Of a DNA stretch of 64,000 nucleotides, positions 1 to 64,000 are shown piece after piece. A program made the translations under genes and the position numbers. The first letter of the stretch is position 1; each line of letters starts with the position of its first letter. The stretch comes from Daphnia pulex. Taxonomy: Eukaryota; Arthropoda; Branchiopoda; Diplostraca; Daphniidae. The stretch is taken from contig NC_060025.1 in the NCBI RefSeq assembly GCF_021134715.1, positions 1,302,001-1,366,000 on the forward strand, given 5' to 3'. A model generated the notes under the pieces. That model was not told where the DNA came from. It did no database searches and saw nothing but the letters and a program-made list of their open reading frames with translations.

Positions 1-424
1 TCAGTTCCCGGGTTTTTTTTACGGAAAACTAATACAGAAATATCACACGCCTTCCAGCTCAGACAGCGTCTGTGCATACTGCGTTGCCACGTGTTTTTCA
101 TGCTTTGCAAAATATATTTCTGATTTTCAATAGACACAAATTCTAAAAATTTTAAATAAACAGTAACCTTTTTGAAATTAAATAAACAAATTCAAATTTT
201 TTTTCGTAAAAAAATTTGTGTATTTTGTTTTGTTTTGTACATTGCGACACCGTTCTTTCAACTGTCATACGCAATTCGATCGAAATCGACTGACTGACAC
301 AGGAGTGACAGGACACAGCACCCCATCCCTATGTTTACCATTTAAGTACTATGGCAGTTGTGACAAATAGTTGAATTGCCGCCCATTACTCATTTGGATA
401 ATTTCACTTCCTGTAATAGTGAAA
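1..424. other. Upstream region of TMEM179
   Basis: AT-rich sequence before the first recognised start codon. It should hold the promoter and 5' UTR of TMEM179. No exon of another gene, repeat or RNA gene was recognised; the left end is cut by the window. Confidence 0.5.
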
Positions 425-1487
425 ATGAATGTTTTACTGGTCATTCAAATTACTGTTTACATCTTAGCACTAGTCTTAGCCTTGTGTATATCCGTTCCCG
501 TTATTATTCATCAAAAGGACTTCAAGTACGTTTGGATTACACACACAGATAATTTGTGATTTTTCTGAAAACATTTTGTTTTTCTTTTAATCAGGGGTCA
601 TTGTTTGCTGTTTTCCAGAGGAACTTGGAGGGAAACTGATGGTTGAACTTAAATAATGTAATTAGCGAAAAATTCAAAACTATAATGATTTTTGTTTTGA
701 ATTGAATTGCAGGCCAGTTTGTGATCACATGGGCTCCTAATGCTTACTGTGTGTTTGTTATAATATCTGGAGTGATCTCACTTACAGCTTGTTGTATTCA
801 AATTCACAGACTTGGCCATTTCCTTTATAGAGGGCTTGACAGGTTAGTCTTTTAAAATATGGTCATCATACTTGCAATAAAATACCTCTTTATTATTTAC
901 AGCTCTTTCTTGTCAGCATTTGTTGATGCTGTTGGCAGTGCCTTTCTCTGTTTTCTTTCTTTAGCATCTGCCATGATTATCACTCTTGGATTTGGCACTT
1001 GGTGCGGAGACATAACCCAACGATTTGAAGAGTAAAGAGTTTGTCTCATAATAACAATAAATATCAACCACATACTTTTATAAAATCACAGATGCAGTTA
1101 TGCTGAAGATGAAAATATCGACCAAGTGGATAATATCAACACCTCTGGATTTTACTTGTTGTTGGGAACTGCACAGGTTTTTTTTCCTTTAATTTTCATT
1201 AAAGAGATGAATAATAATAATCAGTTGATTTTATAGTTTGGAGCTTGGGCCTCCTGGGCATGTTGGGTGGGATTGGCTGTCTGTGCAGTTCTTAAGTTAT
1301 GTCGTTATCACCAACGAGAAAATATTCGAGTCAGCATGGCAAAAGAGCGGTATGTCAATTAATTTTAATCGTGTTCGGAAATTTTTTTATAAAAGAGATG
1401 TTTTTGTTGTTGTTTTCTTTTAGGAGACGTTTGTTGACAGATGGACTTCCACCGCGAAGCTCTAGCGACGAAGCGATGCTCGGTTAA
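425..1487 (+). CDS. TMEM179: TMEM179-like four-pass membrane protein
   Basis: Seven exons: 425-525, 595-641, 713-842, 903-1031, 1092-1176, 1237-1349 and 1424-1487, giving 222 residues. Four hydrophobic segments are visible, near residues 3-25, 57-80, 98-125 and 158-187. The GHCLLF stretch after the first segment, the TWxxxxGQF motif and the C-terminal RRLLTDGLPPRSSSDEAM tail are typical of the TMEM179 family. It is expected in a cell membrane; the family has no settled biochemical function. The start was chosen at the ATG giving a short cytoplasmic N-terminus directly before the first membrane segment. The donor of exon 2 (GTTGAA) is weak, but the alternative downstream GT would bring an in-frame stop. 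An AATAAA signal lies at 1564-1569, 77 bases past the stop. Confidence 0.85.
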
Positions 1488-2079
1488 AAAGTTTATAATT
1501 TGTACATTGTCCGTTTCCTTCGCAAAGCTATGTATTGGCTTATGAATCTTCTTTTTACCTCTCAATAAATGTATCAGAATATATCCCCTTGCAACGTAAA
1601 ACGTAATTAATAATAATACGTGTTGTTATATCATATGCACCGGCTGCACCGCCGATTGTAGAAAAAGCGAAATAAATCACATTAACATCACTTTTTTTTT
1701 CGTAATAATACCTTTGATTCTTTCCCTCTACAAATGATGTCCGCCCAACCAACAGTTCATTATGACTTAATTTTTTCCTGATCACGTGAAGCTTGATATA
1801 TCGTGAACGAAATAATTATTTTTTATTTTTCCGTGAAAAGCGACGTGAAAGTCATACCGAAATCGATTATAATCTTCTATATCGATAGTGGATGGTATCG
1901 ATTATAACTGCTTAGGTTAAGCAACTTTTAACACAAGGAGGCGTAGAGGAGTTTGCTGTTCGTCATATTCAGAGAAAAAAGGGGCTGCTGTCCGTCGTTA
2001 ATTCAGTCTCGTTCACTATTACATCTCCGCGCAAAATTTCATTTTGATCGAGTACATTAAGTGATCATATACGTCCAAA
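1488..2079. other. 3' end of TMEM179 and Rab1 promoter/5' UTR
   Basis: The first part is the TMEM179 3' UTR with a poly(A) signal. The second half is the promoter and leader of Rab1 and contains the DRE-type motif listed separately. No other gene was seen. Confidence 0.6.
1880..1887 (+). promoter_or_regulatory. DRE-type core promoter motif TATCGATA
   Basis: A perfect palindromic TATCGATA, followed at 1896-1903 by a near copy (TATCGATT). In Drosophila this is the DREF-bound element of housekeeping promoters. It lies about 190 bases before the Rab1 ATG, which suits a constitutively expressed trafficking gene. Use in this organism is inferred. Confidence 0.5.
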
Positions 2080-3292
2080 ATGAACCCCGAATAGTAAGTA
2101 CATCGTTACAAGTGCCAAACCCTTTTCGTCGTTCAGATCAACGTTCGAACGATTCAGTATGATGACGTATAGCTTTTTGGGGGCTTTCGTAAGTGCTAAT
2201 CCCATGCAAATTCCAGCCATTTTAAACAACTTGCTGTTTGCTCTTGGTTATTTTTTTTTAATTCTTAAAATGTAATTTCTGTAAATTTTTATAGTCTACA
2301 TGTTTTCAAGGCTGATTTCACTGTTAAGGAAATGCCCCATACCACCCTACCAACAATGGCTTACAATAGTTGGGTGTCATCAGTGGTTTAACAGTATTAT
2401 TTTTCTTTTTTCTTTACAGTGATTATCTTTTCAAACTTCTCCTTATTGGTGATTCTGGTGTTGGCAAATCTTGCCTTTTGCTCCGATTCGCTGTAAGTCA
2501 GAAACTGGTGGTCATTTATTTTATTAATATTTGTTTTACTATTCAATGTTTCTCTTTTAATACAGGATGATACTTATTCAGAGAGTTATATCAGTACCAT
2601 CGGTGTTGATTTTGTAAGTTTATTAACTCATACCAGTCAGACTCAGTCCATAATGTTAATTTGATTTGCAATATGCAGAAAATTCGGACAATAGATTTGG
2701 ATGGAAAGACAATCAAACTACAGATCGTAAGTGACACATTCATAGCATTGGTCCTTTTCAAATGTAACTAAAATATTCTTGACTACAGTGGGACACTGCT
2801 GGCCAAGAACGATTCAGGACAATTACGTCGAGTTACTACCGAGGTGCCCATGGTATCATTGTCGTCTACGACTGTACTGACCAAGAGTCGTTCAACAATG
2901 TGAAACAGTGGCTCCAGGAAATCGATCGCTATGCATGCGAAAACGTCAACAAGCTCTTGGTTGGTAACAAATGTGACCTGAGCACCAAAAAGGTCGTCGA
3001 TTACGCCGCAGCCAAAGTGAGATAACTTACAGTAGGAAGCTGGTTTAGATTTCATTTAAAACTTGACGTCGTTCTCTTGATTTTGTAAAAGGAATACGCG
3101 GAACAGTTAGGTATCCCTTTCCTAGAGACGTCGGCAAAGAATGCTACGAATGTTGAACAGGCCTTCATGACTATGGCGGCTGAAATCAAGAATCGAATGG
3201 GTCCTCCTTCCGCTCCTTCGGATGGTGTTGGCGGAATCAACATCAACTCTTCTTCAAGACCAGTGGAACAGTCGAAATCGGGATGTTGTTAA
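2080..3292 (+). CDS. Rab1: Rab1 small GTPase (ER-to-Golgi transport)
   Basis: Six exons: 2080-2093, 2420-2492, 2566-2613, 2679-2726, 2789-3016 and 3092-3292; 203 residues. The P-loop GDSGVGKS is at residues 15-22, the effector region is [16 protein letters not shown] starts at 62, NKCD is at 121-124 and ETSAK at 149-153. The C-terminal Cys-Cys (202-203) is the geranylgeranylation site. The effector and switch sequences identify it as Rab1 rather than Rab8 or Rab35. Rab1 recruits tethers for COPII vesicle traffic from ER to Golgi and acts in autophagosome formation. The first coding exon carries only MNPEY, as is usual in animal Rab1 genes. All guanine-binding residues are present, so the protein should be active. 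Confidence 0.97.
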
Positions 3293-4124
3293 TGGATTAA
3301 GAAAAAAGGAAAAAAAATTCAAGAGATCCAACGTTTAATAACAACAAAATTCGCAACCTCCCCTTTTCTCCCTATTTCCCGTTTCTTGGCCTCCAACCAA
3401 AGTCTAAAAGTTAAACAAAAAAAAAAATTTACCAATTTTCTTTCTTTTTTCCTATCTCTCTCAAGCTGCATTGATCGATTTGTTACCCCAACCGTATCTA
3501 TTCTTGCACCCACGAGAGAATAAGAAAAAAAAAAAAAACAATCTAAATAGTGTCGTGTTTGATCTAGGTCCGAAATATTTTTTTCCAGCTGGAAAGGGTT
3601 GATTTTTTTCTATCACTATTTTTAAAAAATGCCAACTCCTCCCTCCTTCTTCGTGTAAACAGCTTGTACGCGCCTGTTTGTCGCTGTTATTTTGGGGAAA
3701 TATTGGATTAATTAAAAAGAAAACACTAAATTAAGCAAGAATCGATTGTAAAGAGAAGTTTCAGTTTCGGTGAAAGAAAGATTTTCTTTTTCTTTTTTTG
3801 CTCGTCATTCCATTTAGATCCATTTTCGTATCAATTTGCGATTATTATACACAATGAGTTGAATTGAAATTTTTTTTATTTTTGCAGTAAAATTGGCTTT
3901 TCAAATTAATATTCTCTCCAACGCAAAAGGAACCATGGGGGAAAAGTAAGTAAATTACAAAGCAGATAGGAAAGTGTACACATGTGTGCATCAACGGACA
4001 GTGCTGGAAGACTGGAACACGCACAATTGGCTCTTGATTCTATCTTGTAAAATAGTTAAAAAGCTTCACGAGGCACTTTGATCAATACTTCAATTTTTCC
4101 CGAAAAGGAATTTTAAGTGTTTGG
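3293..4124. other. Rab1 3' UTR converging on the OAF 3' end
   Basis: Non-coding sequence between two convergent genes, rich in A and T homopolymer runs. Most is probably Rab1 3' UTR. A minus-strand AATAAA at 3875-3880 could serve the OAF gene. No open frame here looks real. Confidence 0.5.
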
Positions 4125-5336
4125 TTAATAGTCATCCCACGGACAAAATAGAAAGTTCTTCACTGGAAATGAATAGTCGAGGCACTTTTTGCACGTTTTG
4201 ATGCCGCACCGATAGCTGAGGGCCTTACCGGTTTGCTGATCGTGCCCGCGACAAAATTTCAGTCCACAAGGATACCTATGTGATAATAGCAGGTGAATTA
4301 GGACTAAAAAGTTATTCTGTCGATTTCAAATAGCCAATTACCAAGGAACACAAAAATTTAACCGGCATTGGCAGGGCATTGAGCTCGAATTTGTGACGGC
4401 AATATCTTTGCAACGGCTAGCTGGCCGTACCATGTGCTGGGCAGCATCAAGGACCATAAAAGCTTCATTTGGATTTCCAATTGCTGCCCATAATCTTAAA
4501 TCAGTCTCCTTTTTTTGGAAATCCAAGAAATATGTAATAAAACTAATTAAAGAAAGAAGCATTTTTTTTTTTCAAATTGCAGTTACCTGGACATATATTG
4601 CTGTTGCATTTATACATAATTGTTGAATTTGGTTGGATATAATGTTAGATCTAGACACATCCAAAGTGTATTCAAATGTGGCATTCTCACGCCCATTATC
4701 CTCCTCTGGATACCTTACAGTATGTGGATTTTTCTACCATTGTGAATAATTGTTTATTAGTTACTTTGAGATTATAAGAAAGGTCTAAAGATGTGCTGTA
4801 ATACCTGGCGAAGTTTAGCAATGGCATCTGCAGCAATAAAATCTTGTTTAGACAATTTAGCAGCAAAGCAAACAGCCTGATAATATGGAGGCTGGAAACT
4901 CTTTAGAGGCAGCTAGATAATATTTTAAAAGATAAGAAATGTTTGTTAAAAGGGATTTTCCATTTTGATGAAAAGCAAACATACCTGTTCTTCTTCAGCC
5001 AGAATCAAGAGACGGTAGATTTGCACCTCTTTTCGAAAATCCAGCATCTGTGTAACTATTGTACCATCAGCTCTCTGGTACTCAAGTTGAACAACATCCT
5101 CGCTGACATTAGAAGCTAACACTTCCTGCAGCACATCTCCACCCTTTTACATAAAATGTACATTTATTATGGTAATAATAGGGATTTAAGAGTCAATTAT
5201 ACCAAGCTTTTATGGTCAAACAGCAGTTTACCTGATTTTTTATGTTGATGACAAGCTGGGGATTTGAGGAGCTGAAACAACTCAGTAGAAATATTAAACA
5301 AGCCAAATGGACGCCCCAAAACATAGGGCTACTCAT
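4125..5336 (-). CDS. oaf: Out at first (OAF) secreted protein
   Basis: Six exons on the minus strand: 5232-5336, 4985-5143, 4805-4912, 4587-4733, 4342-4508 and 4125-4275; 278 residues. A hydrophobic signal peptide (about residues 5-24) precedes the PQLVINIKNQGG motif that opens the mature OAF domain. Family landmarks follow: NVSEDVVQLEYQRADGT, LDFRKEVQ, DAIAKLRQKNP and NGRENATFEYTLDVSRSNIIS. The C-terminal cysteine-rich tail includes WYPCGLKFCRG and YRCGIKTCKKC. The protein should be secreted and disulfide-bonded; Drosophila oaf is a developmental gene whose molecular role is not settled. The acceptor of exon 5 was set at 4508 because it keeps phase, and is the least certain junction. Start: the only in-frame ATG before the signal peptide. 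Confidence 0.93.
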
Positions 5337-5795
5337 GTCGACTATTAAAATTGTTGGCATCAGGCGTCATACATCTTTGAAAAGAACTTCATTATTATTT
5401 TTGGTAAAAAGGGTAAAAAGACTGTATCAAAACAACTTTTGATGTTGATTTGTTTTGGAGAGACAGAGTATGCTATTACGAATTTACGACTTATAGGGCA
5501 CTAATTTGTGGAAACTGAATAGCGGAAACGGAAAGACGGTAAAGCGCGCATGCGGGGTTAAAGGGGGAAACAATAAAAAAAAACAAAAAAAAACATTTCA
5601 AGGTTAAAACAAAAATAGCCAAAGGGAAATTGACTAGAGATTGACAATAATTCCCGATATTATAGACCTGCGTATAAGACTTGATACGTTAAATTGTAAT
5701 TGCATTTTATTTTTGTAATTCCATAACAATAAACAGGCACAATTAATTGTTAAAATTGTTTGCATCTGATTGAAGCGAACTTCCTTACAGGATTT
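5337..5795. other. OAF upstream region and FBXO9 3' flank
   Basis: Non-coding sequence between two genes on the minus strand. It should hold the OAF promoter and the FBXO9 3' UTR. A minus-strand AATAAA lies at 5706-5711, about 85 bases beyond the FBXO9 stop. Nothing else was recognised. Confidence 0.5.
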
Positions 5796-7779
5796 TTAAA
5801 GTGGTTTCTCACTTTGGGCATTATAGGACCTCACACGGCTGAAGATCAAGGGCGGAAAACGGGTAGCGGTTATATCAAAATTGGCAGTCGTGGATTCCTT
5901 ATTTTGGTAAACAGTCTGAATACTGTAACGATTCCAATGAAGTGCGCAATGAAGTTTCTTCTTATTGATAGTCTTGATTTCCAATTCCTACATTCATCAA
6001 AGACGACAGTAGAGAAATAACGATTTAATTGCACCGCTCAATTATAAGGTGTCAGTTAACTTACCAGTTCGAAAATCTGCTCAATCATTGTGCTGCCGTT
6101 ATTATTTGCTTCGTCATTCCTTCTTCGGTTTCTGTTATCGATTCGTTCAGTTCGTTCTGGAATCCGTTTTCGTTTGAAGATACACGTAACAACGTTTCCA
6201 TGGAGCGTGTAGAAACCGCGGAAACAAGAAGGATCTTTTCTTTTTAGACGTTTACTGACTACCAAGCTAGGAATATCCGCAGTGGTGGACATTATAGCGG
6301 TTCGGTCAGGATAGAAGCGCAAATATCGAAAGTAGTTTACCAAATGCCACGGCTAAATAAAAAAAGAATGAAGAAAAATCACGGTAAGACATTTTCTTTC
6401 GGCAATATTTTACCTGATAATTGGTATCTTGAAAACTGTTCTCTCCTTGCCGCACATATGATGTTTTACTTATGTAACAGCCATGAAAATGAAGACGAGG
6501 ACGATAAATGAACATGTCTCTATAGTTGGTAAAACCAAGAGTTGTAGGACTGGCTGGGCTGTTCCAGACACTGGAGACACAAACAAACATTTTCGTCATT
6601 TCCAACAAGCAAAACTATCTATACGGAATAAAAGTATACCTAAGGCACGCGAGTTTCCAAATTTCGGTGTCTCGGGAACAGACGTAGAGACCACGGCTAA
6701 CCTGGAAACATGATCAAATAAGTGACGCTCCTGAAATTATAGCAAAACAATACTACTTACCAATGAAACTTGTTCTAATGACCGAAGATCCAAGTCAGAA
6801 GATACCACCTGAAGAAATTGAAATGTTAATTTTAGCGCTGCACATTTATGTAATGACCATTCATTTAAAAAATACCCATTTGAGAAGGTAAATAATAATT
6901 TCACGCGGTAAATCCGATATATGAGTACCCTAAAACAATTTTTTCTGTGAATGTTTGATACGCACAAGTCATTAAAAATGGTTTCAAACCTTTGGTTCAT
7001 CGTGTGGGGTACAAACTAGACCATCCTGTAGTAATAGCCGTTCAAGCTTAACTAGCAAATCAACCGGAAGTTCATCATCGTCTTCATCATCAGAATTGTT
7101 GTTATGAACTTCTTCCTTCAAGTCTTTGTGACTTTTTGGTTCCGAAGTAGTCTCGCTGCCTTCTGTCGCACCCAAGAAAATTTAAACAGTGACAAGAAAT
7201 TTTCAAATATAAAATTTGATTTTCTAACCTTTGTTCTTGGGATATGTGTATATTCTTTCTTCAATATCAGGGACCAACTGCATTGCTCGTTTGTAAAATT
7301 TTATAGCTTCCACAACTTCTCCAGACTTTTCATGTTTTACTCCACGTAGATATAAACTTTTTGCCTAGAGAATTTGGGTAATTGTTTAGTAACATAAATA
7401 AGCTAGATTGTGGATATGTTTAGAATGGTACATAGCTATACAAACCTCTTCTTCATCAACAGTTTCTTTACTCCCAGACTCGTGATCCTCATTTTTGGGT
7501 TTACTGCTGCTTGTCAGAGATTGCTGCACTGCAATGTTATGTTTAAAGTTTGGTCAACATTCACTAACAATGATAGAGCAAAGTGATAAATTTATACATC
7601 TGGCAGCAGAAATTTCAGTCTCCCATTGTCGCCGAAACGATTCTAGTAGTTCCTCGGTTGCTGGATCTTTCTCGGACTCCTGTTTGGCATGACAAAATGA
7701 AATCAAAAATATTTTGATTATATAATTGTAAATGTTTCTTATCCAATCAAGCTGTAGCAACCCTACCATTGGGAATGAA
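5796..7779 (-). CDS. FBXO9: F-box only protein 9 (SCF substrate receptor)
   Basis: Eleven exons on the minus strand: 7777-7779, 7598-7679, 7446-7528, 7229-7364, 6990-7162, 6876-6929, 6761-6808, 6640-6701, 6414-6570, 6065-6352 and 5796-5987; 425 residues (human FBXO9 is about 447). A TPR-like segment lies around residues 57-100 (AIKFYKRAMQLVPDIE). The F-box is at about 160-205 (HISDLPREIIIYLLKW, then SSDLDLRSLEQVSLVSRG). Conserved FBXO9 motifs follow: RPRLHFHGCYISKTSYVRQG, YFRYLRFYPD, and the C-terminus FSRVRSYNAQSEKPL. The F-box should bind Skp1 in a Cullin-1 ubiquitin ligase; vertebrate FBXO9 targets TTI1/TEL2 in growth-factor signalling. The start is inferred: the first coding exon appears to hold only the ATG, directly before a GTAGGG donor. 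Confidence 0.92.
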
Positions 7780-8355
7780 AAATAATAAACTCTCTCGGCT
7801 GGATATATGGTCAGTCCTACTTTCGGACGATACTTTTTTAACTGAACAGTAAGTCCACATATGCACAAATATACGAAATATTGGTGTAAAAGAAAATGGA
7901 AACAATCGAATTGATGTTGACCAAGTTAATACGTCAGTGGCTGCGCGACAAAAATAAAAATTTCGTCTGCTAGTAGCAGAAGCGGTGATGGAACACGCGG
8001 CCTATTCAAATTATGGCAAATTAAAGATTGCTTTGCAGACAAACCGAATGGTTCTAATATAAAATAAATCCATAAACTTACTCATGAATGCTGTATGTGG
8101 AATCACTATTATACTTGGTTTTCCTTCGGTAAAACTGACTCTAGGAAAGTAACTAGCGAACATGAAATTGTTAAGACAATTTGCAATCAACTGTGTTGTA
8201 TTTTGAATGTTCCTTTTCACGTTATTGAATAAACAAATGTTTGAATAAGGACTTGAACAGATAAAAAAAAAATTCTTGGTACAAAAAATTAAATTCTTCA
8301 TTCAACTTGATTTTGATTCAACTTCTTTGAGAGAAACAGATGAGCTAGATGCTCA
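7780..8355. other. FBXO9 upstream region and 3' flank of the MATH-BTB gene
   Basis: AT-rich sequence between two minus-strand genes, expected to hold the FBXO9 5' UTR and promoter. Short open frames here lack any family signature. Confidence 0.45.
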
Positions 8356-9408
8356 TTAAACAGCAGGGCGGAGGGCCATTTCTTGAATGTCGCACAACAA
8401 CTTCGGGTGATCTTTTTTCGCCTTTTTCCATCCATCAGTCGCCATAACGTCAACTGGATTAATACGAAAGAAATCGACGGCTTCATTCTTCAAATCATCC
8501 ACCAGTTGGTGTTCATTGCCGAGTAGAAGCAGCAAATCCATGCAATTGTCGGGAGTCATATGATGGAGCAAATGGACTTCACACTCGGTCTTCAGCTGGT
8601 CCAAGAAGTATTTGTCTGCGGCAAAGTAAAGTTGAGTTGCCATTTTCTCCATGGTCTTTGAAGATAAACGGGCAGTGTACACGAAACGAAGCAACTCGTG
8701 AAATACATCCGGATTGATGTCTTCAATTTCCACTTGATTGGACAGTTTCTCCTTGGTCGGATGTTCGAACATGGCAGCAAAGACTTTGCTTCTTGACGCC
8801 AAAATACTTTTGTGTGCTTGAAATTTTTGAGCACCGACGTTTAGAGTGACGTCAGCGTACTTGATGTTTTCGAACAAATATTCAAAGTGGTCAATCAGCT
8901 GATCACTGCAACTAATTGACTGGTCTTGGATTAGATTAGCTTTACCTGCGACAGGTTCTTTTTTCGCGTACGATTCAATCTCGCAGTGGAAGACGAGACT
9001 TCCGTTCAATTGCTGACACTCAGATTTTAGGATTGCATCTTTGAGAAAATTCAGATGGATGCTACAATAGCCATTCTTTTGAACACCGTATACTTGCTGG
9101 AGAACTTTCTGTCGTTTCCCGTTTAGGATTGATAATTTCATGCGAAAAGGGTCGACAGCCGTGACGCTCTTGAAGTTAGCGAATCCGGGAGTTGTAAGAA
9201 ATAGTTGTACAGTTAATGTTGTACCCGCATCAGACAGTACTAGCTTCCACAGACGATCAGGAGTTTCTCTAGCTGAAAATAACGTTGATTCCAGAGGTTC
9301 CATCCACGCCGCAACAGTTTCTAGACATGGCACTTGAACATTCCATTCTAAATCAAGTTTTGAAATTTGTAATTCAGAGAGACAGACATTGTCCGCTGAC
9401 GACTGCAT
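8356..9408 (-). CDS. Intronless MATH-BTB (SPOP-like) protein
   Basis: A single uninterrupted frame of 350 residues. Residues about 15-150 look like a MATH/TRAF-like substrate-binding domain (DPFRMKLSILNG, GYCSIHLNFLKDAIL, GSLVFHCEIESY). Residues about 188-295 are a clear BTB/POZ domain (YADVTLNVGAQKFQAHKSIL, SRSKVFAAMFEH, ELLRFVYTARL, AADKYFLDQLK). The rest resembles the short BACK-like tail of SPOP. Such proteins bridge substrates to Cullin-3 ubiquitin ligases. The MATH part is divergent from true SPOP, and lack of introns among intron-rich neighbours suggests origin by retroposition or expansion of an intronless subfamily; that is inference. No stop or frameshift is visible. The substrate cannot be predicted. 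Confidence 0.88.
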   Translation of the reverse strand: MQSSADNVCLSELQISKLDLEWNVQVPCLETVAAWMEPLESTLFSARETPDRLWKLVLSDAGTTLTVQLFLTTPGFANFKSVTAVDPFRMKLSILNGKRQKVLQQVYGVQKNGYCSIHLNFLKDAILKSECQQLNGSLVFHCEIESYAKKEPVAGKANLIQDQSISCSDQLIDHFEYLFENIKYADVTLNVGAQKFQAHKSILASRSKVFAAMFEHPTKEKLSNQVEIEDINPDVFHELLRFVYTARLSSKTMEKMATQLYFAADKYFLDQLKTECEVHLLHHMTPDNCMDLLLLLGNEHQLVDDLKNEAVDFFRINPVDVMATDGWKKAKKDHPKLLCDIQEMALRPAV

Positions 9409-10451
9409 GGCTCAGTACGTAGAAAAATGGCGACTGTTACAAACACGTGTTATTCTCAACAAAGATGAAATGCGAATGCCAGCTCTCACTTGAGTGTTGA
9501 GTCACTTCCCACTTCCCAGACCCCAGCATCAGCAAAATTGCAGACTGAAGGGTGAAGGGTAAGGGGCTGAAAACGAATAGAAAACGAAACTTGAAAGGGT
9601 GTGAGAAAGAGTGGGAGGGGATAGAATTTCATAGAGCCGAAGAGAACCCGAGGGAATAAAACTTTATGTTGCTAAGAGAAATTGTAATTTGACCAATTGA
9701 TTGCAACTAAATACCACCGACGAAAGGGATTAACTTTTCAACCATAAAGATTATGTTGTTAATCATTGAATATGGCGTCATCTTTCATAAACCCGTAAAA
9801 AAGCCTGAAAACTGAGAAAGCTGTGACTAACCACACACATATAACTTAAGTTTTCTTGACAAATAAAAACGTCCTCCTCTCTATTATGTTTGGTCTCGTT
9901 TATTTAATTTGACGAACTCTAGAGAAGAAATTGTGCGATGATTTGTTCAGTTTGTTCTGTTTCGTCTTCGAAAATGGATGTCGTTCAGATGTCGTTCCAC
10001 AAACGCATGCCGTTCGTCTGCTAGGAGAGTACTCGGTATGTTGTTTGATTTGACTTAATTATTTAATCATCTGAACTGATTAAAAATTAAGCTTTATATC
10101 GGTCGTGAATGAGTGTAACTTGACACAGTCTTACTTAAAGGGGTTGTAATCAATTTTAATAGCATAAATCACATTTCAACGGTAAACCCCGTTTCTTTGG
10201 AAATTGGAATTTAATAATTTGATTTAATAAGAAACCGTTATAAATAAATAACGCAGTAGTTTAGAATTACCTCGTATATTCATATTTCGATAGGCAATTC
10301 AAACTTCGTTCGTGCATCGGTATAATAAGTGTGAGCTTGTTTTAACCGACGCTCACCAGATGTCTCACTCAAGAGCTTGTTTGTTGACTTGCACTTGAGT
10401 TCTGTCAGCGGCTGCAGTCAAGAATTTAGCAGTCCCACAAGACAAGTCGAA
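9409..10451. other. Divergent intergenic region between MATH-BTB and HDAC6
   Basis: About 1 kb separating two divergently transcribed genes, so both promoters should lie here. It is AT-rich toward HDAC6. I found no further exon, RNA gene, repeat or confident TATA/Inr pair. Confidence 0.5.
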
Positions 10452-13400
10452 ATGAGTAAACAAACAAAGTTTTCGAATTTCGTGAAAGGTCGCTCACCAT
10501 CGAATAAAAAAAATGAAAAATTAAATGTGTTTGTGGATCACTTGCAAAATGTAAGGACGGTTAAGACTGTTAAACGTTGTTTAATTTGGATAATGTTGAA
10601 GCTAGATGTTGATGAATGTATCACTCTGTTCTTGTAGACTCGGGATTCTAAAGATAAGATACGTGGCCAAACAGGAATTGTTTATGATGAACGGATGGTT
10701 GAACACCAGTGTCTTTGGGATCCCAATTACCCTGAATGTCCAGAGAGATTCACTCGGGTTTTGGAAAGGTCAGTTATCAGTTATATACCTAGTCTGAAAT
10801 TTAAACTGCTTATGGTGAAATAATGGTTAAAAAATCTTGCAGATGCCGTGAATATGGGTTGGCTCAACGCTGTGTAGAAATTCAACCTAGAAAGGCAACT
10901 CAAGATGAGCTGTTGAAACTTCACACACCAGACAGAATTGAATTGCTCAAAGGAACAGATGGCAGTCCAGATGCTGAAGCATTAGAAGCTATCAGCTCAG
11001 GTTATGATGCCATTTACATTCATCCATCAACAAATGAGCTAGCATTGTTGGCAGCTGGATCAACAGTTGAGATGGTTGATGCCATACTGGATGGAAAGAT
11101 ACAAAATGGAATGGCTGTAATCAGGTAATATACATACTTTGCAAATTTTACTCCTCTCTTTTGTTTCAATTCAAAACTGATTTATTTAGACCGCCAGGGC
11201 ACCATGCAATGAAAAGTGAATATTGTGGCTATTGTTTCTTCAACAATGTAGCAGTTGCAGCCCAGCATGCATTAGATAACAAGGGTGTTGAAAGAATTCT
11301 GATTGTTGATTGGGATGTTCACCATGGCCAGGCAACTCAACAAATGTTCTACGAAGACCCCAGGTAAAAAGGCATCTAGTTTATCACATGCACTGAATCA
11401 ATTCTATGTGAGGGTTACCTTTATTGAATATTCAGAGTCTTATATTTCTCGGTTCATCGTTATGAGCACGGAGCTTTTTGGCCCAATCTTCGTGAAAGCG
11501 ATTTTCACTACATTGGAAGTGGAGTTGGCAAAGGCTTTAACGTGAACGTGCCACTGAATAAAACGAAAATGGGTAACGCCGACTATCTGGCCATTTGGCA
11601 CCAGCTGCTATTGCCTCTGGCTTATGAAGTAATAACTCATCTTGATACCATGTTTCATTTCATCTATTCAAATCGTTCAATGCATATTAATACTATGGTT
11701 AAATACGCTTGTAATTTAAAAACGCGCTTCATCTTGTTCAGTTTCAACCAGAGTTGATTATTGTATCAGCCGGCTATGACGCTGCCTTGGGTTGTTTCGA
11801 GGTAGTGTACAAGACTTCCTACTTATTCTTTTTGTTTTTCTTCTTTTCTTGTGATTTGCATGGCAATAGTTCCGCCCTGATCTTGTTCTCGTCTCCTCTG
11901 GTTTCGATTCGGCACTAGGCGACGAGAAGGTCCAACATTTGTTCTCTTCTTATTTTATATTCTACCTTTTTCTGAAGGAATTGTGAAGATATGCGGTGAC
12001 TAATATTGTCAACGCCTTTTGTCAAATTTAGGGCGAAATGGAAATCACTCCCGCGTGCTACTCCCACTTGACGTCATCACTCATGGGGCTGGCCCAAGGC
12101 AAACTGGCTGTCGTTCTCGAAGTATAATCCGCTGACTCATCTATTACTCTGACCAAACCCTAGTGCTGGTCATTAATTATGTGTTTATTTTTAGGGAGGG
12201 TACTGCTTGAAATCCTTAGCCGAAGGAGCTGCTCTGACCTTGCGAACATTGCTTGGTGATCCTTGCCCAGTCATTGCAAAAGTCGAAGAGCCTTGTCAAA
12301 GGTAAAACGATTTCTTTTGACGAATATAATGCGGGCTGCATCATTTCTCTTATTGTAGTATTCAGGAAAGTATTTTGAGCGCTATTTATGTGCTTCGCCC
12401 TATGTGGAAATGTCTACAGTTCCAGGGCCGTTTTGATGCTTCAAAAGTGGGTAGTCAAAAGGAAGGAAAGCACTTTGTACCCAGTGTCACTTTTGAAGGA
12501 TCTGACGTCAAACAAACATTGTTTGCCACTCGAAACTGCTACCCAGTGCAGAGCAATGAGACGATTGACCTCTTGGATCAGCGCCTTGATAAGCTCATTA
12601 AAGGTGACATGAATGATTACAAATTTTAAATAACAATTTAATTAACTGTAATTGTTTATTATTTTAGAAACGAGCTTGGCAGTGCCTAAGCATCGCGTTT
12701 GTTTCATCTACGATGAAAGAATGGCTTTGCATCGTAATATCAACGAACCGTAAGTTGAATTTTAAATTGTTTCGAGTTCTTTGTTATTTTTATGGAATTG
12801 TTTGACGATATCTTTTGCAGTGGACATCCGGAGCGACCTGCTAGAATCACTTCAATCTACCAGAAATTGATGGAATTCGGAGTGTTGGAGCGCTGCCACC
12901 GGCTGGATGCTCGAGATGCCGATCGCGAAGAATTGCTGTGGTTGCATCAGGCCGACTACATCGATGAGATTGCGGCGACCGCTGGTAAAAAGCAATCGAC
13001 TCTCAACCAATTGGAACGGCAGTACGGATCCATCTTCATCTGTCCGGAAACCTATCAGGCTGCGTTGCTCTCAGCCGGCTCGTCTCTCCAAATTGTTGAA
13101 AGTATTTTGAGCGGTGAGAGTCGTAGTGGAATAGGAGTCGTCCGGCCACCGGGGCACCACGCGGAATGCGACGAAGCGTACGGCTTTTGTTTCTTCAACA
13201 ACACGGCGCTGGCAGCCAAATATGCCATCGAGATTCATCATTTAGAAAGGTAATGATGCAATTCAAACTCGTTTATTAGATTAAATACGATTTATTTTAT
13301 CTAGAATCCTTATCGTCGATTGGGATGTACACCACGGCAACGGAATCCAGCGGATGTTTGAAGAGGATCCGCGCGTATTGTACATTTCCTTGCATCGCTT

Positions 13401-14811
13401 CGACATCTTCCCTTTCAAACCGGAAGAATCTGATTGCAACGTAGTAGGAAGCGGATCCGGAGCTGGATACACAGTCAACATCGCTTGGCCCAAAGTATTT
13501 ATTATTCAAACTGAATTATTGTCATCTGTTTTCTTAACTTGTACCAACTTGTTTCATTCTTATAGAGAGGGATGGGCGACACGGAATACCTTGCTGCGTT
13601 CCAGCAGATTATTATGCCTATCGCTTATCAATACAATCCGCAGTTAGTTCTTGTTGCAGCTGGATTCGATGCGGCCCAGGGGGATCCGTTGGGAGGTAAA
13701 ATAAATTTTAAAAAAGTCCTTTTCATTTACCGTTGGATTTCTTTTAATTATACGACGTTCATAGGCTGCAAGATTACTCCGGAAGGGTACGGACAAATGA
13801 CGAACATGCTTAGTTCACTTGCTCAAGGACGTGTTGCTATCCTACTCGAAGGCGGCTACAATTTGGATTCCATTTCGCACTCGATGACCATGTGTGCCAA
13901 AGCTTTGCTGGGAGACCCATTACCTTCACCAAGAATCGAACCACTCAATCCGGCAGCCATCAGCACCATCAAGCAGGTCGTCAGCCATCTGCTTCCTTAT
14001 TGGAGTAGCCTCTGTTTCCACGTTGATTTACCCGAAGGAGATGTTCTCCCGCCTTGTGAAGTTACGAAAAAGCCGCTCAGTATTGAAGAACAATTGGAGA
14101 AACTCCAACTCGAGTCATCAGGAGCAACCAGTCAGGAGCCAGAAACTATCGTAGAGGGTACTGTGCTACTGCTGGAAGCTTGCGGTGTGACTGAGGCTGC
14201 TCCTCCTAAAACACTTCAGGAATTCTTGCTGTTGCCAGAAAATGTTGAGGTAAATCAAATCAAACTTCTTTTATTTTGCCAGTTTTCTAATTGGACCGCG
14301 TCTGCGACAGGCTATGAAGGAGGGTACGCTGTTTTCTGTGGTTCCTTTATCGTGGTGTCCACATATAGAAGGACACGTTCTACCCGATGATAATGTCGCC
14401 AATCCTTGGGGCCTGCAAACTCCTTGCTCATGTTGCCAGGATAAGTCAGAAAACTGGGTCTGCCTATCTTGTTATCAGGTAGATCTAGTTCATCACTTGA
14501 ATTGGCTGTATGTAACTTATCATAATTTGCGGCTTTGTTTCAGGTCAACTGTGGACGGTTCGTAAAAGGTCACATGAAGGAACATCATAACGAGAGTGGT
14601 CATTCGCTGGTTCTCAGTTTCTCTGATCTGTCAATCTGGTGTTACGAATGTGATTCCTACGTCGATAACAGGGTATGAACTTTTGGTTATCAAACGCAAT
14701 GCTGGATCTAAATTATTTTGTTTGGTCATTATCCAGGCATTCTATTCAGCCAAGAACCGACTACATGTGGAGAAGTTCGGCGAACCCTTGCCACCTTCGT
14801 TTTCAGGTTGA
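10452..14811 (+). CDS. HDAC6: Histone deacetylase 6 (tandem deacetylase with ubiquitin-binding zinc finger)
   Basis: Exons: 10452-10550, 10638-10768, 10843-11124, 11190-11363, 11436-11628, then one of 11742-11801 or 11870-11929, 12032-12121, 12195-12301, 12359-12603, 12668-12749, 12821-13249, 13305-13494, 13566-13695, 13765-14249, 14311-14478, 14544-14672 and 14737-14811. With one of the alternative pair it gives 1,022 residues. Domain 1 (about 44-400) has RPPGHH (171-176), zinc ligands D213, H215 and D306, and catalytic Y346 in LEGGY. Domain 2 (about 465-820) has RPPGHH near 595, D638, H640, D729 and Y769. A ZnF-UBP with the Cys/His set (WCPH, CSCC, HMKEHH, CYECDSY) covers about 904-1010. 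Both catalytic centres look intact. HDAC6 is a mainly cytoplasmic deacetylase of tubulin and other proteins and links ubiquitinated aggregates to dynein. Confidence 0.96.
11742..11801 (+). other. HDAC6: HDAC6 alternative exon A (catalytic segment of domain 1)
   Basis: A phase-0 exon of 60 bases encoding [20 protein letters not shown], with the zinc-binding Asp in GYD. It is preceded by a pyrimidine-rich tract ending TTCAG and followed by GTAGTG. It aligns residue for residue with exon B, 68 bases downstream. Use of one or the other is required, since including both would duplicate a core strand of the enzyme. Confidence 0.85.
11870..11929 (+). other. HDAC6: HDAC6 alternative exon B (catalytic segment of domain 1)
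   Basis: A phase-0 exon of 60 bases encoding [20 protein letters not shown], with the zinc-binding Asp in GFD. Its acceptor is GCAATAG and its donor GTCCAA, which looks weaker than that of exon A. Same length, phase and position in the fold as exon A, so the two appear mutually exclusive. Confidence 0.85.
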
Positions 14812-15226
14812 ATTACCTATTTGATATCGAGGGTGTTGGTAATTTTGTTCTACTGACGCTCTGCTTCCCCGAAGCTAAAAAGTTGAATTAAACGAACTAA
14901 TGCATTTTTATTGCAATCTATGAAATTTACGAAGCCTTAAAATTTTGTTTGTAACGCTTTTTGACCAGAAAAATAATTAAAATGGATCGAAAAGTAAGAA
15001 ATTGTCGATTTTTCTTTTGTTTGAAAGGCCAAATAACTTGAAACCAGTTTTGTTTCCGCCAGAAACCCACATTTAGTAGCCCAAAATAAAATTGAGGAAC
15101 CCGATGAAATAGAACATAAAATACAGCAAATTTTAAATGAGATCGTCTCAGGTTTTTATTTTTCTTAATTAATTCAAAGATGCAGATATATAAATGGAAA
15201 CGCATTGATTAAATCGATTGCTGGGG
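14812..15226. other. Convergent 3' ends of HDAC6 and PIGZ
   Basis: AT-rich sequence between two convergent stops. A minus-strand AATAAA at 15155-15160 lies about 67 bases past the PIGZ stop. Nothing else was recognised. Confidence 0.5.
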
Positions 15227-17142
15227 TCACCTGTGAGGGAACTGCAACTGGTAGACGACTAGAGCCATTTGATTACACTTTTTAGTTAGCCAAGGTAAAA
15301 AGGAATTGCATTGAATATCTGTCAGTGCACTCGTTGAATTCTTTGCGCATAAATCACCAAAATCGGGCGGATCCTCCATGGAAAGGTGCGGATAGCTCTT
15401 GTGGGCGTGCTTCCATCGAAGCGTTGGCAACGGCATCAAAAGTCGATCCATTTGGAACGATAGCGTGGCCGGGAAGACAACGAAAATTTCAGTCATCAAT
15501 TTTGTGCTTTGATACTTTGACTGGGCATCGGCCACCAATCGGACGCATCGCTGGCGAAGCTCATCCATCTGGGACGAACTGCCAAGGTCTTCGAAAAACA
15601 CTGTCCGTCCTCGCTGGTATCGAGTGCCGTTGATGTGATTAACGATCGATGCCCGATGCGGCAGGGCCAGCAAAGACATTGGAGGCATGTACGTGTGGAA
15701 GTAGAGCAGATGGGTGTGCGTTCCTCTGGCCCGTTCGTGGTGAATGTGCCGATGCAGCCAGTGCTGCGTCTCGTAAATTCCCCCCTGATGGAAGAATCCG
15801 AAAAAGAGAACACAGACGACGTTTCCGGCGTACCAAAAGGAGCGCAAGGCTTTGGCAGAAAGACCCTGCCGCCTCAGGAGAAACGGACCGAGGAGTAGAA
15901 CTAAAGGAACCAGAAGAGGCAAGAGGAATCTGGGTTCTTGGTGCGGAGTCAAGGATAAAGTCGCCAGTGGAACTGCAAAGGAGAAAATGAGCAATCCGTT
16001 GAAATCAAACAAGTTAGGTTTGGAAGTCCAGGGTGAAATGACGACGACGACAAGAGCTCGAGACACCAAGTACAATCCTCCCAATCCTAGAACGTTGAAC
16101 AACATGGGGATGTTGACGGCAGAGTGGAGGTACCAGGGGTGAAGGCCGTGTCTCGCCAAGTTGCTCTGATCCATGTTGTAAGCGATAAAGTTCAAGGGAG
16201 TCATCACCACTTCACCTACAGTCATCAAAGTCCATCCTCGATAGAACAAGGTGTCCGAGGCGACAATCACGATAGCCATTACGATGAAGGTGGGCAATAA
16301 ACTGGACATGCGATCGTGGAAATCGTTTAGGCCCACTTTCCTCAAGAACATACCCCTTTGCATCCAAAAGAACATGGGCACCAAGGCGTACAACATGAAG
16401 GTGGGTCTGTTGAACACTCCTAGAGCAAACAGAGCACCGATCCAGAAGCTGTGATTGTACTTGTGCAGAGGAATCTTCCTCTGCATTTTGACAATGTTGA
16501 CTCTCTCCACAGCATTGGCAGCCTTCTTGTATTGATCTTCCAGCTCGATTTCTCTTCTGATGTATCTGTCAGTCAGTTTCATGGAGGCAGAGACAAAGTA
16601 GAGGAGAGCAGAGAACAGCACCAGCTCAAGGGAGTTGGAGAACGTCCGAGAAAGAAACACCAAAGTCACATGGGAACTTGCCCAGATCTTGAGAGTGGAC
16701 CAGGGTCTAGTGTTGTTGTTTACGCAAATCTTGTAGATGAACATGTCTGAGAGAAAGGACAGGGCAGTCATCACAATCCTGGGAATGGTCACTAGCAAAT
16801 AGGGCTGCAAAACATCAAAGCTCCACCAGTCTTTAGCAAGTTGCATTAATGAATAAGGGCCTCCGATAGTCAGCAGTGGTAAAAACATGCTTCTGATGGG
16901 TAAGGTGGTATTAAATTCCCATGGTGTGTAAGTTTCCAGCTTGAATACTCGACCTAAAACACAGTTGGGCGTAATGATTGATTATGAATATCATTGCATT
17001 GGAACAAAAAAAATGCAGCAAACTCACCAGCAAGTATTTCAGTCGACTGAAAATATTCATCAGGATGAATATAGCCCGTTTGCGGTAGTAATGTGAGTGC
17101 AATTCTTACGAAACAAAGTAAGAAATAAGACCAGCAATGCAT
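15227..17142 (-). CDS. PIGZ: GPI mannosyltransferase 4 (PIGZ/SMP3, family GT22)
   Basis: Two exons on the minus strand: 17028-17142 and 15227-16953; 613 residues (human PIGZ about 579). The GT22 signature HPDE is at residues 26-29 (YIHPDEYFQSTE) after an N-terminal hydrophobic segment. TPWEF, PIRSMFLPLLTIGGPY and the LSLTPHQEPRFLLPLL motif are typical of the PIG-B/PIG-Z/ALG9 group; overall form best fits PIGZ. Many membrane segments are visible. The enzyme adds a mannose from dolichol-phosphate-mannose to the GPI anchor precursor in the ER lumen. The start is the first ATG just before the first membrane segment; upstream in-frame sequence has no ATG. It shares a 264-bp divergent promoter with the CEP290-like gene. 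The fourth-mannose specificity versus the related PIGB third-mannose enzyme is inferred. Confidence 0.88.
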
Positions 17143-17270
17143 TTTTACGTCTTTTATTTGAAAATTGAATATGACAGTTCGCCACCGCACCCGGCGGGTA
17201 TTCCACCAAGAGGGAAAAAGTCAATACCATCAGAATCAGCTGATTCTGCGGGCCCGTGCAGTCTGCAAGC

Positions 17271-17284
17271 GTTACTATGGCGAC
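17271..17284 (+). promoter_or_regulatory. RFX X-box before the CEP290-like gene
   Basis: GTTACTATGGCGAC fits the ciliary X-box consensus RYYNYY-N(1-3)-RRNRAC at every position. It sits 123 bases before the CEP290 ATG, within the usual range of RFX/DAF-19 sites in ciliary genes. A further half-site-like GTTGCAAC follows at 17286-17293. Binding is inferred. Confidence 0.7.
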
Positions 17285-17406
17285 GGTTGCAACATGAAAA
17301 TACAAACCTTACATCGACTCTTTGAGGCTCTGACTCACAACACAAATAACTTTTTGAAATGTAAGGGCATGGCTTGAATCAGTGGTCAACAAACCGTTGC
17401 CAAAGG

Positions 17407-20400
17407 ATGACGGACTCTCGCTCGATTGGGAAAACGGATTCGAGTCTTTCGTCGGGAATAAGTGATGAGGAAGCCACAGCACGTGGCAGCAAGTCGAGAA
17501 GAAACAGCAATACAAAGGATTCAAAGAAAGTGAATCCAATAAAGTTCAACACCAACACCTCGTTGGACAGTAATGGCGAATCTGAAGACGAAGAAATCAA
17601 CAGACTCCAGAAAATCATTCAAGATCAAGCCAAAGAACTCAATGAAGAAAAACTGGCTTCGAGAAAGGTAAGTTAGATCTCACAATACATAAGCTTCATT
17701 ATTTCTACATTTTTGTTGTAGGCCTAGTGAATCTAAGGTAAACATGACAAAGTATGGAGGGTGGGTGTTATTTAATTATTTACAGGGGTGGTACTGAATA
17801 ACTTGTATGTGGGAGGGAAAGTGAGACATGTAATAAAACCATCACCATTGATCCATATTGATCTTTTCATTGTCGATTGTATTCCAGTTGAAACAGATGG
17901 TGAAACTACTGAAAAGGGAGACCAAGCAACTGCAGGCGGACAAAGTAAAGAAACAGGGTGACCCGAAACAGTCCAACAATTCCGACTCGGATAATCCGCC
18001 ATGGGAGCGTCGAAAACTGGAAACTCGGATAGCCGATTACGACAAAATTGTTCGGGAAAAAAATGTCCACATCGAGCAGCTTCTTCGGGATTGTCGCAAG
18101 ATGGAACAGGAGAATCAGCAATGCAACAATGAAATTCAGCAACTCACTCAACAGTTGAATGAATGCACCCAACAACTTCAATGGGCTACTCACAATTACG
18201 AGACCCTTGAAGAGACTTTTAAAGGTATCCTTCCGTGTGTTTCCCGTTATTTTTTTAAACATTACGTTGAATTATTTTAGAGCGGATGAGTCAACTAGAA
18301 ATTGAAAACGATAAAACTCGGATCCAACTGGGCGAGTGCCAGTGGCAAAAGGACAAAACGGAAGAGAATTTAGACAAAATATCTGAAGCCGTAGATCTCA
18401 CCATCAACAAATGCAAAGTATACCTGCATATTCTATCACATTAGTTAACTTGTATTTCACTAACTCGACAACTAAAAATTACACAGGAAATTATTGAAAG
18501 TAAAGAAAAGACGATCGATTCACTTCAGACCAAACTTGACATTTACGAATCATCGGTAAACAAAATAATTCATAACAATATGTGTATTGAATAAATGATC
18601 AAATTTCGTTTCGACCTCCAAAAGGGCTTGTCGAGTAGAGAAAAGGAAGTGGAGCGTCTGAGAGCCGAGCTGGCCACTGCCTCGAAAGAGATTGAAGAGA
18701 GCGCCAGGTTGATGGAGCGATTCCAGGGTTTGCATTTGAGCGACGGCGCAAAAGCCATCACTAGCAGTGTCAAAAGAAAACTCAAGGAACTCGAAACTTT
18801 GAAAGTCGCCCAAAAGGAGAACGACCGCCTACTCTCCGAACGCGAAGAACAGGTAACAGCAATATTGATTGAATAAAGTTGGGGGAATAACGTAGATATT
18901 TAACTCGCGTTTTCTATCCAAGTTGGCCGAACTTATCAGGACGGTACACCGTTACGAGTCAGGCACTTACGGTCTGGCTGAAGCCAACAAGGAACTAAAG
19001 GAAACCAGGGACCAGTTGCAAATCCGGAACGACCATATTGAGAAGCTCATCGAGCAGCTCAACACGATAGAAGAGCGGATAGAAGATCTCGCCTTGGAAA
19101 ACAGCGATCTCAGGTGATTTGTCACTTAATTAATCACAAGATAAAATAACTGAACAAATCATTTTCAAATAAATAGGGAAAAGTACAACGTCGATCCAAA
19201 AGTTTTTGATTTGCCGTTAAAGAGGATGACGTTGAACCAACAACGGGATGCCTACCAGCAAGAGATTCAGCAACTTAAAGAAGACAATATGCAATTAGGA
19301 TTAGAGGTTAACATTTTTTAAATTCCTATTTTTAATTCATTGATCTAATAATTGATTGAATAGAACCGGAGTATTAAACGAGCTCTGCTGAGAGGGGGTG
19401 AGCGTGAGAAACCTGACGTAGTTTCCGCTCCCGTTTCTCACCAGCCGAGTGATAAACTCCTTCAGGATTACCAAAAGGCCTGTTCGGAAGTGATTGTCCT
19501 CAGGAAAGGATTGATTGAGATTTTACAATCCGTACGCCAACATGATGGTGAATTGAATAAATTAAAAATGTTATCATTTTAAAATAAGCTAATAATATTG
19601 GATTGATAGGCACAAGCGATGTCAAAATTGAATCGCCCATTCTGGAAAGGCTGGTGACGGTGTTGAATTGCGAGCGACTTTTCGGCCATTACGACGCTTA
19701 CGCCGATATTATGAATGAAAACAGTCGACTCTACGGCGAGAACAAATTGATGAGAGAAAGGGTCCGAGAAATGAAAACCGCCACTTTTATAACGGTCGAA
19801 CATCCGCCGCCAGTTTGTTCGCCTCCGGTGCCTTCAAGTCGCCGCAGTAGCAGCTCCGACCAGACGTTGAAAATGGACAAAAACATTCAAGTTTCGGTCC
19901 AACTAGCCAATTCGGGATGTGATCCTCACATTGAAGAAGAAACTCGACCGCCCGTAGAAATTCATCGCCCTTCAACGCCACCCAAGAAAGAACCCGAGAT
20001 GGTCGCACCGCCGCAACGGGTAGCCGCAGAAAGTCAGTGCGAATTGACTGGGCAAATGGAGCAGTACCAGGTGAAACTCTGCGACCTTGAATTGCAGCTG
20101 GGCAAAGTGAAACACGAGTTGCATAACTTGACGGAGAAGCACGACGCGGCCGTCGTCGATTGGCAGCGCCGTGAAGCCAACTGGATCGAACAAGTCGCTA
20201 CAAATGGGACCAAAATGGAAGAACTGCAACAGGATCTACGATCAAAAGAGAAAATGATTAATGATCTCCAAGCTGCGAAAGCATCCGCAAGCGTCGAACA
20301 GACTACCAGCGAGCCAACGGATGAAATAAAAATCGTAAGTTTACTCGTTAATTAAATTTTTGATCCTGTTTAATCCAAACTCAATTTCCTTAGCGAATGG

Positions 20401-22496
20401 AAAAGGAACTGGTGACTCTCAGGATTCGACTGGACCACAAAGAACAGACATTGAAGCGATCTCAACAGTTCCTGGACGAAGTTCGACTGGAACAGCTCAA
20501 AATGATCGAAGAACACAGTCAAGAGGTGTTGAATCTTCAAGATACTATCCTGGAACAGCAAAGGGCTTTGCATAGGTATTATAAATTATTATAAATTGTT
20601 TTATTTATAATAAAACGATTTCTATTTTGGATGAAATCGCACAGGGTTGAACAAACACAAAGGGAATTTGCTGCTTCAGCCGCATCTACTCGGGCTGTAG
20701 TGCGTCATCTGGAGACGGAAGCCGATTCTAGTCATCAATTGCACTCGCAAATCTCTGATTTATCCAGTCAGCTGGAAACAGTGCGCAAGCAAGCTGCCCA
20801 GTGGAAACAGGCGTCTGAAATCCTCAGCAAAGAGAAGCAAACATTTAAAGAAAGGTAATCAATTAAAATTTCACCATTTAAAATCGTCCCTGACGCTGAT
20901 TTTATTACGTCAACAGTTTAGTGATTGACCACAAACTTGTAGTCGATCAACTGAAATCTCAATGGGAATCGAGTCAATTGGAATTAAAAGAACAGCGCGA
21001 AAAAGTGACGGATTTGACCCATCAACTTAACGAGGAGCGCTTTGACAAACAGTACAATTCAAATTCATTTAATTTAATTTAAATCTACTTAACATTTATT
21101 TATAATAGGCGGAGTACACTGCTCCAAGTGTTGGTGGCCAAACTGAAGACGGAATTGGACAAGAAAGAAAAGCAAATGGATTTTCTCAAGCAACTAGCCG
21201 AAGAGATGCATTCTAAACTGGAAAGCTCCGGTAATCATCCGCCATTAGTCACCAGCACTCCTGTTCCGGCTCCCATCTCAATCCCTTTGCCCAGTCCTGC
21301 ACTGATCGAATCCAGTCCTCCCATGAAGGAAATGCTGATCGGTTCCAGTAGCAGTACGATCAGTTTAGCCGACCTGGAATTGCAGTACACTCAACTTCAA
21401 AAGACATCCGAGGGCCAGCGGAAGCAAGTGGACTCGTTGCGGCGCCAAGTGAAAGACCAGACGTCTCTGGTGGAGAAACTTCAGACGGAGAAAGGCAATC
21501 TTAGTCGACAGATGGTGTCGCTACGCAATCGGGTGACTCGAATGTCGACCGAGAAGGCGGCCGCCCAATCACCTCCGGACGAAGGAGTTTGCCGCTTACT
21601 GAGACGCATCAAGGAGCTGGAAGGACAGTTGAACATGTTCCACACGGCGGAGAAACCAGTGGCAATGGAAGACCCGACGAACATGATGGTCAAGAATTTG
21701 GCCATGGATCAGTGGAAGGAGCGCAAGAAACTTCAAACAGTCATCGATCAATTGAAGATGAAATTAAAGGAATTGCAGGATCGGATCCAGGAAGATGAGC
21801 GACAAAAGGAAAACCTTCGCAAAACGGTGAACCGTTTAGTGAACGAGAAACGAGTCCTGGAGGATAAATTGAAATTCAAAGCCAACGACAACGAGCGCAT
21901 CCATCGACTGGTGGAGGAGAACACCCAATGGCGGATACGATTCGAAGGATTGGAGCATCAGCTGAGGGAAATATCCGAAGAGGAAACCAACACGGACCGC
22001 CATCGACTGCAGATTTCCGTCCTGCAGGAGCGTTGCAGGAAACAGGAGCAGCAAATTGTTGAAATGCAGTTGAATGCTCGTCCCAAGTCGCCGGCCAATC
22101 AGGCGAGGAGCGAGGAATTCATGTCTAAAATTAGTAACGTCAACATGAAACTGCAGGAGAACCTGCAACGTCTAGTCAAGTGAGTTTTCTTTTTATTGAT
22201 TTATTTGGGTTATGTGTTTGGTGATTTCATTATTTGTTGCTCCTACGTGACTTCTCTTTGATTGCGCAGTTTGGTTCAAATTCCGAGACGGCCCAACGGA
22301 GAGAAACGCATCAGCTTTCAGGTATATACATTGAAACCAATTGTTTTCCTTTCTTTTTATACATTTTGATTGATGGCAAATTATTTTTTCCCTATAAAAC
22401 CGAAAAAAGGAGGGACCTCCGATGGCAGACATCCGGCGAACCGTCAAAACTTTGCAGCAACTCGTCTGCCAATTGAATGATGACGACGTATCGTGA
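17407..22496 (+). CDS. CEP290: CEP290-like centrosome/transition-zone coiled-coil protein, shortened
   Basis: Fifteen exons: 17407-17667, 17888-18224, 18281-18417, 18487-18555, 18625-18852, 18923-19113, 19177-19306, 19364-19547, 19610-20334, 20394-20575, 20645-20854, 20917-21051, 21109-22179, 22270-22321 and 22410-22496; 1,332 residues, nearly all coiled coil. Similarity to CEP290 was recognised at separate points in the right order: LREKYNVDPKVFDL (human REKLGLEPKTMIDL), PILERLVTVLNCERLFGHYD (human PSLERLVNAIESK..GIFD), LDHKEQTLKRSQQFLDEVR (human LNQKEEVLKKYQRLLEKAR), VAKLKTELDKKEKQ, and QWKERKKLQTVIDQLKMKLKE near the C-terminus. CEP290 builds the Y-links of the ciliary transition zone. The protein is about half the human length (about 2,479); matched blocks imply loss of a large central part. 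An X-box in the promoter supports a ciliary role. Confidence 0.8.
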
Positions 22497-23661
22497 ACCC
22501 TTCGCCGTCACACACACAACCACACACACACACTTTCTATTTTACCTCCCCCACTGTCTGCCTTCCCTGCGTGTGTGTTTCTTTCTCTTCGCGGAAATAA
22601 CGAAAATATATAAATATATATTTTTCATTCTTTCTCTTCTTCTCGACAGCATTTATCGATGAAAATGTGTTACTCCCGTGTGAGTTGGTTATATATTTTG
22701 TCTTTATTTCTTTCTTTTTTTTTGTTCCAGCCACTTTTTCCACTCTACCCCCTTCCTTTTGTTGTTTCTTTTTATGTTATGTAAAGTCGGCTGGAGAAAG
22801 TAGGTCACAACACATCACGCACGAGCTCATCTTGATGGTCGGCTCTTTTGGGGCCCGTTTTTCTTCTTCTTCTTTCCTTCTGTGCATGCGAGCTCTGATG
22901 GACATCCGCCTTCCGGACGGAGAAACTTGCTTTTGTTCAATCTCGATTTCGTTTTCACCAATGGAATGGCCCATGTCCATGACGAACACCTAAGAATTAT
23001 TTTGGTGAAAAAAACAAAAGATTGTCTTGTGTCCTTGAAATGTCGGATGGAGACTTTTTTTTAATCCAGCGAAATTCATCCGCAAAAGGGAGGTAATTTT
23101 TACTTTCTATAAAAGATTATTTTGGTTGTTAATTCTTTCTTAATCTTTTTGTTTTCGTTTCAGATTCTGGACCTTGAATTCCGTCCTTCACATTTTCGTA
23201 ACATTCGACGTTGAAATTCATCCGAATTTAGGAGAAACAGGAGCTTCTGGGAAACGGAACTCGGAACTCTTCAATGGAATTAGAAGAAAAACAAACTGGT
23301 AGGAACAGAAGAATTGGAGAAAATAAGTTTTTCAAGTTTTCCAAAGAAAAAAACCAGTCAGATTCAATCGGAAGAGAAACAAAAAAAAAAAATAAAAAGC
23401 AAAACTTGCACCAGGAGGGAAGTTTTGCAACTTTCACTAGATAAGTAGATGGCGATAAGGAGGGACGACTTACCTACCAATTTTCAATGGGCTTTTAAAA
23501 GAAGAAGAAGAAAATGCCCCCTCTCCTTCATGCGTGTGCTTGTATTATAGACTTCCTCTTATTTCTTTTTTAACAAAACAACACGGGCGCCCCGCAGCGA
23601 ACCGCCCCCATTGGGAAAAAACAAGCCAGACTCCTCCCACTTTTCCCTTTCTCCGCGTGGC
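22497..23661. other. CEP290 3' flank and upstream region of the small secreted gene
   Basis: Non-coding. Contains a short CA-rich stretch near 22509-22532, several pyrimidine-rich runs, and a GT..AG-bounded segment (about 23093-23163) that could be an untranslated intron. No protein-coding signature was found on either strand. Confidence 0.45.
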
Positions 23662-23701
23662 TATATATATTTCAGACACTTGCTGTCACTGGAAATCATT
23701 C
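23662..23701 (+). promoter_or_regulatory. TATA box plus initiator for the secreted cysteine-rich gene
   Basis: TATATATAT at 23662-23670 is followed at 23696-23701 by TCATTC, a perfect match to the arthropod initiator TCAKTY. Spacing from the TATA to the initiator A at 23698 is about 31 bases. This predicts a leader of about 147 bases before the ATG at 23845. Confidence 0.65.
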
Positions 23702-23844
23702 AGACTTGAACCGAAGAGAAAGAAAAAGCTCCCCCCCAAACTATTTGAACGAGTGCAAGTTTGTTTGTTTGTTTCTCAGTGAGAATAAGAATAACCAGTT
23801 TTATTTTAACTGATTGAAATTCATTCATCCTCCACGAATTCCGG

Positions 23845-24708
23845 ATGACCATGGCTCTCAAGATCGTCGTTTCCATCTTCATCCTCGCTCTTCCTTTCCT
23901 AACGGCCAGTAATTCAGATTCAGCGTAAGTGTTACATAATTTGTCAAAATTATTTTTAGAATTATTTTACTGATTTTAATTAAATTTTTTTTTTAAATTA
24001 GTGACACTTGGAGATGCGGAATCTTTTTCGCTGGCAATCCAGGCACTTCACCGCGAGCCAAAATTTTCGTCCTGCCCAAGAAATTTCCTGCCGACTGTAA
24101 CGCACCGCGGGTCGATACTTACAACGGCACTTGCTACGAAGTGGTTAGTAAAAATTTTCTTCGTGTTTAATGACAGGGAAATTTTCCCTTTGCGACCACT
24201 TGATTTGGCATAATGACGAAACGAGCTCGTGTGTAGATAAAAAAAAAAAAACCACCGCCGTCTAGCAGCTGTTTTAGAAAGTTTTCTGAGCTATACAATT
24301 ATGCAGCTCACCGACATCGCTGCGAAATTCCCCCTCTCTCCTTTTCTTTCCATTTCCGTTGATTGATTTTCTTTTTTCTTTCCCCCTTTTTATTTAGATG
24401 AGGAAGGGACTTAAAGAGTGGAATTTCGAGAACCCAAGTCGCATCCGCAAGCAGTCGGGCCACACCATCGGAGACGATTTGTGCGGACCCATTCCGCGCG
24501 ACATCAAAGCCCCTGGTCTCGAGGTGAGTGATTTTCTGGTTTTCCACCTTTCTTTTCTTTCTTGTTGGGGTTTCCCATTCGTGACATGTCCATTAATTCC
24601 TTTCAGATGGGTTTCTATTTCGCGTACTGCGGTAGCGATTGGAACGACACTGGACTCAGAAAACCCGAACGTCTCTGCTGTAGGCAAAGGAAACATGTGC
24701 CTTGCTAA
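23845..24708 (+). CDS. Small secreted cysteine-rich protein, family not recognised
   Basis: Four exons: 23845-23924, 24002-24143, 24398-24523 and 24607-24708; 149 residues. The N-terminus (MTMALKIVVSIFILALPFLTA) is a clear signal peptide. The mature part has eight cysteines (in WRCGIF, ADCNAP, GTCYEV, DLCGPI, AYCGSD, RLCCRQ and the final PC), enough for four disulfides, and two N-glycosylation sequons (NGT, NDT). No membrane segment follows, so it should be secreted. The last residue is Cys. A TATA plus Inr promoter suggests regulated, stage- or tissue-specific expression rather than housekeeping. An AATAAA lies at 24853-24858. I do not recognise the family and assign no function. Confidence 0.8.
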
Positions 24709-25326
24709 TTTTCTACCCCGTCACACTTTTATCTCATTCCTATATTTTTTTTGTTTACTTGCTCTTTTTTTATCCCCCTCAACATATTTGCAAATGTAAT
24801 AATTTCACCCGCCGTGCGGCGCATTCAATTCTCGGAGAAAACGTAATCGCTAAATAAATGTTTTTTTCTTTTTGTACACGGTCTTAACACACTAAACAAC
24901 ATTTATTTTATGGAATGCAAAATTATGCAAATGTACATGTAAAAGACAAAGAAGAAAAAGCGGAGCCAAAAACAACTAACGGACGTGTTTCACGCACAAA
25001 AAAAAAATTAAAAAGAAAAAAAAGGACGAAAAAACAAATAAATCATCATTCTGCATTCTTGTTATTTTTTGCTTAATTTTCTGTTGCTCACCAGACCAAA
25101 AAAAAAAATTCACTAGGAATTAATTATAAGTATTATTCTAATAGACATTCTATACAGGCTCTTGTTGTGTAGCCGATTTTTGTTGAAGACTGAAATTTAA
25201 AAAAACGGTAGAGAGGGATAGAGAGAGAAAATATTGGCGGATTGAAAACACGTTAATGTCTTCAGTGGATTGGGGAAGAAAGTGGGAGCCAGAAAAATTG
25301 AAAAGAAAATTGGGTTGTGTTTTTGT
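24709..25326. other. Convergent 3' region of the secreted gene and ATP6AP1
   Basis: A-rich non-coding sequence with many homopolymer runs, holding the two 3' UTRs. Nothing else recognised. Confidence 0.5.
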
Positions 25327-27157
25327 TTAATCTGTTGCTGTGACAGTAATAGTTTTTCCTTTGGGATCGTCGTAACGATCAGGAGTCTTAATGTCGGCCA
25401 CCATAGAAATGGCCCAGGCAAGCATCATGGCGATAATCAGGCCCAAGATGATGGCGGCCCAAATTCCTTCGGTGAAAAATCCAACGCAGTCGTAGCTATA
25501 ATGAACGCAAGATTACGAGTTAATTTATCGTTTTAATTGAAAAACAATGGTAAAAAAATAAAATCAACATACCCATCGCCGAATTTGTCATTAGACACCT
25601 TGAACGGCTGCAATTGGAAGCCATCAGTGTTCAAAATGACCTTGTTGGTGTAATTCATCACAGTGCCGTTGTAAGTGAAGCCGTAACTGGCTAAACGCGA
25701 CGCGGGAGAGCAGTGCCACGATCGTCGAAGGGGAGTAGAGATGTCGGTAGTGACCAAAATCAAATTGTTCTCCACAAACGTCGCATCGTTGATTTTGACA
25801 TCAAAATCGATGGCGGTTTCTTTCACGTACCAGTAGCCTCGTTTGGTGGAAAAGTGGAAACTGAACGAATACATTTCAATGATCATAATTATGCACATTT
25901 TGTTCCAGACTGAAATTTACGCACGTGATTGAAGCTTTATTCAACTTTCCGGTTTCGTTAGCCGGGCCAGATGGAGACAATCCTTTGTAAGTCAAGACAA
26001 GTTTGCCTGTATGGCCAGTTTCGTTAACAAAAGTTCCGGTAGTGTCAGGATCCACGTTCAGGGTAAAGTTAGCCCATCTGAAAATACAAATAAAGCTTCA
26101 GATGATGTTTTACAAATACAAAACAAATGATAATTTACTCGTTCTTTTTCTCGTCCTTGATCTTCAAAACGGGAGCCTTTTCAAAAAAGAGAAACAATTT
26201 GCCTGTATCCTGAGTGATGTTGAAAAACTTGTCCGCGTATGCATCTTCCTTAACATGCCCGCTCTTTTCTGGGGCGTTACGGGTAATACGCCTCCTAGAC
26301 TCTTCCATCTGGAGCTGTAGATCCATAGAAACGTTAGAGCTTATTGAGCCTGTAAATCAGCACAGAAAATACCTGGGAATTCTTCTTGGCAGTGAAAATT
26401 CCAATAACATCTGGTTGTTGGGATTTCAAAGTTTCATAAACTTCACTGATGGCATTACCTAACAAATGAAATTAACAGATAGAAGAAAAAATTTTCAATT
26501 AAATAAAGGAATGGAGTACTGTTGAGCTGTAAATTCTCCTTGCGGGTATCACCAAGCTGAGTGGCTGGCAAGTCAACAACCAAGACTGTCTTTCCAGGAA
26601 GTGGAGATGCAGGCAAATCTTGGTGAGACTTGACATGTACAACACCATATCCAGCAGCTGCCAAAACTTCAGGCAACTTGTTAGTCTTGGTGACAGAGGG
26701 AGCATAGAATGTACCGTCATTGTCCATCTCAGCCAAAGACTTCAAGGCAACAAGATCATTTGACTTGAAATCCTCTACACTCAGCTGTAAAAGAAGATTG
26801 GTTAGCAAATTAGCTGACTAAACATATTAAGGAGTTTGTATTACCTCGTCTTGCATAAACAATGCAATAAGCTTCCGTTCCAAAGACAGAGAGACTTTAC
26901 CCACAAGTTCTTCTGCGTTCAATGAATGTAATGGATTTACCACGGCATCTCTACATAGATGAATAACCAGGTATTTTAAGAGAAATTAATAACCAGTGAT
27001 GTAAGAGAATGATATCAACCCAGATACGTTTAATCAATACGTTCAAGACTTACGTGTCGATGTTCCACATATAAACGGGTACATTGTTTTCAAAGCACGA
27101 AGCACTAGAAAATAGAGTAAATATAACCAAAGAGATGATTCCAGTTAAAGGAATCAT
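25327..27157 (-). CDS. ATP6AP1: V-type ATPase accessory subunit Ac45 (ATP6AP1)
   Basis: Eight exons on the minus strand: 27054-27157, 26845-26950, 26520-26784, 26373-26458, 26139-26314, 25925-26077, 25573-25860 and 25327-25495; 448 residues. It begins with a signal peptide (IPLTGIISLVIFTLFSSASC) followed by VPVYMWN, typical of Ac45. The lumenal part has several N-glycosylation sequons. The C-terminus has the Ac45 signature: YDCVGFF, one membrane segment (GIWAAIILGLIIAMMLAWAI) and a short cytosolic tail with DRYDDPKGK. Ac45 sits in the Vo sector of the proton pump and guides assembly and sorting of V-ATPase in secretory and lysosomal membranes. The 25861-25924 intron was placed so the reading phase holds; unspliced, that stretch runs into stops in other phases. 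A furin-like RRR motif occurs in mid-protein. Confidence 0.93.
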
Positions 27158-27710
27158 TTTTCAAGCGAATGTCGTCGGCGACCGTCGGCTTGCAAGTTTA
27201 CTTAGACTAGTCACGAGCTGTCAATCGGGAGTCGAAAAAAAATTTTCATCACATGACACAGACGGTGCAACTCTGCTTTTTATTTCTAGATTACGTTTTG
27301 CTACAAAAATTACCAAGTGTCACTTATTTAAGTTCTTAAAATATTTTAATGCTTTAAAAACAATTTTAAGGTAGTGCGAATTAAATTATTTTAAATTATG
27401 TTATCATATGGCATCTATGTCGTTGAGAGCGTTCCGTTTCGAACAAGTGTAGTCTGCTTGTGTTACCGCTGTTGAATTGTCACTTTGTCTGCCAAGATCT
27501 TTATATCTTTTTTTTTTCTAAAAATTAAAGGCGTACCTCAGATTCCAAGGTTTGAATTTCCGTGATCTCATTAATAAATTGTAGTGAATCTGTTATACAG
27601 CATTTAATTTCAGCTTGTCATCTACTGGTTCTGTTACATCAGTTCTGGTGGCACACATCTGCTTGATCATAATTTCATTTTGTTTCATTTTATTTACTTA
27701 GTTTTACACA
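27158..27710. other. Divergent promoter region of ATP6AP1 and BUD31
   Basis: About 550 bases between two divergent start codons, holding both promoters and 5' leaders. Apart from the M-box-like site nothing specific was recognised. Confidence 0.5.
27249..27256 (-). promoter_or_regulatory. M-box/CLEAR-like site before ATP6AP1
   Basis: The plus strand reads TCACATGA (minus strand TCATGTGA), the core bound by MITF/TFE factors. It lies 92 bases upstream of the ATP6AP1 ATG. In Drosophila, Mitf controls V-ATPase genes through such sites; use here is inferred. Confidence 0.45.
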
Positions 27711-28559
27711 ATGCCCAAAGTAAAGAGAAGTAAGAAGCCCCCTCCAGAAGGATGGGAGTTGATTGAACCCACATTAGAAGAATTGGAAGCAAAAATGAGA
27801 GAAGGTAAGAATGACTATCCATTTGTATTGCTAATATGATATTCATTTTAACGGGGACTGCTTCTATATGTCTGAAGTTAATCATAGAGATTTATACATG
27901 AAAAAATGTTCCATAATTTATATTCCTGTGTTAATATTCAAAAAAAATTATGAAGCATTTAAATCTTTATTAAAAAGTTTAAATGATGATGAATGCTTCT
28001 TATCTTATTTTTCCTGATTGGTCAGTTAATAAACTTTGCTTGAATATTTTTTCCATTTTAAATAGCTGAAACTGATCCCCATGAAGGCAAACGAAAGGTT
28101 GAAGCATTGTGGCCCATTTTTAAAATTCACCATCAGCGCTCCCGTTACATCTTTGATCTCTTTTACAAGCGTAAAGCTATTTCGCGAGGTAAATATTCAA
28201 ATCAATCATGTAGCAGCTTATTCACATTCCACATGCTCCGTACTCCATGGCTTAACAATTTTATTTCATTTTTTGAAATTAAGAATTGTACGACTATTGC
28301 TTAAAAGAGCACATCGCCGATTCCAGTCTCATCGCAAAATGGAAAAAGCAAGGTTACGAAAACTTGTGCTGCCTCCGGTGCATTCAAACAAGAGACACAA
28401 ACTTTGGTACGAACTGCATCTGCCGCGTGCCCAAAGCTAAAATGGAAGAGGTACATCTACATCTTTAAAATTCTTCTAAATAAATACTAATCTGCTGTCT
28501 TTAATTAGGGCAAAATTGTCGAATGTGTCCATTGCGGTTGCCGTGGCTGCTCAGGATGA
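27711..28559 (+). CDS. BUD31: BUD31/G10 splicing factor
   Basis: Four exons: 27711-27804, 28066-28188, 28284-28450 and 28509-28559; 144 residues, exactly the length usual for animal BUD31. It opens with the basic [20 protein letters not shown] and contains the invariant [26 protein letters not shown]. The C-terminal half has the cysteine-rich zinc-cluster motifs ([24 protein letters not shown], then [11 protein letters not shown]). BUD31 is a core component of the activated spliceosome (NTC-related), in the nucleus. Strong conservation and no irregularity. The gene ends 137 bases from the stop of the convergent neighbour. Confidence 0.98.
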
Positions 28560-28695
28560 AGTTTACGAATACGAGATCCATTTTTTTAATACTACAATTA
28601 TGACAAAACTTTGTTTTTTGATAAAATGAACAGTAAACGTAAGTTCGGCGTTTATTTAATTCAACTATTTACATTCTTTAAATTTAAAATTTCTT

Positions 28696-31099
28696 TCAAC
28701 CAATTGTTACACGGGCTCCCGGCTGATGAAACCTTGCGGCAAAGTATACGTTGGTAATGTGGTTCCTAACGCTCCAGTAAATTAAGTGAGATTTTTTGTG
28801 GCAGGAGATCGTTAGTTCCATTCTGATCCCATCGGCAACCTTCTCAATTTGTGGATGGCAAACCAATGTCAGGGTAGAATTTACAAGTGAAAGAGGATCG
28901 AATTCATCAATGAATTTTCCATCGACAAAGATTTTCCCTTTAAAAAAAATACGAATAATAAGTTAATAGATTATGGGTATTTGATTGTTAATACCTTCAA
29001 CATTTACAAAGAGAGTCCCCTCCTGATTTAGAGTACCTCCTTGCACCCACTGATCAATCAAAGCGAACCCATCGTCAGCGTGTAAAATGTTAGGTACTTC
29101 CTCCAACTTAATTTGATGAACATGGAATTAAATAAATAAATAATTTTGTAAAAATATTTAGAACTCACAGTGAAGCTGATGCGACATCCTGGAAAATATT
29201 GCGCAGATGACGAGTAAATCGGCGTGGGGGAATCTATGATTTTAGTAGTGACTCTGTGATCGGAAGACATTTGCCAATCGCTACTGCCTACTTCCCACGA
29301 AAAACCAGGAATTATTGTACTGGTAAGAAATTGAAAGCTCCATGGTGACCACTCGGATGACCCTTCTTCGCGGTAGCTGATGTAAATGGCGTAAACCTAA
29401 ATCGTTTAAAAATTCGTTGGAAATTTTGAATTTAGAAAAAAAATACCAAAAAGGTACCTGACGAGTTTGGAGACAGTTGAGGAAGACTTCAGTATCTCCA
29501 CTGAGACAATCAATGGATTGAATTTGATTTTCATGGAGTACAAAGTCATCGTCTGTAACAACGTCAGGATTGTGAAGACAGTGATAAAGTCGTAGACTCC
29601 TAGTTGGAACAAAACTCGGGGATTCATGGGTTTCTCTAAATAACTTAAGAATTCTCTTTTTTTAATAAGTTAAACTTATGTATTCATTTATAATATAAGG
29701 AAGTAAATCTCACGGGATGGTGTTGGGACTGGACGTTGCTAATGGTAAGGCGTAGTGAAGCTGGTAGTTGCAAAACGTTGGATATTTCATACGGAGATTG
29801 TTCGCAAATACTGCCACAGGACATGACAATTTTTTCGATTTCTGTGTGAGCTTCGTCAGCATGAAAGACACTCCATATTCCACCAAGGTTTTCTTTTAGC
29901 GGTACTTCAGGTAAACTAACAATTCAACAGGACGACTTGATTAAATTTCCTGGGGTGAACGACTTAATATAGTTTAATACTTCGCGGTTATCGCTGATTT
30001 ATTAAGCGGTGTTTCCCACGGCTGATTATCTTTAGCAGATTTCTCCACATCTAACACGAATTTTCTTGTCGTCTTGAATCTTCCTTCTAGTTGCTTACGA
30101 GACGTTTTGAGTAAATTTAGAGATCTATTTTTCTGTTCTTCAACCTGTTTTTAAGTAAAGAAATGTTTGGTATCTCTTTGCATTATTGGTTAAACAAGAA
30201 TTATTCATTACTTGTGCTTTCATTTCGCGTTTTTTCCTACTGATTAGTTTCACGATTTTAGCCAAGAGGAAGTCCAGTACATCGTCAATATCCAGATCAG
30301 CCTTTTTGGCCATGTTTACAATTTCCTTCTCATAGTGTTGAATTTTTTTTAGGGAGGATTGGATTTGTTCCATGTTCTGCTTGGCTGTATCATAAAGATC
30401 ATCAGTTTCACTACATGTGATGGCATCATCTAGACATACATCTGGAGAGTGCTGGCTTATTGTTTCACTAATGAAGTCTATGGTCTTGACCTTTTTGCAT
30501 AGTTGACTTCGTTTCTCCTCTTTCTGACGGCAAATTTCACAGGCTGCTATCTGCAAATTGCAAAAAATGTAATTGTTATCAAATAAGTTATTCTGAAATT
30601 TTGGTTTTTTAAGGATATACCCAGTTGACAACATCTTTCACCATTCCACGCCAAAAGAAGAAGCTTTCTATTTTCTCCAGTGTTTTCTTCTGACCCCCAT
30701 GCCCTCCTTCAGAAGTGCTCCCATGACAATCTTCAAAAACTTGTTTCTTCCCATCTTCGTCCAAGATAACAAGCCTTTTGTCTGTTTTGCTTTTGCCAAC
30801 ATAGTAAAGCTTGTTATCTAAAAAAAAAATGAATATCAAATCACATATTTTTACATGACTGAAGATTATTTACCAATAAGGGCAAAATTGGTAGCAGCTT
30901 TTCTCAGAGTTCGTTTTTGATTCAAATTCAAACCAGTCGGGTATTTGTGGGTCGTAATGAAAAATGATATATTTTCAAATGAGGTGACGTTGCTGTTGAA
31001 AGAGATTTCATTAGACAATTCTACATTCGATCCGGCTTCGTTTTGTGATACAATGTGATTTATTTGAAAATTAAATTCATCGGTTCTACTTCTATCCAT
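28696..31099 (-). CDS. Uncharacterised protein with integrase-type H2C2 zinc finger and coiled coil
   Basis: Nine exons on the minus strand: 30874-31099, 30621-30817, 30212-30550, 29981-30144, 29714-29915, 29458-29643, 29169-29396, 28995-29106 and 28696-28937; 631 residues. Residues about 60-150 form an integrase-type zinc-binding domain: His107 and His115 (CHGSTSEGGHGG), KKTLEKIESFFFWRGMVKDV, then Cys145 and Cys148 (ACEIC). All four zinc ligands are present. A charged, probably coiled-coil region covers about 150-255. The C-terminal 370 residues contain Trp-rich segments, one of which (YAIYISYREEGSSEWSPW) faintly recalls a fibronectin type III strand; I cannot name the domain. There is no reverse transcriptase, protease or catalytic integrase core, and the gene is normally spliced among host genes, so it appears to be a host gene using an exapted domain. 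Function unknown. Confidence 0.78.
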
Positions 31100-32876
31100 C
31101 GTTTATTCGCTTAAACACCAAACACACAAAAATACTGTTTTACGTTTGAAGCAACTGTCAAGTTGTTTATTCGTTAGTAGTCGTCATTGCCGCTTGTGCG
31201 CTGGTGTCACAGAAAACAAACAGACGACACCGCCCCCTCTCTCTAATGTCTCTATTAGGCCATTTCCATTATCCTTCCTCTTTGCTACCAACATGGCATC
31301 CCACCGTCCCACCCTGTACTCAGCGCGTGTTAATCTCTTTAAAAGTGGATGAAAATATGCAAAATTTTACAGAACATAAGGAATTTTAGTTGCCGTTGAT
31401 ATTGTCAAGAGTTTTTTTTTGCATTTATTTAGAGTGGTGTTTGTGTTCGATAATTAAGTGTTCTGATTCTGATATGTGATATTATCACCATGCATATCTC
31501 AAAAGCACGCCGAGTTGTATTGCAGACTATTCAGACTCCTCTCTTTTCTCCTTATGGTAAAACAAGATCTAGAAATGTTCCGGTATTATGTAGTTAAACA
31601 CAATGAATCAAGGCTTGCAGTTATGAATATCAAGTTATGAAGACTGCGTTGATGTATTCACAGAAATCTAGTTTCACGCTCCTTATCAGGTACTGTTCTT
31701 AGGCTGTGAGGAATTTTTTAAAAGCTCTTCAAACACATCAACCATATCTCAGTATCTTTGTTTTTATCATTTTATTCAACCAAATATAATTTTAATATGA
31801 CATGAAAGTAAGTCTGTATTAACCATAGAGTGATCACCATAATTACACACACATCTGTGTTTTACTTTTCCTAGATGTGACTGTTTTACCATCCGCTTAT
31901 ATTTATGGATCATGGGCATTCCCATACCAATCCTAGTTTTCACAAATGACAAATGACTTCTGGATTTTTCCTATAAACCACAACAACTTTATGCAAACGG
32001 TTAGTGTAACATGTTTACTTTGCCACCATATCAAGCTCAAAAAATATAAACTAGTAAATTGAATATTTCTTATTTTAACAGATTCTCTCTTGAGTAGTAT
32101 TTCTGAAAATTCGTTTCCTTATTCCCAACAATAAGCTGTAGCAAACTTCCAATAGCAGACGGAAGTAAAAAATGTGCTGCTAGATTATTTCTTGCCTTAA
32201 TATGTAATTGAAAACAGTTTTTGGCTATTATAGTGATGTGATTGGCAACCAGCCAACCACCAAAATTCTATTAAATCACCAGTCATCACAGCCACCACCA
32301 TCAATCATCTGTAACTGTAAGTTATGTTGACATAGAATTTAGAGAATTCAATTCATGTGTTGACAGCAGTTTTGATTATTTTGTTTTGTTTCTTATTAGG
32401 TTTTGTGTATTAGACTGAAAGAGAATCAGCATCCTGGTTTTCCTTCCAGGAAAGAGGAAAAGGACAAAGAGATCATAATTAGGTTCTTTGTTTATTAACC
32501 TGTTGGCTGATGCTACCCCTTGAATTTCCCTCTTAAGTTCAGACTAAGAATGGGCCGTTCATCTTAATTTTTGTTTACTGACGCTACAATCTTCTTTGAA
32601 GATTTTGCTATATAATGACATACATTCTCATTTCAGGTTAATACTGCGCCGCTATTCCCTGGACTTCATCCATTGGTGGAAACTGACAAGAGATCAACGA
32701 CGACTGACTGGCTGACGTGCTGTGATTCAACAGTACTGCACACTTGCGTGCGTTCCTTCCGTCGCTCCGAGTTGTGCCTGCTCCAGCTACGCGTCCAGCA
32801 TCATTCGACTACCCAACGGACCACTGGGTGGGTCAACCTTCACTGATTCCTATAACTGTTCTCAACGCAGCATAGA
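31100..32876. other. Upstream of the H2C2 gene; transition into the repeat region
   Basis: The first few hundred bases should hold the promoter of the minus-strand H2C2 gene. From about 32.2 kb the sequence has diverged relatives of blocks inside the 5.46-kb units: a stretch near 32315-32400 resembles 36995-37070, and one near 32640-32710 resembles 37770-37840. So repeat-related sequence starts before the near-identical part. No gene was recognised. Confidence 0.5.
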
Positions 32877-34102
32877 GTTTTAATCTTAAGATTGTTGGAT
32901 GCATCATTGTTGCTGTGTGTCATGGTGATTTTTTTCGGGACGACGAGCTGATGATTTGGGAGAGGAAACTATTGCGTGAGTATTGAATTTTTGTCTTTTA
33001 TTTTTGTTCTGTTTGTTGGTTCAATCCTGGTTCAATACTGAAGTATTCAGTTGAGTCAATTACTGAAGTATTCTGCTTTGATCGTTTTAAGCCCATTTTT
33101 GTTAATTTTTAGTTTTACTTTGTACATTTCTAATGATCCAATCCAAGCTGCTCACTTGTTAATTAACCACATTGAAATTATGAGTCATTCCCGGTACTGC
33201 CAGCCTATTTAATGTTCAGTAAGTTAAAGTGAGCGTCCACTGAACGTCTGATCCTGAATAAATTAAGAATGCAAGTTATCGTTTATATTCCTACATTATT
33301 CTTTTTCTGCTTGTAGTGAATTTAAATTTCATACTTGTTTTAATTTTTTTACTTCCATTCCCACATGACGAATATCTATACCCGCTGTTTTTTGGCGTTA
33401 CCCACATTAAATTTACTCATTGTTTGGCAAGTTTTTCTATTTCATATTCCACATCTAGCAGTTGTACTAAACAAATGCTGGTTGTATTCATTTATTGGTC
33501 TATAACTGTCAACACACAACAGGATAATAATGCTGCACATATGTTTATGTGGTTATATGAATTGCTACAACTTTTGACATGGTTTGATTGTAGTAAAACA
33601 TTGCTGGTGAAAAATAACTTTTAAACTCAAGCTAAAATAAGGATCGATATTCATAATATTACAGATTTGGTCCACCAGCCTTAAAATGATTTGAATTGAA
33701 CTTTATTCACGAGCTTAATCAAAATTTAAAGAAATTCTATTTATTCCACTATTTCCATTCTGAACTAAATATTATTATGATATTTCCGTTGTTTGACTAC
33801 AACTAGTTTGAGAAAAAGTTATGATATTAACAGAAAAATTACGCGATAAGAATTTTTTTTATAACCTACTGAATAATTTATTTACATATGAATACTGCTA
33901 AGGTTAACTGTACTTCTTCCATGTTATTAAATACAAGAAAAATGTATTCACTAATTTTTAATTGAAATTTCTCATTTAGATTCATAGTTCTGTCTATCAG
34001 ATCTCTCAGGTGGTGGGTGAATGGTGTGGTGAAATCCATCAGCTTTCCATGCTGACAAATGGTTCATAATGTGTTGGACTGTGTCTTGACTCTTGACCAA
34101 TT
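32877..34102 (+). repeat. Left outer flank of the giant inverted repeat
   Basis: The 1,226 bases here are the reverse complement of 62775-64000 with no length difference detected. The inverted copy continues past the right end of the window, so the true left boundary of this arm may lie further left. It carries an exon-like block ending in TTGCGTGAGTA, a consensus donor. The 102-residue open frame at 33316-33624 exists in both copies but has no recognisable domain. Confidence 0.9.
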
Positions 34103-34882
34103 ACCTGTAATTATCTCTGGAATTGAAGAATCACACAGTGTTATTATTTGTTTGGCACAGAAAGTTTTTTGTCACAATTGAATCAATCCTAAATCATGTA
34201 AGATCAGGTTACCTCAGTTGTATACTGCACAGATGAGATTTGAGTGCCAGATATGGAAGAGATTTGACATGATTGACAAATGAACAAACAACACAATGAA
34301 ATGTGACACCACAGCAACAGCTTTAAGAACAGCATTCACCATCTCATCAGTCAGCATCTGTACTCCATTAACGGCTGGAACATGGTCATCAAGAGCTACA
34401 CAAAAGAAAAATTCATCAGAAGGCAAAGTGCAGAATGACAGGAATGAAGTTAAAAGTTTAAAAGGTATCTAGCTGGAATCACGAACAGATGCCATAGACA
34501 AGGCACATACACGAATGTCAAACTGCCTTCTCATTGTAGAAACATTATACCTTGGGAATTTCGTCTCTTGTGATATGTGCGATGCTGCAGTGGATTTTTG
34601 GTGAAGACGAGTTAGAAATTGGAGGGGAGAATATTACGCGAGTACCAAAGTTATTTGTCTTTGTTTGTTAATTCTTTCAATGAGTGTCAACGAGCTAAAG
34701 CGGACATTGTTTACATGTTACTGTTGAACGTTTCTTTTTTCTGACGCTAGACGGCATAGCTTTTAATCAGTTTAGTTACGTATGGCACGCTATTATGGCA
34801 GCCATACCCTATGGCACGCCTATGGCACGCCGAAACCGACACAAAAAAAAAATGTTTAAAAAAAAAAAAAAAAAATTTACTA

Positions 34883-34896
34883 GCGCCATCTAGCGG
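34883..34896 (-). promoter_or_regulatory. CTCF-like motif in left terminal repeat of the transposon
   Basis: The minus strand reads CCGCTAGATGGCGC, matching 13 of 14 positions of the CTCF core CCASYAGRKGGCRS. Binding is inferred. Confidence 0.4.
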
Positions 34897-36110
34897 CCAA
34901 AAAAAACAACTAGTGCAAATTTAGCGCTCTTCACACAATTCACTCTGTGTAATCACTATCTGAGTATCTGTAACACCTTTATTGGTGATTGTTTCACATT
35001 TTATACGTGTCTTGCTTGCCGTACAAAATTTCTTTTAATCCAGCTTCTTGAAAAACAATCTAGATACGAATCAAGATTTAAGAAATTAAATCCTGGCATT
35101 CAGGTAACTGGGCCGTCTGGAACGGGAACAAGGAGGTCTTCATCGATTGCTCAACCTCACGCTTCGTTATTGAATCTGAGCCCTGATAGCCAGATATATT
35201 ACGATGGCCATTCGTCCCTTGCCAGATCGGTTCTGTAATATGAACAGAATGAACAGAAGGACGGTCTTTTATCAAGTGCAATCGCGCGTGTCGTTATTTA
35301 CTTAAAACACGACTTGTGTTTGTGATTAACTTTACAATCTAAACTTTTGAACTCATAAACGTTATTTAGATGTCACCCTTATTTGCTTTCTACGTTCGTG
35401 ACAGCCAGAACTCACACAAAAAATGCTACTCCAGTCTGTTGGAACGATCAATTTTCTACTTTTTAGACCAAGTAAATTACAGAGTAGCTTAGTTTACCGA
35501 CGCATGATGATGGGCCCCAAGAAATGTGAGGATGCATATCACGTTATTCTCTCAAGTTTAAATTATTAAGCGCTATCTGACTCAGACAAGCTGTCTTCTA
35601 GTCTAGCCATACTGAACTGTCGTCATTAATTGGCACAGGCTAATCTTTCGGCATCGCAATCTTTCCAGCATCGTGAACTTTACGGGGCTTATTTTGTTAC
35701 GAATGGAGCTGACTTTCAACATCCGCAACAACAAATTTATTGGAACCATCCAACGCTTACTACTTAATTAGTCGTCTATCAATTTAGCGCCACGTAACTA
35801 TTGGCTAACCCTAATGCCTGTTGTAGGTTTCTTCTTCTTTAACTTCGTAATAGGATTGGTAAGGTGACACTAAACACTACCTAGGAGCCTACATTATTTA
35901 TTTACCTAAAAGATTTTGTAATTCCTCCCGGGTAATCTGCTTAACCATTTTACTTCATTTATATAGCTGAAAAAGAAATTTTGTACGACAAGCAAGACAC
36001 GTATGAAATGTGAAACAATCACCAATAAAGGTGTTACAGATACTCAGATAGTGATTACACAGAGTGAATTGTGTGAAGAGCGCTAAATTTGCACGTAGTT
36101 GTTTTTTTGG

Positions 36111-36124
36111 CCGCTAGATGGCGC
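36111..36124 (+). promoter_or_regulatory. CTCF-like motif in right terminal repeat of the transposon
   Basis: CCGCTAGATGGCGC on the plus strand, the mirror copy of the site at 34883-34896. Confidence 0.4.
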
Positions 36125-38157
36125 TAGTCGATTCTTTTTTTCTTTTTTTTTTAACATTTTTTTTTTGTGTCGGTTTCGGCGTGCCATACACGCCGAAAGA
36201 GTCACAAACTTTAAATAAAAAAAAAATCGCCACAACGCTACCTAGCGGTCAAATATAAAACTGCATGCAAAATTCCCTTTTCTTGCCCCAAAACGCGAAA
36301 TTTGTAACATAGGTGAATCATTTCATCTTATGAGTCAACAATCAACGTTAAGCTAGCTTCGAAAATTACCAATGATTCATAGGTAAACTCGAGTGATTTC
36401 GTCTGTAATAACTTGTCGGTGATGTGTGCTATTCCGTTTATATGTTGGATAACCTCAATGTTTCTCATCAACTCACAGTCAGAGTAAACTTGAAAGTCAT
36501 GCAACCTACCGTGAGCTATATTGTTCAAACTCATTGTGTTCTACTGAATGTGTCATCAAAATGATACAGGTAAAAACCAACACTAGCTTTATTTCATGCT
36601 AAAACATATATTCTTCTCATGTTTTATTAGGATTAATCTTAATTATCGGCTGTTTCTATTGAACTTGCTAGATCACCGACTCCAGCATGGAACAATCTCT
36701 CATTCCATCTTATAGAGAATCTTGGATAACTGATTTGTGGTTTCATATGTATAAAAGTTCACTTGTCATGTTACTGAACTTTATTAATTGCAGTCTAATA
36801 TGAATTTTTGTTTTATTTACAGGTTTCTAAATTGGCATGACTGACTATATGAGAAGTTATGTCCTTCCAAGAAAAGGACTTACAGTCAACAAGATTCCTT
36901 GTTTGCTAACCCGTTGGCTGCTACCCATGAATCTCCCTATTTTTCAACAACAAAAAAAGAGGTTTAATATTGTGATCATGCTATCATCATTGTAAGTTGT
37001 GTTTACATTGAATTTAGAGAAGTTGTCATACTAATAGCAATTTTAACGATTGTTTGGTTTCTTATTTAGATGTTGCCTATAAGACCAAATGTGTGGCATC
37101 TGGTTATCCCTCCAAAATAAGGCAATGACCACACGTTCAACGCGGATCATTCGCTTTGTCATCGAACTTGACTCATTCCATTTTCTGGATTGCTTAGGAA
37201 AGCTGATTGGTGTTACCTGTGTAACTTCATTGTCATGTCACTGAATTTAAATTTTGTTTACATTTTGTTTCTTGATTTAGCCATTTAGGTAATGACCGAG
37301 AAGATGCGGCCTACATGAACATCATTTAGGCGACCAGCATCATTCGACTACCCAACCGGCTTCTACTACCCTGCTCTCAACACAGCACGGAGTTTTACCC
37401 TTAGATTTTTGGCTGTTGGCGATGTGTGATGGCGTTTCCTTGGACAAGATGATGATTTGGCGAGAAAAATATTGCGTGAGTAATATACTTAAAACTGTTT
37501 GATTATTCTTTTACTTATTATAAAAATGTTTATTTTTATTTTTTCATTTACAGGTTCTAACCTTCAGGTTCCTAAATATGAAAAGTAATGTTCTTTCAAG
37601 AAAGTCAACGAGGTCCCTTACTCCCTTGTTTGCTAACCCAAAGGCTGCTATCCTTGAATCTCCCTATTTAGCTCCTTACACAGTCCCTCTTGATTTGAAG
37701 TATTGCTTTTTTTCGCTACAATCTTATTGAAAATGATTGTCATCCAATTAAATTTTCATTCTGCTTACAGAGTAATCCTTCGCTACTGATCATGGACTCC
37801 ATTGGTGAAACTGAAAACCGACGAGAGAATGCTGTAATCCAAGACTGATAAATTGTGTAGTTAGATTAAATTACAAGTGCATTTCTGGGCTCCCTTCTTT
37901 TCTGTGGCCCCGTTTCCCTAACTAACCACTAACCAACGCCCGCCGGTGGTCACTCACCCGCTGTGAAACCAGGAGGAGGGGAGGGCTCTGGTTGAACGGG
38001 GACTTGGAAGGCGCATGATCCGACGAAAACTTTTAGAGGGTCATGAGTCTAACCCGGAAGCCTATTATGACTAATCGCTCCCCAGTAAAACTTGCCTCGC
38101 ACTCTTCTCTCTTCTTCCATTTCCAGGTAATCTCCCTGGATCTACGCCGACACTGCA

Positions 38158-38679
38158 TGTGCGAGTTTTAGCAAGCAATCCGTCACCCAATTTGACAAAA
38201 AGTGATAGTTTGTTTTCACGGAAATTTCGTCAGACGGTTACAAAATTTCTAATTCAACAATCTCATGTAGAAATTTGCATCTAGTCTACTGGTGCAAATT
38301 GTGATTCTTTAAGCTTGATTAATTTAGGTGATGTGTTAAAGAGCAATTGTGGGTAGCTTAACAATAGAACTAATCCACTTTTTCTGAATATTTCGGTTTT
38401 AGATCACTTTGTTGTTTTTAGATTTTCTTGTGATCTATCTTCAAAATATTCTAAAAAAGTGAATTAGTTCAATTTATTAGCTACTCACAATTTTTTTAAC
38501 ACATCTCCTAAATAATCAAGCTTAAAGAATCGCAATTTTCACCAATAGACTAGATGCAAATTTCTACATGAGATTGTTGAACTAGAAATTTTTTGACCGT
38601 CTGACGCAATTTCCGTGAAAACAAACTATCACTTTTTGTCAAATTGGGTGGCGGATTACTTGCTAAAAAGCCTCGCACA
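38158..38679. mobile_element. 522-bp foldback element, copy in L1
   Basis: Almost the whole length is one inverted repeat: the first and last roughly 250 bases are near-complementary (start TGTGCGAG..TTTTAGCAAG, end its mirror). No coding capacity. It has the form of a foldback MITE. Copies of equal length sit at the same place in all five units. Confidence 0.85.
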
Positions 38680-38825
38680 AAAAAAATTGTTTCGAACCGG
38701 ACGCTCTGTTTAATGAATTGTTTATTTTGTAAGCGTTCCAGAATAAAATTGAGATTTACATATTATATAAATGGTTTATTTATTCAACAATAATAATAAT
38801 ATATTACAGATATTAGTGGGGTAAT

Positions 38826-38910
38826 GGGGGTTTAAGGAATAGGTGTTGGTGGAAGTTATGGGGTTTAAGGAATGGATGTTGGTGGAAGTTACGGGGTTTG
38901 AGGATTAGAT
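38826..38910 (+). repeat. Short minisatellite, about 33-bp period
   Basis: About two and a half copies of a 33-34 base unit built on GGGTTTAAGGAAT and GGTGGAAGTTA. The same array is in every unit, next to the foldback element: about 44289-44373 in L2, 48430-48513 in R1, and equivalent places in R2 and R3. Confidence 0.7.
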
Positions 38911-40822
38911 GTGGTTATATAGATAGGTATATGGATGTGATAGACAAAGGATTTTATTTCTACCTTATTAAAACAAACCACGACTTCTTCTAGTTAATGA
39001 AAATCAATTACCCCCCCCCCCATCTCCTCCTCGCTGGTTTCCCAATCGCGAAGGCATGTTTATTACTTGTTCAACGTAAAAATTCCCCGTACTACTATTT
39101 TTTTTCATTATCAACATATAAACGGTTAACTGCATAGACACAAATAACAATTAAAACTGGATGTAACTTTTGTGCACAACACCAGCAGTCCGGCACCAAG
39201 GAACAGCAACAGCATAACTCGATGCAAAAAATCTTTCACCAGTATAGGCTGCAACAACATGCCATATTGGACAGCAAAATCACTGCTACGTAAACATAAA
39301 CCTATGGGCTATGACCAAATGAAAATAATGTTTGATCAATGAAAATTTTGTATAAAATTTAAAAAAAATCACTTCAAATGGAGTTCACCCAAATATTCTA
39401 TGGCTATCTGATAACTATAGTTTAAACAAAAATTTACATGAAACTAGATTACTCGTTTAAGATTTCATTACAAATTCATTTGAAATTTGTAGTGCTCTGC
39501 AGCGAAACCAAAACATTCTTCTACAGTATCTGCCCATCTTGTTAACCAATTCCCCTTAAACAATCCATAACTCAATTTACATATGATCAAAGGAAAGAGC
39601 TGTTGACATGATGAAATCCCCAAATGTTAAAATTAAACAATGTAAGCAATTATAGTAGTCCAAGCATGATACTTCCCAAGTTAGAACTTATAATTTTATC
39701 AAATTACCATTTCAAGGAGTCTTCTTGCAGTTCTACTAGATGTCCAACATTTCGGCAACCACAATGCAGCATGATCCAGCGTCAACTCAGATATGGCTGA
39801 TCCCAGAAGACTTGAAGCATGGGACTCTCCCACACTCCAGGACAACATCAGCACCAAAGACCGCATGCAACAGCTCAATTTAATCACACCTTTCACTGGA
39901 TGACTGCAACGAATCCATGCACATATTAGACTGCAACAAAGAAGCGCAGACTTCACCTGGCTATTGAAAAACAAAAACAAGTTACTAACAAGGAACAGAA
40001 TCTCATGTGACATAACAAAACAATAGAAGTATGAAGATAAACTATACAATCTCTCAGAATTACCTTGATTAATCTTACAAAGGAATTTGTAGTTGTCAAG
40101 TTTTACAATTTGAAAATAACAAATGTAATCTACATTTCCATAATGGTCTTAACTCATAATTGCAACAGAGAAGCAAAGGGGTCTACTCTCTAGTCATTAA
40201 CTAAATCTGTAGCGATCAACTATCAGTTGAATGCAAAATAAAAAATATAAAAACATTACCAATTCAAGAAGTTTTCCTGTATGGGATAGCACCAGCTCTA
40301 TAAACTGCATGCAGAAGCTGCAACTCCACCATGACTCGATCACACCTTTCACCAGTTGGCTGCAACAAAACCACATTTACAGCCATGAAGCTCAGAATTT
40401 GTCATGTATTCTAAATTTCTGCAACAGTTGAGCAAAGGGATCTCCATTTCCGACCTGAAAATCAACTAATAAAAGTAAAACCTATTGTATTATTGCAGGG
40501 AGATTGATCAACAAAATTACTTCACTAGCTCTGAAGTGTTTCTGCACGAGATGAGACGTACAGCTATCAATGGCCGACATTTCGACAAAATGGACAGCAG
40601 AATCGACCCACGTCAGCACATTTGGCCAAGTGAATTTATATGCCAGATTGCCTGTAAATTCATACAGAGACGTCAAAGATTAATTAAATTAAAGAAATCC
40701 AAACTAGCATTACCAATTACAAATGGCTAAAAATGTAGATCGACACCAATCAACTTGGAAGACCCTTTCAAGTCACGTCTCCGGAAACAAATGGCGAATA
40801 TTTCTTCCTCACGAAGACACTC

Positions 40823-40836
40823 GCGCCACCTGGCGG
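40823..40836 (-). promoter_or_regulatory. CTCF-like motif, end of L1
   Basis: The minus strand reads CCGCCAGGTGGCGC, 13 of 14 matches to CCASYAGRKGGCRS; it also contains the Drosophila CTCF core AGGTGGCGC. Confidence 0.5.
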
Positions 40837-43620
40837 ATGGGGGGACAATCCGCCGTTGTTTTTCATTAAGTTGAGATTATCGCCGCTAGATGCGCTAAAA
40901 ATTGGGAGAAATTCGAGGGGGCGGAATAGAGTTAGAAGGACCTGTAATTATCTCTGGAATTGAAGAATCACACAGTGTTATTATTTGTTTGGCACAGAAA
41001 GTTTTTTGTCACAATTGAATCAATCCTAAATCATGTAAGATCAGGTTACCTCAGTTGTATACTGCACAGATGAGATTTGAGTGCCAGATATGGAAGAGAT
41101 TTGACATGATTGACAAATGAACAAACAACACAATGAAATGTGACACCACAGCAACAGCTTTAAGAACAGCATTCACCATCTCATCAGTCAGCATCTGTAC
41201 TCCATTAACGGCTGGAACATGGTCATCAAGAGCTACACAAAAGAAAAATTCATCAGAAGGCAAAGTGCAGAATGACAGGAATGAAGTTAAAAGTTTAAAA
41301 GGTATCTAGCTGGAATCACGAACAGATGCCATAGACAAGGCACATACACGAATGTCAAACTGCCTTCTCATTGTAGAAACATTATACCTTGGGAATTTCG
41401 TCTCTTGTGATATGTGCGATGCTGCAGTGGATTTTTGGTGAAGACGAGTTAGAAATTGGAGGGGAGAATATTACGCGAGTACCAAAGTTATTTGTCTTTG
41501 TTTGTTAATTCTTTCAATGAGTGTCAACGAGCTAAAGCGGACATTGTTTACATGTTACTGTTGAACGTTTCTTTTTTCTGACGCTAGACGGCATAGCTTT
41601 TAATCAGTTTAGTTACGTATGGCACGCTATTATGGCAGCCATACCCTATGGCACGCCGAAAGAGTCACAAACTTTAAATAAAAAAAAAATCGCCACAACG
41701 CTACCTAGCGGTCAAATATAAAACTGCATGCAAAATTCCCTTTTCTTGCCCCAAAACGCGAAATTTGTAACATAGGTGAATCATTTCATCTTATGAGTCA
41801 ACAATCAACGTTAAGCTAGCTTCGAAAATTACCAATGATTCATAGGTAAACTCGAGTGATTTCGTCTGTAATAACTTGTCGGTGATGTGTGCTATTCCGT
41901 TTATATGTTGGATAACCTCAATGTTTCTCATCAACTCACAGTCAGAGTAAACTTGAAAGTCATGCAACCTACCGTGAGCTATATTGTTCAAACTCATTGT
42001 GTTCTACTGAATGTGTCATCAAAATGATACAGGTAAAAACCAACACTAGCTTTATTTCATGCTAAAACATATATTCTTCTCATGTTTTATTAGGATTAAT
42101 CTTAATTATCGGCTGTTTCTATTGAACTTGCTAGATCACCGACTCCAGCATGGAACAATCTCTCATTCCATCTTATAGAGAATCTTGGATAACTGATTTG
42201 TGGTTTCATATGTATAAAAGTTCACTTGTCATGTTACTGAACTTTATTAATTGCAGTCTAATATGAATTTTTGTTTTATTTACAGGTTTCTAAATTGGCA
42301 TGACTGACTATATGAGAAGTTATGTCCTTCCAAGAAAAGGACTTACAGTCAACAAGATTCCTTGTTTGCTAACCCGTTGGCTGCTACCCATGAATCTCCC
42401 TATTTTTCAACAACAAAAAAAGAGGTTTAATATTGTGATCATGCTATCATCATTGTAAGTTGTGTTTACATTGAATTTAGAGAAGTTGTCATACTAATAG
42501 CAATTTTAACGATTGTTTGGTTTCTTATTTAGATGTTGCCTATAAGACCAAATGTGTGGCATCTGGTTATCCCTCCAAAATAAGGCAATGACCACACGTT
42601 CAACGCGGATCATTCGCTTTGTCATCGAACTTGACTCATTCCATTTTCTGGATTGCTTAGGAAAGCTGATTGGTGTTACCTGTGTAACTTCATTGTCATG
42701 TCACTGAATTTAAATTTTGTTTACATTTTGTTTCTTGATTTAGCCATTTAGGTAATGACCGAGAAGATGCGGCCTACATGAACATCATTTAGGCGACCAG
42801 CATCATTCGACTACCCAACCGGCTTCTACTACCCTGCTCTCAACACAGCACGGAGTTTTACCCTTAGATTTTTGGCTGTTGGCGATGTGTGATGGCGTTT
42901 CCTTGGACAAGATGATGATTTGGCGAGAAAAATATTGCGTGAGTAATATACTTAAAACTGTTTGATTATTCTTTTACTTATTATAAAAATGTTTATTTTT
43001 ATTTTTTCATTTACAGGTTCTAACCTTCAGGTTCCTAAATATGAAAAGTAATGTTCTTTCAAGAAAGTCAACGAGGTCCCTTACTCCCTTGTTTGCTAAC
43101 CCAAAGGCTGCTATCCTTGAATCTCCCTATTTAGCTCCTTACACAGTCCCTCTTGATTTGAAGTATTGCTTTTTTTCGCTACAATCTTATTGAAAATGAT
43201 TGTCATCCAATTAAATTTTCATTCTGCTTACAGAGTAATCCTTCGCTACTGATCATGGACTCCATTGGTGAAACTGAAAACCGACGAGAGAATGCTGTAA
43301 TCCAAGACTGATAAATTGTGTAGTTAGATTAAATTACAAGTGCATTTCTGGGCTCCCTTCTTTTCTGTGGCCCCGTTTCCCTAACTAACCACTAACCAAC
43401 GCCCGCCGGTGGTCACTCACCCGCTGTGAAACCAGGAGGAGGGGAGGGCTCTGGTTGAACGGGGACTTGGAAGGCGCATGATCCGACGAAAACTTTTAGA
43501 GGGTCATGAGTCTAACCCGGAAGCCTATTATGACTAATCGCTCCCCAGTAAAACTTGCCTCGCACTCTTCTCTCTTCTTCCATTTCCAGGTAATCTCCCT
43601 GGATCTACGCCGACACTGCA

Positions 43621-44142
43621 TGTGCGAGTTTTAGCAAGCAATCCGTCACCCAATTTGACAAAAAGTGATAGTTTGTTTTCACGGAAATTTCGTCAGACGG
43701 TTACAAAATTTCTAATTCAACAATCTCATGTAGAAATTTGCATCTAGTCTACTGGTGCAAATTGTGATTCTTTAAGCTTGATTAATTTAGGTGATGTGTT
43801 AAAGAGCAATTGTGGGTAGCTTAACAATAGAACTAATCCACTTTTTCTGAATATTTCGGTTTTAGATCACTTTGTTGTTTTTAGATTTTCTTGTGATCTA
43901 TCTTCAAAATATTCTAAAAAAGTGAATTAGTTCAATTTATTAGCTACTCACAATTTTTTTAACACATCTCCTAAATAATCAAGCTTAAAGAATCGCAATT
44001 TTCACCAATAGACTAGATGCAAATTTCTACATGAGATTGTTGAACTAGAAATTTTTTGACCGTCTGACGCAATTTCCGTGAAAACAAACTATCACTTTTT
44101 GTCAAATTGGGTGGCGGATTACTTGCTAAAAAGCCTCGCACA
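43621..44142. mobile_element. 522-bp foldback element, copy in L2
   Basis: Same structure, length and internal position as the L1 copy, 5,463 bases further on. Confidence 0.85.
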
Positions 44143-46289
44143 AAAAAAATTGTTTCGAACCGGACGCTCTGTTTAATGAATTGTTTATTTTGTAAGCGTT
44201 CCAGAATAAAATTGAGATTTACATATTATATAAATGGTTTATTTATTCAACAATAATAATAATATATTACAGATATTAGTGGGGTAATGGGGGTTTAAGG
44301 AATAGGTGTTGGTGGAAGTTATGGGGTTTAAGGAATGGATGTTGGTGGAAGTTACGGGGTTTGAGGATTAGATGTGGTTATATAGATAGGTATATGGATG
44401 TGATAGACAAAGGATTTTATTTCTACCTTATTAAAACAAACCACGACTTCTTCTAGTTAATGAAAATCAATTACCCCCCCCCCCATCTCCTCCTCGCTGG
44501 TTTCCCAATCGCGAAGGCATGTTTATTACTTGTTCAACGTAAAAATTCCCCGTACTACTATTTTTTTTCATTATCAACATATAAACGGTTAACTGCATAG
44601 ACACAAATAACAATTAAAACTGGATGTAACTTTTGTGCACAACACCAGCAGTCCGGCACCAAGGAACAGCAACAGCATAACTCGATGCAAAAAATCTTTC
44701 ACCAGTATAGGCTGCAACAACATGCCATATTGGACAGCAAAATCACTGCTACGTAAACATAAACCTATGGGCTATGACCAAATGAAAATAATGTTTGATC
44801 AATGAAAATTTTGTATAAAATTTTAAAAAAAATCACTTCAAATGGAGTTCACCCAAATATTCTATGGCTATCTGATAACTATAGTTTAAACAAAAATTTA
44901 CATGAAACTAGATTACTCGTTTAAGATTTCATTACAAATTCATTTGAAATTTGTAGTGCTCTGCAGCGAAACCAAAACATTCTTCTACAGTATCTGCCTA
45001 TCTTGTTAACCAATTCCCCTTAAACAATCCATAACTCAATTTACATATGATCAAAGGAAAGAGCTGTTGACATGATGAAATCCCCAAATGTTAAAATTAA
45101 ACAATGTAAGCAATTATAGTAGTCCAAGCATGATACTTCCCAAGTTAGAACTTATAATTTTATCAAATTACCATTTCAAGGAGTCTTCTTGCAGTTCTAC
45201 TAGATGTCCAACATTTCGGCAACCACAATGCAGCATGATCCAGCGTCAACTCAGATATGGCTGATCCCAGAAGACTTGAAGCATGGGACTCTCCCACACT
45301 CCAGGACAACATCAGCACCAAAGACCGCATGCAACAGCTCAATTTAATCACACCTTTCACTGGATGACTGCAACGAATCCATGCACATATTAGACTGCAA
45401 CAAAGAAGCGCAGACTTCACCTGGCTATTGAAAAACAAAAACAAGTTACTAACAAGGAACAGAATCTCATGTGACATAACAAAACAACAGAAGTATGAAG
45501 TTAAACTATACAATCTCTCAGAATTACCTTGATTAATCTTACAAAGGAATTTGTATTTGTCAAGTTTTACAACTTGAAAATAACAAATGTAATCCACATT
45601 TCCATAATGGTCTTAACTCATAATTGCAACAGAGAAGCAAAGGGGTCTACTCTCTAGTCATTAACTAAATCTGTAGCGATCAACTATCAGTTGAATGCAA
45701 AATAAAAAATATAAAAACATTACCAATTCAAGAAGTTTTCCTGTATGGGATAGCACCAGCTCTATAAACTGCATGCAGAAGCTGCAACTCCACCATGACT
45801 CGATCACACCTTTCACCAGTTGGCTGCAACAAAACCACATTTACAGCCATGAAGCTCAGAATTTGTCATGTATTCTAAATTTCTGCAACAGTTGAGCAAA
45901 GGGATCTCCATTTCCGACCTGAAAATCAACTAATAAAAGTAAAACCTATTGTATTATTGCAGGGAGATTGATCAACAAAATTACTTCACTAGCTCTGAAG
46001 TGTTTCTGCACGAGATGAGACGTACAGCTATCAATGGCCGACATTTCGACAAAATGGACAGCAGAATCGACCCACGTCAGCACATTTGGCCAAGTGAATT
46101 TATATGCCAGATTGCCTGTAAATTCATACAGAGACGTCAAAGATTAATTAAATTAAAGAAATCCAAACTAGCATTACCAATTACATTTAATGGCTAAAAA
46201 TGTAGATCGACACCAATCAAATTGGAAGACCCTTTCAAGTCACGTCTCCGGAAACAAATGGCGAATATTTCTTCCTCACGAAGACACTC

Positions 46290-46303
46290 GCGCCACCTGG
46301 CGG
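46290..46303 (-). promoter_or_regulatory. CTCF-like motif, left side of palindrome centre
   Basis: CCGCCAGGTGGCGC on the minus strand, 61 bases from the left edge of the central spacer. With the R1 copy it forms a divergent pair about 140 bases apart. Confidence 0.5.
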
Positions 46304-46364
46304 ATGGGGGGACACTCCGCCGTTGTTTTTCATTAAGTTGAGATTATCGCCGCTAGATGCGCTA

Positions 46365-46383
46365 ATTTTTTGCGCTAATTTTT
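46365..46383. repeat. Spacer at the centre of the giant inverted repeat
   Basis: Nineteen bases separate the arms: left-arm GCGCTA ends at 46364, right-arm TAGCGC starts at 46384. The spacer holds an extra GCGCTAA flanked by T-runs, so the motif is partly triplicated. Arms match immediately beyond it. Confidence 0.9.
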
Positions 46384-46444
46384 TAGCGCATCTAGCGGCG
46401 ATAATCTCAACTTAATGAAAAACAACGGCGGATTGTCCCCCCAT

Positions 46445-46458
46445 CCGCCAGGTGGCGC
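46445..46458 (+). promoter_or_regulatory. CTCF-like motif, right side of palindrome centre
   Basis: CCGCCAGGTGGCGC on the plus strand, mirror of the site at 46290-46303. Confidence 0.5.
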
Positions 46459-48646
46459 GAGTGTCTTCGTGAGGAAGAAATATTCGCCATTTGTTTCCGG
46501 AGACGTGACTTGAAAGGGTCTTCCAAGTTGATTGGTGTCGATCTACATTTTTAGCCATTTGTAATTGGTAATGCTAGTTTGGATTTCTTCAATTTAATTA
46601 ATCTTTGACGTCTCTGTCTGAATTTACAGGCAATCTGGCATATAATTTCACTTGGCCAAATGTGATGATGCGGGTCGAAAACTGCTGTCCATTTTGTCGA
46701 AATGTCGGCCATTGTTAGCTGTACGTCTCATCTCGTGCAGAAACACTTCGGAGCTAGTAAAGTAAGTTGATCAATCTCCCTGCAATAATGCAATAGGTTT
46801 TACTTTTATTCATTGATTTTCAGGTCGGAGATGGAGATCCCTTTACTCAACTGTTGCAGAAATTTAGAACACAGCAAAGTCTGAGCTTCATGGCTGTAGT
46901 ATCATTAATGTGGTTTTGTTGCAGCCAGCTGGTGAAAGGTGTGATGGAGTCATGGTTGAGTTGCAGCTTCTGTATGCAGTTTATCGAGCTGGTGCTATCC
47001 CAAGTGTAACTGCAGGAAAACTTCTTGAATTGGTAATTTGATTGATATTATTGGTTGTAACTTGGGAAATCTTGTTTTTTGTTTTTTTTTTGTTTGTTTT
47101 CAACTGATAGTCGCTGATAGTTGATTGCTACAGATTTAGTTAATGACTATAGAGTAGACCCCTTTGCTTCTCTGTTGCAATTATGAGTTAAGACCATTAT
47201 GGAAATGTAGATTACATTTGTTATTTTCAAATTGTAAAACTTGACAACTACAAATTCCTTTGTAAGATTAATCAAGGTAATTCTGAGAGATTGTATAGTT
47301 TATCTTCATACTTCTATTGTTTTGTTATGTCACATGAGATTCTGTTCCTTGTTAGTAACTTGTTTTTGTTTTTCAATAGCCAGGTGAAGTCTGCGCTTCT
47401 TTGTTGCAGTCTAATATGTGCATGGATTCGTTGCAGTCATCCAGTGAAAGGTGTGATTAAATTGAGCTGTTGCATGCGGTCTTTGGTGCTGATGTTGTCC
47501 TGGAGTGTGGGAGAGTCCCATGCTTCAAGTCTTCTGGGATCAGCCATATCTGAGTTGACGCTGGATCATGCTGCATTGTGGTTGCCGAAATGTTGGACAT
47601 CTAGTAGAACTGCAAGAAGACTCCTTGAAATGGTAATTTGATAAAATTATAAGTTCTAACTTGGGAAGTATCATGCTTGGACTACTATAATTGCTTACAT
47701 TGTTTAATTTTAACATTTGGGGATTTCATCATGTCAACAGCTCTTTCCTTTGATCATATGTAAATTGAGTTATGGATTGTTTAAGGGGAATTGGTTAACA
47801 AGATGGGCAGATACTGTAGAAGAATGTTTTGGTTTCGCTGCAGAGCACTACAAATTTCAAATGAATTTGTAATGAAATCTTAAACGAGTAATCTAGTTTC
47901 ATGTAAATTTTTGTTTAAACTATAGTTATCAGATAGCCATAGAATATTTGGGTGAACTCCATTTGAAGTGATTTTTTTTAAATTTTATACAAAATTTTCA
48001 TTGATCAAACATTATTTTCATTTGGTCATAGCCCATAGGTTTATGTTTACGTAGCAGTGATTTTGCTGTCCAATATGGCATGTTGTTGCAGCCTATACTG
48101 GTGAAAGATTTTTTGCATCGAGTTATGCTGTTGCTGTTCCTTGGTGCCGGACTGCTGGTGTTGTGCACAAAAGTTACATCCAGTTTTAATTGTTATTTGT
48201 GTCTATGCAGTTAACCGTTTATATGTTGATAATGAAAAAAAATAGTAGTACGGGGAATTTTTACGTTGAACAAGTAATAAACATGCCTTCGCGATTGGGA
48301 AACCAGCGAGGAGGAGATGGGGGGGGGTAATTGATTTTCATTAACTAGAAGAAGTCGTGGTTTGTTTTAATAAGGTAGAAATAAAATCCTTTGTCTATCA
48401 CATCCATATACCTATCTATATAACCACATCTAATCCTCAAACCCCGTAACTTCCACCAACATCCATTCCTTAAACCCCATAACTTCCACCAACACCTATT
48501 CCTTAAACCCCCATTACCCCACTAATATCTGTAATATATTATTATTATTGTTGAATAAATAAACCATTTATATAATATGTAATTCTGGAACGCTTACAAA
48601 ATAAACAATTCATTAAACAGAGCGTCCGGTTCGAAACAATTTTTTT

Positions 48647-49168
48647 TGTGCGAGGCTTTTTAGCAAGTAATACGCCACCCAATTTGACAAAAAGTGATAG
48701 TTTGTTTTCACGGAAATTGCGTCAGACGGTCAAAAAATTTCTAGTTCAACAATCTCATGTAGAAATTTGCATCTAGTCTATTGGTGAAAATTGCGATTCT
48801 TTAAGCTTGATTATTTAGGAGATGTGTTAAAAAAATTGTGAGTAGCTAATAAATTGAACTAATTCACTTTTTTAGAATATTTTGAAGATAGATCACAAGA
48901 AAATCTAAAAACAACAAAGTGATCTAAAACCGAAATATTCAGAAAAAGTGGATTAGTTCTATTGTTAAGCTACCCACAATTGCTCTTTAACACATCACCT
49001 AAATTAATCAAGCTTAAAGAATCACAATTTGCACCAGTAGACTAGATGCAAATTTCTACATGAGATTGTTGAATTAGAAATTTTGTAACCGTCTGACGAA
49101 ATTTCCGTGAAAACAAACTATCACTTTTTGTCAAATTGGGTGACGGATTGCTTGCTAAAACTCGCACA
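48647..49168. mobile_element. 522-bp foldback element, copy in R1
   Basis: Same foldback structure as in the left arm, in inverted context and of the same length. Confidence 0.85.
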
Positions 49169-51952
49169 TGCAGTGTCGGCGTAGATCCAGGGAGATTACC
49201 TGGAAATGGAAGAAGAGAGAAGAGTGCGAGGCAAGTTTTACTGGGGAGCGATTAGTCATAATAGGCTTCCGGGTTAGACTCATGACCCTCTAAAAGTTTT
49301 CGTCGGATCATGCGCCTTCCAAGTCCCCGTTCAACCAGAGCCCTCCCCTCCTCCTGGTTTCACAGCGGGTGAGTGACCACCGGCGGGCGTTGGTTAGTGG
49401 TTAGTTAGGGAAACGGGGCCACAGAAAAGAAGGGAGCCCAGAAATGCACTTGTAATTTAATCTAACTACACAATTTATCAGTCTTGGATTACAGCATTCT
49501 CTCGTCGGTTTTCAGTTTCACCAATGGAGTCCATGATCAGTAGCGAAGGATTACTCTGTAAGCAGAATGAAAATTTAATTGGATGACAATCATTTTCAAT
49601 AAGATTGTAGCGAAAAAAAGCAATACTTCAAATCAAGAGGGACTGTGTAAGGAGCTAAATAGGGAGATTCAAGGATAGCAGCCTTTGGGTTAGCAAACAA
49701 GGGAGTAAGGGACCTCGTTGACTTTCTTGAAAGAACATTACTTTTCATATTTAGGAACCTGAAGGTTAGAACCTGTAAATGAAAAAATAAAAATAAACAT
49801 TTTTATAATAAGTAAAAGAATAATCAAACAGTTTTAAGTATATTACTCACGCAATATTTTTCTCGCCAAATCATCATCTTGTCCAAGGAAACGCCATCAC
49901 ACATCGCCAACAGCCAAAAATCTAAGGGTAAAACTCCGTGCTGTGTTGAGAGCAGGGTAGTAGAAGCCGGTTGGGTAGTCGAATGATGCTGGTCGCCTAA
50001 ATGATGTTCATGTAGGCCGCATCTTCTCGGTCATTACCTAAATGGCTAAATCAAGAAACAAAATGTAAACAAAATTTAAATTCAGTGACATGACAATGAA
50101 GTTACACAGGTAACACCAATCAGCTTTCCTAAGCAATCCAGAAAATGGAATGAGTCAAGTTCGATGACAAAGCGAATGATCCGCGTTGAACGTGTGGTCA
50201 TTGCCTTATTTTGGAGGGATAACCAGATGCCACACATTTGGTCTTATAGGCAACATCTAAATAAGAAACCAAACAATCGTTAAAATTGCTATTAGTATGA
50301 CAACTTCTCTAAATTCAATGTAAACACAACTTACAATGATGATAGCATGATCACAATATTAAACCTCTTTTTTTGTTGTTGAAAAATAGGGAGATTCATG
50401 GGTAGCAGCCAACGGGTTAGCAAACAAGGAATCTTGTTGACTGTAAGTCCTTTTCTTGGAAGGACATAACTTCTCATATAGTCAGTCATGCCAATTTAGA
50501 AACCTGTAAATAAAACAAAAATTCATATTAGACTGCAATTAATAAAGTTCAGTAACATGACAAGTGAACTTTTATACATATGAAACCACAAATCAGTTAT
50601 CCAAGATTCTCTATAAGATGGAATGAGAGATTGTTCCATGCTGGAGTCGGTGATCTAGCAAGTTCAATAGAAACAGCCGATAATTAAGATTAATCCTAAT
50701 AAAACATGAGAAGAATATATGTTTTAGCATGAAATAAAGCTAGTGTTGGTTTTTACCTGTATCATTTTGATGACACATTCAGTAGAACACAATGAGTTTG
50801 AACAATATAGCTCACGGTAGGTTGCATGACTTTCAAGTTTACTCTGACTGTGAGTTGATGAGAAACATTGAGGTTATCCAACATATAAACGGAATAGCAC
50901 ACATCACCGACAAGTTATTACAGACGAAATCACTCGAGTTTACCTATGAATCATTGGTAATTTTCGAAGCTAGCTTAACGTTGATTGTTGACTCATAAGA
51001 TGAAATGATTCACCTATGTTACAAATTTCGCGTTTTGGGGCAAGAAAAGGGAATTTTGCATGCAGTTTTATATTTGACCGCTAGGTAGCGTTGTGGCGAT
51101 TTTTTTTTTATTTAAAGTTTGTGACTCTTTCGGCGTGCCATAGCGTATGGCTGCCATAATAGCGTGCCATACGTAACTAAACTGATTAAAAGCTATGCCG
51201 TCTAGCGTCAGAAAAAAGAAACGTTCAACAGTAACATGTAAACAATGTCCGCTTTAGCTCGTTGACACTCATTGAAAGAATTAACAAACAAAGACAAATA
51301 ACTTTGGTACTCGCGTAATATTCTCCCCTCCAATTTCTAACTCGTCTTCACCAAAAATCCACTGCAGCATCGCACATATCACAAGAGACGAAATTCCCAA
51401 GGTATAATGTTTCTACAATGAGAAGGCAGTTTGACATTCGTGTATGTGCCTTGTCTATGGCATCTGTTCGTGATTCCAGCTAGATACCTTTTAAACTTTT
51501 AACTTCATTCCTGTCATTCTGCACTTTGCCTTCTGATGAATTTTTCTTTTGTGTAGCTCTTGATGACCATGTTCCAGCCGTTAATGGAGTACAGATGCTG
51601 ACTGATGAGATGGTGAATGCTGTTCTTAAAGCTGTTGCTGTGGTGTCACATTTCATTGTGTTGTTTGTTCATTTGTCAATCATGTCAAATCTCTTCCATA
51701 TCTGGCACTCAAATCTCATCTGTGCAGTATACAACTGAGGTAACCTGATCTTACATGATTTAGGATTGATTCAATTGTGACAAAAAACTTTCTGTGCCAA
51801 ACAAATAATAACACTGTGTGATTCTTCAATTCCAGAGATAATTACAGGTCCTTCTAACTCTATTCCGCCCCCTCGAATTTCTCCCAATTTTTAGCGCATC
51901 TAGCGGCGATAATCTCAACTTAATGAAAAACAACGGCGGATTGTCCCCCCAT

Positions 51953-51966
51953 CCGCCAGGTGGCGC
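51953..51966 (+). promoter_or_regulatory. CTCF-like motif, start of R2
   Basis: CCGCCAGGTGGCGC on the plus strand, at the R1/R2 junction. Confidence 0.5.
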
Positions 51967-54107
51967 GAGTGTCTTCGTGAGGAAGAAATATTCGCCATTT
52001 GTTTCCGGAGACGTGACTTGAAAGGGTCTTCCAAGTTGATTGGTGTCGATCTACATTTTTAGCCATTTGTAATTGGTAATGCTAGTTTGGATTTCTTTAA
52101 TTTAATTAATCTTTGACGTCTCTGTATGAATTTACAGGCAATCTGGCATATAAATTCACTTGGCCAAATGTGCTGACGTGGGTCGATTCTGCTGTCCATT
52201 TTGTCGAAATGTCGGCCATTGATAGCTGTACGTCTCATCTCGTGCAGAAACACTTCAGAGCTAGTGAAGTAATTTTGTTGATCAATCTCCCTGCAATAAT
52301 ACAATAGGTTTTACTTTTATTAGTTGATTTTCAGGTCGGAAATGGAGATCCCTTTGCTCAACTGTTGCAGAAATTTAGAATACATGACAAATTCTGAGCT
52401 TCATGGCTGTAAATGTGGTTTTGTTGCAGCCAACTGGTGAAAGGTGTGATCGAGTCATGGTGGAGTTGCAGCTTCTGCTTGCAGTTTATAGAGCTGGTGC
52501 TATCCCATACAGGAAAACTTCTTGAATTGGTAATGTTTTTATATTTTTTATTTTGCATTCAACTGATAGTTGATCGCTACAGATTTAGTTAATGACTAGA
52601 GAGTAGACCCCTTTGCTTCTCTGTTGCAATTATGAGTTAAGACCATTATGGAAATGTAGATTACATTTGTTATTTTCAAATTGTAAAACTTGACAACTAC
52701 AAATTCCTTTGTAAGATTAATCAAGGTAATTCTGAGAGATTGTATAGTTTATCTTCATACTTCTATTGTTTTGTTATGTCACATGAGATTCTGTTCCTTG
52801 TTAGTAACTTGTTTTTGTTTTTCAATAGCCAGGTGAAGTCTGCGCTTCTTTGTTGCAGTCTAATATGTGCATGGATTCGTTGCAGTCATCCAGTGAAAGG
52901 TGTGATTAAATTGAGCTGTTGCATGCGGTCTTTGGTGCTGATGTTGTCCTGGAGTGTGGGAGAGTCCCATGCTTCAAGTCTTCTGGGATCAGCCATATCT
53001 GAGTTGACGCTGGATCATGCTGCATTGTGGTTGCCGAAATGTTGGACATCTAGTAGAACTGCAAGAAGACTCCTTGAAATGGTAATTTGATAAAATTATA
53101 AGTTCTAACTTGGGAAGTATCATGCTTGGACTACTATAATTGCTTACATTGTTTAATTTTAACATTTGGGGATTTCATCATGTCAACAGCTCTTTCCTTT
53201 GATCATATGTAAATTGAGTTATGGATTGTTTAAGGGGAATTGGTTAACAAGATGGGCAGATACTGTAGAAGAATGTTTTGGTTTCGCTGCAGAGCACTAC
53301 AAATTTCAAATGAATTTGTAATGAAATCTTAAACGAGTAATCTAGTTTCATGTAAATTTTTGTTTAAACTATAGTTATCAGATAGCCATAGAATATTTGG
53401 GTGAACTCCATTTGAAGTGATTTTTTTTAAATTTTATACAAAATTTTCATTGATCAAACATTATTTTCATTTGGTCATAGCCCATAGGTTTATGTTTACG
53501 TAGCAGTGATTTTGCTGTCCAATATGGCATGTTGTTGCAGCCTATACTGGTGAAAGATTTTTTGCATCGAGTTATGCTGTTGCTGTTCCTTGGTGCCGGA
53601 CTGCTGGTGTTGTGCACAAAAGTTACATCCAGTTTTAATTGTTATTTGTGTCTATGCAGTTAACCGTTTATATGTTGATAATGAAAAAAAATAGTAGTAC
53701 GGGGAATTTTTACGTTGAACAAGTAATAAACATGCCTTCGCGATTGGGAAACCAGCGAGGAGGAGATGGGGGGGGGTAATTGATTTTCATTAACTAGAAG
53801 AAGTCGTGGTTTGTTTTAATAAGGTAGAAATAAAATCCTTTGTCTATCACATCCATATACCTATCTATATAACCACATCTAATCCTCAAACCCCGTAACT
53901 TCCACCAACATCCATTCCTTAAACCCCATAACTTCCACCAACACCTATTCCTTAAACCCCCATTACCCCACTAATATCTGTAATATATTATTATTATTGT
54001 TGAATAAATAAACCATTTATATAATATGTAAATCTCAATTTTATTCTGGAACGCTTACAAAATAAACAATTCATTAAACAGAGCGTCCGGTTCGAAACAA
54101 TTTTTTT

Positions 54108-54629
54108 TGTGCGAGGCTTTTTAGCAAGTAATCCGCCACCCAATTTGACAAAAAGTGATAGTTTGTTTTCACGGAAATTGCGTCAGACGGTCAAAAAATT
54201 TCTAGTTCAACAATCTCATGTAGAAATTTGCATCTAGTCTATTGGTGAAAATTGCGATTCTTTAAGCTTGATTATTTAGGAGATGTGTTAAAAAAATTGT
54301 GAGTAGCTAATAAATTGAACTAATTCACTTTTTTAGAATATTTTGAAGATAGATCACAAGAAAATCTAAAAACAACAAAGTGATCTAAAACCGAAATATT
54401 CAGAAAAAGTGGATTAGTTCTATTGTTAAGCTACCCACAATTGCTCTTTAACACATCACCTAAATTAATCAAGCTTAAAGAATCACAATTTGCACCAGTA
54501 GACTAGATGCAAATTTCTACATGAGATTGTTGAATTAGAAATTTTGTAACCGTCTGACGAAATTTCCGTGAAAACAAACTATCACTTTTTGTCAAATTGG
54601 GTGACGGATTGCTTGCTAAAACTCGCACA
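54108..54629. mobile_element. 522-bp foldback element, copy in R2
   Basis: Same structure and length as the other four copies; 5,461 bases from the R1 copy. Confidence 0.85.
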
Positions 54630-57413
54630 TGCAGTGTCGGCGTAGATCCAGGGAGATTACCTGGAAATGGAAGAAGAGAGAAGAGTGCGAGGCAAGTTTT
54701 ACTGGGGAGCGATTAGTCATAATAGGCTTCCGGGTTAGACTCATGACCCTCTAAAAGTTTTCGTCGGATCATGCGCCTTCCAAGTCCCCGTTCAACCAGA
54801 GCCCTCCCCTCCTCCTGGTTTCACAGCGGGTGAGTGACCACCGGCGGGCGTTGGTTAGTGGTTAGTTAGGGAAACGGGGCCACAGAAAAGAAGGGAGCCC
54901 AGAAATGCACTTGTAATTTAATCTAACTACACAATTTATCAGTCTTGGATTACAGCATTCTCTCGTCGGTTTTCAGTTTCACCAATGGAGTCCATGATCA
55001 GTAGCGAAGGATTACTCTGTAAGCAGAATGAAAATTTAATTGGATGACAATCATTTTCAATAAGATTGTAGCGAAAAAAAGCAATACTTCAAATCAAGAG
55101 GGACTGTGTAAGGAGCTAAATAGGGAGATTCAAGGATAGCAGCCTTTGGGTTAGCAAACAAGGGAGTAAGGGACCTCGTTGACTTTCTTGAAAGAACATT
55201 ACTTTTCATATTTAGGAACCTGAAGGTTAGAACCTGTAAATGAAAAAATAAAAATAAACATTTTTATAATAAGTAAAAGAATAATCAAACAGTTTTAAGT
55301 ATATTACTCACGCAATATTTTTCTCGCCAAATCATCATCTTGTCCAAGGAAACGCCATCACACATCGCCAACAGCCAAAAATCTAAGGGTAAAACTCCGT
55401 GCTGTGTTGAGAGCAGGGTAGTAGAAGCCGGTTGGGTAGTCGAATGATGCTGGTCGCCTAAATGATGTTCATGTAGGCCGCATCTTCTCGGTCATTACCT
55501 AAATGGCTAAATCAAGAAACAAAATGTAAACAAAATTTAAATTCAGTGACATGACAATGAAGTTACACAGGTAACACCAATCAGCTTTCCTAAGCAATCC
55601 AGAAAATGGAATGAGTCAAGTTCGATGACAAAGCGAATGATCCGCGTTGAACGTGTGGTCATTGCCTTATTTTGGAGGGATAACCAGATGCCACACATTT
55701 GGTCTTATAGGCAACATCTAAATAAGAAACCAAACAATCGTTAAAATTGCTATTAGTATGACAACTTCTCTAAATTCAATGTAAACACAACTTACAATGA
55801 TGATAGCATGATCACAATATTAAACCTCTTTTTTTGTTGTTGAAAAATAGGGAGATTCATGGGTAGCAGCCAACGGGTTAGCAAACAAGGAATCTTGTTG
55901 ACTGTAAGTCCTTTTCTTGGAAGGACATAACTTCTCATATAGTCAGTCATGCCAATTTAGAAACCTGTAAATAAAACAAAAATTCATATTAGACTGCAAT
56001 TAATAAAGTTCAGTAACATGACAAGTGAACTTTTATACATATGAAACCACAAATCAGTTATCCAAGATTCTCTATAAGATGGAATGAGAGATTGTTCCAT
56101 GCTGGAGTCGGTGATCTAGCAAGTTCAATAGAAACAGCCGATAATTAAGATTAATCCTAATAAAACATGAGAAGAATATATGTTTTAGCATGAAATAAAG
56201 CTAGTGTTGGTTTTTACCTGTATCATTTTGATGACACATTCAGTAGAACACAATGAGTTTGAACAATATAGCTCACGGTAGGTTGCATGACTTTCAAGTT
56301 TACTCTGACTGTGAGTTGATGAGAAACATTGAGGTTATCCAACATATAAACGGAATAGCACACATCACCGACAAGTTATTACAGACGAAATCACTCGAGT
56401 TTACCTATGAATCATTGGTAATTTTCGAAGCTAGCTTAACGTTGATTGTTGACTCATAAGATGAAATGATTCACCTATGTTACAAATTTCGCGTTTTGGG
56501 GCAAGAAAAGGGAATTTTGCATGCAGTTTTATATTTGACCGCTAGGTAGCGTTGTGGCGATTTTTTTTTTATTTAAAGTTTGTGACTCTTTCGGCGTGCC
56601 ATAGCGTATGGCTGCCATAATAGCGTGCCATACGTAACTAAACTGATTAAAAGCTATGCCGTCTAGCGTCAGAAAAAAGAAACGTTCAACAGTAACATGT
56701 AAACAATGTCCGCTTTAGCTCGTTGACACTCATTGAAAGAATTAACAAACAAAGACAAATAACTTTGGTACTCGCGTAATATTCTCCCCTCCAATTTCTA
56801 ACTCGTCTTCACCAAAAATCCACTGCAGCATCGCACATATCACAAGAGACGAAATTCCCAAGGTATAATGTTTCTACAATGAGAAGGCAGTTTGACATTC
56901 GTGTATGTGCCTTGTCTATGGCATCTGTTCGTGATTCCAGCTAGATACCTTTTAAACTTTTAACTTCATTCCTGTCATTCTGCACTTTGCCTTCTGATGA
57001 ATTTTTCTTTTGTGTAGCTCTTGATGACCATGTTCCAGCCGTTAATGGAGTACAGATGCTGACTGATGAGATGGTGAATGCTGTTCTTAAAGCTGTTGCT
57101 GTGGTGTCACATTTCATTGTGTTGTTTGTTCATTTGTCAATCATGTCAAATCTCTTCCATATCTGGCACTCAAATCTCATCTGTGCAGTATACAACTGAG
57201 GTAACCTGATCTTACATGATTTAGGATTGATTCAATTGTGACAAAAAACTTTCTGTGCCAAACAAATAATAACACTGTGTGATTCTTCAATTCCAGAGAT
57301 AATTACAGGTCCTTCTAACTCTATTCCGCCCCCTCGAATTTCTCCCAATTTTTAGCGCATCTAGCGGCGATAATCTCAACTTAATGAAAAACAACGGCGG
57401 ATTGTCCCCCCAT

Positions 57414-57427
57414 CCGCCAGGTGGCGC
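57414..57427 (+). promoter_or_regulatory. CTCF-like motif, start of R3
   Basis: CCGCCAGGTGGCGC on the plus strand, at the R2/R3 junction. Confidence 0.5.
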
Positions 57428-59571
57428 GAGTGTCTTCGTGAGGAAGAAATATTCGCCATTTGTTTCCGGAGACGTGACTTGAAAGGGTCTTCCAAGTTGA
57501 TTGGTGTCGATCTACATTTTTAGCCATTTGTAATTGGTAATGCTAGTTTGGATTTCTTTAATTTAATTAATCTTTGACGTCTCTGTATGAATTTACAGGC
57601 AATCTGGCATATAAATTCACTTGGCCAAATGTGCTGACGTGGGTCGATTCTGCTGTCCATTTTGTCGAAATGTCGGCCATTGATAGCTGTACGTCTCATC
57701 TCGTGCAGAAACACTTCAGAGCTAGTGAAGTAATTTTGTTGATCAATCTCCCTGCAATAATACAATAGGTTTTACTTTTATTAGTTGATTTTCAGGTCGG
57801 AAATGGAGATCCCTTTGCTCAACTGTTGCAGAAATTTAGAATACATGACAAATTCTGAGCTTCATGGCTGTAAATGTGGTTTTGTTGCAGCCAACTGGTG
57901 AAAGGTGTGATCGAGTCATGGTGGAGTTGCAGCTTCTGCTTGCAGTTTATAGAGCTGGTGCTATCCCATACAGGAAAACTTCTTGAATTGGTAATGTTTT
58001 TATATTTTTTATTTTGCATTCAACTGATAGTTGATCGCTACAGATTTAGTTAATGACTAGAGAGTAGACCCCTTTGCTTCTCTGTTGCAATTATGAGTTA
58101 AGACCATTATGGAAATGTAGATTACATTTGTTATTTTCAAATTGTAAAACTTGACAACTACAAATTCCTTTGTAAGATTAATCAAGGTAATTCTGAGAGA
58201 TTGTATAGTTTATCTTCATACTTCTATTGTTTTGTTATGTCACATGAGATTCTGTTCCTTGTTAGTAACTTGTTTTTGTTTTTCAATAGCCAGGTGAAGT
58301 CTGCGCTTCTTTGTTGCAGTCTAATATGTGCATGGATTCGTTGCAGTCATCCAGTGAAAGGTGTGATTAAATTGAGCTGTTGCATGCGGTCTTTGGTGCT
58401 GATGTTGTCCTGGAGTGTGGGAGAGTCCCATGCTTCAAGTCTTCTGGGATCAGCCATATCTGAGTTGACGCTGGATCATGCTGCATTGTGGTTGCCGAAA
58501 TGTTGGACATCTAGTAGAACTGCAAGAAGACTCCTTGAAATGGTAATTTGATAAAATTATAAGTTCTAACTTGGGAAGTATCATGCTTGGACTACTATAA
58601 TTGCTTACATTGTTTAATTTTAACATTTGGGGATTTCATCATGTCAACAGCTCTTTCCTTTGATCATATGTAAATTGAGTTATGGATTGTTTAAGGGGAA
58701 TTGGTTAACAAGATGGGCAGATACTGTAGAAGAATGTTTTGGTTTCGCTGCAGAGCACTACAAATTTCAAATGAATTTGTAATGAAATCTTAAACGAGTA
58801 ATCTAGTTTCATGTAAATTTTTGTTTAAACTATAGTTATCAGATAGCCATAGAATATTTGGGTGAACTCCATTTGAAGTGATTTTTTTTAAATTTTATAC
58901 AAAATTTTCATTGATCAAACATTATTTTCATTTGGTCATAGCCCATAGGTTTATGTTTACGTAGCAGTGATTTTGCTGTCCAATATGGCATGTTGTTGCA
59001 GCCTATACTGGTGAAAGATTTTTTGCATCGAGTTATGCTGTTGCTGTTCCTTGGTGCCGGACTGCTGGTGTTGTGCACAAAAGTTACATCCAGTTTTAAT
59101 TGTTATTTGTGTCTATGCAGTTAACCGTTTATATGTTGATAATGAAAAAAAATAGTAGTACGGGGAATTTTTACGTTGAACAAGTAATAAACATGCCTTC
59201 GCGATTGGGAAACCAGCGAGGAGGAGATGGGGGGGGGGGGTAATTGATTTTCATTAACTAGAAGAAGTCGTGGTTTGTTTTAATAAGGTAGAAATAAAAT
59301 CCTTTGTCTATCACATCCATATACCTATCTATATAACCACATCTAATCCTCAAACCCCGTAACTTCCACCAACATCCATTCCTTAAACCCCATAACTTCC
59401 ACCAACACCTATTCCTTAAACCCCCATTACCCCACTAATATCTGTAATATATTATTATTATTGTTGAATAAATAAACCATTTATATAATATGTAAATCTC
59501 AATTTTATTCTGGAACGCTTACAAAATAAACAATTCATTAAACAGAGCGTCCGGTTCGAAACAATTTTTTT

Positions 59572-60093
59572 TGTGCGAGGCTTTTTAGCAAGTAATCCGC
59601 CACCCAATTTGACAAAAAGTGATAGTTTGTTTTCACGGAAATTGCGTCAGACGGTCAAAAAATTTCTAGTTCAACAATCTCATGTAGAAATTTGCATCTA
59701 GTCTATTGGTGAAAATTGCGATTCTTTAAGCTTGATTATTTAGGAGATGTGTTAAAAAAATTGTGAGTAGCTAATAAATTGAACTAATTCACTTTTTTAG
59801 AATATTTTGAAGATAGATCACAAGAAAATCTAAAAACAACAAAGTGATCTAAAACCGAAATATTCAGAAAAAGTGGATTAGTTCTATTGTTAAGCTACCC
59901 ACAATTGCTCTTTAACACATCACCTAAATTAATCAAGCTTAAAGAATCACAATTTGCACCAGTAGACTAGATGCAAATTTCTACATGAGATTGTTGAATT
60001 AGAAATTTTGTAACCGTCTGACGAAATTTCCGTGAAAACAAACTATCACTTTTTGTCAAATTGGGTGACGGATTGCTTGCTAAAACTCGCACA
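59572..60093. mobile_element. 522-bp foldback element, copy in R3
   Basis: Fifth copy, identical layout; 5,464 bases from the R2 copy. Confidence 0.85.
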
Positions 60094-62774
60094 TGCAGTG
60101 TCGGCGTAGATCCAGGGAGATTACCTGGAAATGGAAGAAGAGAGAAGAGTGCGAGGCAAGTTTTACTGGGGAGCGATTAGTCATAATAGGCTTCCGGGTT
60201 AGACTCATGACCCTCTAAAAGTTTTCGTCGGATCATGCGCCTTCCAAGTCCCCGTTCAACCAGAGCCCTCCCCTCCTCCTGGTTTCACAGCGGGTGAGTG
60301 ACCACCGGCGGGCGTTGGTTAGTGGTTAGTTAGGGAAACGGGGCCACAGAAAAGAAGGGAGCCCAGAAATGCACTTGTAATTTAATCTAACTACACAATT
60401 TATCAGTCTTGGATTACAGCATTCTCTCGTCGGTTTTCAGTTTCACCAATGGAGTCCATGATCAGTAGCGAAGGATTACTCTGTAAGCAGAATGAAAATT
60501 TAATTGGATGACAATCATTTTCAATAAGATTGTAGCGAAAAAAAGCAATACTTCAAATCAAGAGGGACTGTGTAAGGAGCTAAATAGGGAGATTCAAGGA
60601 TAGCAGCCTTTGGGTTAGCAAACAAGGGAGTAAGGGACCTCGTTGACTTTCTTGAAAGAACATTACTTTTCATATTTAGGAACCTGAAGGTTAGAACCTG
60701 TAAATGAAAAAATAAAAATAAACATTTTTATAATAAGTAAAAGAATAATCAAACAGTTTTAAGTATATTACTCACGCAATATTTTTCTCGCCAAATCATC
60801 ATCTTGTCCAAGGAAACGCCATCACACATCGCCAACAGCCAAAAATCTAAGGGTAAAACTCCGTGCTGTGTTGAGAGCAGGGTAGTAGAAGCCGGTTGGG
60901 TAGTCGAATGATGCTGGTCGCCTAAATGATGTTCATGTAGGCCGCATCTTCTCGGTCATTACCTAAATGGCTAAATCAAGAAACAAAATGTAAACAAAAT
61001 TTAAATTCAGTGACATGACAATGAAGTTACACAGGTAACACCAATCAGCTTTCCTAAGCAATCCAGAAAATGGAATGAGTCAAGTTCGATGACAAAGCGA
61101 ATGATCCGCGTTGAACGTGTGGTCATTGCCTTATTTTGGAGGGATAACCAGATGCCACACATTTGGTCTTATAGGCAACATCTAAATAAGAAACCAAACA
61201 ATCGTTAAAATTGCTATTAGTATGACAACTTCTCTAAATTCAATGTAAACACAACTTACAATGATGATAGCATGATCACAATATTAAACCTCTTTTTTTG
61301 TTGTTGAAAAATAGGGAGATTCATGGGTAGCAGCCAACGGGTTAGCAAACAAGGAATCTTGTTGACTGTAAGTCCTTTTCTTGGAAGGACATAACTTCTC
61401 ATATAGTCAGTCATGCCAATTTAGAAACCTGTAAATAAAACAAAAATTCATATTAGACTGCAATTAATAAAGTTCAGTAACATGACAAGTGAACTTTTAT
61501 ACATATGAAACCACAAATCAGTTATCCAAGATTCTCTATAAGATGGAATGAGAGATTGTTCCATGCTGGAGTCGGTGATCTAGCAAGTTCAATAGAAACA
61601 GCCGATAATTAAGATTAATCCTAATAAAACATGAGAAGAATATATGTTTTAGCATGAAATAAAGCTAGTGTTGGTTTTTACCTGTATCATTTTGATGACA
61701 CATTCAGTAGAACACAATGAGTTTGAACAATATAGCTCACGGTAGGTTGCATGACTTTCAAGTTTACTCTGACTGTGAGTTGATGAGAAACATTGAGGTT
61801 ATCCAACATATAAACGGAATAGCACACATCACCGACAAGTTATTACAGACGAAATCACTCGAGTTTACCTATGAATCATTGGTAATTTTCGAAGCTAGCT
61901 TAACGTTGATTGTTGACTCATAAGATGAAATGATTCACCTATGTTACAAATTTCGCGTTTTGGGGCAAGAAAAGGGAATTTTGCATGCAGTTTTATATTT
62001 GACCGCTAGGTAGCGTTGTGGCGATTTTTTTTTTATTTAAAGTTTGTGACTCTTTCGGCGTGCCATAGGGTATGGCTGCCATAATAGCGTGCCATACGTA
62101 ACTAAACTGATTAAAAGCTATGCCGTCTAGCGTCAGAAAAAAGAAACGTTCAACAGTAACATGTAAACAATGTCCGCTTTAGCTCGTTGACACTCATTGA
62201 AAGAATTAACAAACAAAGACAAATAACTTTGGTACTCGCGTAATATTCTCCCCTCCAATTTCTAACTCGTCTTCACCAAAAATCCACTGCAGCATCGCAC
62301 ATATCACAAGAGACGAAATTCCCAAGGTATAATGTTTCTACAATGAGAAGGCAGTTTGACATTCGTGTATGTGCCTTGTCTATGGCATCTGTTCGTGATT
62401 CCAGCTAGATACCTTTTAAACTTTTAACTTCATTCCTGTCATTCTGCACTTTGCCTTCTGATGAATTTTTCTTTTGTGTAGCTCTTGATGACCATGTTCC
62501 AGCCGTTAATGGAGTACAGATGCTGACTGATGAGATGGTGAATGCTGTTCTTAAAGCTGTTGCTGTGGTGTCACATTTCATTGTGTTGTTTGTTCATTTG
62601 TCAATCATGTCAAATCTCTTCCATATCTGGCACTCAAATCTCATCTGTGCAGTATACAACTGAGGTAACCTGATCTTACATGATTTAGGATTGATTCAAT
62701 TGTGACAAAAAACTTTCTGTGCCAAACAAATAATAACACTGTGTGATTCTTCAATTCCAGAGATAATTACAGGT

Positions 62775-64000
62775 AATTGGTCAAGAGTCAAGACACAGTC
62801 CAACACATTATGAACCATTTGTCAGCATGGAAAGCTGATGGATTTCACCACACCATTCACCCACCACCTGAGAGATCTGATAGACAGAACTATGAATCTA
62901 AATGAGAAATTTCAATTAAAAATTAGTGAATACATTTTTCTTGTATTTAATAACATGGAAGAAGTACAGTTAACCTTAGCAGTATTCATATGTAAATAAA
63001 TTATTCAGTAGGTTATAAAAAAAATTCTTATCGCGTAATTTTTCTGTTAATATCATAACTTTTTCTCAAACTAGTTGTAGTCAAACAACGGAAATATCAT
63101 AATAATATTTAGTTCAGAATGGAAATAGTGGAATAAATAGAATTTCTTTAAATTTTGATTAAGCTCGTGAATAAAGTTCAATTCAAATCATTTTAAGGCT
63201 GGTGGACCAAATCTGTAATATTATGAATATCGATCCTTATTTTAGCTTGAGTTTAAAAGTTATTTTTCACCAGCAATGTTTTACTACAATCAAACCATGT
63301 CAAAAGTTGTAGCAATTCATATAACCACATAAACATATGTGCAGCATTATTATCCTGTTGTGTGTTGACAGTTATAGACCAATAAATGAATACAACCAGC
63401 ATTTGTTTAGTACAACTGCTAGATGTGGAATATGAAATAGAAAAACTTGCCAAACAATGAGTAAATTTAATGTGGGTAACGCCAAAAAACAGCGGGTATA
63501 GATATTCGTCATGTGGGAATGGAAGTAAAAAAATTAAAACAAGTATGAAATTTAAATTCACTACAAGCAGAAAAAGAATAATGTAGGAATATAAACGATA
63601 ACTTGCATTCTTAATTTATTCAGGATCAGACGTTCAGTGGACGCTCACTTTAACTTACTGAACATTAAATAGGCTGGCAGTACCGGGAATGACTCATAAT
63701 TTCAATGTGGTTAATTAACAAGTGAGCAGCTTGGATTGGATCATTAGAAATGTACAAAGTAAAACTAAAAATTAACAAAAATGGGCTTAAAACGATCAAA
63801 GCAGAATACTTCAGTAATTGACTCAACTGAATACTTCAGTATTGAACCAGGATTGAACCAACAAACAGAACAAAAATAAAAGACAAAAATTCAATACTCA
63901 CGCAATAGTTTCCTCTCCCAAATCATCAGCTCGTCGTCCCGAAAAAAATCACCATGACACACAGCAACAATGATGCATCCAACAATCTTAAGATTAAAAC
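62775..64000 (-). repeat. Right outer flank of the giant inverted repeat (runs off the window)
   Basis: Reverse complement of 32877-34102 over its whole 1,226 bases. Because it is still matching at base 64000, the inverted repeat is longer than this window shows. Confidence 0.9.

What the first reader, a model, noticed from the sequence alone, without database searches (positions are those of the whole stretch)
11742..11929. Candidate mutually exclusive exons swapping a catalytic segment of HDAC6 domain 1
Two adjacent 60-base, phase-0 exons encode aligned versions of the strand and loop that hold the third zinc ligand: [12 protein letters not shown] versus [12 protein letters not shown]. Both keep the Asp and both splice in frame to the same neighbours. 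Changing residues right after the ligand could tune substrate choice of the first deacetylase domain. I know of no such switch described for HDAC6. Domain 2 has a single version at the same place.
Basis: partly seen in the sequence, partly recalled or inferred. Interest (0 to 1): 0.8.

Follow-up and report, generated by a model that had tools for sequence, protein, structure and literature searches.

The report
Spliced gatekeeper swap in crustacean HDAC6
A deacetylase gene in what looks like a water flea carries two alternative versions of one short piece of its first catalytic domain, and swapping them would flip the charge of the residue that, in vertebrate relatives, helps decide which molecules the enzyme accepts; whether both versions are really used still has to be checked in RNA.

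Summary
In a complete HDAC6 gene (CD1, CD2, zf-UBP) two adjacent 60-base phase-0 exons, A (11742-11801) and B (11870-11929), encode homologous versions of the segment with CD1's third zinc ligand. Either alone gives an open 1022-aa protein. Chance is excluded, and exon B does not look like a decayed copy of A: 2/20 third codon positions but 10/20 residues are shared, against 4 of 200,000 simulated neutral copies that kept that many and stayed open.

The last residue of each exon aligns with the class IIb gatekeeper (K353/K330 in HDAC6 CD1, E272/E274 in HDAC10). Exon A supplies Glu, as in HDAC10; exon B Lys, as in vertebrate CD1. A paralog in the same genome has only the Glu-type exon.

Best reading: mutually exclusive exons that switch the gate charge of CD1. 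One UGCAUG just upstream of B hints at Rbfox control, weakly. No RNA or second arthropod genome could be examined, so exclusivity and substrate change are inferred. None of the papers listed by six library searches reports such a switch.

The parts
10452..14811 (+). HDAC6 gene, ATG to stop: CD1, CD2, zf-UBP; 17 coding exons in each isoform
   Evidence: exon chain with AG/GT sites and one open frame of 1022 aa; two Hist_deacetyl stretches (PF00850, 608.1 bits) and zf-UBP (PF02148, 66.6 bits) in isoform B
11436..11628 (+). shared upstream exon, ends ...LLLPLAYE at a codon boundary
   Evidence: donor GAA|GTAATA, 14th of 17 by a generic matrix and weakest by U1 pairing
11742..11801 (+). exon [21 protein letters not shown]; zinc ligand Asp306, gatekeeper Glu313
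   Evidence: 18 of 20 residues shared with the only exon of the paralog at this place
11779..11808 (+). 13-bp hairpin that buries the donor of exon A (GAG|GTAGTG)
   Evidence: -17.8 kcal/mol, z -4.94, 0 of 1000 shuffles; but a coding-aware null gives P 0.023 and a constitutive donor at 14478 has an equal hairpin
11802..11869 (+). 68-base intron between A and B
   Evidence: ordinary length for the gene (introns outside the cluster 55-87); duplexes with the flanking introns no better than shuffles
11857..11862 (+). UGCAUG, candidate Rbfox site, 5 bases before the acceptor AG of exon B
   Evidence: only + strand copy in 9900-15000; 22 on that strand in the 64-kb window
11870..11929 (+). exon [21 protein letters not shown]; zinc ligand Asp306, gatekeeper Lys313; weak donor AAG|GTCCAA
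12032..12121 (+). shared downstream exon, starts [12 protein letters not shown]
13566..13695 (+). CD2 exon at the equivalent place, single version, gatekeeper Leu

Best explanation
Exons A and B are an old, selectively maintained pair of mutually exclusive exons in the CD1 part of HDAC6. Each supplies one whole version of the core strand, the third zinc ligand and the loop after it, and each ends exactly on the active-site gatekeeper residue: Glu in A, Lys in B. Choosing one exon sets the charge at the mouth of CD1. By analogy with vertebrate enzymes, the Lys form should favour substrates with a negative charge next to the acetyl-lysine (C-terminal acetyl-lysine), and the Glu form positively charged ones (acetylpolyamine-like or basic). 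For exon choice, the likeliest trigger on present evidence is Rbfox-type repression of the B acceptor through the UGCAUG 5 bases from its AG, which would leave A as the form made where Rbfox is active; the weak B donor fits a regulated exon. Shown here: exon anatomy, homology, frame, long-term constraint, gatekeeper alignment. Inferred: use in RNA, mutual exclusivity, substrate change, Rbfox control.
For: Same length, phase and splice-site type, in frame with the same neighbours. Synonymous sites randomised (2/20 third positions shared) but 10/20 residues kept; of 200,000 simulated neutral copies at 29/60 nt identity, 9 kept 10 or more residues and 4 of these stayed open. Where A and B differ, B carries V6, L7, F12 and D18, which A lacks and which human CD1, zebrafish CD1, human HDAC10 (recalled) and the gene's own CD2 have; 2 of 200,000 neutral copies of A had all four. 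Gatekeeper: alignment to PDB chains of HDAC6 puts the last exon residue opposite the CD1 Lys, known as K353/K330, with HDAC10 Glu and CD2 Leu in the same column (L749 = K353). Other gate-shaping residues of CD1 lie outside the swapped exon: human F105, Y225 and W284 align with Tyr, Tyr and Trp (my count on the alignment; roles). The His-His, DWDVHH and GGY motifs are present (roles recalled). Pfam Hist_deacetyl runs as one stretch with A (288.9 bits) or B (296.8), but breaks in two with both or neither exon. PMC5454378 passages: E274L in zebrafish HDAC10 cut acetylspermidine activity 20-fold and raised acetyl-lysine activity about 100-fold. Rbfox precedent: UGCAUG in the intron between the FGFR2 pair represses the second exon; in egl-15 it lies upstream of the repressed exon 5B. 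Two Rbfox-like RRM exons lie close together in this genome, 91% and 80% identical to a recalled query.
Against: No transcript evidence. Both-in and neither transcripts stay in frame, so decay of wrong products would not enforce exclusivity, and a 68-base intron is no steric bar in this gene. No intron-intron pairing above shuffles; the whole region folds like shuffles, z -0.17. One UGCAUG in 283 bases of cluster introns has about a 10% chance at the window's density (22 per 64 kb). The HDAC10 loop-1 insertion that also helps polyamine specificity is absent, so Glu alone may not make a polyamine deacetylase. Vertebrate CD1 is a poor enzyme by itself: no activity on the tested peptides with CD2 inactivated, and a review says it cannot deacetylate without CD2 (PMC12497803, passage), so a changed gate may matter little. 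The donor of B is weak: second lowest of 17 by a generic matrix, third lowest by U1 pairing, which also fits little use. The paralog does without B. Constraint on B was judged against A in one genome only; recent loss of B's function cannot be excluded.
Confidence: 0.7

Rival explanations
1. Exon A is the working exon and B is a relic or is used at a trace level; no regulated switch exists.
For: B donor AAG|GTCCAA is among the weakest; the paralog has an A-type exon only; A-type is nearly unchanged between the two genes, 18 of 20 residues.
Against: B is open, keeps AG/GT sites, and shows constraint that few neutral copies reach (4 of 200,000); B holds family residues that A has lost; three constitutive donors of the same gene are about as weak.
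Confidence: 0.14
2. Both exons are included together, always or as an alternative, giving a 1042-aa protein with a duplicated strand.
For: The A-B intron (68 bases) is a normal length here and the frame is kept.
Against: The duplicate would sit in the core of a conserved fold; the Pfam domain breaks into two stretches with both exons. On the Drosophila X chromosome only 90 of 16,180 non-exclusive exons, in six genes, have the features of exclusive exons (PMC3228551, passage).
Confidence: 0.06
3. The exons are alternatively used but the gatekeeper change is incidental; the swap tunes stability, partner binding or CD1-CD2 coupling.
For: Nine other residues differ as well, among them Asp18 replaced by Cys in A; CD1 of vertebrates was reported to act only on unnatural or C-terminal acetyl-lysine substrates, and HDAC6 showed no activity on tested peptides without CD2 (passages).
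Against: The one residue with a published specificity effect flips charge, exactly between the two charged gate types.
Confidence: 0.25
4. Exon choice is set by RNA structure: the 13-bp hairpin over the donor of A holds A back, much as the stem-loop at tau exon 10 does (recalled).
For: Hairpin z -4.94, 0 of 1000 shuffles; the paralog's A exon keeps 11 of 13 pairs in the same register, z -2.46. The donor of B also folds locally, but less strikingly (z -1.76, 5.4% of 1000 shuffles as good).
Against: Much of the pairing follows from the amino acids (mean 10.4 of 13 under random synonymous codons; P 0.023 for A, 0.11 for the paralog); an equal hairpin sits on a constitutive donor (14478, z -5.52); the paralog has no exon to choose.
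Confidence: 0.2

Closest known systems
Mutually exclusive exons that swap an enzyme's active-site segment: C. elegans coq-2 (PMC8659336, passages seen)
   Same: Two exclusive exons exchange core active-site residues and so the substrate used (4HB versus 3HA)
   Different: Different enzyme; there the splice forms and two key residues were tested in vivo, here nothing is tested; here the exchange flips the charge of a gatekeeper
Vertebrate HDAC6 CD1 (gatekeeper K353/K330)
   Same: Domain order, catalytic motifs, Lys at the gate in the B form, aromatic and Trp gate-shaping residues
   Different: Vertebrate CD1 shows Lys in the structures aligned here; here the gate residue is carried by one of two exons
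HDAC10 polyamine deacetylase (gatekeeper E272/E274)
   Same: Glu at the gate in the A form
   Different: No loop-1 P(E/A)CE insertion, second domain not degenerate, and the gene is HDAC6 by architecture
Rbfox-regulated exclusive exons (FGFR2 exons 8/9, egl-15 5A/5B, unc-32 7a/7b; PMC2880598 and PMC3585155, passages seen)
   Same: UGCAUG near one member of the pair; FGFR2 has the same layout (in the intron between the pair, repressing the second exon)
   Different: Binding and regulation untested here; single motif; in egl-15 it lies in the intron upstream of 5B and in unc-32 in intron 7b

Membership tests
Mutually exclusive exon cluster | adjacent homologous exons of similar length, same phase, compatible splice sites | tested here: met
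   both 60 bases, phase 0, AG/GT, 10/20 residues; criteria as in PMC3228551 and PMC3923563 (passages)
Mutually exclusive exon cluster | both members maintained as coding sequence | tested here: met
   third positions 2/20 shared against 10/20 residues; 4 of 200,000 neutral copies; within one genome only
Mutually exclusive exon cluster | transcripts hold exactly one of the exons | not testable with these tools
   no RNA data available
Mutually exclusive exon cluster | a mechanism that prevents double inclusion (short intron, frame, docking structures) | tested here: inconclusive
   68-base intron is ordinary, frame kept, no docking pairs; one UGCAUG
HDAC6 | two deacetylase domains and a zf-UBP | tested here: met
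   PF00850 twice and PF02148
HDAC6 | CD1 gatekeeper Lys | tested here: met
   met in the exon B form only; exon A has Glu
HDAC10 polyamine deacetylase | gatekeeper Glu | tested here: met
   met in the exon A form and in the paralog L024
HDAC10 polyamine deacetylase | two-residue insertion with P(E/A)CE helix in loop 1 | tested here: not met
   loop reads without the insertion in CD1 and in the paralog
HDAC10 polyamine deacetylase | acetylpolyamine hydrolysis | not testable with these tools
   needs enzyme assay
Rbfox-regulated exclusive exons | UGCAUG in a flanking intron | tested here: met
   11857-11862, with about 10% chance expectation over the three cluster introns
Rbfox-regulated exclusive exons | motif conserved in related species and binding shown | not testable with these tools
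   no related arthropod genome or binding data; no UGCAUG found in the paralog gene

The most novel reading that the evidence does not exclude
One arthropod gene does by splicing what vertebrates do with two genes: HDAC6 with exon B acts as a Lys-gated CD1 for anionic C-terminal acetyl-lysine, and with exon A as a Glu-gated, HDAC10-like deacetylase for polyamines or basic substrates, with Rbfox setting the choice by cell type. The Glu-gated paralog with a degenerate second domain would then be a parallel HDAC10-like gene.
Probability: 0.27. Interest if true: 0.87.

Novelty: new variant of a known kind. Interest (0 to 1): 0.7.

Why it matters
CD1 is the less understood catalytic domain of HDAC6; [quoted passage not shown] A natural pair of splice forms that flips the charge of its gatekeeper is a ready-made experiment: compare where and when each form is made, and what each deacetylates, in one animal. 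It would also be an active-site specificity switch made by splicing, of which the passages seen here give one tested case (coq-2), and could explain how arthropods, for which PMC7288346 names HDAC6 as class IIb and no HDAC10 (passages), cover both gate types.

Tried and rejected
Docking/selector RNA pairing between the three cluster introns: best duplexes -14.8, -18.7 and -16.1 kcal/mol against shuffle means of -14.6, -19.7 and -17.1 (500 each); rejected. Whole-region fold: z -0.17. Rfam at gathering scores: no match in 11400-12200. Steric exclusion by a short A-B intron: rejected, since 68 bases is ordinary for the gene. Exon B as a decayed or chance copy: rejected. Donor hairpin of exon A as the switch: kept only as a weak rival, because a coding-aware null explains most of it.

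Search for the exon pair elsewhere: viral contigs gave no relative with an exon-A query (18 pattern matches, none confirmed) and no match to B-type or A-type DNA patterns; prokaryote genomes gave 14 bacterial relatives only, all with Met at the gate (12 read by the script, 2 by eye). So no second arthropod could be compared. Vertebrate rows came from PDB chains as printed; the HDAC10 row of the tree is recalled human sequence, which matched PDB HDAC10 chains strongly. I recall that Drosophila HDAC6 CD1 has an A-type segment; no call confirms it. The order of exon duplication and gene duplication is not resolved: third positions are near random for A-B (2/20), A-paralog (6/20) and B-paralog (8/20).

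Paper searches, 10 of 10 used, judged from listings: (31 papers, 25 listed; 66, 15; 6, 6; 5, 5; 444, 12; 0; 15, 10; 24, 8; 49, 12), 45 (25, 12). Those that could have shown an exclusive-exon report for HDAC6 are 5, 13, 14, 26, 44 and 45; none listed did. The Drosophila exclusive-exome paper (10.1038/ncomms3460) is not held. Papers seen only as passages: PMC5454378, PMC10157890, PMC12497803, PMC7288346, PMC8659336, PMC3585155, PMC2880598, PMC3228551, PMC3923563. Structure prediction was not run: its stated rule asks for proteins that the DNA gives letter for letter, which a spliced protein may not meet, and it would not have been decisive.

Full report
WHAT IS THERE. The window is C9:1302001-1366000 of a 133.19-Mb, 13-contig genome; size and contig number look like Daphnia pulex (recalled, not tested). 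The gene is HDAC6 by architecture: two Hist_deacetyl stretches and a zf-UBP. I assembled it by splice sites and homology. A alone or B alone gives 1022 aa, both 1042, neither 1002, all in frame.

MORE THAN CHANCE. A and B share 29 of 60 bases and 10 of 20 residues; by codon position 11, 16 and 2 of 20. None of the ten shared residues uses the same codon. Of 5000 dinucleotide shuffles of the 230 bases after exon A, 762 held any AG/GT-flanked open 60-mer and 0 reached 10 matches (best 6); without the splice-site condition 0 of 2000 did (best 8). Of 200,000 copies of A mutated at random to the same nucleotide identity, 9 kept 10 or more residues, 4 of these without a stop. Synonymous change is near saturation while protein change is not, so both exons look long held by selection; since B could be compared only with A and the paralog's A-type exon in one genome, recent loss of its function is not excluded. 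B does not look like a worn copy of A: at V6, L7, F12 and D18 it has the residues of human CD1, zebrafish CD1, human HDAC10 (recalled) and the gene's own CD2, where A differs; 2 of 200,000 neutral copies had all four. Against this, A beats B at Q2, A10 and A14 for vertebrate CD1 and at E4, A10 and E20 for HDAC10.

THE GATEKEEPER. The last codon of each exon (residue 313, ligand +7) aligns with the class IIb gatekeeper. In one search it lies opposite the Lys of human and zebrafish HDAC6 CD1. Passages of PMC5454378 say that this Lys dictates specificity for C-terminal acetyl-lysine, that HDAC10 has Glu there, that all other human HDACs have Leu or Met, and that E274L turned zebrafish HDAC10 from a polyamine deacetylase into a lysine deacetylase. 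A passage of PMC10157890 gives L749 of CD2 as the counterpart of K353. Exon A has Glu, exon B Lys, CD2 Leu; 14 of 14 bacterial relatives have Met (12 read by the script, 2 by eye). So the pair exchanges the two charged types. The codons are GAG and AAG, directly at the splice junction. Other CD1 residues that narrow the tunnel (human F105, Y225, W284) lie in shared exons and are Tyr, Tyr and Trp here (counted by me's alignment). The loop-1 insertion of HDAC10 is absent. The gate alone should therefore shift preference but may not make a full polyamine deacetylase; PMC5454378 itself calls the gatekeeper necessary but not sufficient. Passages also report no activity of human HDAC6 on tested peptides with CD2 inactivated, and a review states that CD1 needs CD2 (PMC12497803), so the effect of the gate in the whole enzyme is uncertain.

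PARALOGS. A search for PF00850 gave 27 exon matches (only best candidates are scored); all lie in the window or in the eight regions I fetched. A motif scan read the third-ligand segment in six of those eight (L024-L029; none convincing in L022 and L023). At C9:7792000-7797500 (L024) lies a second HDAC6-like gene. Its CD1 is 73% identical to the window CD1 outside the swapped exon and has the same catalytic motifs, but a single exon at this place, [20 protein letters not shown]: 18 of 20 residues as in A, Glu at the gate, between introns of 74 and 71 bases with no room for a second 60-base exon. Its second domain has lost the zinc-binding motifs. Copies and fragments of CD2 type lie on C12:1.44-1.466 Mb. 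I saw no HDAC10-type locus, but inspected loop 1 only in the window gene and L024. Passages of PMC7288346 give Drosophila one class IIb gene and name HDAC1/3/4/6/11 for the arthropods examined, with no HDAC10. In a tree of 8 rows (isoform B left out, being identical outside the exon) the two Daphnia CD1s form one clade (100/100), and vertebrate CD1 groups with HDAC10 (80/84, modest; midpoint root). That would make this CD1 a co-ortholog of both vertebrate enzymes.

HOW EXCLUSION MIGHT WORK. The A-B intron, 68 bases, is ordinary; introns outside the cluster are 55-87 bases and the outer cluster introns 113 and 102. Frame does not enforce exclusion. Protein fold might: Pfam's domain runs unbroken with A (288.9 bits) or B (296.8) but splits in two with both or neither, although the summed both-in score (307.7) is higher, probably because the segment counts twice. 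Intron-intron pairing is at shuffle level for all three pairs. Donors: by a generic matrix (frequencies recalled) A ranks 13th and B 16th of 17; by U1 pairing B is third weakest; three constitutive donors are about as weak. A UGCAUG at 11857-11862, 5 bases before the B acceptor AG, is the only + strand copy within 9900-15000 (22 in the window), and none was found in the paralog gene. Rbfox-like RRM exons exist in the genome (91% and 80% identity to a recalled query, among 14 RRM matches). Passages report repression through UGCAUG in the upstream intron for FGFR2 exon 9, the same layout as here (PMC2880598), and for egl-15 exon 5B (PMC3585155). The layout fits, but one motif in 283 bases is expected about one time in ten. 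The donor of A lies inside a 13-bp hairpin (z -4.94). Random synonymous codons already give 10.4 of 13 pairs on average (P 0.023 for 13), the paralog keeps 11 (P 0.11), and a constitutive donor at 14478 is equally buried, so I give it little weight.

KNOWN OR NEW. Exclusive exons are a known kind, and exclusive exons that change an enzyme's substrate are known: coq-2 (PMC8659336 passages). None of the papers listed by searches reports, by title or abstract start, such exons in HDAC6 or a spliced HDAC gatekeeper; the library is open access only, longer lists were cut, and existing database annotations of this gene could not be seen. I therefore call it a new variant of a known kind.

LIMITS. 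No RNA, no second arthropod genome, no enzyme data. That both exons are real and were maintained is well supported; that they are used one at a time is likely; that the gate changes the substrate is a strong analogy with one caveat about CD1 activity; the Rbfox step is a guess with a fitting motif.

Noticed in passing
L024 (G000:C9:7792000-7797500): Second HDAC6-like gene with a Glu-gated CD1 whose catalytic motifs are intact and a second domain that has lost its zinc-binding motifs, an architecture like HDAC10 (active domain plus pseudo-domain).
   Followed up: partly
L022, L023, L029 (G000:C12:1438500-1466000): Cluster of CD2-type HDAC6 copies and fragments, at least one with intact motifs (GFDAALGDPLGG, DWDIHHG in L029) and others broken or lacking key motifs.
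   Followed up: partly
window 14451-14492: Constitutive donor at 14478 buried in a strong hairpin (z -5.52), as strong as the one on exon A.
   Followed up: no
window 8356-9411 (-) and 15227-16981 (-): Neighbouring genes: a BTB/POZ protein and an Alg9-like mannosyltransferase.
   Followed up: no
window 13305-13494: CD2 reads [10 protein letters not shown] where human and zebrafish CD2 read HRYDHGTFFP and HRYEDGAFFP, so substrate contacts of CD2 may differ too.
   Followed up: no
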